From positions 1 through 43,063 of the forward strand of contig JAKIUE010000006.1 of NCBI GenBank assembly GCA_021647715.1: a stretch of 43,063 nt of DNA, given 5' to 3'. Both the position numbers and the translations under genes were made by a program. A model generated the notes under the pieces. The model was not told the DNA's origin, made no database searches, and saw only the letters and a program-made list of their open reading frames with translations. The DNA comes from Sulfurovum sp. Lineage in GTDB: Bacteria; Campylobacterota; Campylobacteria; Campylobacterales; Sulfurovaceae. How positions within the stretch are numbered: position 1 is the first letter of the stretch; every line of letters begins with the position of its first letter. Below, in pieces: positions 1-43,063 of the stretch.

Positions 1-711
1 TTAGGTGACATGGTTCCTCTTGATTTAAAGTTCATTAATGAAAAAGGGGAGAAAGTAACTTTAGAAAAATTGATGGATGGGAAACCAACTATGATTTCTT
101 TAAATTACTTTCGTTGTGCAGGTATCTGCACCCCACAACTTAATGATATGGCAAAAATGCTAACACGATTAGACTTAGCAGAAAATATAGACTACAAAGT
201 ATTGACTATAGGTTTTGCAGAAGATGAAGGTTATGAGCTTGCTGCGGCAAAACGTAAAACAATGTTATCTGCTATTCAAAGACAGTTTGTACAGGATGCT
301 TGGCATTTTGTTATTGGAGAGAACAATTCATCTGGGATACTTGCAGATAAGGTTGGCTTTACGTATTCTAAAACGCTATCTAAAGCAGGGGTAGTTGACT
401 ATATCCACCCTGCAGCACTTATTATGTTATCACCTAAAGGAAAAGTGACACGTTACCTTAATGGTATCGAACAACTACCTTTTGATGTGAAAATGGCATT
501 AATAGAAGCAGGCGAGGGTAAAACAGGACCTACAATAGCAAAAAATCTATTGTATTGTTTCGCGTATGACCCTAAAGCAAAAACATACATTTTCAAATGG
601 GAAAAAGTAGCAGGTGTTGTAATGACACTCATTATGATAGGCTTTTTTATCTATCTTGTAAAAACAAGCAGAAGAGAAGAAGACGAACCACAAAATAAAG
701 GAGACAAATAG
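1..711 (+). CDS. SCO1/SenC-family copper chaperone (5' end missing)
   Basis: SCO1/SenC proteins deliver copper to, or reduce, the CuA site of cytochrome c oxidase subunit II. The reading frame is open from base 1, with Leu-Gly-Asp before the first Met at base 10, so the start and any signal sequence lie outside the window. The thioredoxin-like CxxxC copper motif is CAGIC (residues 36 and 40 counted from the Met at base 10). The partner His is in VDYIHPAAL. A C-terminal membrane segment (VAGVVMTLIMIGFFIYLV) is followed by a charged tail, so the protein is anchored at its C-terminus and perhaps also at the unseen N-terminus. The stop codon directly abuts ctaD, which fits a role in maturing this oxidase. 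Family call is firm; the exact start cannot be seen. Confidence 0.9.
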   Translation, partial: LGDMVPLDLKFINEKGEKVTLEKLMDGKPTMISLNYFRCAGICTPQLNDMAKMLTRLDLAENIDYKVLTIGFAEDEGYELAAAKRKTMLSAIQRQFVQDAWHFVIGENNSSGILADKVGFTYSKTLSKAGVVDYIHPAALIMLSPKGKVTRYLNGIEQLPFDVKMALIEAGEGKTGPTIAKNLLYCFAYDPKAKTYIFKWEKVAGVVMTLIMIGFFIYLVKTSRREEDEPQNKGDK

Positions 712-2367
712 ATGAGCAAATCTTATTTTGACGAAACACACACGGCCATAGGCCATCCAAAAAGTACATTCATGCAGTGGATGCTTACAGTTGACCATAA
801 AAGGATAGGTCTTATGTATGCAGCTGTAATGTTTACATTCTTTTTTGTAGCAGTAGCTACTGCATTTTTAATGCGTTTAGAATTGTTTGCACCAGGCGCA
901 CAATTTATTGATGGAGATACATTTAACCAAGCATTTACACTGCATGGGGTTATTATGATTTTCCTCTTTATTGTTCCAGGAGTTCCTGCAGTACTTGGTA
1001 ATATTGTTATGCCACTTATGATAGGGGCAAAAGATGTATCTTTTCCTAGATTGAATTGGTTTACCTTTTGGCTTTATATTTTAGGCTGTATAGTTGCACT
1101 TGCCTCACTCTTTACAGATGCAGGGTTTGCAGATACAGGATGGACATTTTATGCTCCATACTCACTCACTACAAGCACAAATGTTATCTTTACATTGGTT
1201 GCAGCGTTTATTCTTGGTATGGCTTCTATCCTTACTGGGCTTAACTTTCTTGTAACGATTCATAGACTTAGAGCACCAGGTATGACATTCTTTAAAATGC
1301 CACTTTTTGTATGGGGTATTTATGCTACAGCTTGGATTCAACTTCTTGCAACGCCTGTTGTAGGTATTACGCTTATTTTGGCTATTTTGGAAAAATATTT
1401 TGGCATTGGTATCTTTGATCCTGCTAAAGGTGGAGATCCAGTACTTTTTGAACACCTTTTCTGGATTTACTCTCACCCAGCGGTTTATCTTATGATTTTA
1501 CCAGCATTTGGTATCATGTCTGAGATTATTCCAACATTCTCAAGAAGAGAAATTTTTGGATACCGGACCATTGCACTTTCATCAGCATCTATTGCAGGTA
1601 TTGGTTATTTGGTATGGGGTCATCACCTTTATACATCGGGCATGGCAGATACTGCTAAAGTAATCTTTTCATTCTTAACTTTCTTTGTTGCTATTCCTAC
1701 AGGGATTAAGTTTTACGATTGGGTAGCGACTATGTATAAAGGTAAGATTATTCTTTCAACACCTATGTTGTGGGCTTTAGGCACTATTATTACCTTTACT
1801 ATTGGAGGACTTACAGGGGTAACTATTGCAATGATTGGTGTAGATATTCATCTTCAAGATACGTATTATACAGTGGCACATTTTCACTATGCGATGCTTG
1901 GTGGGGTAGTGTTCTTGTTTTTTGCAGGATTGCATTACTGGTTCCCACTTGTTAGTGGTAAAATGTATAATGAAACACATGCAAAAATTGCATTTTATTT
2001 ACAATTTGTAGGATTTAACCTTCTTTGGTTCCCTATGTTTATCGCAGGGTATTATGGTATGCCAAGACGTTATTTTGACTACCTACCAGAGTTCCAAATT
2101 TATCACCAAGTTTCATTTTTTGGAGCAGTGATATTTATTACGGGGCTTATTTATATGTTTGTTGTTTTCTTTAAAGGTTGGAGAAATGGTAAACCATCAG
2201 GGACAAACCCTTGGAATGCCACAACACTTGAATGGCATATGCCATCATCACCACCACCACTTGAAAATCATTCTAAAGTGCCATATGTTGACTTTAACCC
2301 CTATGAGTATCACCATGGTGAGCCAGTGGTTAAGTTTGATTATGAAACGATGAAAAGGATAGATTAA
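712..2367 (+). CDS. ctaD: Cytochrome c oxidase subunit I, A2-type haem-copper oxidase
   Basis: Catalytic subunit carrying low-spin haem, high-spin haem and CuB; it reduces O2 to water and pumps protons in the inner membrane. Haem ligands are His78 (FTLHGVIM) and the VAHFH pair His390/His392. CuB ligands are His255 (YSHPAVY, with the cross-linked Tyr259) and His304/His305 (WGHHLYTSG). Lys333 in PTGIK matches the K-channel lysine. Helix VI reads YSHPAVY instead of the A1-type GHPEVY, so the D-channel Glu is absent; this is the mark of the A2 subfamily, in which the Tyr-Ser pair takes its place. The 551-residue length is normal. AAAGGAG at 697-703 serves the start. No heme A synthase gene is seen in the window, so haem a versus o in the protein is open. 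Confidence 0.97.
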   Translation: MSKSYFDETHTAIGHPKSTFMQWMLTVDHKRIGLMYAAVMFTFFFVAVATAFLMRLELFAPGAQFIDGDTFNQAFTLHGVIMIFLFIVPGVPAVLGNIVMPLMIGAKDVSFPRLNWFTFWLYILGCIVALASLFTDAGFADTGWTFYAPYSLTTSTNVIFTLVAAFILGMASILTGLNFLVTIHRLRAPGMTFFKMPLFVWGIYATAWIQLLATPVVGITLILAILEKYFGIGIFDPAKGGDPVLFEHLFWIYSHPAVYLMILPAFGIMSEIIPTFSRREIFGYRTIALSSASIAGIGYLVWGHHLYTSGMADTAKVIFSFLTFFVAIPTGIKFYDWVATMYKGKIILSTPMLWALGTIITFTIGGLTGVTIAMIGVDIHLQDTYYTVAHFHYAMLGGVVFLFFAGLHYWFPLVSGKMYNETHAKIAFYLQFVGFNLLWFPMFIAGYYGMPRRYFDYLPEFQIYHQVSFFGAVIFITGLIYMFVVFFKGWRNGKPSGTNPWNATTLEWHMPSSPPPLENHSKVPYVDFNPYEYHHGEPVVKFDYETMKRID

Positions 2368-3056
2368 TGTCACATGAATATATACCAGAAATCGCGACTG
2401 ATCGTGATGGCAATAAGCATGAGGTGCAAGGCTGGCAAGACGACTTTTACGGAGGTAAATTAGGTTTCTGGCTGTTCATGTTTACAGAAGTATTGATGTT
2501 TGGTGCCATGTTTATGGTACTGGCATATTATAATACATTACATCCAGAAGCATTTATAGAAGCATCAGCATCGTTAAATAGACTTCTTGGGGGCATTAAC
2601 ACAGTTATATTGTTGGTGTCTGCACTCACGATGGGACTTTCTTTACTCAAAATGAGAGTAGGGGATGTTAAGGGTGCGAAGTTAATGATATGGGCGACTA
2701 TATTACTTGCTATTGCATTCCTTGTTATTAAAGGTTTTGAGTGGAGAGCTGAGTATAATCACGGTATCTTTTTGATGCATGGAGAAATGCTTCCTGAATC
2801 AGGTATGGCATTTGGTAAAAAACTCTTCTTTGGTATGTACTTTACAATGACAGGGATTCATGGTTTTCACATTATCATTGGTATTGGACTTATGATTTGG
2901 TTACTTAAACGTATTAATGCGGGGAAGGTAACACCTGCACATCACATATTACATTGGAATATAGCACTTTATTGGGACATCGTACACCTTATTTGGGTAT
3001 TTGTATTTCCTTATTATTACATGATTGGGGCAGGAGGAGTTGCAGGTGGACACTAA
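2367..3056 (+). CDS. ctaE: Cytochrome c oxidase subunit III
   Basis: Membrane subunit III of the haem-copper oxidase, which stabilises subunit I and proton uptake. The 229-residue protein begins with a short polar N-terminus (MSHEYIPEI) and has about five membrane helices. Recognisable family segments are KLGFWLFMFTEVLMFG near residue 30, FEWRAEYNHGIF in the middle, the GMYFTMTGIHGFHIIIG helix, and the final helix with HWNIALYWDIVHLIWVFVFPYYYMIG. Its ATG overlaps the ctaD stop by one base (TAATG), which implies translational coupling. The 3' end overlaps the start of the subunit IV gene by 11 bases. Confidence 0.95.
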   Translation: MSHEYIPEIATDRDGNKHEVQGWQDDFYGGKLGFWLFMFTEVLMFGAMFMVLAYYNTLHPEAFIEASASLNRLLGGINTVILLVSALTMGLSLLKMRVGDVKGAKLMIWATILLAIAFLVIKGFEWRAEYNHGIFLMHGEMLPESGMAFGKKLFFGMYFTMTGIHGFHIIIGIGLMIWLLKRINAGKVTPAHHILHWNIALYWDIVHLIWVFVFPYYYMIGAGGVAGGH

Positions 3057-3411
3057 TAATACAACTATAGATTATAAAAAAGAAAGAGTAGCGTACTATA
3101 AAGTACTTGTAGGTTTACTTTTATTAACAGCGGTGACATTTATACAGCCACATTTGTTTATGACAGAGTCTACATTTTTAGCACAAATGACTATAGCTGT
3201 GATTAAAGCATGGTTGATTATTATGTATTACATGCATTTAAAGGGTGATAGTCTTATTGGGGTAATGGGCATATTTTCTTTAGTGATTGTTGCTACATTT
3301 ATGGTTATCGTTATTGGCTTTGATGTTGCCAATTTCCAATTTGGAGCTGAGAGTCATATCACAGGTCCAGCAAGTGCAGGGGTTGAACATGCAACGCCTG
3401 TTCAACACTAA
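3046..3411 (+). CDS. Cytochrome c oxidase subunit IV (prokaryotic type)
   Basis: Small membrane subunit of the caa3-type oxidase, with three predicted helices (VLVGLLLLTAVTFIQ, FLAQMTIAVIKAWLIIMYYMHL, IGVMGIFSLVIVATFMVIVIGF). The YYMHLKGD segment is typical of prokaryotic COX4. I chose the GTG at 3046 because a perfect AGGAGG (3032-3037) lies 8 bases upstream; an upstream TTG at 3025 would add seven residues and has no such site. This start overlaps the end of ctaE by 11 bases. The protein is 121 residues and its C-terminus is polar. Family assignment rests on length, topology and position between subunits III and II. Confidence 0.82.
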   Translation: MDTNNTTIDYKKERVAYYKVLVGLLLLTAVTFIQPHLFMTESTFLAQMTIAVIKAWLIIMYYMHLKGDSLIGVMGIFSLVIVATFMVIVIGFDVANFQFGAESHITGPASAGVEHATPVQH

Positions 3412-3422
3412 GGAGTAAAAGT

Positions 3423-4367
3423 ATGGATGTAAACAACACCTTACAAGGATTTAACACAATGGCTGCGACGTTTGCAAAAGACGTTGATCAGGCATTTTGG
3501 ATTAACTTTTGGATTTCAGTTATCTTGGGACTGTCTGTAATTATCCCTATGTTTTATTTTGCTTGGAAATATAGAGAAAAAAATGTAAAAGATGAAGATA
3601 TAGAAAATGTCACACATAATACAGCACTTGAGATAGCATGGACACTTATTCCTACTGCAATGCTCATGGTACTTTTCTATTATGGGTATACTTCTATGCA
3701 AGTACTTAGAACAATGCCAGCAGAGAGTGAAAGTATTGTGGTACATGTAGAAGGTAAGAAATGGTCTTGGAAACATACATATGAAGCCAATAAAAATGGT
3801 TTTGTACATAAGTCTAAAGAGTTGTATGTACCAAAAGATACCAATATTATATTGAAAATGACTGCACCATTGAATGATGTAATACATGCATATTTTGTAC
3901 CAGCATTTCGTATGAAAGAAGATGTTGTCCCTGGTCGTGTAACTAAACAGTGGTTTCATTCTGAAAAACTTGGAACCTATGATGTTGAATGTGCAGAGTA
4001 CTGTGGCACAAGACATTCTGATATGTATACAAAAATAAATGTGATTCCTAAAGCTGAATATGAAGCTTGGTTTGAAGGTAACTCTAAAGTTGGCCCAGGT
4101 GAAAAAGAAGTTGAAAAATCTAAAGGTCAAGAGTTATATGATGACAACGGTTGTGCAGGATGTCACTCTATAGACACAGATGCTACACTTGTGGGTCCAT
4201 CACTTAAAGGTATTGGCGCTAAACATGATGCTACATACCTAAAAGATGCGATTGTAACACCAGATAAAGATGTTCCTGAAGGATTTACAGCAGGTGTGAT
4301 GCCACCATTTGCCTTACCAGATGCTGATGTTGATGCACTTGTCGATTATATGACAACAGGTAAATAA
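3423..4367 (+). CDS. coxB: Cytochrome c oxidase subunit II with fused cytochrome c (caa3 type)
   Basis: Electron entry subunit. Two membrane helices (about residues 27-48 and 70-88) are followed by a periplasmic cupredoxin domain with the CuA ligands His155, Cys190, Cys194, His198 and Met201 (VECAEYCGTRHSDM). A C-terminal cytochrome c domain carries CAGCH at 244-248, with a likely axial Met in GVMPPFALPDAD. The fusion means that electrons from the bc1 complex can pass through the enzyme's own haem c. The caa3-type subunit II matches the A2-type subunit I. AAGGAG precedes the ATG. The stop overlaps the ctaB start by one base. Confidence 0.96.
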   Translation: MDVNNTLQGFNTMAATFAKDVDQAFWINFWISVILGLSVIIPMFYFAWKYREKNVKDEDIENVTHNTALEIAWTLIPTAMLMVLFYYGYTSMQVLRTMPAESESIVVHVEGKKWSWKHTYEANKNGFVHKSKELYVPKDTNIILKMTAPLNDVIHAYFVPAFRMKEDVVPGRVTKQWFHSEKLGTYDVECAEYCGTRHSDMYTKINVIPKAEYEAWFEGNSKVGPGEKEVEKSKGQELYDDNGCAGCHSIDTDATLVGPSLKGIGAKHDATYLKDAIVTPDKDVPEGFTAGVMPPFALPDADVDALVDYMTTGK

Positions 4368-5230
4368 TGATAAAAGATTTTTTTATTGTTACAAAATTTG
4401 TCCTCTCTTTTGCGGTGAGTCTTTCCGCACTCTTTGCTTATATTATGGCAAAGGGCGATGTGGGCTTTGATATGCTTCTTGCAACCTTCTCTGTACTAGT
4501 TGTAGCTATGGGTGTTTCTACACTGAACCAAGTTCAAGAGTATAAAGAAGATTCCAAGATGGAAAGAACGAAAAATCGCCCTATTGCTGCAGGACGTATG
4601 TCACCACGCACAGGGTATATAATTTCTGCTGTATTAATCATAATTTCTGCATTACTCATTTATAGTCTTCTTGGATTTACAGGGGTCAACATATTTATGT
4701 TTGCTTTTATTTGGTATAACATGATGTATACACCTTTAAAGAAAAAGTCTGCTTTAGCAGTAGTTCCTGGAGCTATTTTAGGGGTTATCCCTCCTGCTAT
4801 AGGTTGGCTTGTGGCAGGACATTCATTGATGGAGTTAGAGTTTATAGCTTTGGCTCTTTATTTTTTCATTTGGCAGGTTCCACATTTTTGGTTGCTAGTA
4901 ATGCTATTTCATGGTGATTATAAAGATGGTGGATATCCTACGGCTATGCGCTTATTTGGGCAAGCCTCTTTGCAGAGACTGACTTTTGTGTGGCTAGTAT
5001 TTACGATACAAGCGGGGATATTTTTAGTCTCTATTTTTGAGCCATATACGATAACGATGGTTTTGAGTATATTTATTGGTCTTTGGGCATTTGTTTCTTC
5101 TCTAGAGCTTTTACGTGAAAGTTTTGAGCTTAAAAATGCACGTTCTGTATTTTGGAAAATAAATGCATCTTTTTTAGGTATTATCATACTTTTGAGTATA
5201 GATGAATACATTAAACATCATATATATTAA
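4367..5230 (+). CDS. ctaB: Protoheme IX farnesyltransferase (heme O synthase)
   Basis: UbiA-superfamily membrane prenyltransferase that adds a farnesyl group to protoheme to make heme O, the precursor of heme A. The first Asp-rich motif region reads LNQVQEYKEDSKMERTKNRP, ending in the typical RTKNRPIAAGRMSP; the WYNMMYTPLKKKSALAVVPGAILGVIPPAIGW segment and the WQVPHFWLL helix are also CtaB-like. The length of 287 residues and about nine helices fit the family. It is translationally coupled to coxB (TAATG). A heme O product would fit an o-type or a-type high-spin haem in the oxidase. Other UbiA enzymes are possible in principle, but the operon context argues for CtaB. Confidence 0.92.
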   Translation: MIKDFFIVTKFVLSFAVSLSALFAYIMAKGDVGFDMLLATFSVLVVAMGVSTLNQVQEYKEDSKMERTKNRPIAAGRMSPRTGYIISAVLIIISALLIYSLLGFTGVNIFMFAFIWYNMMYTPLKKKSALAVVPGAILGVIPPAIGWLVAGHSLMELEFIALALYFFIWQVPHFWLLVMLFHGDYKDGGYPTAMRLFGQASLQRLTFVWLVFTIQAGIFLVSIFEPYTITMVLSIFIGLWAFVSSLELLRESFELKNARSVFWKINASFLGIIILLSIDEYIKHHIY

Positions 5231-5241
5231 ATAATATGTAT

Positions 5242-5283
5242 AACTAAAAGAAAGTATTTACTTTAGCTGTATATACTTTAGTT
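5242..5283 (+). terminator. Possible weak hairpin after the caa3 operon
   Basis: AACTAAA at 5242-5248 can pair with TTTAGTT at 5277-5283, with further partial pairing inside (AAGTAT with ATACTT). The stem is AT-rich and interrupted and is not followed by a clean T tract, so this is only a candidate end or attenuator for the oxidase operon. Confidence 0.25.
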
Positions 5284-5308
5284 TATTAGAATTTTGAAGG
5301 ATCTTTAG

Positions 5309-5830
5309 ATGCAAGAAGAGATATATCCACTGAAAACGATATTAGCTACATTTACAAAAATAAGAGACAATGTTGTAAAAAAGAGAATACTCTTTGACCA
5401 ATCTCCCATAAAAGGGATTGGGGTGAAGTGGATTATAGCTTTTTTTATTTCACTGCCACTATTTTTATATGCAGGTATTTTTAATCCTGCTGTATTTGGT
5501 ATGCTTGGTATTGCGCAAGCTATTATATTTTACGTCGTATTCTTATCGATGGTGATGATTATGATCATAGCACTTACATTTATCAATAACAATAAAGTAA
5601 CACGTCAGATTACACCTTCTTGGAACCACTATTTCCCAAATGTTGATTTGAAGCTCGTACTTTCTTCGGGAGCTACACCCTATAAAGATTTTTTTAAATA
5701 TTATAAAATTGCAGAAGAAGAAAATATTGCCAATGATGCACTCCATACGTATTTTGCAAATGCATTTCTAAAGATGGAAGAGGAAAATCAAGATTTTTTT
5801 GAGGCTGTGAATAGAGACAAAAGGGGATGA
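5309..5830 (+). CDS. Membrane protein of unknown function
   Basis: I do not recognise this 173-residue protein. It has a charged cytoplasmic N-terminus of about 50 residues, two adjacent membrane helices (about residues 52-71 and 73-99: WIIAFFISLPLFLYAGIF and GIAQAIIFYVVFLSMVMIMII), and a soluble acidic C-terminal part with NPxxDL- and YKDFFKYYKIAEEE-like helices. There are no cysteines or clear catalytic motifs. GAAGGA (5297-5302) supports the ATG. It sits one base before the Sel1 gene, so the two are probably one transcript, after the caa3 operon and before the cbb3 operon. A respiratory accessory role would be a guess from position only. Confidence 0.75.
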   Translation: MQEEIYPLKTILATFTKIRDNVVKKRILFDQSPIKGIGVKWIIAFFISLPLFLYAGIFNPAVFGMLGIAQAIIFYVVFLSMVMIMIIALTFINNNKVTRQITPSWNHYFPNVDLKLVLSSGATPYKDFFKYYKIAEEENIANDALHTYFANAFLKMEEENQDFFEAVNRDKRG

Positions 5831-5831
5831 G

Positions 5832-6446
5832 ATGCTTAGAAAAATAGTATTTATACAAGTGTTGATGATAAGTTTTATTTTTTCATTTGATAAAATGCAG
5901 TATGTTAAAGCATGCGAATCTAATGATGTATCAGCATGTTACACCCTTGCTAAACATTTGACAACAGGAAAAAATGCTGAAAATCAAGATAGCATGGAAG
6001 AAGGCAAAGGCTATATGAGAAGAGCTTGTGTTTATGGTGAAAAAAGAGCTTGTGATTATCTTGGCGTAAATTATTTGAAAGAAAAAAGTTACGGAGCAGC
6101 AAGACCTTATCTTGTAGATTCCTGTAGTAGGGGTATTAAAGTTGCATGTGAATCAGTTGGAACAATTTACCGTGATGGGCATGATGTAAAACAGAGCGAT
6201 GTTAAAGCAAGAGAGTTTTATGATAGGGCATGTACACTTAAAAGTGCAGATGCATGTCATAATGTTGCTATTATGTATCGTGGTGGTTTTGGTGTAGAAA
6301 AGAGTAAAGTATTGGAGAAAAAGTATTATAATAAGGGTTGTAAATTAGGACTCAAGGTTTCTTGTGAACAATATAAAATATTGGATAATGTAGAAAAAGG
6401 TATAGAAACTGGGTTTTTGGAAAAAATAAAAAATTGGTTTCAATAG
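5832..6446 (+). CDS. Sel1-like repeat protein, Helicobacter cysteine-rich (Hcp) type
   Basis: Secreted repeat protein of 204 residues. A hydrophobic N-terminus (IVFIQVLMISFIFSF) is a likely Sec signal. The mature part has five copies of a C-x7-C unit (CESNDVSAC, CVYGEKRAC, CSRGIKVAC, CTLKSADAC, CKLGLKVSC) set about 35 residues apart within Sel1-like alpha-helical repeats. In Helicobacter Hcp proteins this spacing forms a disulfide that staples each repeat. Such proteins are periplasmic or extracellular and mediate protein contacts; some bind peptidoglycan fragments or act as assembly factors. The gene directly follows the membrane protein at 5309. The specific partner is unknown. Confidence 0.85.
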   Translation: MLRKIVFIQVLMISFIFSFDKMQYVKACESNDVSACYTLAKHLTTGKNAENQDSMEEGKGYMRRACVYGEKRACDYLGVNYLKEKSYGAARPYLVDSCSRGIKVACESVGTIYRDGHDVKQSDVKAREFYDRACTLKSADACHNVAIMYRGGFGVEKSKVLEKKYYNKGCKLGLKVSCEQYKILDNVEKGIETGFLEKIKNWFQ

Positions 6447-6603
6447 TATGCAAAAATATTTATTATTATAATAATTAGGATATTTTTACTCCTCTTTTCA
6501 TTCATAAAATTGATGTATAAACACATATAATAAGTCATCAAAATAAAGATTATATGTTTAAATTATTTCTTTTTGCTTCCATTTTATCTATATTTCTCTT
6601 ATC

Positions 6604-6692
6604 TTGATACAGATTAAGTTTTTCATTTCTAAAAAATCTTATAATAATTGTTGAATGTTGTATATATAACATCGTAGATTTATTCAAGGAGG
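6604..6692 (+). promoter_or_regulatory. cco operon promoter with FNR/CRP-type box
   Basis: TTGATACAGATTAA (6604-6617) matches the FNR consensus TTGAT-N4-ATCAA with one mismatch. Its centre (6610.5) is exactly 32 bases upstream of the centre of a perfect TATAAT (6640-6645), which puts it at about -41.5 from a start near 6652, the class II activator position. A strong Shine-Dalgarno, AAGGAGG, lies at 6686-6692, 5 bases before the ccoN ATG. No good -35 is seen, as expected for an activated promoter. The rest of the 251-base gap (6447-6697) is AT-rich without a credible gene. Confidence 0.62.
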
Positions 6693-6697
6693 TATGC

Positions 6698-8164
6698 ATG
6701 CAATCAAATGCAGCATTAGAATATGATTATTCGTTAGCAAAAAAGTTTACGTTTTTAACTATTTTGTTTGGTATTCTAGGGATGATAGTTGGTACGCTTA
6801 TAGCCGCACAACTTGCATTTCCAGAATTAAACTATTTACTTGGTGAGTATGGTACATTTTCAAGATTAAGACCGGTTCATACGAATACAGTAATTTTTGG
6901 GTTTACCGTATCGGGAATCTTTGCAACTTGGTATTATTTGGGGCAAAGGGTACTTAAAGTCTCTATGGCAGAATCCAAGTTCTTAATGGTACTGGGAAAT
7001 ATTCAGTTTTGGCTCTATTTTATAGGAGCACTTGCTGCTACTGTATCGCTACTTTTAGGTTTTACAACTGCAAAAGAGTATGCTCAGTATGAGTGGCCAT
7101 TTGATATCGTTGTTGTACTTATTTGGGTACTTTGGGGTGTAAATATGATGGGACTTATCGGGATTAGACGTGAAAAAGCACTTTATATCTCTGTATGGTA
7201 TTATCTTGCATGTTTCTTGGGTATTGCGATGCTTTATCTTTTTAATAACATGGAAATACCTACATACTTTACTTCTGGTGGACTGGGTAATCCTTTACAC
7301 TCTGTTTCTATGTATGCTGGAACCAACGATGCACTCGTACAATGGTGGTATGGACATAATGCTGTTGCATTTGGGTTTACTGTGCCAATAGTTGGTATGA
7401 TTTACTATTTTCTTCCAAAAGAGTCAGGTCAGGCGATTTATTCATATAAATTGTCACTTCTTTCTTTCTGGGGACTTATGTTTGTCTATCTTTGGGCGGG
7501 TTCACACCATCTATTATGGTCAACGGTTCCTGACTGGATGCAAACAATGGGTTCTGCATTTTCTGTAGTACTTATCTTGCCTTCTTGGGGATCTGCTATT
7601 AACATGCTTCTTACTATGAAAGGTGAATGGAATCAGCTTACTGATAATCCATTGATTAAGTTTATGGTATTAGCATCTACATTCTATATGCTTTCAACGA
7701 TTGAGGGACCTATCCAAGCGATTAGATCTGTTAATGCGATTGCACACTTTACAGACTGGATTCCAGGGCATGTGCATGATGGTGTTCTTGGTTGGGTTGT
7801 GTTTATGATTATGGCAGGTATTTTCCATATGGCACCACGTATGTTTAAAAGAGAGATTTATTCTAAAAAGCTTATGGAAGCACAATTTTGGCTTCAAACA
7901 ACAGCTGTTGTACTCTACTTTACATCTATGTGGATCGCAGGTATTACGCAAGGTATGATGTGGAGAGCTGTGGATGAGTATGGTAACTTAATGTATTCAT
8001 TTATTGATACAGTAACTGTACTTCACCCTTACTATGCGATTAGAGCACTTTCAGGTGTGATGTACCTAACTGGCTTCTTAATGTTCGCTTACAATATATA
8101 CAAAACTATGACTTCGGGTAGAGAACTAACCCAAGAGCCACAGTTTAGAACACCTATGGCATAA
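6698..8164 (+). CDS. ccoN: cbb3-type cytochrome c oxidase subunit I
   Basis: Catalytic subunit of the high-affinity cbb3 oxidase, holding haem b, haem b3 and CuB in the inner membrane. Family marks are the early low-spin haem His in RPVHTNTVIFGF, the CuB segment WWYGHNAVAFGF with the Tyr of the following GMIYYFLP, the His pair in GSHHLLWSTVPDW, and GHVHDGVLGW with the haem ligands near the C-terminal third. Its 488 residues and about 12 helices are normal. It is the first gene after a promoter with an FNR-type box, in keeping with expression at low oxygen. Confidence 0.97.
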   Translation: MQSNAALEYDYSLAKKFTFLTILFGILGMIVGTLIAAQLAFPELNYLLGEYGTFSRLRPVHTNTVIFGFTVSGIFATWYYLGQRVLKVSMAESKFLMVLGNIQFWLYFIGALAATVSLLLGFTTAKEYAQYEWPFDIVVVLIWVLWGVNMMGLIGIRREKALYISVWYYLACFLGIAMLYLFNNMEIPTYFTSGGLGNPLHSVSMYAGTNDALVQWWYGHNAVAFGFTVPIVGMIYYFLPKESGQAIYSYKLSLLSFWGLMFVYLWAGSHHLLWSTVPDWMQTMGSAFSVVLILPSWGSAINMLLTMKGEWNQLTDNPLIKFMVLASTFYMLSTIEGPIQAIRSVNAIAHFTDWIPGHVHDGVLGWVVFMIMAGIFHMAPRMFKREIYSKKLMEAQFWLQTTAVVLYFTSMWIAGITQGMMWRAVDEYGNLMYSFIDTVTVLHPYYAIRALSGVMYLTGFLMFAYNIYKTMTSGRELTQEPQFRTPMA

Positions 8165-8179
8165 GGGAGGTAGTTTATT

Positions 8180-8848
8180 ATGTTTTTTCATTGGTTAGAA
8201 AAAAACCCATTCTTTTTCGCTGCGGGGATATCACTAGTGATCTCTTTTGCAGGATTGATAGAGATTGTTCCAAATTTTGCAAAATCAGCACAGCCGTTGG
8301 TGGATATGAAGCCACGTACAGTGCTTGAAATTGCCGGTAAAAATGTTTACATGAAAGACAATTGTATGTCATGTCACTCACAAATGATTCGTCCATTTAA
8401 ATCTGAGACAGATCGTTATGGTGATTACTCACTTTCTGGTGAGTATGCCTATGATAGACCATTTCTTTGGGGTTCAAAAAGAACTGGGCCAGACCTACAC
8501 CGTATAGGTAACTATCGTACGACAGATTGGCATGAGGCGCATATGTTGAATCCTCCTAAGATTGTACCAGGCTCTATTATGCCAGCGTATGATCATCAGT
8601 TTGAAAATGAAGCAGACCTTGATACAGCCTATGCTGAAGTGGTAACTGTAAAAAATGTTTTCCATACACCGTACGGTCCTGAGATAAAAAAAGGACAAGC
8701 TGCATGGGATGCACATAAGCCAAAAGTTCTTGAAGATGCAAAAAAGATTGCAGCTGATATGAAAGATGAGAGAGTAAAATCTGCCATTGCTGAAGGTAAA
8801 GTACCTGAAGTTGTAGCACTTATTGCTTACTTAAATAGCTTAAAATAG
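8180..8848 (+). CDS. ccoO: cbb3-type cytochrome c oxidase subunit II (mono-haem cytochrome c)
   Basis: Membrane-anchored cytochrome c that passes electrons from CcoP to CcoN. One N-terminal membrane helix (about residues 11-30) is followed by a periplasmic domain with CMSCH at 62-66. The distal Met is probably in PGSIMPAYDHQF. The RTGPDLHRIGNYRTTDWHEAHMLNPP stretch is typical of CcoO. GGGAGG (8164-8169) precedes the ATG. The gene lies between ccoN and ccoQ in the standard order. Confidence 0.96.
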   Translation: MFFHWLEKNPFFFAAGISLVISFAGLIEIVPNFAKSAQPLVDMKPRTVLEIAGKNVYMKDNCMSCHSQMIRPFKSETDRYGDYSLSGEYAYDRPFLWGSKRTGPDLHRIGNYRTTDWHEAHMLNPPKIVPGSIMPAYDHQFENEADLDTAYAEVVTVKNVFHTPYGPEIKKGQAAWDAHKPKVLEDAKKIAADMKDERVKSAIAEGKVPEVVALIAYLNSLK

Positions 8849-8856
8849 GATAAGAG

Positions 8857-9081
8857 ATGGACAGTACAGATATAGCAAATTTACAAGGATATGCAAGTTT
8901 TTTCATGACTGTATTTTTAGTGATTATGCTGTATGGGTACATCATATATCTTTATAGGTCAGAAAAAAAAGGTGAACGGGATTATGAAAAATATGGACGT
9001 ATTGCACTCGATGATGAGATAGACTCTACGCCTGTTGAAGATAAACCTGCATCTCAAAGATACAAGGATGAGGAGAAATAA
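8857..9081 (+). CDS. ccoQ: cbb3-type cytochrome c oxidase subunit IV (CcoQ)
   Basis: Small 74-residue subunit with one membrane helix (FFMTVFLVIMLYGYIIYLY) and a polar C-terminus ending in RYKDEEK. CcoQ is needed for stability or assembly of the oxidase rather than for catalysis. The YLYRSEKKGERDYEKYGRIALDD region after the helix is the usual CcoQ pattern. Its TAA overlaps the ccoP ATG by one base (TAATG), so the two are coupled. The call depends partly on its position between ccoO and ccoP. Confidence 0.88.
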   Translation: MDSTDIANLQGYASFFMTVFLVIMLYGYIIYLYRSEKKGERDYEKYGRIALDDEIDSTPVEDKPASQRYKDEEK

Positions 9082-9971
9082 TGAATAGTTTAATGATAAA
9101 ATCATTGGTATTTTCAGCTGTACTCATGATAGCTACAGTTTATGTAGTAATGAGCTTAGATATTGATATTGCAGGTGACTCAGTAAATGCTATTACTATG
9201 GCAGGTGCCTTGGCGATTGCTGTACTTACAGGGGCAGTATCTGCGAAGTATATCAATCAAATGAAAACAGATACTGTTAGTGGTGAACTTGCAGATGAAA
9301 ACTGGGATGGAATAGGTGAATATAAAAATGAACTTCCATCAGGTTGGGCATATACATTTTTAGCAGTATTTATATGGTCCATGTGGTATGGTTTTTTTGG
9401 ATATCCCATTAACGCGTATAGTCAGATAGGTGAATACAACGAAGAAGTACTTGCTTATAAAGCAAAGTTTGAAGCAACACATAAAAATGCAGATGAAGCA
9501 ACGTTAAAAGAGATGGGTGAGTCTATTTTCTTAGTACAGTGTCAGCAGTGTCATGGTGCAACAGGTGATGGACTTTCTGGTCGTGCACAAGACTTTACTG
9601 CACGTATGAGTAAAGAACAAGTACTAGATGTGATTAACAATGGCTCAAACCAACTTGGTTATGCAATGGGTGCTATGCCTCCAGGTATGGCATCTGGCAA
9701 AGATGCAGAAGATATCGCAGCATATATTGCTGGTGGTTTAAAAGGTGATGCACCTGCTTCATATGCTGCATGTACGTCATGTCATGGAGCAGACAGTAAA
9801 GGTAACAATGGTATGGCACCTAATTTGGTAGCCTATGATGATGCACTTATTAACCATACGTTACAAAATGGTAAAAAAGGTATCATTGGTAAAATGCCGT
9901 CATTTAAGACGCTTATTACCCCTGTACAAGAAAAAGCATTGACTGTATATATACAGTCATTGGCAAATTAA
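9081..9971 (+). CDS. ccoP: cbb3-type cytochrome c oxidase subunit III (di-haem cytochrome c)
   Basis: Di-haem cytochrome c that receives electrons from periplasmic cytochrome c or the bc1 complex. Hydrophobic helices lie at about residues 7-27, 37-57 and 90-106, so the N-terminal membrane part is larger than the single anchor of short CcoP forms. Two haem sites follow: CQQCH (154-158) and CTSCH (231-235), with Met ligands likely in AMPPGMASG and GKMPSFKTL. Length is 296 residues. A clear SD precedes it within the ccoQ end. Confidence 0.96.
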   Translation: MNSLMIKSLVFSAVLMIATVYVVMSLDIDIAGDSVNAITMAGALAIAVLTGAVSAKYINQMKTDTVSGELADENWDGIGEYKNELPSGWAYTFLAVFIWSMWYGFFGYPINAYSQIGEYNEEVLAYKAKFEATHKNADEATLKEMGESIFLVQCQQCHGATGDGLSGRAQDFTARMSKEQVLDVINNGSNQLGYAMGAMPPGMASGKDAEDIAAYIAGGLKGDAPASYAACTSCHGADSKGNNGMAPNLVAYDDALINHTLQNGKKGIIGKMPSFKTLITPVQEKALTVYIQSLAN

Positions 9972-9980
9972 GGAGTTAAA

Positions 9981-10211
9981 ATGGCTGAAAATACAAACAG
10001 ATCAGTATTTGGATTTCATGGTGTTTTTGGGATTCTTATTTCGATTGTAGGACTACTTTTTATCTGGGCGGTTCTTATGTCTCAGGCAGTAGTTGTACAA
10101 CAAGCAGCTGCTAAAAAACCATATGATCCAGCACCACTAAGAGATATTAAAAATCTTAAAATGAGATCAGTAGACAATAAAAACTTTGCATTTCAAAAAA
10201 AGGATAACTAA
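9981..10211 (+). CDS. DUF4006-family small membrane protein
   Basis: A 76-residue protein with one membrane helix (about residues 12-33: GVFGILISIVGLLFIWAVLMSQ) and a periplasmic or cytoplasmic polar tail. From memory it matches the DUF4006 family that follows ccoP in Campylobacterota; the function is unknown. AAGGAG (9970-9975) lies upstream of the ATG. The stop overlaps the start of the next small gene by one base. Its constant place after ccoP suggests a role in assembly or stability of the cbb3 oxidase, which is inference. Confidence 0.8.
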   Translation: MAENTNRSVFGFHGVFGILISIVGLLFIWAVLMSQAVVVQQAAAKKPYDPAPLRDIKNLKMRSVDNKNFAFQKKDN

Positions 10212-10318
10212 TGATTAAATATATGGATAAAGTACTTATAGGTTGTTTAATTTTTGCGGCAGCTGCAGCAATATTTTTATCACTTAATAGTGAAAAATAC
10301 CTTTTATACGTAGGTTAA
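10211..10318 (+). CDS. 35-residue membrane microprotein in the cco operon
   Basis: ATG at 10211 overlaps the stop of the DUF4006 gene (TAATG), and AAAAGGA at 10198-10204 gives a good ribosome site 6 bases away. The 35 residues start MIKYMDKVLIGCLIFAAAAA, continue with a hydrophobic stretch to about residue 24, and end with SEKYLLYVG. It thus looks like a single-pass peptide. The next gene starts one base after its stop. Translation signals and tight packing on both sides make coding likely, though length alone gives no proof and I cannot name a family. Confidence 0.65.
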   Translation: MIKYMDKVLIGCLIFAAAAAIFLSLNSEKYLLYVG

Positions 10319-10319
10319 T

Positions 10320-10976
10320 ATGCATAAAGTAAAGTTACGGGTAAGCCTTTATAAAAGGCTTTTTGCCTTACTTGCTTTTATGCTCGCTCCTCTTTTACTA
10401 GATGCTACACAACTCCTCAGAAATGATTTACTAAAACTCGAAGCAGTACACATCATAGATGAAATCGGTAAAGAACTTCAAAAAACTACAGGTATACATT
10501 CTTATGTTATTGCCACCAGTGAACATTTCCCTGAGAGATTTAACCTAGTAGAGTATAGTAAGCAGTATGAAGCTAATATGAGTAGACCCTATGTTATATA
10601 TGTGTTTGCTCCCTATGCAACAATCACGAAAAAATCTGAAGTGCGAGGTAGGGTGGGAATTATCCCATCTTCTGATGAAGTTCGGGCGTTATATGATTAT
10701 GATAATGTGAGAGATGCTGGTATTAATATAGTGGCGATAAAAGATTCAAATACAGATGAAGATAAGTTTAACATAGGTGTGTTACAAGCATATTCTGTAC
10801 TTGCAGATCAAATTGCAGCTTCTAAAGATGTGAAGTTGACAAAAACCATACCTGATGAAATGGGTACGATGGTGATGATATTAAGAATACTAGTTTATAG
10901 TGGTACAGCAATATTACTTTGGATATTTGTATTAAGACCATTATGGTTGAGGAGAAAAAATGGAAACAAAGAGTAA
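10320..10976 (+). CDS. TPM-domain-like membrane protein, cco operon accessory
   Basis: A 218-residue protein with an N-terminal hydrophobic segment or signal (LFALLAFMLAPLLLDA), a periplasmic domain of about 150 residues, and a C-terminal helix (MMILRILVYSGTAILLWIFVL) followed by a basic tail (WLRRKNGNKE). The periplasmic part (VHIIDEIGKELQKTTGIHSYVI, then PYVIYVFAPY and VRGRVGIIPSSDEVRALYD) resembles the TPM fold, but this is a weak match by eye. It lies between a microprotein and ccoH and overlaps ccoH by 17 bases, so it is part of the cco operon. An assembly role is inferred from position. Confidence 0.7.
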   Translation: MHKVKLRVSLYKRLFALLAFMLAPLLLDATQLLRNDLLKLEAVHIIDEIGKELQKTTGIHSYVIATSEHFPERFNLVEYSKQYEANMSRPYVIYVFAPYATITKKSEVRGRVGIIPSSDEVRALYDYDNVRDAGINIVAIKDSNTDEDKFNIGVLQAYSVLADQIAASKDVKLTKTIPDEMGTMVMILRILVYSGTAILLWIFVLRPLWLRRKNGNKE

Positions 10977-11508
10977 AAAGACCTATTGGCCTCATATGAT
11001 AGTGGGGTTTTTATTGTTGGCATTAACGCTTAGTTTTTGGACAGTAAAATCAGCCTCATCACTGCCAGTACAAGAAGTTAATGATTATATGATGAAATAT
11101 CAGCAAGCTGATATACATATCAATGATATTTTAGAAAAAAAAGCTGCGTTTGACGCTTTGTATAACATAGAGATACTGGGTACACAAATGATGGTAATGA
11201 CGGACAATATACACTCTAATTTACCACAGCCCAATGTGATTAAACTCTCGCAAGGTAAGAATACCTTTACATATACAGTAAAAAAAAATGAAGGCAAAAT
11301 AGTAGAAGATGCAAACGTAAGTTTCTTGCTTACAAGACCACATTCACGTAAAGATGATGTGATGATAGAAAATATCTCTTTTAAAGATGGTGTCTATAGA
11401 ACCAGTGTAGATATTCAAAAAGAAGGACGTTATACACTACAGTTTCGTGCTATTATGAATGAAAATACTATAGGTTATTTACAGCTTCCTGCATATTTAA
11501 AACTTTAA
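10960..11508 (+). CDS. ccoH: FixH/CcoH-like cbb3 oxidase accessory protein
   Basis: A 182-residue protein with an N-terminal membrane helix (about residues 13-31) after YWPHMIVG, and an extra-cytoplasmic beta-rich domain. The order helix, then SSLPVQEVNDYMMKYQQADI, then an Ig-like domain with LTRPHSRKDD and a final YTLQFRAIMN strand fits FixH/CcoH, which is needed for cbb3 oxidase assembly and often lies with copper transport genes. No copper ATPase follows here. GAGGAG precedes the ATG inside the upstream gene. The operon ends at the hairpin 11517-11540. Confidence 0.75.
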   Translation: METKSKKTYWPHMIVGFLLLALTLSFWTVKSASSLPVQEVNDYMMKYQQADIHINDILEKKAAFDALYNIEILGTQMMVMTDNIHSNLPQPNVIKLSQGKNTFTYTVKKNEGKIVEDANVSFLLTRPHSRKDDVMIENISFKDGVYRTSVDIQKEGRYTLQFRAIMNENTIGYLQLPAYLKL

Positions 11509-11516
11509 TAACTGGG

Positions 11517-11540
11517 GGTGTGTCATCAAACACACCTTTT
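11517..11540 (+). terminator. Rho-independent terminator of the cco operon
   Basis: GGTGTGT (11517-11523), loop CATCAA, ACACACC (11530-11536), then TTTT. A perfect 7-bp stem 8 bases after the ccoH stop. Confidence 0.75.
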
Positions 11541-11552
11541 GAGTGATTATGT

Positions 11553-11558
11553 TATACT
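11553..11558 (+). promoter_or_regulatory. Possible -10 element just upstream of addB
   Basis: TATACT lies only 7 bases before the ATG at 11566, and there is no Shine-Dalgarno between them. If used, transcription would begin at or next to the start codon, giving a leaderless mRNA. Confidence 0.35.
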
Positions 11559-11565
11559 CTTTTTT

Positions 11566-13923
11566 ATGAATCAACTCCACATCTACCCTACATCAAGAGC
11601 CCTGAGAACCATAAGCCAAAACCATAAAACCCAAGAGGGTTTCCTCCCTACACTCATGCGTATGGATGAGTTTGAACAACGTGCTATGCTACTAGAAAAC
11701 AAAACGCAGATAGACCCTTTGCAACGTATCTTACTTTTACGTGAAGCTGCTACCTTTGATGCCTTTGAAGACCTAAAACTTGACCTCTCACTCGTGCGGT
11801 TTTTTACCAAGAGTGATGCACTGTTTAAGTTTTATGAAGAGTTAGCAGGAGAGGGGGTAGACTTTCATACTTTGGCAGAGGCAGATGCTTATGCAGAGTT
11901 TGGGAAACATCTTGAGATTTTAGAGCGCTTGTTGGAGAACTATCAGAGACTACTAGCCAAACATAGCCTGACAGATAAAGCATTCATCCCTCAAAATTAT
12001 GTCATCAATGATGGGTTTGTAAAGTCGTATGAGAGTATAGAGATACACCTAGAGGGGTATTTGAGTCACTTTGAACTAGGACTGCTAGAAAACATAGCCA
12101 AGCTCGTACCACTAAGTATACACTACACCACCAGCAAGTTTAACATCAAGATGCAAGAGCGTTTTGAAGCGATGGGCATAAAACTTCCCAACCATAGTCA
12201 CTGTCACTTTTCGCTAAGTGAGTCCAAACTCTTACAGTACGAAAAGAACAGTGAGACATTAGAAGCCAAAGTCTACGCCGTAGAAGAACGCCAAGAGCAG
12301 ATAGCTTTAGCCTTTACGCATATAGAGCAGATGGTACAATCTGGCATCAACCCTGAAGAGATAGTCCTCATCTTGCCCGATGAAAGTTTTAAAGAACACT
12401 TCACACTCTTTGACACACACAACAACCTAAACTTCGCGATGGGGTACGACTACGCTAATGGGCGTGTCTATAAGTCTTTAGAGGCACTCTATAGGTACTG
12501 GCAGAGTAGGGATGATGAGAGTAAGAAGCTTTTAGAGAGATATGGATTTAATATTGAGGCATTAGATGCATTGGCTAGTGGTAAAAAGATAAGGGTAGCA
12601 GAGTTTTTTAAACGCATAGATGATTTGGGTTTACATGATAGTCCGCTCATAGAGGGTGATAAGAAAGAGAAGTTTAATGAGAGGGTACACGAGAGGTACT
12701 TGCACTTCACCAAAGTACTAGAAACCCAAGCACTCCCCACTACAGAGTGGCTCTTTTTGTGGTTAAAGTCTCTGAGTAAAGTCACGATGGATGACGTACG
12801 TGGTGGGAAGATAACCGTCATGGGAGTCCTAGAGACCAGAGGAGTACGCTTCGAGGGCGTGGTGATAGTAGACTTCAATGAAGGCGTAGTACCTGCAAGC
12901 TCTAGTAAAGACCAGTTTCTAAACTCCTCCGTGCGAGCTTTTGCAAACCTGCCTACCAAACACGACAGAGAAGCCCTACAAAAGCAGTACTATAAACGCC
13001 TACTAGAACAAGCCAAAGAGTCCGTGATACTCTATAGTTCTTCTGATAATAAGTTGCCCTCAAAGTTCCTCTACGAACTAGGCTTAGACAAAGCAGAGCA
13101 GGTACAAGCACAGTTTGATTTGTTGTACGCTCAACCATCACAGATAAGTGAACAGGAAGACCCTGTAGTGGAAGCCTTTGATGCTACTGCTATGACATGG
13201 TCTGCCTCACGCCTAAAGACCTACTTAGACTGTAAGCGAAAGTACTACTACCGCTACATCCAAAAGCTACAAGCTAAAAAAGATGATGAGATGAACGAGG
13301 GGGCATTTCTGCATTCACTGCTAGACCACTTGCATAGAGAGAAAGATAGCTTTACTAGTGTAGAAGAGATGCAAAAAAATATAGATGTATTACTAGACAG
13401 GCTCCTACCCTTTGATGACTCACAAACAGCGTACAAAAAACTACTATGGAAGAGTAAGCTCAAAGGCTTTGTTTCTAGCCAAGTAGAGCATTTTAAGCAT
13501 GAATGGAGAGTGGTAGAGCGTGAAGCAGAGTTCCAAGGCAACATAGGTGGACTTAAGTTCAAAGGACGCATAGACCGCATAGACCAAAACCCCACCCACA
13601 CCCTAGTGCTAGACTACAAAAGTGGTAGCACTAAAGAGGCACAAAAAACCAAAAACATAGACACACTCAATGACCTACAAATGAGTATCTACTATCAGAT
13701 GCTACAAGACAAATACCAAAATATCAGCCTTGCCTTTGTCAAGCTCTTTGAGGGTGGAGAAGTAGAAGAGATAACAGCCCTTGAAGAGAAAAACGAACGT
13801 TTAGCAGATGTCATCATAGAACTCAAACAGACCAAGAGCTTTGTGGCTGAGAAAACTGAGGATTTGCAGAAGTGTAAATGGTGTGAGTTTGCTTTGATGT
13901 GTGGGAGAGGAGAGTATTTATGA
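11566..13923 (+). CDS. addB: AddB-like PD-(D/E)XK nuclease with Fe-S cluster motif
   Basis: Nuclease and inactive-helicase partner in double-strand break processing, acting with AddA to make 3' tails for RecA. The 785-residue protein opens with MNQLHIYPTSRAL, has a degenerate UvrD-like region, and ends in a RecB-type nuclease (GRIDRIDQ, then LVLDYKSGS). Four cysteines frame the nuclease, at about 556 (YLDCKRKYYYRY), 770, 773 and 779 (CKWCEFALMC), as in the Fe-S staple of AddB. I chose ATG 11566; a GTG at 11518 in the same frame lies inside the preceding terminator. The stop overlaps the next gene by 4 bases (ATGA). Family members in Campylobacterota are divergent, so orthology to AddB is by architecture. 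Confidence 0.85.
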   Translation: MNQLHIYPTSRALRTISQNHKTQEGFLPTLMRMDEFEQRAMLLENKTQIDPLQRILLLREAATFDAFEDLKLDLSLVRFFTKSDALFKFYEELAGEGVDFHTLAEADAYAEFGKHLEILERLLENYQRLLAKHSLTDKAFIPQNYVINDGFVKSYESIEIHLEGYLSHFELGLLENIAKLVPLSIHYTTSKFNIKMQERFEAMGIKLPNHSHCHFSLSESKLLQYEKNSETLEAKVYAVEERQEQIALAFTHIEQMVQSGINPEEIVLILPDESFKEHFTLFDTHNNLNFAMGYDYANGRVYKSLEALYRYWQSRDDESKKLLERYGFNIEALDALASGKKIRVAEFFKRIDDLGLHDSPLIEGDKKEKFNERVHERYLHFTKVLETQALPTTEWLFLWLKSLSKVTMDDVRGGKITVMGVLETRGVRFEGVVIVDFNEGVVPASSSKDQFLNSSVRAFANLPTKHDREALQKQYYKRLLEQAKESVILYSSSDNKLPSKFLYELGLDKAEQVQAQFDLLYAQPSQISEQEDPVVEAFDATAMTWSASRLKTYLDCKRKYYYRYIQKLQAKKDDEMNEGAFLHSLLDHLHREKDSFTSVEEMQKNIDVLLDRLLPFDDSQTAYKKLLWKSKLKGFVSSQVEHFKHEWRVVEREAEFQGNIGGLKFKGRIDRIDQNPTHTLVLDYKSGSTKEAQKTKNIDTLNDLQMSIYYQMLQDKYQNISLAFVKLFEGGEVEEITALEEKNERLADVIIELKQTKSFVAEKTEDLQKCKWCEFALMCGRGEYL

Positions 13924-16664
13924 GTTTTAAACCCTTCCTAGCCCTCTCAGCCGCCGCAGGTTCAGGTAAGACTTTTGCATTGTCTGTACGTTATATAGCA
14001 CTACTTTTTATGGGAGAGTCACCGTCAAGCATACTTGCAGCCACCTTTACCAACAAGGCAGCTGCAGAGATGCGACAGCGGGTGGTGGATTCTTTGCGTA
14101 ACTTGGGGGACAATGAAGCTTCACATAATAAGGCTTTCTTGGATGCAGTGCTAGAGCAGACGGGGCTTACGCGTGAGGAGTTGTTTGCTAGGCAGCCAGA
14201 GATATTGGCTAGGTTTTTGTCTCATAGCTCTTATATCGTGACGCTCGATAGCTTTTTTTCTGGCATCTTGCGTTCTGCTTCTTTAGAACTGGGGTTAGAG
14301 CCTGACTTTGTGACCAAGACAGAAGGCGAAGATGGGCTGGAGAAACACTTTTTAGATGAGGTGCAGGCAAATGGACTGCTCTCAAACCTAGTGAAGCTTG
14401 CTATGGATATAGAAGACAAACGCTTTGGGAAAATCTTTGATTTGATGCAGGACTTTTATAAGGTGGATCCTCTCTTGCCAAAGGTTAAAACCAAAGAGCA
14501 TTCTTTGGCACAGTGTGAAGAGGCGTGTGAAGTGTTGCGTGTGAAGATGATAAAGGCTCTCATAGACGCAGGAGCAGCGGCACGTTGCATGAAGCAGTTT
14601 GAGACCAAGAGTGTGAAAGAGCTCTTTAGTAAGTCACTTTTTGAGAAAGAGACATTGGGGGAGCATAGCTGGTACAAAAAGGTAGCCAATGACGAGATAG
14701 AGGGACTCTATGCCTATCTGAAAGTAGAACTAGCCAAATGGGCAGAAGCCAAAGAGGCGATAGTCTTGCAAAATCTCTTTGGTATCTACGACTACTACCG
14801 CAATGCCAACATCACCAATGCCAAGAGTTCAGGGGTACTGAGCTTTGATGACTTGACGTATTTTACCTATAGGTTACTGCATGAGAGCATCAGCCGTGAG
14901 TTTTTGTACTTTAAGATAGATGCGAAGTTTAAGCACATACTGCTGGATGAGTTTCAAGACACTTCTACCTTGCAGTTTTTGCTCTTGCAACCGATGATAG
15001 ACGAGATATTTGCAGGGTACGGGCAGAGTGAATTTAAGTCGTTTTTTTATGTGGGTGATACCAAGCAGTCGCTGTACCGTTTCCGTGGTGGGGTAGAAGA
15101 GCTGTTTGATAAGGTAGCCCAGAAGTACGGCGTAAAGATACTCCCTATGGATACCAACTATAGAAGCTCTAAAAACGTGGTAGAACAGGTAAACCGATGG
15201 TTCGAGCCAAATATGTTAGGTTATGTTCCACAAAAGAGCCGTGAGGGAGCAGAAGAGGGCTATGTTGAGGTGCTAGAGTCTGAAGAGCTCATAGATGAAG
15301 CAGTGGGACAAGCCAAAAGGCTGTTAGAGCTTGGGGTAGATGTGGATGACATCGCCTTTTTGGTCAGTACCAACAAAGATGGGCAGACCCTGCAAGAGGC
15401 GTGCCAGCATGAGGGCATAGAAACGCTACTAAAGACCTCTAGCTCACTCAAAAATATGCCAAAGATAGCCGCACTCGCAGCCATGACAGCGTACCTTTTC
15501 TTCGGAGAGAAGATAGACGCTCAGGCGATGTTGCTCAACGTGGGTAAAAAGCTAGAAGAGGTGGATACCTCTTGGTTCTCTGCGTTTATGTCTCCCTTGC
15601 AGGTGGTGGACAAGCTGGTGCGAGAGTTTGGGTACTTTGATGATGACTTGAATGTGCTGAAGCTCTTAGAGTTTGCCTCTAATTACACTGACATACCCAC
15701 CTTTGTAGAGGAGTTTGAGAGCTCCAACATCGCCGTGGCATCCAATACGGTACATGGTGCGAAGATTATGACTATACACGGCTCTAAAGGACTAGAGTTT
15801 GAGTATGTGATACTGCTAGACAAGCTCACACGAAAGAATAGTGACAAATCAGCCTTGCTCTACCACTACGATGACAACCTCTACATAGACAAGATACTCT
15901 ACCGTACCAAAGGCAGAGAGAATTTCGATGCTGAGTATGCACAGATAATCGAAGCACGTAAGGTCTCGGCAGCCAAAGACAGCATGAATGTACTCTATGT
16001 AGCACTCACCCGTGCAGTAGAGGGGATGATAGTCATACGCAAGCCTAAAGACTCACTCTTTGATGCACTCGCAATGTCTCCAATGAAATTGGGAACATTG
16101 GAAATGAGAAATGAGAAATTAGAAATGAGAAATGATAGTATGCTGGCTTTGCCTGCTACAGTGATAACAAACTACGGAACCCAAGAAACCCCAGAACATG
16201 AAGATGAAGAAGAGAAAGACTATGAAGCCATACTCTTTGGTACGGCATTACACTATGCCTTAGAGATGCTAGGTGGGTTTGATGAGGTGAGTTTAAAAGC
16301 CTCTATGACAGCACTGCAAAATAGATATGGACAGCAGTTGGATGATATACGGATAGCTGAGATAAAAAAGCGTGTGAGAAGTTTGATAGAAAATGCTGAG
16401 TTTCAAGCACTACTAGTAGGGGCTACTATCCGCAAGGAACAATCACTCTCTTACGAGGGAGAACTCAAGCAGATAGATTTGCTTTTGGAGTATGAGGAGC
16501 ATAATCTAGTCATAGATTATAAGAGTTCTAAGAAGTATGGCTTGAAGCATCAGAGTCAAGTGGGGTATTATAAAAAAGCTATTAATAATATCACTGGAAA
16601 ACGTACGGAGGGGATAGTGGTTTATTTGTTAAACGAGGAAATTGAGCTATTAAACTTAAAATAA
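13920..16664 (+). CDS. addA: AddA-like UvrD/RecB-family helicase-nuclease
   Basis: Superfamily 1A helicase with C-terminal nuclease, partner of the upstream gene. Motifs in order: Walker A AAAGSGKT (11-18), Walker B LLDEFQDTSTLQF, motif III YVGDTKQSLYRFRGG, motif V TIHGSKGLEFEYVILLD, motif VI LYVALTRAVEGM, and the nuclease VIDYKSSKKY near the C-terminus. The start at 13920 overlaps the addB stop by 4 bases and has GGGAGAGGAG just upstream; a further in-frame ATG at 13899 would lie inside addB. Length is 914 residues. A short tandem repeat at 16101-16135 encodes LEMRNEK twice in a region between helicase and nuclease (see findings). Confidence 0.92.
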   Translation: MSFKPFLALSAAAGSGKTFALSVRYIALLFMGESPSSILAATFTNKAAAEMRQRVVDSLRNLGDNEASHNKAFLDAVLEQTGLTREELFARQPEILARFLSHSSYIVTLDSFFSGILRSASLELGLEPDFVTKTEGEDGLEKHFLDEVQANGLLSNLVKLAMDIEDKRFGKIFDLMQDFYKVDPLLPKVKTKEHSLAQCEEACEVLRVKMIKALIDAGAAARCMKQFETKSVKELFSKSLFEKETLGEHSWYKKVANDEIEGLYAYLKVELAKWAEAKEAIVLQNLFGIYDYYRNANITNAKSSGVLSFDDLTYFTYRLLHESISREFLYFKIDAKFKHILLDEFQDTSTLQFLLLQPMIDEIFAGYGQSEFKSFFYVGDTKQSLYRFRGGVEELFDKVAQKYGVKILPMDTNYRSSKNVVEQVNRWFEPNMLGYVPQKSREGAEEGYVEVLESEELIDEAVGQAKRLLELGVDVDDIAFLVSTNKDGQTLQEACQHEGIETLLKTSSSLKNMPKIAALAAMTAYLFFGEKIDAQAMLLNVGKKLEEVDTSWFSAFMSPLQVVDKLVREFGYFDDDLNVLKLLEFASNYTDIPTFVEEFESSNIAVASNTVHGAKIMTIHGSKGLEFEYVILLDKLTRKNSDKSALLYHYDDNLYIDKILYRTKGRENFDAEYAQIIEARKVSAAKDSMNVLYVALTRAVEGMIVIRKPKDSLFDALAMSPMKLGTLEMRNEKLEMRNDSMLALPATVITNYGTQETPEHEDEEEKDYEAILFGTALHYALEMLGGFDEVSLKASMTALQNRYGQQLDDIRIAEIKKRVRSLIENAEFQALLVGATIRKEQSLSYEGELKQIDLLLEYEEHNLVIDYKSSKKYGLKHQSQVGYYKKAINNITGKRTEGIVVYLLNEEIELLNLK

Positions 16665-16697
16665 ACTGAATTTAAAAAAATATTAAGGTTATCTGGA

Positions 16698-16740
16698 TAC
16701 AATCCGTCCACAAAGAGTGAAAGCTCATATATAACAAGGA
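16698..16740 (+). promoter_or_regulatory. Promoter and ribosome site of rplM-rpsI
   Basis: TACAAT (16698-16703) is a plausible -10 element, giving a leader of about 35 bases with AAGGA at 16736-16740, 6 bases before the ATG. Confidence 0.5.
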
Positions 16741-16746
16741 ATAATC

Positions 16747-17172
16747 ATGAAAATGACAACAGTATTAAAACCTGCTGACGTAACTCGTGACTGGGTTTTG
16801 ATAGACGCTGAAGGTAAAACTTTTGGTCGTATCTTAACTGAAGTAGCGACACTTCTTAGAGGTAAACATAAACCATCATTTACACCAAATGTAGACTGTG
16901 GTGACTACGTAGTCATCATCAATGCTGAAAAAGCTAAATTTTCAGGTCGAAAACTAGAAGATAAAGAATACTTTACACATTCAGGTTACTTTGGTTCAAC
17001 TAAAAGTAAAAAACTTGACGACATGTTAGAAAACCATACTGAAAAGCTTTTCAGATTGGCAGTACGTGGTATGCTTCCTAAAACGACTTTAGGTAGAGCA
17101 ATGATCAAAAAACTTAAAGTGTATGCAGGTTCTGAGCATCCTCATACAGCACAAATCAATAAGGAAGCGTAA
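16747..17172 (+). CDS. rplM: 50S ribosomal protein L13
   Basis: Early-assembly protein of the large ribosomal subunit. The 141-residue sequence has the family pattern from start to end: [51 protein letters not shown], then YFTHSGYFG, and the [30 protein letters not shown] signature. It is followed after two bases by rpsI, the usual pair. Length is normal. Confidence 0.99.
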
Positions 17173-17174
17173 TC

Positions 17175-17564
17175 ATGGCTACTATTTATGCAACAGGAAA
17201 AAGAAAAGCGGCTATCGCAAAAGTTTGGATGACTCCAGGTAAAGGTGATATGCTTATCAATGGTAAAACACTTAATCAATGGCTAGGTGGACACGAAACA
17301 CTTAAAATGAAAGTGAGACTTCCATTAGAAATCACTAAGCAATTAGACAGTATGAATATCAAAGCTACGACACTTGGTGGTGGTTATGCTGCTCAAGCAG
17401 ATGCACTTAAGCATGGTATCACTAAAGCGTTGGTAGCTTACGAACCAACATTTAGAGCACTTCTTAAGCCAGAAGGTTTACTTACTCGTGACTCAAGAGT
17501 TGTTGAGCGTAAGAAACCAGGTAAGAGAAAAGCAAGAAGATCTAGACAATTCTCAAAACGTTAA
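17175..17564 (+). CDS. rpsI: 30S ribosomal protein S9
   Basis: Small-subunit protein whose basic C-terminal tail reaches the P-site tRNA. The sequence has [14 protein letters not shown] at the start, [34 protein letters not shown] and the terminal [24 protein letters not shown]. The final Lys-Arg is conserved in the family. AAGGAAG at the end of rplM acts as its ribosome site, so the two genes are coupled. Confidence 0.99.
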
Positions 17565-17569
17565 CATTT

Positions 17570-17594
17570 TTCCAAAACCTTTTTGGTTTTGGAA
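17570..17594 (+). terminator. Terminator-like hairpin after rpsI
   Basis: TTCCAAAACC (17570-17579), loop TTTTT, GGTTTTGGAA (17585-17594): a perfect 10-bp stem starting 6 bases after the rpsI stop. No T tract follows on either strand, so efficiency is uncertain; it lies between convergent genes and could act both ways. Confidence 0.55.
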
Positions 17595-17618
17595 CACTTA
17601 TGACTATTTAGTACATTA

Positions 17619-18413
17619 CTAAAATAAAACCCAATGATTTAGAAGATACAAAGCCCCTAAGTGCATACTTTTTATTAGTGCCATCGCAGTAGTATTCCCA
17701 ATCTGGCATACCCCACAACGCTTCCCTTCATAAAGAGCTCTAATAAAATATATTCCTATGAGTACAGCTATACTGAGCATGAGATAGCTTTCAAATATTT
17801 TTAGATAGGGTATTAGGCTACTAAAGAACGTAACCACTAAGCCTATAAGCCCTAGTAAAAGAGCATATTTTATGAGGGTTAGTATCTTATCCGAGTAGGG
17901 AGATATGTTACATGTGGCTTTTGCATCTGTGTTACTTAGTCCTTTTAACTTGTTTTCAAAGATGACTTTTTCTTTAGGATTTAGCCTGGCTATGAAAGTA
18001 GAGCCTAACAGATAGTCATTTTTTCTTTGTATGAGTACTGCTAGGTCATCGTGTGCGGTAAGGTACTGCTGTTTTCCTTGGGCATCATCGTATGCTACTT
18101 TGATGGTCTTAGCACGCTGGGTTACTGCTGTAAGGTTAGGGTAGTAGGCTGTACTTTCAGTAGGGGTTAACTCACCTTCTTTTGTAAAGATACTAGGGTT
18201 CATTACCTCTAAGAAGCTGCCATCTTTTTGTTTGATGACGATGACGTTAAGTGGAGAACCTATTTGAAAGGCTGCTAGTCCTTCTAATGCGTTTGCATTG
18301 ATGGTGTCTTTTAAGTCAGTGATGAGTATGTGTAGTGTCTCATCAAAATGGCGTACTGTGCCACCAAATTCAAATCCTGTTTGTGTGGGATATTGTATGA
18401 TATTTCGTATCAT
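17619..18413 (-). CDS. Membrane protein with an inactive peptide-deformylase-like domain
   Basis: Residues about 1-155 align by eye with peptide deformylase: GLAAFQIGSPLNVIVI (45-60) matches motif 1, MNPSIF follows, ESTAYYP (86-92) stands at EGCLSVP, and QRKNDYLLG (129-137) stands at QHEIDHLxG. The metal ligands Cys, His and His are thus Thr88, Arg130 and Tyr134, and the catalytic Glu is Lys131, so it cannot be a normal deformylase. Two membrane helices (about 178-200 and 204-226) and a tail with CGVC (233-236) follow. This fold-plus-membrane arrangement is unlike housekeeping Def. It lies downstream of sqr and a small ORF on the same strand. A binding or regulatory role is inference. Confidence 0.78.
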   Translation of the reverse strand: MIRNIIQYPTQTGFEFGGTVRHFDETLHILITDLKDTINANALEGLAAFQIGSPLNVIVIKQKDGSFLEVMNPSIFTKEGELTPTESTAYYPNLTAVTQRAKTIKVAYDDAQGKQQYLTAHDDLAVLIQRKNDYLLGSTFIARLNPKEKVIFENKLKGLSNTDAKATCNISPYSDKILTLIKYALLLGLIGLVVTFFSSLIPYLKIFESYLMLSIAVLIGIYFIRALYEGKRCGVCQIGNTTAMALIKSMHLGALYLLNHWVLF

Positions 18414-18424
18414 GTTTGTAGGAG

Positions 18425-18444
18425 TAGCACCTTGAGAGGTGCTA
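18425..18444 (-). terminator. Hairpin between the small ORF and the deformylase-like gene
   Basis: TAGCACC (18425-18431) and GGTGCTA (18438-18444) form a perfect 7-bp stem with a 6-base loop. It starts 5 bases after the small ORF stop and ends 11 bases before the deformylase-like ATG. It has no T tract, so an attenuator or mRNA-processing element is as likely as a terminator. Confidence 0.45.
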
Positions 18445-18448
18445 ACTT

Positions 18449-18613
18449 TTAGTGACTTTTGCTTACAACGATTAACATTTTGATATTAATCACTATAAAT
18501 CTAAAAAATTGCCAGATTTTGCATGTACGCATTTTACGTGCAAAGCTCCCTGGAATCATAGTAAGGTTAAACTGTTCATTTAGAGCGAAATTTTCTTCTT
18601 CTTTTTTTTTCAT
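18449..18613 (-). CDS. Small basic protein of 54 residues
   Basis: On the minus strand, AAAAGGA lies 6 bases before an ATG at 18613. The frame encodes 54 residues: a charged start (MKKKEEENFALNEQFN), then IPGSFARKMRTCKIWQFFRF, a hydrophobic stretch (FIVINIKMLIVV) and a final SKSH. The strong ribosome site, the mixed amphipathic composition and the fit between sqr and the deformylase-like gene support a real gene. I do not recognise the family. The overlapping plus-strand frame at 18459-18743 runs into the sqr coding region and looks like a shadow. Confidence 0.6.
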   Translation of the reverse strand: MKKKEEENFALNEQFNLTMIPGSFARKMRTCKIWQFFRFIVINIKMLIVVSKSH

Positions 18614-18653
18614 TATTAATCCTTTTGTTTTATTTTTATTTCCATTTTGGCAT

Positions 18654-20144
18654 CTATTCTGGGATAAAAGTCCAACCTGGTTTGAGTTTTGCTTTCCAGA
18701 TAAACATGTGATGAAGAATATGTTTTATCCAGTGACCTGCTAGACCTATCTCTCCAAAGGTATAATCTGTATCTCTACCAGTTCCTGGGTATTTCTCAAA
18801 GTCAGGAACTACAGGATAGACTGTCATTGCTGCGGCACTTCCATCTAATATACCTTTACCAGCAGAGGCTACACAAGCAGCACCCATTTCTGCCATTGAG
18901 GCTTCATGTAAGTGAGCATCTTTACCTTTTTTGATCATATCACAAACTGAATGTGCTACTGCTTTACCTATGATACCAGCAGGCATACCTGTTCTTGGAG
19001 GTGTAGGGTTGATGGCTGTACCGTTTGGAGATGTCATGGGTTTAGAGATGAGATGTGGAGGTGCAAAAGCAATACCACATGCAAAGATATTTGAAAAACT
19101 TGGGTTCTGGTAGGTACTTGGCCAGTCAGATGCTTTCCAATTTTCGTATGCTCCTGCGTCATACTTGGCATCTACTTTCATAAATCCATTGGGAGCAAAA
19201 AGTACATCAGTAATATCTGATCCATCTTTATCATATGCTTTAAATCCGACACCAGAGAATGGAGGGATAAGCATCGCAAAGTCAAAAGTCTCTTCATGTT
19301 TTGTACCATCTAGTAGCTCATACTCTATTTTGCCATCTTCTACTTTAGAAGTATGTGCACCGATAATCCACTCTACATTACGTTCAGCATACAAAGACTC
19401 TGCAAAGAGTTTAGAAGACACAGCGTATCCTCCTACTTTCATGTGCAGTCCACCCATACCAAAGTCACCGAGGAAGGCTTCATTAGATATCCATTTGATA
19501 TCTAACATATCTCTGACACCTGCTTTTTTAGCTTCATGTTCGATGTTGAAGATGTATTCAAAAGCAGCACCTTGACAGGTGCACATACCATGACCCGTAC
19601 CTACAAGAATCTTTTGTTTTTCACCTGTGCCATTTTCTTTTGCTTTCTTGGCTTTTTCAAATACTTGTTTAAGCTCTAAATTAGCATGTATAGCATGTTC
19701 TGCAGTACAAACTGAGACTGTATTGGTTCCCATTTGTCCCTTCCCATTACCAAGTCCTGGTGTAGCATCGAAGTTTAGTTTAGGACCTGTTGCATTAATG
19801 AGATAGTCATATTCTAACTCTTCTGTTTGACCTAGTGAATCTTTTTTGGTTGATTCTATGACAATAAATGGTTTGTCACTGCTCTCTTTGCCATTTGGGT
19901 GTATGGCTTTTGCAAGTGCCTGTTTGTAGACAATACCAGCTTTTTCATACACTGGAGCCAAAGGAAAGACTACATCTTTCTTTTGCATTTGTCCCACACC
20001 TACCCAAATATTTGATGGAATCCAGTTCCATTGAGAGTTGGGGGTCACTACTACCACCTCATGTTCATCTCCCAGCCATTTTTTTGAAAAAGTCGCAGCG
20101 GTATGTCCTGAGACCCCACCACCCATGATTACAACACGTGCCAT
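18654..20144 (-). CDS. sqr: Sulfide:quinone oxidoreductase family flavoprotein
   Basis: FAD enzyme of the SQR/flavocytochrome c sulfide dehydrogenase family, which oxidises sulfide and reduces the quinone pool on the membrane surface. N-terminal FAD motif GGGVSGHTAA (8-17); second FAD region LINATGPKLNFD; Cys146, Cys188 and Cys190 (GTGHGMCTCQG) and a Cys in MGAACVASAGKG near residue 430 can supply the redox sulfur site; the C-terminus GLAGHWIKHILHHMFIWKAKLKPGW resembles the membrane-binding end of SQR. At 496 residues it is longer than type I SQR, and I cannot fix the type. AAGGAGGA (20151-20158, minus strand) precedes the ATG. No signal peptide is seen. Confidence 0.8.
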   Translation of the reverse strand: MARVVIMGGGVSGHTAATFSKKWLGDEHEVVVVTPNSQWNWIPSNIWVGVGQMQKKDVVFPLAPVYEKAGIVYKQALAKAIHPNGKESSDKPFIVIESTKKDSLGQTEELEYDYLINATGPKLNFDATPGLGNGKGQMGTNTVSVCTAEHAIHANLELKQVFEKAKKAKENGTGEKQKILVGTGHGMCTCQGAAFEYIFNIEHEAKKAGVRDMLDIKWISNEAFLGDFGMGGLHMKVGGYAVSSKLFAESLYAERNVEWIIGAHTSKVEDGKIEYELLDGTKHEETFDFAMLIPPFSGVGFKAYDKDGSDITDVLFAPNGFMKVDAKYDAGAYENWKASDWPSTYQNPSFSNIFACGIAFAPPHLISKPMTSPNGTAINPTPPRTGMPAGIIGKAVAHSVCDMIKKGKDAHLHEASMAEMGAACVASAGKGILDGSAAAMTVYPVVPDFEKYPGTGRDTDYTFGEIGLAGHWIKHILHHMFIWKAKLKPGWTFIPE

Positions 20145-20383
20145 ATTTATTCCTCCTTGATTAGGTTTTGATTACCATATATTCTATGGTAGTAATTGTT
20201 AAACTATTATTAAATAGTTAAAATAATCATTAATTGTTACTTTAATATATAAAATTGATTTATATTAATCATTTACATAAAGTATCTAATGGTTAGAGTA
20301 ATCTTTTTCTTAATTAAAATATAGTTTATTAGGAAACCTACTAATAGTAAGGAGGTTTATATAATACAATCTAAAAGGATACT

Positions 20384-20401
20384 ACTGAATGAATATTCAT
20401 T
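20384..20401. promoter_or_regulatory. 18-bp palindrome ACTGAAT-GAAT-ATTCATT upstream of hydA
   Basis: Matches AATGAAT-N4-ATTCATT with one mismatch; the same element is upstream of nrfH and petA. Here it lies just upstream of the FNR-type box, about -69 to -52 from the predicted start. Confidence 0.5.
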
Positions 20402-20404
20402 TTA

Positions 20405-20474
20405 TTGATTTATATCAATATATTTATTTTTAACTTTTGTTACACTTTGTCAAATTTGTGCAATATACAAAGGA
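20405..20474 (+). promoter_or_regulatory. hyd operon promoter with perfect FNR/CRP-type box
   Basis: TTGATTTATATCAA (20405-20418) is a perfect TTGAT-N4-ATCAA. Its centre is 32 bases upstream of the centre of TACACT (20441-20446), which carries an extended -10 TG two bases before. A start near 20453 puts the box at -41.5. AAAGGA (20469-20474) is the hydA ribosome site. Confidence 0.65.
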
Positions 20475-20480
20475 AAATAA

Positions 20481-21653
20481 ATGAATGATAGAATAAAAGA
20501 TATAACGTATGATTCACTTTACAAGACATTTGAAGAGCGAATAGCTCAGCTTAAAAAACTGCCTAAAATGAGAGAAGATGACTCTATAGAAAGTACCATA
20601 GAAAAACATGGCTTTTCAAGACGTGATTTTATGACATGGGCAGGGGCGATGACTGCTATGTTATCTCTTCCTGCAACATTTACACCACTTATGGCAGAGG
20701 CTGTAAAAGTGGCTGACAGACTGCCTATTATATGGTTGCATATGGCAGAGTGTACAGGCTGTACTGAGTCCTTGCTCCGTTCTGCAAACCCCTCTATAGA
20801 TAGTCTTATATTTGACTATATCTCTTTGGAATACCAAGAGACCATTATGACAGCTGTAGGATGGCAAGCCGAGCAAAACTTAGAACATGCGATGGAGAAA
20901 TATAAAGGTCGATATATTTTGATGGTAGAAGGTGGCATACCTGTAGGCGACACTGAAAATTTTTTAACCATTGGTGGCCATGGACACTCAGGTAAACATA
21001 CGGCTGAACTGGCTTCTGAAAATGCAGCAGCTATATTTGCCATAGGTACCTGTTCTGCTTTTGGTGGTGTACAAGCAGCAGCACCTAATCCATCTGGGGC
21101 TGTAGGACTTTCTGAAGTAACAGACAAGACGGTTATCAATGTACCTGGTTGTCCTCCAAGTGAGAAGAACATTGTGGGGACATTGATGCATTATCTACTC
21201 TATGGGACACTGCCTGCTTTGGATGTTTTTAACAGACCAAAATGGGCGTATAGACTAAGAATTCACGATTTATGTGAAAGAAGAGGACGTTTTGATGCAG
21301 GTGAGTTTGTGGAACATTTTGGTGATGAAGGTGCAAAAGATGGATACTGTCTTTATAAAGTGGGATGTAAAGGCCCTTATACTTTTAACAACTGTGGTAA
21401 ACAAAAATTTAATCAGGGTACCTCATGGCCAGTACAGACAGGGTTTGGATGTATAGGTTGTTCTGAGCCAAATTTCTGGGACACGATGGGAACGGTGAAT
21501 GAACCATTAAGAGACAGACTATATGCCACAACATTTAGTGGATTAGGAGCAGATGCAACTGCAGATAGGATAGGGGTAGGACTCCTTACAGCGACAGCCG
21601 TAGGTATAGCCGCACACGCAGCAATAGCAGCAGTTAAAAATCCAAAAAAGTAA
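20481..21653 (+). CDS. hydA: [NiFe] hydrogenase small subunit, membrane-bound uptake type
   Basis: Fe-S electron-transfer subunit of a group 1 uptake hydrogenase exported with the large subunit by the Tat system: SRRDFM at 46-51 followed by a hydrophobic stretch. Proximal cluster region CTGCTES starts at Cys91; later cysteines for the medial and distal clusters include those in CLYKVGCKGPYTFNNCGKQ and GCIGCSEPNFWD. A C-terminal helix (LLTATAVGIAAHAAIAAV) anchors it. The positions that hold the two extra cysteines in oxygen-tolerant enzymes are Gly here (CTGC rather than CTCC; AFGG rather than a GC pair), so it appears to be the standard oxygen-sensitive form. First gene after an FNR-type promoter. 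Confidence 0.96.
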   Translation: MNDRIKDITYDSLYKTFEERIAQLKKLPKMREDDSIESTIEKHGFSRRDFMTWAGAMTAMLSLPATFTPLMAEAVKVADRLPIIWLHMAECTGCTESLLRSANPSIDSLIFDYISLEYQETIMTAVGWQAEQNLEHAMEKYKGRYILMVEGGIPVGDTENFLTIGGHGHSGKHTAELASENAAAIFAIGTCSAFGGVQAAAPNPSGAVGLSEVTDKTVINVPGCPPSEKNIVGTLMHYLLYGTLPALDVFNRPKWAYRLRIHDLCERRGRFDAGEFVEHFGDEGAKDGYCLYKVGCKGPYTFNNCGKQKFNQGTSWPVQTGFGCIGCSEPNFWDTMGTVNEPLRDRLYATTFSGLGADATADRIGVGLLTATAVGIAAHAAIAAVKNPKK

Positions 21654-21669
21654 AAAGGGAGTTAGGTAA

Positions 21670-23487
21670 ATGAGTCAAAATAATGTAACAGAAGAAATGG
21701 CAGATACAGTAGAAACAAGTACGCAGGGACATGTCACACCTGCTAGTTCTGGACCTAAGAGAGTAGTAGTAGATCCTATTACAAGAATTGAAGGACATTT
21801 AAGAGCAGAAGTCATAGTTGGTGATGATGGTGTGGTTCAAGACGCTTTTGTCTCTTCCACACTTTTTAGAGGCTTAGAAATCATTGCCAGAAACAGAGAC
21901 CCAAGGAATGTGCCATTGCTTATGCAAAGGATTTGTGGGGTATGTACGTATTCACATTACTTAAAAAGTACGATGTCCATGGAAGATGCATTGGGTATTA
22001 CTATTCCTTACAATGCGGCACTTGTACGTTCATTGATGGATGCAACACTGTTTATGCATGATCATCCTGTACATTTTTATCAGTTACATGGACTTGACTG
22101 GGTAGATATCACTTCGGCACTGAAGGCTGATCCTGCAAAAGCGAGTAAGTTGGCATTTAAGTATTCTGATAATCCTGTAGCCACTGGTGAAAATGACCTT
22201 ATTAAAGCACAAGAGACAGTAAAAAAGTTTGCTGAGCATCCTCAAGGACTTGGCCCATTTGCTAATGCATACTGGGGGCACTCTACGTATAAATTTACAC
22301 CAGAACAAAACCTTATAGCACTTTCTCATTATTTAAAAGCACTAGAAATGCAAAGAAAAGTAGCACAAATGATGGCTATCTTTGGAGGGAAAAACCCTCA
22401 TCCTCAATCTTTGGTTGTGGGAGGGGTAACATGTATCATGGATATGCTAGATCCTGCAAGAATGGCTGAATTTATGGTGAAGTATAAAGATATGGCAAAT
22501 TTCATAAACAATGCATACTATGCAGATGTGGTGATGGCTGCTGAAATGTACAAAGATGAACCTTCGGTGATGCAGTCAATTCCTATAAAAAACTTTATGG
22601 CAGGAGATGGACTTCTTGTAGATAGAAATGAATATCTTTTAAGCAAGGGGATGATTTTAGATGGTGACTTAAGTACGGTTCATGAGATAAATGAAGATCT
22701 CATCACTGAAGAGGCAACACACTCATGGTACCAAATAGATGAGCCACTACACCCTTATGATGGTGACAGTGAACCAAAACATACAGGTTTTGTAAAAGGT
22801 GAGTCTGTGGGTCCTGATGGAAAAATGATACATTCTGAAAATATTGATCCAGAAGGTAAATATTCTTGGATTAAGTCACCACGTTATGATGGTAAACCTA
22901 TGGAAGTAGGCCCTCTTGCATCTATCTTGATATCGTACGCTAGAGGGAACAAAAGAGTGGTACCTATAGTAGATGAATTTTTGAAAAAAACGGGGCTTCC
23001 TTTGACTGCACTTTATACAACATTGGGTAGAACAGCAGCAAGAATGTTACAGGCCAAAGTGATTGCAGATCATGGGCTTGAAGCGTTTGATAATCTTCTA
23101 GAAAATCTAAAAGTAGATGAAGAGTCCTGTACAAAATACACGATAGATAATGATAAAGAGTATAAAGGTAGAGGGATAGGAGAAGTACCAAGAGGTATGC
23201 TTTCTCACTGGACACGCATAAAAAATGGTGTGGTATCTAACTACCAAGCCACGGTGCCTTCTACTTGGAATGCAGGACCTATAGATGCTAAAGGTGTAAA
23301 AGGCCCATACGAGACTAACCTTATAGGATTGAAAATTGCAGACTTGTCACAACCTTTGGAGATTATACGGATTGTGCATTCATTTGATCCATGTATCGCA
23401 TGTGCAGTACAAGTGATGGATGTAAGAGGAAATAAAATAAGTGAATATAAAGTAGACCCACTATATGGTGGCGTTTGTAGCGTATAA
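21670..23487 (+). CDS. hydB: [NiFe] hydrogenase large subunit
   Basis: Catalytic subunit that binds the NiFe(CN)2CO centre and oxidises H2. L1 motif RICGVCTYSH gives Cys89 and Cys92; L2 motif DPCIACAVQ gives Cys575 and Cys578. The residue after, normally His, is Gln581 (codon CAA). In most group 1 enzymes the protease HyaD/HydD cuts after this His; the tail here is 24 residues and ends in GGVCSV. Other family marks, VDPITRIEGHLRAEV and GVTCIMDMLDPARM, are present. Length is 605. GGGAG precedes the ATG, 16 bases after hydA. Confidence 0.96.
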   Translation: MSQNNVTEEMADTVETSTQGHVTPASSGPKRVVVDPITRIEGHLRAEVIVGDDGVVQDAFVSSTLFRGLEIIARNRDPRNVPLLMQRICGVCTYSHYLKSTMSMEDALGITIPYNAALVRSLMDATLFMHDHPVHFYQLHGLDWVDITSALKADPAKASKLAFKYSDNPVATGENDLIKAQETVKKFAEHPQGLGPFANAYWGHSTYKFTPEQNLIALSHYLKALEMQRKVAQMMAIFGGKNPHPQSLVVGGVTCIMDMLDPARMAEFMVKYKDMANFINNAYYADVVMAAEMYKDEPSVMQSIPIKNFMAGDGLLVDRNEYLLSKGMILDGDLSTVHEINEDLITEEATHSWYQIDEPLHPYDGDSEPKHTGFVKGESVGPDGKMIHSENIDPEGKYSWIKSPRYDGKPMEVGPLASILISYARGNKRVVPIVDEFLKKTGLPLTALYTTLGRTAARMLQAKVIADHGLEAFDNLLENLKVDEESCTKYTIDNDKEYKGRGIGEVPRGMLSHWTRIKNGVVSNYQATVPSTWNAGPIDAKGVKGPYETNLIGLKIADLSQPLEIIRIVHSFDPCIACAVQVMDVRGNKISEYKVDPLYGGVCSV

Positions 23488-23496
23488 GGAGCAAAT

Positions 23497-24216
23497 ATGT
23501 CAAAAGAAAATAACGACAGTGACCACCATGGAAAGATTGTTGAAGTAGAAGAAGTAGTAGAGTTTACACCTGCATATAGATGGCAACATTGGATTAGGGC
23601 TTTAACCATTGTGGTATTAACAATCACAGGTTTTTATATCGCTTATCCTTTTATAGAACCTTCTGCCAATGTTGAACCTACAAACTTCTTATATGCAGAT
23701 ATGCGAGCGATACATATTGCATTTGGTTTTTTAATGATAGCGGCAGTACTTATTAAAACGTATTTAACGCTTTTTGGAAAAGCACATACCTACAAGTCTG
23801 AGCTAGTATCAATTAAAGATTTAATCAATCCAAAAATTTGGATTCAGCAGTTGGGATATTACCTATTCTTGAGTAAGCACCCACATTTACATGGTATTTA
23901 TAATCCTTTGCAATTCATGGCTTATATGGGAATGTATGTACTTTTTTACCTTTTAACTATTACTGGACTGGTTTTACATATTCATGTATATCATGAAGGT
24001 CTAGGTGGAGTACTCTATGGTGTGGGAAGATGGTTTGAAACGCTTATGGGAGGATTGGCAAATGTAAGAGAAATACACCATATTTCTATGTGGGCACTTC
24101 TTATTATTATAGTCATACATATATACATGGCGGTATTCAATGCAGTCTTTGGAAAAAATGGATCAATGGATGCCATTTTCTCTGGTATGAAATGGAATAA
24201 AAACATTAAACAATAA
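23497..24216 (+). CDS. hydC: Hydrogenase cytochrome b subunit
   Basis: Di-haem cytochrome b that takes electrons from HydA to menaquinone in the inner membrane. Four helices with His ligands: RWQHWIRALTIVVL near residue 30, MRAIHIAFGFLMI, the YVLFYLLTITGLVLHIHVYHE helix, and HHISMWALLIIIVIHIYMAV. The N-terminus is acidic and His-containing (NNDSDHHGKIVEVEEVVEF). Length 239 residues is usual. An SD (AAGGAG) precedes the ATG. A 134-base gap with strong inverted repeats separates it from hydD. Confidence 0.95.
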   Translation: MSKENNDSDHHGKIVEVEEVVEFTPAYRWQHWIRALTIVVLTITGFYIAYPFIEPSANVEPTNFLYADMRAIHIAFGFLMIAAVLIKTYLTLFGKAHTYKSELVSIKDLINPKIWIQQLGYYLFLSKHPHLHGIYNPLQFMAYMGMYVLFYLLTITGLVLHIHVYHEGLGGVLYGVGRWFETLMGGLANVREIHHISMWALLIIIVIHIYMAVFNAVFGKNGSMDAIFSGMKWNKNIKQ

Positions 24217-24241
24217 GGAAGATACTTTAAGGGTATCTTCC
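24217..24241 (+). terminator. Hairpin right after hydC
   Basis: GGAAGATAC (24217-24225), 7-base loop, GTATCTTCC (24233-24241): a perfect 9-bp stem beginning at the base after the hydC stop. No T tract follows. It could stabilise the hydABC message end or limit read-through to hydDE. Confidence 0.6.
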
Positions 24242-24243
24242 CG

Positions 24244-24332
24244 TTACATATTAGTTAAGAGGGAATTTGATAAAATTCATTCTACTCTCCCTTGAATAAA
24301 GCATATCTTGTTCCCTCCTAAGTAATATGTAA
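24244..24332 (+). repeat. Long imperfect inverted repeat between hydC and hydD
   Basis: Arms 24244-24265 and 24311-24332 are 22 bases each and pair with two mismatches, around a 45-base loop. The second arm ends 6 bases before the hydD ribosome site (AAAGGA, 24339-24344). A TTGATAAAATTC-like -10 region lies in the loop. Confidence 0.65.
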
Positions 24333-24350
24333 AATTAAAAAGGACTTTAA

Positions 24351-24908
24351 TTGAAAATTTTAATACTTGGTATAGGCAACGTTCTCTTTGGAGATGAAGG
24401 AGTTGGTGCACATCTCTCTAACTTGATAGAAGAAAAATATGATTTTATCTCAGATGAGCATCAGGTAGATGTGATTGATGGTGGTACATTAGCGCAAAGG
24501 CTTATACCTATTATTACAGATGGGTATGACAGAGTGCTTTTGATTGACTGCGTAAATGTAGATGATGGAGATATAGGAGATGTATACTGTTTTGATTTTG
24601 ATAAGGTACCAGACTATATTACTTGGAATGGGTCTGCACATGAAGTAGAAATGTTGCAAACCTTACAAATGATAGAACTCATGGGAGATTTACCACCTGT
24701 AAAGATTGTAGGTGTTGTACCGTATGTCATAGGGGAAGATACAACATTTTCTATGACAGATGAAGTTGTAGCAGCTACATTAACCATGGAAAAAGCCATT
24801 ATTGACTATATCAAAGATTTTGGCATTGATGTAAAAATAAAACAAGATATACAGATACGAGATGTGTCAGAAAACACCTATATTAAAGGGTTTGATGCAT
24901 GTTATTAG
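24351..24908 (+). CDS. hydD: Hydrogenase maturation endopeptidase
   Basis: HyaD/HybD-family protease that removes the C-terminal tail of the large subunit after nickel insertion. Motif GIGNVLFGDEGVG gives Glu16; LLIDCVN gives Asp66; GSAHEVEML gives His97: the three residues that bind the nickel of the immature enzyme. The start is TTG at 24351 with AAAGGA 6 bases upstream; the next Met in frame lies far inside the domain. Length is 185 residues. It overlaps hydE by 10 bases. The substrate HydB has Gln where cleavage is normally after His. Confidence 0.94.
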   Translation: MKILILGIGNVLFGDEGVGAHLSNLIEEKYDFISDEHQVDVIDGGTLAQRLIPIITDGYDRVLLIDCVNVDDGDIGDVYCFDFDKVPDYITWNGSAHEVEMLQTLQMIELMGDLPPVKIVGVVPYVIGEDTTFSMTDEVVAATLTMEKAIIDYIKDFGIDVKIKQDIQIRDVSENTYIKGFDACY

Positions 24909-26551
24909 AATGGAAGTTAGACTATCGCTCCTCTTCACAAATGTATGAAAAAATATTTTTAAGAGTATTAGAGGAGTTATCACTTCAAGGAAAAATACTA
25001 CGAGAACATTTTATATTGAAACTTTATGTAGAAGCAGAAGATAGTGAGATACTGGAGAAGTTTATTGAAAAATTCTCTTTGGCATTGCCACATTCTATTT
25101 TCTTATATGCAAGTGAGGCCAAGATTATTGATGAAATGCCTTCTGATATCTACGAATTAAAAAAGAGAAAAAAATTACCTTTACCTTTTTGCCCTACTTG
25201 TTTAGATGAAGTGATGGATGAAAATCATGTTAATTATTATAATATTTTTACAGAATGTAATGCTTGTGGGTATAGTGTGCAAGGTGAGACTAAATCCTAT
25301 AAAAAAGAGTTTGAAAATGCAGCAAAAGAGATAGCACAAGGGAAGATACTCAAACTCAATACTTTTTACGGTGCTTATTCAATAGGATTACCTACTGCTA
25401 CATGTAATCTTATCTCCTATGACATGCTTTGCTATGACCTCGCGACCATTGAGAAATATACACATGTTGAAAAGTATGAAATTACATCATTGGGGGCAGT
25501 AGAAAAGCCTCTTATTACGTGTAAGAAAAAAATGAAGTTTATTATGGATTATGAAGATGTTGAAGCTGACCTTATACGGTTTAAACTGCCAGATGACTTT
25601 ATACTACATTTATTGATGGAAGAGCTACATCGTTTAGGTATCGATATGGTTTTTATTTCTTCAGATAGTGTGAAAAATGATGCAATATTAATATTAAATG
25701 AGTTCAGAGATAATGTAACACCTATAGAAGTAGTAGCATCTGAAAAAGATTTAGTGGTTGTCAAAGGGAATAAGGGATTACCAAATTTAATGTTAGAGAC
25801 AAAAAATCCTACATTAAGAGCTTTTTATTCTGTTATGAAAGAACATAAACTAGAAGATGAGGTCGTAGCCAGTATTAACCTGAGTAAAAAATATGATAAC
25901 AATATTTTAATGTATGGAGAAAAATTTGGTGTTTTAGAATATATTTCGTTTAAATTTGAATTTGACTCCCTGAAAGAGATTTTTAACGAGATACAAGAAA
26001 CCAATGATTCAGGAATGAAGATTGTCGAAAACTATCAGAAAAAATTCCCTGAACATTTTGAAAGAATTTCTCATATTGTCTTTGAAGAAAAAAGTTTTAA
26101 TCTTTATACCTTATGGGGTATTGTTGCCATAGTATTGGATTTTACTAAAAGTACATCCCCATACGAAGCTGCAAAGGTTTTGGAAGAGAATGCCATATCA
26201 TTTTTAGGAGACAAAGGGCCAAGGATTGACTATAAGTTGTTGAAAAAAGGCAATACCGTGAGCCTAGATGCCTTAATGACGATACGTACTGCAATGAGCT
26301 TTAAGCTAGCAGGGGTAGATCAGCTTGGTCTCTCCTATGGTGTGATAGAGAGTTTTTTAGAGTTTATAGCCAATGAAGTGGACGATATGAAAGAGAAAAT
26401 GGAGGTCACTTCATTTGTTGCTACAGGTTCACTCTTAGAAAATAAACGTCTTTTTTCAAAAATGAGTAAAGAAATTTCTATCAATCATCCTCTTTATTTT
26501 AACAATCAAATTTCTATTGAAATGATTGAGAAAGAGGATTATGGGTATTAA
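24899..26551 (+). CDS. hydE: HypF-like hydrogenase maturation protein (HydE)
   Basis: Large cytoplasmic protein of 550 residues. CPTCLDEVMDENHVNYYNIF (98-117) plus CNACG (120-124) match the Zn finger of HypF (CPxC ... CxxCG), the protein that makes the cyanide ligand precursor for NiFe sites. The region after has lost the usual YrdC and Kae1-like catalytic motifs, as far as I can see by eye. This corresponds to HydE of Wolinella and Helicobacter, whose precise role is not known to me. The start at 24899 overlaps hydD. The second half is rich in Glu and Lys and lacks membrane segments. Confidence 0.8.
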   Translation: MLLEWKLDYRSSSQMYEKIFLRVLEELSLQGKILREHFILKLYVEAEDSEILEKFIEKFSLALPHSIFLYASEAKIIDEMPSDIYELKKRKKLPLPFCPTCLDEVMDENHVNYYNIFTECNACGYSVQGETKSYKKEFENAAKEIAQGKILKLNTFYGAYSIGLPTATCNLISYDMLCYDLATIEKYTHVEKYEITSLGAVEKPLITCKKKMKFIMDYEDVEADLIRFKLPDDFILHLLMEELHRLGIDMVFISSDSVKNDAILILNEFRDNVTPIEVVASEKDLVVVKGNKGLPNLMLETKNPTLRAFYSVMKEHKLEDEVVASINLSKKYDNNILMYGEKFGVLEYISFKFEFDSLKEIFNEIQETNDSGMKIVENYQKKFPEHFERISHIVFEEKSFNLYTLWGIVAIVLDFTKSTSPYEAAKVLEENAISFLGDKGPRIDYKLLKKGNTVSLDALMTIRTAMSFKLAGVDQLGLSYGVIESFLEFIANEVDDMKEKMEVTSFVATGSLLENKRLFSKMSKEISINHPLYFNNQISIEMIEKEDYGY

Positions 26552-26590
26552 TAGGTTATATATAAAATGTATGAAATAAAGGAGCATTTA

Positions 26591-26675
26591 TTGATTTGTA
26601 TCAATAAAATAGTTTTATTGTTAGGATAAAATAAATTTATAATGAATGATTATTCATTTAATTTTAAAAAGGAGG
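26591..26675 (+). promoter_or_regulatory. nrf operon promoter with FNR/CRP-type box
   Basis: TTGATTTGTATCAA (26591-26604) is a perfect TTGAT-N4-ATCAA. Its centre is 32 bases upstream of the centre of TAAAAT (26627-26632); a start near 26639 puts the box at -41.5. A second -10 candidate, TATAAT, lies at 26638-26643. AAGGAGG at 26669-26675 is the nrfH ribosome site. Confidence 0.65.
26641..26658. promoter_or_regulatory. 18-bp palindrome AATGAAT-GATT-ATTCATT in the nrf promoter
   Basis: Perfect 7-4-7 inverted repeat. It covers the predicted transcription start region and overlaps the alternative -10, a position suited to a repressor. The same element is found upstream of hydA and petA. Confidence 0.55.
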
Positions 26676-26679
26676 GAAG

Positions 26680-27216
26680 ATGAAAGAAAAGAGCACACTG
26701 AAAATAATTGCTATCATTGCATTTATTATCGCGGCTATCTTTTTTGTCTATATGGCGTACATTGCGAAAGCTTGGTCGTATTTGTTAAAAGATCCAAAAG
26801 CCTGTATTAACTGTCATGTGATGAACACGCAGTATGCTACGTGGCAACATAGTGCACATGGAGCTGCAGGGGTTACCTGTATTGAGTGTCACTTGCCTAC
26901 AGATAGTTTTATCAACAAGTATAAAGCTAAAGCAATTGATGGATGGAACCATACATTGGCATTTACATTTAATACCTATGATCCTGCGATCAAGATAAGT
27001 GAAGATGGTGCAAGAAGGGTACAAGAAAATTGTATATCTTGTCATAGCAGTCTGACATCACAGATAGGAGCAAATGCTGACAAATATCATAATTTTGTTC
27101 AACCCTATGTTGAAAATGGACGTAAATGTTGGGATTGTCACAGGAGTACACCACATGGAAAAGTGAGAGGTGTTACAACTACACCGCATAACCTTGGTGT
27201 TAAAGAAGTAAAATAA
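26680..27216 (+). CDS. nrfH: Tetrahaem cytochrome c quinol dehydrogenase NrfH
   Basis: NapC/NirT-family membrane cytochrome that oxidises menaquinol and feeds NrfA. One N-terminal helix (about residues 8-29) anchors a periplasmic domain with four CXXCH sites: Cys42-His46, Cys67-His71, Cys118-His122 and Cys150-His154. Length of 178 residues matches NrfH rather than the longer pentahaem relatives. It is followed by nrfA after 13 bases, the standard pair in epsilonproteobacterial nitrite ammonifiers. Confidence 0.96.
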   Translation: MKEKSTLKIIAIIAFIIAAIFFVYMAYIAKAWSYLLKDPKACINCHVMNTQYATWQHSAHGAAGVTCIECHLPTDSFINKYKAKAIDGWNHTLAFTFNTYDPAIKISEDGARRVQENCISCHSSLTSQIGANADKYHNFVQPYVENGRKCWDCHRSTPHGKVRGVTTTPHNLGVKEVK

Positions 27217-27229
27217 AAAGGAGAAGAAG

Positions 27230-28840
27230 ATGAAAATAAATTACAAATTTCTACTTGCAGGGTCAATACTTGCGATAGGGACAATGGCATTGTTAGCACA
27301 AAGTGTAAATAAAAGAGAAGCAGAGCGCGTAGCGTTAGCTACCTCACCTGTCGTAGCACAAGAGGTCAAGCATAAAAGTGAAGAGTGGGCACGTTACTAC
27401 CCTAGACAATACAGCTCATGGAAAAAAACGAAAGAGAGTGATAAGCTAGAAGATGCATTAGCAGATAAACCACAGTTACCAGTATTATGGGCTGGATATG
27501 GATTTGCAAAAGATTACAATATGCCTCGTGGTCACTATTATGCATTGCAAGATAATGTAAATTCACTCAGAACAGGTGCTCCTGTAGATGGGAAAACTGG
27601 ACCAATGCCAACAGCATGTTGGACGTGTAAATCTCCTGATGTTCCTAGAATACAAGAGAGAGATGGAGAGCTAGAGTACTTTACAGGTAAGTGGGCAAAG
27701 TATGGACATGAGATAGTAAATACAATTGGTTGTGCTAACTGTCATTCAAATGAAACAGGAGAGCTAACAGTAAGAGTTCCTCACCTAAATAGAGCATTAA
27801 AAGCAGCGGGTCTTCCTACCTTTGAAGAGTCTACACATCAAGAAAAAAGAAGTTTGGTTTGTGCACAGTGTCACAGTGAGTATTACTTTAAGAAAACAGA
27901 GTGGACAGATAAAAATGGAAAGAAAAAAGTTGCAAACGTGGTTACTTACCCATGGGCAAATGGATTGACTGTTGAAGGTGCTGAGAAGTATTATAATGAT
28001 ATAAACTTTACAGATTGGACAAATAAAATTTCTAAAACAAAAATGTTAAAAGCACAACACCCAGGATATGCTATCTTTAAAACTGGTATTCATGGACAAA
28101 AAGGTGTATCGTGTGCAGATTGTCACATGCCTTATACACAAGAGGGTTCAGTAAAATATTCTGATCACCAGCTACAAAGTCCACTAAATACAATGGATAG
28201 AAGCTGTATGCCATGTCACAGAGAGAGTGAGAAAAAACTTACAAGCATTGTGCATAGAAAATATGAAAGAAGAGAGCAACTAGATGAGTTAACTATGGAT
28301 AACTTGGCGAAGGCTCACTTAGAAGTAGCTAAAGCGATGGAAGTTGGAGCCACTGATGAAGAGTTAGCACCAGTAAGAGCAGACATTCGTTCTGCACAAT
28401 GGAAATGGGATTATGCAGTAGCATCACACCCAGCATTCTTCCATGCACCCGAAGAGTCATTAAGAATCTTATCCATGGCAAATGAAGGTGCAATGCAAGC
28501 AAGATTAAAAGTTGTAGGAGTATTGGCTAAACATGGTGTAATGAACTATGAAGCTCCAGACTTCTCTTCAAAAGATAAAGCACAGGCACTTGCAGGTGTT
28601 CCGTATGAAAAGCTAGTAGATGAAAAAATGAAGTTTAAAGCTACCCTTGAAAAAGAGTGGTATAAACAAGCAGAGAAAAATGGCAACTTAAATGCTGCTA
28701 AATCACGTGTTGGATTAGATAATACTGAAACTGCTTACTCTAAAGATGGTAAGAAAAAAGAGATGAAAAAAGAGGCAGCTCCTGCACCAGTAGCAGAAGC
28801 TCCAGTACAAACTGCAACTGATGCACCCGCATCGTACTAA
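27230..28840 (+). CDS. nrfA: Cytochrome c nitrite reductase NrfA (ammonia-forming)
   Basis: Periplasmic pentahaem enzyme that reduces nitrite to ammonium with six electrons. Signal peptide at residues 1-23. The active-site haem motif is CWTCK (130-134) with Lys ligand; the others are Cys168-His172, Cys211-His215, Cys295-His299 and Cys326-His330. Catalytic Arg114 (NSLRTG), Tyr218 (CHSEYYF) and His277 (AQHPGY) are in place, as are Lys274 and Gln276 of the calcium site. The C-terminal 30 residues are an Ala/Pro-rich, low-complexity tail (EAAPAPVAEAPVQT), which is unusual. A CcsBA gene downstream can supply haem attachment to the CXXCK site. Confidence 0.97.
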   Translation: MKINYKFLLAGSILAIGTMALLAQSVNKREAERVALATSPVVAQEVKHKSEEWARYYPRQYSSWKKTKESDKLEDALADKPQLPVLWAGYGFAKDYNMPRGHYYALQDNVNSLRTGAPVDGKTGPMPTACWTCKSPDVPRIQERDGELEYFTGKWAKYGHEIVNTIGCANCHSNETGELTVRVPHLNRALKAAGLPTFEESTHQEKRSLVCAQCHSEYYFKKTEWTDKNGKKKVANVVTYPWANGLTVEGAEKYYNDINFTDWTNKISKTKMLKAQHPGYAIFKTGIHGQKGVSCADCHMPYTQEGSVKYSDHQLQSPLNTMDRSCMPCHRESEKKLTSIVHRKYERREQLDELTMDNLAKAHLEVAKAMEVGATDEELAPVRADIRSAQWKWDYAVASHPAFFHAPEESLRILSMANEGAMQARLKVVGVLAKHGVMNYEAPDFSSKDKAQALAGVPYEKLVDEKMKFKATLEKEWYKQAEKNGNLNAAKSRVGLDNTETAYSKDGKKKEMKKEAAPAPVAEAPVQTATDAPASY

Positions 28841-28857
28841 GATTATTTTTTAATCTT

Positions 28858-28887
28858 TTACCTAAAGGGTTTATCCCCCTTGGGTAA
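28858..28887 (+). terminator. Hairpin after nrfA
   Basis: TTACCTAAAGGG (28858-28869) pairs with CCCCTTGGGTAA (28876-28887) through 12 bp with two G-U pairs. A second small hairpin (28896-28911) follows and ends in TTTTT. Together they may end or dampen transcription between nrfA and ccsBA. Confidence 0.55.
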
Positions 28888-28961
28888 TGTAGTTTAAAGT
28901 AAAGTTACTTTTTAGTTATTTTATTTTGAACTTCTAAATATTTTTATTAGAAAGGTACTAG

Positions 28962-31349
28962 ATGTTTTACAAGATGGTTTCTTCATATAAACTCATGATA
29001 GGGTTGTTTATGATTTTAGCTATAGGGGCATCTGTAGGTACGTTTATAGAAAATGACTATGGTTCAGCACGTGCAAAAGAGCTTGTTTATAATGCTTGGT
29101 GGTATCAGCTTAGTTTTTTTATAGCTTCTATTAACCTCATAGTAGTCATAGACAAAACAAAGATGTACCGTGTCAAAGCACGTACACTGTTTCATGGTGC
29201 ATTTATCATCATCCTTTTTGGTGCAGCAGTGACGCATTACTTTGGGCTTGATGGCATGATGCATATCCGTGAAGGTGAAAAGTCAAATATCATTAAGATA
29301 GGGGATGAACAGGTAGAGACGCCTTTTTACATAGCACTAAAAGACTTTACGCTCACACGCTACCCAGGGAGTCGTTCTCCTTCAGAATTTAGCTCTGATG
29401 TCACTGTGATAGATGAAGAAAATGACAAAAAATTTGATGCGCAAATTTATATGAATAACACCCTAGTATATGGAGGGTATAAGTTTTTTCAAACATCGTA
29501 TGATGATGATGAAAAGGGGACAAAACTCTCTGTCAATAAAGACCCAGGTGTGGAGATAACGTATATAGGGTATGCACTACTTTTTTTAGGGCTTATCTTA
29601 AATCTTTTCGATAAAAAATCAAGATTTCAATACCTGATAGCCAAAATGAGAAAAATGCCTATAGCTTCTATGCTTTTACCTTTACTTTTTATTGCTTTGC
29701 ATACACCTTCAAATGCAGGGGGATATGGTGAGTACATAGATACTTATTTAGAAGAACATAGAGAAAATTCAAAGGTACTTTCTCAAGCCTTTGGTACTTT
29801 GGTTGTACAAGGACCTGTAGGGCGCATGAAACCTCTTGATACACAAAATAGAGAAGTGCTTTCAAAACTCACTGGTAGAACTTCATGGGAAGGTATGGAT
29901 GCTAATCAGGTAGTGTTAGGGATGTTTTCACGTCCTGAATTATGGAAAAAAGTAAATATCATTAGGATAAAAACGCCAAGATTAAGAGAAAAATTAGGCG
30001 TAGATAAATATCAAAAACTTGTAAAATTTACAGATTTTTTTGACAATAATGGAAGCTACAAGCTCACAGCTGAAGTAGAACGTGCAAATCAGTTAGTACC
30101 CTCAAAAAGAGGTACATTTGAGAGAGACTTGATACAAGCAGATGAGAGACTCAACATCGCTTTTATGTCTTACCGCGGAGTGCTTCTCACCCTTTTCCCT
30201 TTACAAAATAATGAACGTAATAAGTGGGTAGATTTTAAAACCATGTTTGCTACTTCTGATAATTCAAAAATTAAAAGAAGCACAAGTAGATTGCTCGATG
30301 CTGCATACAATAGGCAATACGACAAAGGATTTTCTTATATAGAAGATATTAGTGCGTATCAAAAAGAGTTTGGTAAGCGTGTCTACCCTGATGAAAAAAA
30401 ACTAGAGGTTGAAATATGGTTTAATAATATTTCTCTATTTTTTAGGCTCTCTATGGTCTATCTTATTTTTGGTTTGGTATTGTTAGTGTATGGCATCACT
30501 TCGATGTTTTACAATAGACTTATCTCTTCTAAAATAAAAGCACTGGTTAGTCTACTTGCTTTTGTACTGTTTGCTATACATACTTTTGGGATAGGTCTTA
30601 GATGGTATATAGGGGGCTATGCCCCTATCTCCAATACCTATGAGACGATGGTCTATATTGCCTATGCTTCTGTTTTGGCAGGGGTAGTGTTTCTACGAAA
30701 ATCAACTATCGCATTGAGTGCCTCATTTATGATGGCAGGTATTTTCATATTTGCTGCATATTTAGGCGAGATAGACCCAGAGATAACCAATTTGGTACCT
30801 GTACTTAAATCGTATTGGCTCTCTGTACATGTCTCTGTGATTACAGCAAGTTATGGTTTCTTTGGGGTAGGTGCGATATTGGGACTCATCACTCTCATAC
30901 TCTTTATGTTAAGGAGTGATACTCGTAAACACATAGATACACATATCAAAAACATACGACATATCAATGAGGTGGCGTTAACACTTGGGTTGACACTTTT
31001 AGTGATAGGTAACTTTTTAGGTGGTATCTGGGCAAATGAGTCTTGGGGTCGCTACTGGGGTTGGGATCCTAAAGAGACGTGGGCATATATCTCTATATTG
31101 GTTTATGTGATGGTACTTCATATACGATTGATAAAATCATGGTATTCTGTGTATCTCTTTTCAGTACTCTCAGTACTATCATTTTTTTCTATACTTATGA
31201 CATACTTTGGGGTGAACTTTTACTTAGCAGGTATGCACTCTTATGCAACAGGTGACCCTGTACCTATACCAAACTGGGTATACATCATTTCAGGGATAGT
31301 CTTGCTGATGATGGCTTTAGCATATCCTAGAAGAAAATTAAACAAATAA
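28962..31349 (+). CDS. ccsBA: Fused cytochrome c haem lyase CcsBA (NrfI-like)
   Basis: System II haem exporter and ligase for c-type cytochromes. The N-terminal ResB/CcsB part has helices from residue 1, the SVGTFIENDYGS motif and a large periplasmic region to about residue 480; the C-terminal CcsA part has helices and the Trp-rich haem-binding WWD motif (SWGRYWGWDPKETWAY) around residue 695, with the flanking His in LKSYWLSVHVSVITASYG. The fusion of 795 residues is typical of Campylobacterota. In Wolinella the homologue in the nrf operon (NrfI) attaches haem to the CXXCK site; the position after nrfA suggests the same here, but it may also serve all c-type cytochromes in this window. Confidence 0.93.
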   Translation: MFYKMVSSYKLMIGLFMILAIGASVGTFIENDYGSARAKELVYNAWWYQLSFFIASINLIVVIDKTKMYRVKARTLFHGAFIIILFGAAVTHYFGLDGMMHIREGEKSNIIKIGDEQVETPFYIALKDFTLTRYPGSRSPSEFSSDVTVIDEENDKKFDAQIYMNNTLVYGGYKFFQTSYDDDEKGTKLSVNKDPGVEITYIGYALLFLGLILNLFDKKSRFQYLIAKMRKMPIASMLLPLLFIALHTPSNAGGYGEYIDTYLEEHRENSKVLSQAFGTLVVQGPVGRMKPLDTQNREVLSKLTGRTSWEGMDANQVVLGMFSRPELWKKVNIIRIKTPRLREKLGVDKYQKLVKFTDFFDNNGSYKLTAEVERANQLVPSKRGTFERDLIQADERLNIAFMSYRGVLLTLFPLQNNERNKWVDFKTMFATSDNSKIKRSTSRLLDAAYNRQYDKGFSYIEDISAYQKEFGKRVYPDEKKLEVEIWFNNISLFFRLSMVYLIFGLVLLVYGITSMFYNRLISSKIKALVSLLAFVLFAIHTFGIGLRWYIGGYAPISNTYETMVYIAYASVLAGVVFLRKSTIALSASFMMAGIFIFAAYLGEIDPEITNLVPVLKSYWLSVHVSVITASYGFFGVGAILGLITLILFMLRSDTRKHIDTHIKNIRHINEVALTLGLTLLVIGNFLGGIWANESWGRYWGWDPKETWAYISILVYVMVLHIRLIKSWYSVYLFSVLSVLSFFSILMTYFGVNFYLAGMHSYATGDPVPIPNWVYIISGIVLLMMALAYPRRKLNK

Positions 31350-31360
31350 AAGGAAAAATA

Positions 31361-31801
31361 ATGAAAAAAATGAGTTTATTGATCGCAACGACATGTATGA
31401 TTATGGCTACAGAGTCAGGCACACTAAAAGATATGGTACAAAGCATAGATGTAAATACCACACAAAAAGAGATGAAAGCAGTAAATCCACATAAAACACA
31501 AAATAATAACCCTTATTATGAAGGTGAAGTAGTGACTGTAGAACAAGCAGGTGCATATACCTACCTAGAAATCAAAGAAAAAACAGAAAAAACATTTTGG
31601 GTGGCTGTGAATTCGGCGGATGTTAAAGTAGGTGACTATGTACGTTTCCAAAAAGAACTTGTTACTCAAAATTTTAAAAGTAAAGCATTGAAAAAAACTT
31701 TTGATGAGTTGATGTTTGCTTCTAGCTTACAACAAAGAATCATCAAAGACATCAGTGATGAAAATAAAACGCAAGAAAATCCAAAAATTAAAACACACTA
31801 A
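31361..31801 (+). CDS. NrfJ-like periplasmic protein
   Basis: A 146-residue exported protein: Met-Lys-Lys start with a hydrophobic stretch (MSLLIATTCMIMA), then a small beta-rich domain (YYEGEVVTVEQAGAYTYLEIKEKTEKTFWVAV, VKVGDYVRFQKEL) of OB-fold look, and a helical tail. From memory this matches NrfJ-related proteins encoded beside nrfHAI in Wolinella and relatives, of unknown function. AAGGA precedes the ATG, 11 bases after ccsBA, so it is in the same transcript. No cysteines remain after the signal, so it is neither a haem protein nor, apparently, a lipoprotein. Confidence 0.75.
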   Translation: MKKMSLLIATTCMIMATESGTLKDMVQSIDVNTTQKEMKAVNPHKTQNNNPYYEGEVVTVEQAGAYTYLEIKEKTEKTFWVAVNSADVKVGDYVRFQKELVTQNFKSKALKKTFDELMFASSLQQRIIKDISDENKTQENPKIKTH

Positions 31802-31817
31802 TCAAACATGAAATATG

Positions 31818-31854
31818 ATAAAATCCTTTATGTTATTTAGATAAAGGATTTTAT
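31818..31854 (+). promoter_or_regulatory. Perfect 14-bp hairpin covering the ribosome site of the transporter
   Basis: ATAAAATCCTTTAT (31818-31831), 9-base loop, ATAAAGGATTTTAT (31841-31854): a perfect 14-bp stem. The right arm contains AAAGGA (31843-31848), the ribosome site, and its last base is the first base of the TTG start codon. Confidence 0.6.
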
Positions 31855-33317
31855 TGTTAGATATTATCATGACACCTATCCGTGCTTTGAGGGTACGGTA
31901 CATTCCCTTACTTCTTATTTATTTTGCTTATGGTTCGTCAGTATTTGTAGGTATTGCAGGAAGTTTTTGGGTTAAAAAAGAACTATCCCTTTCTGCTGAA
32001 GACTTAGTGGCACTTGGTGTATGGCTCACAGTTCCTTGGACGATTAAGATGATATTTGGGCAGATGGTAGATTCTATAACAATATTTGGCTCTAATCGAA
32101 AAGTGTATGTATTTATAGGTGCTTTGTTAATGACACTTAGTACTGTTTTACTTATAGGAATTATAGGGGAACATGCTTGGATAGCAGACTATAGTAAAGA
32201 AAGTATTTATATCTTTGCTTCTGTATTGGGGGTAGTGGGGTATGTAATGCAGGATGTCGTAGCAGATACCATGACTACTGAAGTGGTAGACAAAACACAA
32301 TCTCCTGAAGATATCAAAAAAGAGTTAGCTATCATACAGGTACTTGCACGTCTTTCGTTGGGCCTTGCAGTTTTTGTGATGGGATGGCTTGGAGGAGAAC
32401 TTTCTAGTATTTATGATTATGAAACAGTCTATATACTCTCTTTATTTATCCCTATACTCTCTATAGTAGGTGTTTTAGCAGTAAAGTTGAATCCTGTAGA
32501 TGTATCACCGTTAAATAAAAAAGTTTTTTTTGGAGGTATGCTCTTTGCTGTCTTTGTAGTACTTATAGGGTATAACGATATACCTTATTCACAAGAGATA
32601 GTATTTGTAGTATCTTTGGGAGTTGTACTTTATTTATTGAGCACATTGATTGAAGACTTGGATGCAAATACGATTAAACATATCAAAATGGCGATGATTG
32701 TTATCTTCGTCTATAGAGCCATGCCATCAGTGGGACCTGCTTTACAATGGTGGGAGATAGATGTACTCAGGTTTGATGAAGCATTTTTTGCCAAACTTGC
32801 TATGATAGGTGGGGGGATTGCTCTGGCAGGTATGTGGTTTGCTGCAAAGTTTATCGTTGACAGATCTATAGGTAAGGTACTTATTTTTCTTACCATCATT
32901 AGTACAATTCTTGCAATGCCTATTTTAGGAATGTATTATGATATACATACCATGCTTGGGCTAGATGCTAGAACAATTGCCGTGGTTGACACGGCGTTAG
33001 CCTCTCCTTTTGACTATATAGCAGGGGTACTTATGCTTACACTTGTGGCGATATACGCACCTGAAGGAAAGAAAGGCACATGGTTTGCGTTGATGGCATC
33101 GTTGATGAATATTGCATTAAGTGCCTCAGGACTTTTTAGTAAATATCTCAATAAGGTCTTTGTTCTTACACGAGAGATAAAAGAAAATGGTGTTGTAGTA
33201 ACGCCTGCAAACTATGATGATTTGGGTATTTTACTTTGGATTGTGATAGGTGTAGGGTTTGTGGTTCCTATCGTAACGATATGGATGTTTAATCCAGACC
33301 CAACTCATAATAAATAA
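31854..33317 (+). CDS. BT1/MFS-type membrane transporter
   Basis: Polytopic membrane protein of 487 residues with about 12 helices. LLIYFAYGSSVFVGIAGSFWVKKELSLSAEDLVALGVWLTVPWTIKMIFGQMVDSI is the N-terminal MFS-like signature, and GYVMQDVVADTMTTEVVDK resembles the folate-biopterin (BT1) and AmpG families. The substrate cannot be told. The start is TTG at 31854 (AAAGGA 5 bases upstream); the first ATG at 31869 would lose five residues and has no ribosome site at proper distance. The gene follows the NrfJ-like gene, but the hairpin suggests separate control. Confidence 0.8.
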   Translation: MLDIIMTPIRALRVRYIPLLLIYFAYGSSVFVGIAGSFWVKKELSLSAEDLVALGVWLTVPWTIKMIFGQMVDSITIFGSNRKVYVFIGALLMTLSTVLLIGIIGEHAWIADYSKESIYIFASVLGVVGYVMQDVVADTMTTEVVDKTQSPEDIKKELAIIQVLARLSLGLAVFVMGWLGGELSSIYDYETVYILSLFIPILSIVGVLAVKLNPVDVSPLNKKVFFGGMLFAVFVVLIGYNDIPYSQEIVFVVSLGVVLYLLSTLIEDLDANTIKHIKMAMIVIFVYRAMPSVGPALQWWEIDVLRFDEAFFAKLAMIGGGIALAGMWFAAKFIVDRSIGKVLIFLTIISTILAMPILGMYYDIHTMLGLDARTIAVVDTALASPFDYIAGVLMLTLVAIYAPEGKKGTWFALMASLMNIALSASGLFSKYLNKVFVLTREIKENGVVVTPANYDDLGILLWIVIGVGFVVPIVTIWMFNPDPTHNK

Positions 33318-33369
33318 TGATGATTATAGTACCACATAATAAGTTCAGCTTTATTTTTTAAAATTTAAC

Positions 33370-33405
33370 TATAATATAAGACGTATAAATTATTGAATTA
33401 AGGGG
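33370..33405 (+). promoter_or_regulatory. Promoter and ribosome site of the small secreted protein gene
   Basis: TATAAT (33370-33375) and AAGGGG (33400-33405), 5 bases before the ATG. Confidence 0.5.
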
Positions 33406-33410
33406 TTAAC

Positions 33411-33845
33411 ATGAAAAAACTATTACTTATAGCACTGCTTAGTACATTTGCTATGTCAGAAGTAACACAGTCAAGATTAGGTAAATATACTCAAATATGT
33501 AAATCATATATTGATGAAGCTAAAGTATTTCAAGCCACTATGGGTGACGATGCACTTTCAAAACAAACGTTTGAATTTTATAAAGACAAGGTACGTATTC
33601 ACTGTGGTACACTCGTAGCAAAACCTAAGTTTGAGAAAAAATCTTTTATAGAACTGATGGTAAAAAGTGAAGTAAAAGATAAAAAATCATGTAAATTAGC
33701 TATAGATATGGCATCAAAATATTCTAAAGGTCCTTCGCAGTCAAGTTTAATGATCGCGGCACATAAAGAGAATATAGCAGATAAATGTGGTTCAGTTATG
33801 GCGGCACATGTTTCTAACTATTGTCTTCATAAAGAAGTAAGATAG
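33411..33845 (+). CDS. Small secreted cysteine-containing protein
   Basis: I do not recognise this 144-residue protein. It has a clear Sec signal (MKKLLLIALLSTFAMS, cleaved near residue 16) and a mature Lys-rich domain with six cysteines in mature part or near it (QICKSY, IHCGTL, KSCKLA, DKCGSV, NYCLHK), odd enough for disulfides but without the C-x7-C pattern of the Sel1 protein at 5832. It ends in HKEVR. It has its own promoter and a strong terminator downstream, so it is monocistronic. Periplasmic location is expected. Confidence 0.75.
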   Translation: MKKLLLIALLSTFAMSEVTQSRLGKYTQICKSYIDEAKVFQATMGDDALSKQTFEFYKDKVRIHCGTLVAKPKFEKKSFIELMVKSEVKDKKSCKLAIDMASKYSKGPSQSSLMIAAHKENIADKCGSVMAAHVSNYCLHKEVR

Positions 33846-33859
33846 TAATATCACGTTTG

Positions 33860-33895
33860 TTACGAGATTTTAGTTAATTGAAATCTCGTAATTTT
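33860..33895 (+). terminator. Rho-independent terminator
   Basis: TTACGAGATTT (33860-33870), 10-base loop, AAATCTCGTAA (33881-33891), then TTTT. A perfect 11-bp stem 15 bases after the secreted protein stop. Confidence 0.8.
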
Positions 33896-33964
33896 ACACA
33901 TTTTTCTAAACTTTAGTACTTCCTTCCCTTACTCATACTAAATCATTCATTTTATAGATATACT

Positions 33965-33983
33965 TACAATTATATTTTAAGGA
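33965..33983 (+). promoter_or_regulatory. luxS promoter -10 and ribosome site
   Basis: TACAAT (33965-33970) is the likely -10 and AAGGA (33979-33983) is the ribosome site for the ATG at 33990, so the leader is short. Confidence 0.45.
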
Positions 33984-33989
33984 ATAACC

Positions 33990-34505
33990 ATGCCATTATT
34001 AGACAGTTTTACAGTTGACCATACAAAGATGATAGCTCCAGCCGTACGTGTAGCAAAAAAAATGTCTACACCAAGTGGAGACGATATTACTGTATTTGAC
34101 TTACGTTTTTGTGTTCCCAATGAAGAGATGCTCTCCGAGAGAGGCATACATACATTAGAACATCTTTTTGCAGGCTTTATGAGAGAACACCTAAATACTA
34201 AAAAAGTAGAGATTATAGATTTATCCCCTATGGGTTGCCGTACAGGGTTTTACATGTCTCTATTGGGTACGCCAAAAGCCAAAAAAGTAGCCAAAGCATG
34301 GAAGAAATCTATGGAAGATGTACTGGGTGTTAAAAGTGAATCTGACATCCCTGAACTTAACCTTTATCAGTGTGGTACATGTGACATGCATTCACTGGAT
34401 GAGGCAAAAGAGATTGCTAAAACAGTAGTCAACAGAGGCATAGGTAAAATGAATAATGAAGCATTGAAGATGAGTAAAAAACAACTCAAAAATGCCAATA
34501 AATAG
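33990..34505 (+). CDS. luxS: S-ribosylhomocysteine lyase LuxS
   Basis: Cleaves S-ribosylhomocysteine to homocysteine and the AI-2 precursor DPD; part of the activated methyl cycle. The metal site is HTLEH (His54, Glu57, His58) together with Cys128 in YQCGTC; the catalytic Cys is Cys83 in MGCRTGFYM. Length of 171 residues is usual. It overlaps the next gene by 14 bases. In organisms of this group LuxS may serve metabolism as much as signalling; no AI-2 receptor genes are seen here. Confidence 0.97.
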
Positions 34506-35280
34506 TCAAGTCTTAAATCAAAAAAAAGATTTAGTACTGTGTGAAGATGGGTCTTACACCCTTTTTTCGCATGATTTTAACGAACCCTATCACTCTACTA
34601 AAGATGGTGCTTTACATGAAAGCTTAGAAAAACATGTGAAGCCTGCATTATTGATTAAGTCTACACAAGACAAACTTATTATTTTAGATATTTGTTTTGG
34701 GATAGGGTATAACACTTTTGCTACACTCTACTATATTAAGAAATATGAGATACAAACCAAATTCCATATACTCTCTCCTGAGTTTGATGAGGGATTAGTA
34801 CGCTCATTGAAAGATTTCTCTTTTCCTCCTGAATTTGATAACATTAAACATATTATTCAAACTGTTGCTGAAAATTTATATTATGAAGATAAACAATTCA
34901 AAATAGAAATACTACTAGGTGATGCCAGAGCAAGTATCATAAAGATACGAGAAAAAATAGATATCGTTTACCAAGATGCATTCAGCCCTGTACATAACCC
35001 CTTGCTCTGGACGAAAGAGTGGTTTTCTGATGTGAGAGCTATTTGTAATGATGATGCCATACTTACCACCTATTCAACTGCTGCTGCCATTCGTTTGGGG
35101 CTTTATGAAAATGGATTTTATATTTTTGTACACCGTGCAGAAATGATGCGTTACTCTACTGTGGCATCGTTACAGATGTTAGAAGGTTTAGAGTATATAG
35201 ATATGGAGTTGAAGAAAATTCGTAATAAAGAGGCAAAAGCTATGCGCGATTGTGATTACTTAGAAGATGTGTACGGTTAG
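34492..35280 (+). CDS. MnmC-type tRNA methyltransferase domain protein
   Basis: SAM-dependent methyltransferase of the DUF752/MnmC N-domain family, which in E. coli completes the mnm5 group at tRNA wobble U34. The SAM motif is [18 protein letters not shown], the family-specific motif is [20 protein letters not shown], followed by [19 protein letters not shown]. There is no FAD oxidase domain, so this is a stand-alone methyltransferase of 262 residues. The start lies within luxS; a SAM-consuming step next to luxS is fitting. It converges on the cupin gene, overlapping 21 bases. The MnmG gene for the same wobble pathway lies at 37080. Confidence 0.85.
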
Positions 35281-35553
35281 CCATACAGTGCCATGCACAG
35301 TTTTTAAAACAGTATGAGGAACTTTTGCAGGGATAAAAAGTGTATCACCTTTTTGAAGCTTTTTTTCTTCATTATTCAATAGCAGGGTAGCTTCACCTTC
35401 AAGTACTACCAGCCATTCATCCTCATCTTGTATATACTCTATAGGCTCAAGATGTGAAGCGCTTATGATACGGTTTATTTTGATGTTTTTGTGTGTAAGT
35501 AAAGTAGTGAAATCTTCACCATCTTTGGGTGTGATATACTCGAAAACATTCAC
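35260..35553 (-). CDS. Small cupin-domain protein
   Basis: A 97-residue single cupin. Conserved motif 1 has HLEPIEYIQDEDEWLVVLEGEATLLL, and motif 2 has LQKGDTLFIPAKVPHTVLKT, with His in both and thus a possible metal site. The function is unknown. The start codon is GTG at 35553, sharing its G with the TAG stop of ribE, so it is coupled to ribE. Its 3' end overlaps the MnmC-like gene on the other strand by 21 bases. Confidence 0.85.
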   Translation of the reverse strand: MNVFEYITPKDGEDFTTLLTHKNIKINRIISASHLEPIEYIQDEDEWLVVLEGEATLLLNNEEKKLQKGDTLFIPAKVPHTVLKTVHGTVWLTVHIF

Positions 35554-36173
35554 TAATAACTCATCTGCATCTTATCTACATCATCCCATGACATACTTTT
35601 TTTACTGTTGCTTCTGTGGGATAGAATGTGGTCTATATACCTTGCAAAGACATCAGTTTCTATGTTGAGACTTGTGCCTACTTGATAGTCTCTCATCAAT
35701 GTATTTTTTAAAGTATGTGGGATAATTGTAAGTCTGAAGGTGTCATCTGAGACGTCATTGACTGTAAGGCTTATGCCATCTATGGTAATAGAGCCTTTTG
35801 GGATGATGTGTGCGATGTACTTTTTGTCTACTTTTATAATGAAATCGGTGGCATTTTCTCTTTTGCGGATAGAACTCACTTTACCCAGACAGTCTACATG
35901 TCCTTGAACGATGTGCCCTTCAAAACGGTCGTTCATCATCATGGCAGGCTCCATATGTACTTTTCCTGAGATTTTACTTTCATCTATGATGCTACGTGTC
36001 TCATCTGCGAGTTCTAACTCAAAGCCATCTGTATGTACTTTTATGACGGTAAGACATACCCCATTGATGGCTATGGAGTCACCTAGTTTTGTAGGGTGTT
36101 TTGAGTGGATAGTTAGGATATTGTTTTGGTAGCTTTTAACAGTGGCGATTTCTCGGATAAGTCCTGTGAACAT
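35553..36173 (-). CDS. ribE: Riboflavin synthase, alpha subunit
   Basis: Makes riboflavin from two molecules of 6,7-dimethyl-8-ribityllumazine. It has the two-repeat structure of the family: MFTGLIREIATV and SIAINGVCLTVIKV in the N-terminal barrel, then GHIVQGHVDCLGKV and SITIDGISLTVNDV in the second barrel. Length of 206 residues is normal with a short extra C-terminal tail (SNSKKSMSWDDVDKMQ). It is followed by the cupin with a one-base overlap. No FMN riboswitch-like structure is seen upstream. Confidence 0.96.
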   Translation of the reverse strand: MFTGLIREIATVKSYQNNILTIHSKHPTKLGDSIAINGVCLTVIKVHTDGFELELADETRSIIDESKISGKVHMEPAMMMNDRFEGHIVQGHVDCLGKVSSIRKRENATDFIIKVDKKYIAHIIPKGSITIDGISLTVNDVSDDTFRLTIIPHTLKNTLMRDYQVGTSLNIETDVFARYIDHILSHRSNSKKSMSWDDVDKMQMSY

Positions 36174-36313
36174 GGTACCTCAATATATTTGGTGGATTAT
36201 TTTATTTATTATAGCAAAGTATTTGAAAGGAATTCATTGAGTGATAGTATTAGATAGAACCGGCTCTCCATGTGAGATATAGTAGAAGCTTCATATGGAA
36301 AATGATTTTATGC

Positions 36314-36319
36314 TATAAT
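36314..36319 (+). promoter_or_regulatory. -10 element of the MntA/HepT operon
   Basis: TATAAT, 29 bases before the ATG of mntA. The 175-base gap between ribE and mntA has nothing else I can name. Confidence 0.4.
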
Positions 36320-36348
36320 ATTTTAATAATTAAGACAAGGTATAAGGC

Positions 36349-36639
36349 ATGAAACGAGAGATAGCACTAGATATTTTACGTCAGTACAAGACAGATAACT
36401 TAGATAAATATGGTATTTTGTCTATGGGGATATTTGGTTCTGTGGCTAGAGATGAAGCTCAAAATAGTAGCGATGTGGATGTCTGTATACAAACTAAAGT
36501 GCCTAATATGTTTAATATTATACATATAAAAGATGAGTTGCAAACATTGTTCTCTACTAAAGTGGACATCATTAGAGTACGAGATAAAATGAATCCATTT
36601 TTGAAAAAACGTATTGAAAAAGATGCCATATATGTATGA
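36349..36639 (+). CDS. mntA: MntA-type nucleotidyltransferase antitoxin
   Basis: Minimal nucleotidyltransferase of 96 residues. The GSX10DXD motif is complete: Gly30-Ser31, then ten residues, then Asp42 and Asp44 (GSVARDEAQNSSDVD). In MntA/HepT pairs this enzyme AMPylates a Tyr of the HEPN toxin and blocks it. It overlaps the HEPN gene by a few bases. The pair is a mobile module in many genomes; here it sits between ribE and mnmG. Confidence 0.88.
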   Translation: MKREIALDILRQYKTDNLDKYGILSMGIFGSVARDEAQNSSDVDVCIQTKVPNMFNIIHIKDELQTLFSTKVDIIRVRDKMNPFLKKRIEKDAIYV

Positions 36640-37003
36640 CAAAGAACTGGCAATTGAGATATTAACTCAAATATCAGATGCTGTAAATGTAGCACTACAA
36701 AGGTTTGAAGTCGTATCAGATGTTTCATATTTTACCGATACACCAAGTGGTAAAGAGAAGTTAGACAGTATTTGTATGCTACTTATAGCCATAGGTGAAA
36801 GCATAAAGAATATTGACAAAATATCAGGCAAAACTTTACTGATTAAGTATCCTCATATTGATTGGAAAGCAGCAAAAGGCATGAGGGATATAGTGGCGCA
36901 TCATTATTTTGATATAGATGCTGGAGAGATTTATTTTGTGTGCGAGAATAAGCTAGAAGAACTAGGTGTAACGATAGATAAAATAAGAGATGATTTAAAG
37001 TAG
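36632..37003 (+). CDS. hepT: HepT-type HEPN ribonuclease toxin
   Basis: HEPN (DUF86) protein of 123 residues. The RX4HXY active motif is intact: Arg85, His90 and Tyr92 (RDIVAHHY). The Tyr is the residue AMPylated by MntA in studied systems. I chose the ATG at 36632, which overlaps mntA by 8 bases; the ATG at 36623 would add MPY and is equally possible. Helical throughout. Confidence 0.88.
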   Translation: MYDKELAIEILTQISDAVNVALQRFEVVSDVSYFTDTPSGKEKLDSICMLLIAIGESIKNIDKISGKTLLIKYPHIDWKAAKGMRDIVAHHYFDIDAGEIYFVCENKLEELGVTIDKIRDDLK

Positions 37004-37047
37004 ATGGTAGATAAGTTTTAGTCTCAACTTCTGATATCTTTTTTGGA

Positions 37048-37053
37048 TATAAT
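37048..37053 (+). promoter_or_regulatory. -10 element of mnmG
   Basis: TATAAT with preceding GGA and following TCG; the leader to the ATG at 37080 is about 20 bases and includes AAGG at 37070-37073. Confidence 0.5.
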
Positions 37054-37079
37054 TCGCACAATATATCATAAGGTTTAAA

Positions 37080-38948
37080 ATGAATTACGACGTCATAGTC
37101 ATCGGTGGTGGTCACGCAGGGATAGAAGCTTCTTTGGCATCTGCTCGCATGGGTGTAAAAACATTGCTCATTACCATACTGGCAGAGCAGATAGGTGCAT
37201 CTTCGTGCAACCCTGCCATAGGCGGACTTGCCAAAGGGCATTTGGTACGTGAAGTCGATGCTCTTGGTGGTGAGATGGGAATATGTACGGACACTACGGG
37301 CATACAATTTCGTACACTTAACGCTTCAAAAGGCCCAGCAGTTCGAGGGACTAGGGCACAGATAGACATGGATGCGTATCGTATCTATATGCGTAACGTG
37401 GTGTTAAATACTAAAAACTTAGATGTGAAGCAAGAGATCGCTGATGGACTTGTGGTTGAAGATGCAGTAATTAAAAGTGTGACTACACAGCTGGGAAACA
37501 CTTACACGGCTAAAAAAGTCATCATCACAGCGGGAACATTTCTCAATGGACTCATACACATAGGTGACAAAAAACAAACCGCAGGACGGCAAGGCGAGTT
37601 TGCTTCTGTGGAACTAGCGGAGTACATGAAAGGTCTAGGCATAGAGATAGGTAGACTAAAAACTGGCACCTGTGCTCGAATAGATGCAAAGTCTGTAGAC
37701 ACGTCTGTAATGGAAGAACAACCTGGCGATGTACCTCCACCACCATTTTCATTTCGTACAGACAAAAGCACGTTTAATCCTACACAGTTACCATGTTACA
37801 TTACCTATACCAACGAAGAAACACATAAAATCATAGAGTCAAACTTTCACAGAGCACCAATGTTCTCCGGACAGATAGAAGGAGTAGGTCCTCGTTATTG
37901 TCCTAGTATAGAAGACAAGATAAGCCGCTTTCGTGACCGTCCTAGACATCAGATATTTGTAGAGCCACAGACGTTTGATGAGACGGAGTACTACATTAAT
38001 GGTATGAGTACCTCACTGCCTATAGATGTACAACTTGAGATGATACAGTCAGTTGAAGGTATGGAAAATGCCAAAATAGTACGTTATGGTTATGCCATAG
38101 AGTATGATTATGTACAACCTACAGAACTTAAACATACTTTGGAAACTAAGAAGATAAAAGGACTTTATACTGCAGGACAGATAAACGGTACTACTGGCTA
38201 TGAAGAAGCAGCGGCACAAGGGCTTATGGCAGGGATAAATGCGGCATTAAATGTACTAGATAAAGAGCCATTTATTTTACGTCGTGACGAAGCGTATATT
38301 GGGGTACTTATAGATGACCTTGTGACTAAGGGAACAAAAGAGCCGTACCGTATGTTTACAAGCCGAGCTGAGTATAGACTACTCTTACGTGAAGACAATG
38401 CGGACATGCGATTATCGAAATATGGCTATGATTTAGGGCTTTTAGATGATGAGTATATGACAGGGTTTGAAAAGAAAAAGGTTGATTTAGAGGAAGCCTT
38501 GGGCTTTTTACGTGAAAATTATGTGACACCTAACAAAGCATTTTTAGAAAAGTTAGAGGCTATTGGTGCAGTGAAGATAAGTGATAAAACATGCTGGCTT
38601 GATGTCATAGGACGTGGGGATTTTGATAGAACAAAACTTATTGCACTTTTACCTGATTTTGATGCATATGATGATGAGGTTATCGTGCAAATACTGGTCG
38701 AAGCGAAATATAGTCGCTATATAGAAAAGCAACAAGCACAAATTATGGATATGGATGAGATGTTAAGGATTAAAATCCCAGAAGGTTTTACTTATAGTAA
38801 TATATCAGGATTGAGTAATGAAATTATAGAAAAGTTAGAAAAATTGACACCGCCAACACTTTTTTCTGCATCACAGATATCGGGTGTAACCCCTGCAGCG
38901 TTAGAAATCATACATGTGCATATAAAAATGAGACAACGACAAAAATAA
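37080..38948 (+). CDS. mnmG: tRNA uridine-5-carboxymethylaminomethyl modification protein MnmG (GidA)
   Basis: FAD- and folate-dependent enzyme that with MnmE builds the cmnm5 group at U34 of tRNAs. FAD-binding [17 protein letters not shown] at about 8-24; the [25 protein letters not shown] family signature; [12 protein letters not shown]; and [25 protein letters not shown] near the C-terminal half. Length of 622 residues is standard. It is preceded by its own -10, and its stop codon touches the palindrome at 38947-38964. Confidence 0.98.
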
Positions 38949-38964
38949 TGAATAGTAATTCATT
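38947..38964. promoter_or_regulatory. 18-bp palindrome AATGAAT-AGTA-ATTCATT upstream of petA
   Basis: Perfect 7-4-7 inverted repeat that begins inside the mnmG stop codon. It lies about 22 bases upstream of TATAAT (38986-38991), i.e. near -51 to -34 of a start near 38998. The same element is upstream of hydA and nrfH. Confidence 0.55.
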
Positions 38965-38985
38965 TATTGTTAAGCGATAATTACT

Positions 38986-39186
38986 TATAATCTAAAAGAA
39001 ATCATTTTACTTTACTATAGCATTCATGTTGGGTATTTTTCGCAAATGCTAGTATATAAGAGTGTTTATCTCTTAATTTACATAAGGTAACAATAGCCCT
39101 AAAATGTTATTTTTCCTAAGTCATTAGGATATCCTTTAATAACTACTATTCTACAATAAAGTGATTATGATTCTAAATATAGGAGG
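38986..39186 (+). promoter_or_regulatory. pet operon promoter region
   Basis: Two candidate -10 elements: TATAAT (38986-38991), which would give a leader of about 200 bases, and TACAAT (39152-39157), which would give about 33 bases. AGGAGG at 39181-39186 is the petA ribosome site. No gene is seen between 38949 and 39196. Confidence 0.45.
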
Positions 39187-39196
39187 AATATACATA

Positions 39197-39700
39197 ATGG
39201 AAAAAGAACGAAGAGATTTTATGGGGATAGGACTTGGTGTTTTTACCGCAGTAGGTGGCGTAGGAGCACTGTATGCGATGAAAAGATCTTGGGATCCTTT
39301 ACCTTCAGTAAAAGCAGCAGGTTTTACTGAGATAGATTTAGCAGGAGCAAAAGACAATGTCTTAACGGTAGAAAAATGGAGAGGTAAACCAATCTTTGTT
39401 TTGAAAAAATCAGCAGATATGAAAGCAGATGATAGAGATATCGTTATAGGAAAAGATAGGTTTCATGTGACTATTGGTCTGTGTACGCACTTAGGATGTA
39501 TTCCTGCATATAAAAAAGATGATAAAAAGTTTATGTGTGCCTGTCACGGGGGAGAGTTTGATGTAAGTGGAAACGATATCAAAGCACCAGCTCCAAGCCC
39601 ACTGGTAATACCTCCATTTAAAATAAATGGAACCAAGCTTGTGCTTGGCGAAGAGGGACCTGAGTATCAAAAAATGAAAGACGCTGGTCTAACAGCATAA
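39197..39700 (+). CDS. petA: Ubiquinol-cytochrome c reductase Rieske Fe-S subunit
   Basis: Rieske 2Fe-2S protein of the bc1-type complex, taking the first electron from quinol. An N-terminal Tat-type signal anchor (ERRDFMGIGLGVFTAVGGVGALY) leads to the cluster ligands Cys96 and His98 (CTHLGC) and Cys114 and His117 (CACHG), with the disulfide pair Cys101 and Cys116. The start is the ATG at 39197, ten bases after AGGAGG (39181-39186); an upstream in-frame start at 39161 lies ahead of this ribosome site and is unlikely. Length is 167 residues. Confidence 0.96.
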   Translation: MEKERRDFMGIGLGVFTAVGGVGALYAMKRSWDPLPSVKAAGFTEIDLAGAKDNVLTVEKWRGKPIFVLKKSADMKADDRDIVIGKDRFHVTIGLCTHLGCIPAYKKDDKKFMCACHGGEFDVSGNDIKAPAPSPLVIPPFKINGTKLVLGEEGPEYQKMKDAGLTA

Positions 39701-39710
39701 AGGGGAGAAA

Positions 39711-40946
39711 ATGGCACATTTTGATGAAAACGCTAAACCTTTTGGTAACAAATGGTTAGATGAGCGTTTAGGTGTAAACACGTTGATGAAAGTACTCAAT
39801 ACTGAGTACTGGATTCCAAAAAATATAAACTTTTTATGGGCAATGGGTATGGTACTCGCTGCTACATTTGGGATACTTGTAATTTCTGGTATCTTCTTGA
39901 TGATGTACTACAAACCAGATACAAATTTAGCATTTGACTCTGTAAACTACACTATTATGACAGAAGTGGGTTATGGTTGGTTATGGAGACACATACATGG
40001 TGTGGGTGCATCTCTTGTATTTCTTATCATATACATTCATATGTTTACGGGGATTTACTACTCTTCATATAAGCAAGGTAGAGAGCTTATCTGGTTATCT
40101 GGTATGGGGCTTTTTGTTGCATTTTCAGCTGAAGCTTTTTCAGGATATATGCTTCCATGGGGTCAAATGTCTTACTGGGCAGGTATGGTTATTACTGAGT
40201 TATTTGCAGGTGGATCACTAGAAGCTACAGGACTTGTTGAGTGGATACGTGGTGACTATGTACCAGGTGATGCGTATTTAACACGTTTCTTTATGTTGCA
40301 TGTATTATTGATTCCTTTGGTGATTATTGGTCTTATTGTTTTACACTTTGGTACACTTAGATTACCACATGTAAACAACCAAGATGGTGAAAATTTTGAT
40401 TATGATGAAGCAGCAAAACTCTACAAAGAAGGAAAAGTAAAAGAATCAAAAGTGATTCCATTTTCTCCAGTATTCTTAAGTAAAGATGTCTTTGTAATGG
40501 GTGTGTATTTTATACTCTTCTTTTACCTCGTATTCTACCACTTTAACTTTGCGATGGATCCAGTAAACTTTGACCCAGCAAATGGTCTTAGTACACCTGC
40601 TCACATCTACCCTGAGTGGTACTTCTTGTGGTCATATGAGATACTACGTCCATTCTCTAAAGACTTCGGGCTTATAGCGTTTGGTATTGCCCAAGCAGCA
40701 TTGTTCTTTTTACCATTTATAGATAGAAGTCCAAATGTAGCTCCTGCACATAAAAGAGGGCTTTTCCAAATTTGGTTTTGGGCATTAATTGTGATTATGA
40801 TTGCACTTACCGCCCTTGGTAAACTACCACCAACGGATCCATTGTATGCAACGTTAGGGTTTATATTTGCTGTAGCATTTTTATTTATGGGACCACTACT
40901 GTTTGTGATTACGAAATTTGAGAAACCACTAAAGAAAGGAGCATAA
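39711..40946 (+). CDS. petB: Ubiquinol-cytochrome c reductase cytochrome b
   Basis: Di-haem cytochrome b in one piece (411 residues, not split into b6 and subunit IV). Helix pairs with the four haem His residues are in RHIHGVGASLVFLIIYIHM and FFMLHVLLIPLVIIGLIVLHFG; the segment EAFSGYMLPWGQMSYWA precedes the second. The Qo-site motif PEWY is present in YPEWYFLWSYEILRPF. The position after the Rieske gene with GGGGAG as ribosome site is as expected. Confidence 0.97.
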   Translation: MAHFDENAKPFGNKWLDERLGVNTLMKVLNTEYWIPKNINFLWAMGMVLAATFGILVISGIFLMMYYKPDTNLAFDSVNYTIMTEVGYGWLWRHIHGVGASLVFLIIYIHMFTGIYYSSYKQGRELIWLSGMGLFVAFSAEAFSGYMLPWGQMSYWAGMVITELFAGGSLEATGLVEWIRGDYVPGDAYLTRFFMLHVLLIPLVIIGLIVLHFGTLRLPHVNNQDGENFDYDEAAKLYKEGKVKESKVIPFSPVFLSKDVFVMGVYFILFFYLVFYHFNFAMDPVNFDPANGLSTPAHIYPEWYFLWSYEILRPFSKDFGLIAFGIAQAALFFLPFIDRSPNVAPAHKRGLFQIWFWALIVIMIALTALGKLPPTDPLYATLGFIFAVAFLFMGPLLFVITKFEKPLKKGA

Positions 40947-40947
40947 C

Positions 40948-41934
40948 ATGAGAGAGTTAAAAATATTAGCAGTTGTTGTTTTCTTTTCGCTATTGACATA
41001 CTATTTGGTAGAGCCTTTTGCTCACCATGAAATGCATAAAAAAGTAGATGCAGAAGGTAATGAAATAGTTATTAACCATCGTGACTTTGTCTATGATGGT
41101 AAAGCAGATGTTGAAGAGGCAGAACGCGCAGGCAATAAAGAGCTTGCAACAAAGAAAAAAGCGTTTTGGTCTGATGTAAAAACAATCGCAGGACTTAAAG
41201 GAAATGCAACAGCTGGTGAAGCAGGGTTTGCTATGTGTATGGGCTGTCATATGGATGGTGCTGCAAACATGGGTGGCGTTATACCTCCAAGTCTTGAACA
41301 TGCAGGTGCTATTTATGATAAAAACTATCTTATAGCACTCATCAAAGACCCTGCTATGGCAGGAAATGTTGATCATAAATATGCAGATACTATGACACAC
41401 CCTATGGGTTCTGTGAGTAGTATGTTTGCAGATAATCAGTCTATCGCGGATGTCGTAGCATACTTGCAAGAGAAGAAAGCAGGAGAGGTTACACCTAAAG
41501 AGGCATTTAATGAAGCATGTGTACGCTGTCATGCAATGCGTTACGATAAAGTGACACAATTAGGAGATACACCTAAGTTCAAACATGAAAAAGATGCACT
41601 TGCACATAAGATAAAAGTAATTGATGAACAAGATGCTGTGAAAAAATACATGGGTAAACTTCCACCAGATTTATCTATGATAATACGTGCTAGAGGTGAA
41701 CACTTTATGGAAACCTTTATAGAAAATCCTCAAGGTCAACTTGCAGGAACTTCCATGCCTAGAGTAGGACTCAATGCAGAGGGTTATGAAAAAGTGAAAG
41801 CCTATTTGACTGCTATAGGTGATCCATCTAAAGTGAAAAGAGAAGCGTTAGGACCATGGGTGATTGGGTTCTTTGTTATCTTTACAATACTAGCGTTCTT
41901 ATGGAAAAAAGAAAAATGGAGAGGACATCACTAG
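40948..41934 (+). CDS. petC: Di-haem cytochrome c subunit of the bc1-type complex
   Basis: Periplasmic cytochrome c of the bc1-type complex, in the di-haem form found in Campylobacterota instead of a mono-haem c1. N-terminal hydrophobic segment (about residues 4-20), haem sites CMGCH (97-101) and CVRCH (191-195), Met ligands probably in TMTHPMGS and GTSMPRVG, and a C-terminal membrane helix (about 302-319) followed by a basic tail. AAAGGAG precedes the ATG, one base after the petB stop. It would pass electrons to the CcoP and CoxB haems. Confidence 0.94.
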   Translation: MRELKILAVVVFFSLLTYYLVEPFAHHEMHKKVDAEGNEIVINHRDFVYDGKADVEEAERAGNKELATKKKAFWSDVKTIAGLKGNATAGEAGFAMCMGCHMDGAANMGGVIPPSLEHAGAIYDKNYLIALIKDPAMAGNVDHKYADTMTHPMGSVSSMFADNQSIADVVAYLQEKKAGEVTPKEAFNEACVRCHAMRYDKVTQLGDTPKFKHEKDALAHKIKVIDEQDAVKKYMGKLPPDLSMIIRARGEHFMETFIENPQGQLAGTSMPRVGLNAEGYEKVKAYLTAIGDPSKVKREALGPWVIGFFVIFTILAFLWKKEKWRGHH

Positions 41935-41940
41935 TAGTAC

Positions 41941-41965
41941 ATGAATAGAGTAAAACTCTATTCAT
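41941..41965 (+). terminator. Terminator-like hairpin after petC
   Basis: ATGAATAGAGT (41941-41951), loop AAA, ACTCTATTCAT (41955-41965): a perfect 11-bp stem 6 bases after the petC stop, without a T tract. A second smaller stem, GTCGACT with AGTCGGC (41980-41998), follows. Confidence 0.6.
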
Positions 41966-42147
41966 TACGTTGACACTAGGTCGACTGCTGAAGTCGGCTC
42001 TCGTAACTTGTTACTCTATGGGTTGACAGTTAGATATATTTATTTTTGAATAACCTTCAAACTTACAACAAATCATCACAAAATCTTTAACGATGCTAAT
42101 GAGATAGTATGTTTTATCCTTATTTTATCAACATTTAGATACTCTAA

Positions 42148-42153
42148 TACAAT
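42148..42153 (+). promoter_or_regulatory. -10 element of moaA
   Basis: TACAAT, 29 bases before the ATG. The 248-base gap 41935-42182 otherwise holds only the hairpins near petC. Confidence 0.4.
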
Positions 42154-42182
42154 ATATACAAACATTATGAAATGGATTTTAA

Positions 42183-43063
42183 ATGCTTATAGATGGACAC
42201 GGCCGAGAGGTCAATTACCTACGTATCTCAGTAACTGAACGTTGTAACTTTAGATGTCAGTACTGTATGCCTGAAAAACCTTTTTCTTGGGTACCTAAAG
42301 AAAATTTACTGACCTTTGAAGAACTCTTTTTATTTGTCAAAGTAGCCATTGATGGTGGAGTAAATAAAATACGCCTTACAGGTGGTGAACCACTACTGCG
42401 TGAAGATTTAGATAGCTTTATCAAAATGATTAATGATTACAAAGAAGGTCTTGATTTAGCCATTACAACAAATGCGTATTTACTTTCAGGTGCTGCACAG
42501 AGACTCAAAGATGCAGGACTTAAACGTCTTAATATCTCACTAGATTCCCTTAAGGCGGATGTGGCTGCTAAGATAGCAGGGAAAGATGTACTAAGAAAAG
42601 TTTTTGAAGGTATAGACAAAGCCCTTGAAGTAGGGCTTAAAGTCAAGATAAACATGGTGCCACTCAAAGGCATCAATGATTATGAGATCTTGGCTGTGAT
42701 GGACTACTGCCGTGAAAAAAACATAAAAGTACGTTTCATAGAATACATGGAAAATGCACATGCAGACCAAGCACTCAAAGGTATGCATGGCAAAGAAATA
42801 CTTGAAAAAGTAAAAGAGAAATATACTATTAAAGCTTTAGGGCGTGAAGGTGCGAGCCCTTCGTTTAACTATTTGATACAAGAAACAGGGTATGAGTTTG
42901 GTCTTATAGACCCACACAAACATGATTTCTGTGAAAACTGTAACCGTATACGTCTTACTGCCGAGGGTAACCTCATACCTTGTTTGTATTTTGATGAAGC
43001 ACTTAGTATCGCAGAATCAGTGAAAAAAGGTGACATACAAGGTGCAGCTGATGTACTGGCAGC
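42183..43063 (+). CDS. moaA: GTP 3',8-cyclase MoaA (3' end beyond window)
   Basis: Radical SAM enzyme for the first step of molybdenum cofactor synthesis. Open from ATG 42183 to the edge (293 codons). The N-terminal cluster motif is CNFRCQYC (Cys21, Cys25, Cys28); LTGGEPLLR follows; the second cluster is in [19 protein letters not shown] near residues 248-267. The first 20 residues, [20 protein letters not shown], are typical. Only the C-terminal end of roughly 30 residues is missing. Molybdenum cofactor users (such as nitrate reductase) are not in this window. Confidence 0.97.

Follow-up and report, generated by a model that had tools for sequence, protein, structure and literature searches.

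Pseudoenzymes such as the pseudophosphatases keep the fold of an enzyme family and are retained by selection after catalysis is lost (reviewed in PMC10211241), a pattern shared by the deformylase-like gene described here. Literature searches yielded no pseudoenzymes of the peptide deformylase (PDF) family, no paper on a PDF-like gene or a small protein occurring with sulfide:quinone oxidoreductase (SQR), and no paper joining deformylase and Sulfurovum. Most SQRs carry two C-terminal amphipathic helices that are important for membrane attachment (PMC9666304), and SQR types II, III, and IV, but not VI, have been reported for S. denitrificans (PMC4584964; PMC7952632).

The window, i.e. the whole 43,063-nucleotide stretch of Sulfurovum sp. 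DNA that was analyzed, encodes at 17619-18413 (reverse strand, ATG start, 264 aa) a putative membrane-anchored pseudo-deformylase, hereafter PDFL. It is the usual third gene of a single-strand cassette, SQR, small protein, PDFL, spanning 20144-17619; the initial annotation had likewise placed sqr and the short ORF in one orientation with this gene, and both lie upstream of it. PDFL is probably a helper of sulfide oxidation and not a protein-processing enzyme.

Fold and active site of the deformylase-like protein

Residues 3-149 of PDFL matched Pfam PF01327 (93.9 bits, 9.8e-27; cut-off 22.8 bits). The score for NCBIfam TIGR00079 was 64.2 bits, under the equivalog cut-off of 103.95, and PDFL fell far under all curated NCBIfam deformylase cut-offs. 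An AlphaFold2 model built with 24 aligned relatives had a mean pLDDT of 82.7, with residues 1-20 poorly modelled, and its top Foldseek matches in the PDB were the E. coli and H. pylori PDFs (E 4e-10 to 8e-10, TM about 0.74 by target length). The predicted structure argues that the PDF fold is kept over residues 1-160. A canonical Def is encoded by a second gene of the same genome (162.7 bits), so deformylation is covered elsewhere. Common to PF01327 deformylases and PDFL are the fold, strand order, NP pair, Glu86 of the EGCLS region, Arg100, Gln129, Asp133, and part of motif 1. The two differ in that only PDFL carries a membrane tail and three conserved cysteines, stands beside SQR, and belongs to a separate clade.

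The phmmer alignment to solved PDFs placed EGCLS over E86-S-T88-A-Y90 and QHExDHLxG over Q129-R130-K131-N-D-Y134-L-L-G. Thr88 accordingly takes the place of the metal-binding Cys, Arg130 that of the first His, Lys131 that of the catalytic Glu, and Tyr134 that of the second His, exactly the substitutions named in the initial annotation, whose view of a fold kept and a chemistry lost is in agreement with the Pfam match, the PDF-like model, and the replaced residues. Its statement that motif 1 is kept holds for much of the motif; the first Gly of GxGLAA, a loss not mentioned there, has become Leu43.

The same substitutions run through the 110 distinct PDFL relatives aligned from across the Campylobacterales. 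Position 88 is Thr or Ser in 102 of these sequences and Cys in three, none of which has HExxH; position 130 is Arg in 87 and Gln in 17, position 131 is Lys in 82 and Gln in 16, and position 134 is Tyr or Phe in 102. His at position 134 occurred in none of the 110, and none combined the metal Cys with HExxH. Neither outcome that the initial annotation named as contradicting it was seen, be it a predicted structure lacking the deformylase fold or homologues whose intact metal site aligns elsewhere. Set against 20 canonical Defs, the alignment shows clean switches mostly at active-site columns (G43>L, H130>R, E131>K, H134>Y, and S90>Y). C88>T/S extends through much the greater part of the family, and the majority of members have G45>A, although the 17619-18413 copy retains Gly. 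Scaffold residues common to PDFL and Def were Y8, P9, N72, E86, R100, Q129, D133, and G137. These alignments characterize PDFL as a putative non-catalytic pseudoenzyme in which every metal and catalytic residue has been replaced.

Full-length relatives were found in many Sulfurovaceae genomes and in eight further families of the Campylobacterales. When 31 PDFL representatives and 20 canonical Defs were placed in one tree, the former grouped as a single clade apart from Def (support 100/100), consistent with an apparently single loss of catalysis in an ancestor shared by several Campylobacterales families. Pairs of close relatives with unsaturated dS gave dN/dS values of 0.078 and 0.096, which point to strong purifying selection, and the PDF domain evolves more slowly than the membrane tail. 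Conservation in more than 100 genomes under such selection places the pattern beyond chance.

The genes of this group are probably misnamed as deformylases, since the Pfam deformylase threshold is passed and a Sulfurovum mangrovi record (NZ_CP087125.1) is so named. At positions 12001-12816 of that locus PDFL is annotated as two 'peptide deformylase' genes owing to frame changes; the record is labelled a plasmid, yet carries rplM, rpsI, and mnmG.

The sulfide oxidase and the small protein

The gene at 18654-20144 (reverse strand, 496 aa) had Aquifex SQR (3hyv) as its closest solved relative (132 bits), compared with 25.6 bits for the archaeal Acidianus enzyme and 17.8 bits for the human one. 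The three catalytic cysteines are in place in the aligned regions, as expected of a true SQR. The Aquifex enzyme is of type I, the type with which type IV SQRs group. The cassette is also present in genome G475, presumably S. denitrificans, and because type VI is not among the types reported for that species, we tentatively infer type IV for the Sulfurovum enzyme. Its C-terminus apparently forms a single amphipathic helix, in contrast to the two of most SQRs. The idea of a special SQR C-terminus peculiar to genomes with PDFL was rejected, as the same tail occurs in genomes without PDFL.

Directly downstream of SQR, at 18449-18613 on the reverse strand, lies a 54-aa ORF belonging to a set of 53-54 aa proteins, with the core xRTCxIWQxxRFxxINxKMxxVVxKSH and no match among Pfam and NCBIfam families. 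Relatives keep P, RTC, Q, RF, IN, KM, VV, and KSH with few exceptions, which argues that the ORF is a real gene. A C-terminal amphipathic helix is predicted at residues 32-53 (model pLDDT 69, moderate), and we conjecture that it could replace the helix missing from SQR. Cys31 is not strict, being Asn in some relatives; a four-cysteine site shared by PDFL and the small protein is consequently not general.

The small protein is a near-constant, unannotated companion of this SQR type in the Campylobacterales. Diverged copies accompany an SQR of about 55% identity in Flavobacteriaceae, where PDFL is absent; the pair is therefore broader than PDFL, and the small protein may be the more general finding. 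The sole occurrence of PDFL in Bacteroidota was in a Lutibacter MAG with a complete cassette of the Campylobacterales type, its SQR 77-78% identical to the 18654-20144 enzyme, besides a second SQR and small protein of the 55% type. It was set aside as a case of Bacteroidota PDFL because the co-occurrence of the two types makes contamination or recent transfer likely.

Several irregular loci were also encountered. An apparent SQR-small protein fusion (locus L182) was discarded because its ORF reads across a gap in the assembly (X residues) and also changes frame. Another locus, L113, had seemed to lack SQR; there, within positions 1-1130, the contig opens with what appears to be a short piece of SQR, separated from the small protein by a transposase-like gene. 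In genome G177 a second SQR (67% identity; L197:2930-4603) precedes a diverged small protein whose C-terminus is altered, both upstream of more membrane and oxidoreductase-like genes.

Membrane tail and conserved cysteines

Beyond the PDF domain, PDFL contains Cys168, two membrane helices (about 176-194 and 206-224), Glu229, a basic stretch bearing C233-G-V-C236-Q237, and a weaker hydrophobic helix over residues 235-263 that runs to the C-terminus. The two helices and the CGVC tail (233-236) are as first described, and among the relatives the membrane part is conserved along with the loss of the metal site. C233, C236, and Q237 are present in all 110 sequences, and C168 and E229 in 109 each, so that outside the shared scaffold the most invariant residues belong to the new part. 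No hydrophobic N-terminal signal was apparent in PDFL, and together with the positive-inside rule this suggests that the PDF domain, Cys168, and the CxxC face the cytoplasm.

One interpretation of this tail is that PDFL is itself a sulfur carrier, Cys168, Cys233, and Cys236 taking sulfane sulfur from SQR or serving a redox or metal function, with the PDF domain as scaffold or lid. Hardly any residue of the PDF domain is as invariant as the three cysteines, Gln237, and Glu229, the cysteines are predicted on the same side of the membrane, and SQR, the partner enzyme, produces zero-valent sulfur. However, searches of PDFL against Pfam and NCBIfam gave no match to a known sulfurtransferase or metal motif, the cysteine trio could equally be structural, and the variable Cys31 of the small protein argues against a general four-cysteine site shared between the two; we consider this interpretation unlikely.

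Conservation of the cassette and proposed role

Of 41 PDFL loci sampled, 35 had SQR and the small protein directly upstream on the same strand, the conserved neighborhood to sqr extending over many families. Across these loci identities were 68-90% for SQR and only about 27-76% for PDFL. A search with the small protein in bacterial and archaeal genomes gave SQR directly upstream in 77 of 80 loci; in 55 of the 80, SQR preceded and PDFL followed the small protein, and in 18 SQR was present with no PDFL adjacent. Among 399 genomes sampled across the order, many of the genomes being drafts, 196 had the small protein and 120 had PDFL, all within those 196, giving none among the 203 genomes without the small protein, a tally confounded by kinship, which its Fisher value ignores. 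In this sample 99 of 128 PDFL copies were directly downstream of the small protein, the others being second or relocated copies; 23 of the 120 genomes had PDFL only away from the small protein. One genome contained an overlapping small protein-PDFL pair without SQR, besides a complete cassette. The 18 genomes with an SQR-small protein locus and no adjacent PDFL were checked individually: 14, which are drafts, had no full-length PDFL and four had one elsewhere, suggesting that PDFL is dispensable for SQR.

Relocated copies had no recurrent same-strand partner across the group. As alternative partners, recR was rejected because it is divergent and confined to one subgroup, and so was the neighborhood in Sulfurimonas-type genomes, where the shared local gene order is limited to a small set. 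Five Sulfurimonas-type loci (L083, L085, L087, L088, and L249) carry PDFL away from SQR, mostly as second copies. The convergent neighbors rpsI (17175-17564, forward strand) and rplM (16747-17172, forward strand) lie outside the cassette and are near it in many, not all, Sulfurovaceae.

Results are consistent with PDFL assisting a type I/IV-like SQR at the membrane, without catalysis of its own and together with the small protein, the reading that we favor with moderate confidence. Support for a role in serving SQR comes from the preserved gene order and from co-occurrence, both circumstantial, and support for accessory status from the frequent occurrence of SQR and the small protein without PDFL. 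According to this proposal, a PDF-fold domain devoid of catalysis would have gained a membrane hairpin and a C-terminal hydrophobic helix and would work for the SQR-small protein pair as an anchor, assembly factor, or sulfur-handling subunit. The small protein would sit on the membrane via its amphipathic helix and dock SQR, with its one apparent C-terminal helix, while PDFL would hold or assemble both through the rebuilt T/S-Y-R-K-Y surface of the former active site. Cys168 and CxxCQ, both predicted to lie at the inner face of the membrane, could then form a thiol, sulfane-sulfur, or metal site. Only tentatively do we extend this to a membrane complex that would carry out sulfide oxidation in sulfur-oxidizing Campylobacterota and consist of SQR, an overlooked small subunit shared with Bacteroidota, and a repurposed dead deformylase whose invariant cysteines receive or conduct the sulfur made by SQR.

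Alternatively, PDFL could have a general membrane function in sulfur-oxidizing Campylobacterales, with its co-transcription with SQR incidental. The relocated and second copies away from SQR would fit such a function, as would the ability of SQR and the small protein to manage without PDFL, but cassette adjacency outlasts changes in the flanking genes over many families and the relocated copies have no other recurrent same-strand partner across the group, making this quite unlikely. The initial proposal that PDFL senses or binds nascent or N-formylated peptides (e.g. the formylated N-terminus of the small protein or of SQR) would agree with the retained fold, Gln50, and much of motif 1 and with the slower change of the PDF domain. 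It is very unlikely, as bulky or charged residues now stand where the old cleft had small ones (G43>L, S90>Y, H/E>R/K, and G45>A in the majority) and, rpsI/rplM proximity in part of one family aside, the recurrent partner is a sulfide oxidase and not the ribosome or translation machinery; some peptide binding by PDFL is possible.

If the link between PDFL and SQR is true, SQR is served by dedicated partners in a dominant group of sulfur oxidizers of vents and sediments, and no published test of them came up in the literature. Such partners would include a 53-aa protein small enough for annotation to miss, and a deformylase fold put to non-catalytic use in the membrane would clearly exemplify the repurposing of an enzyme.
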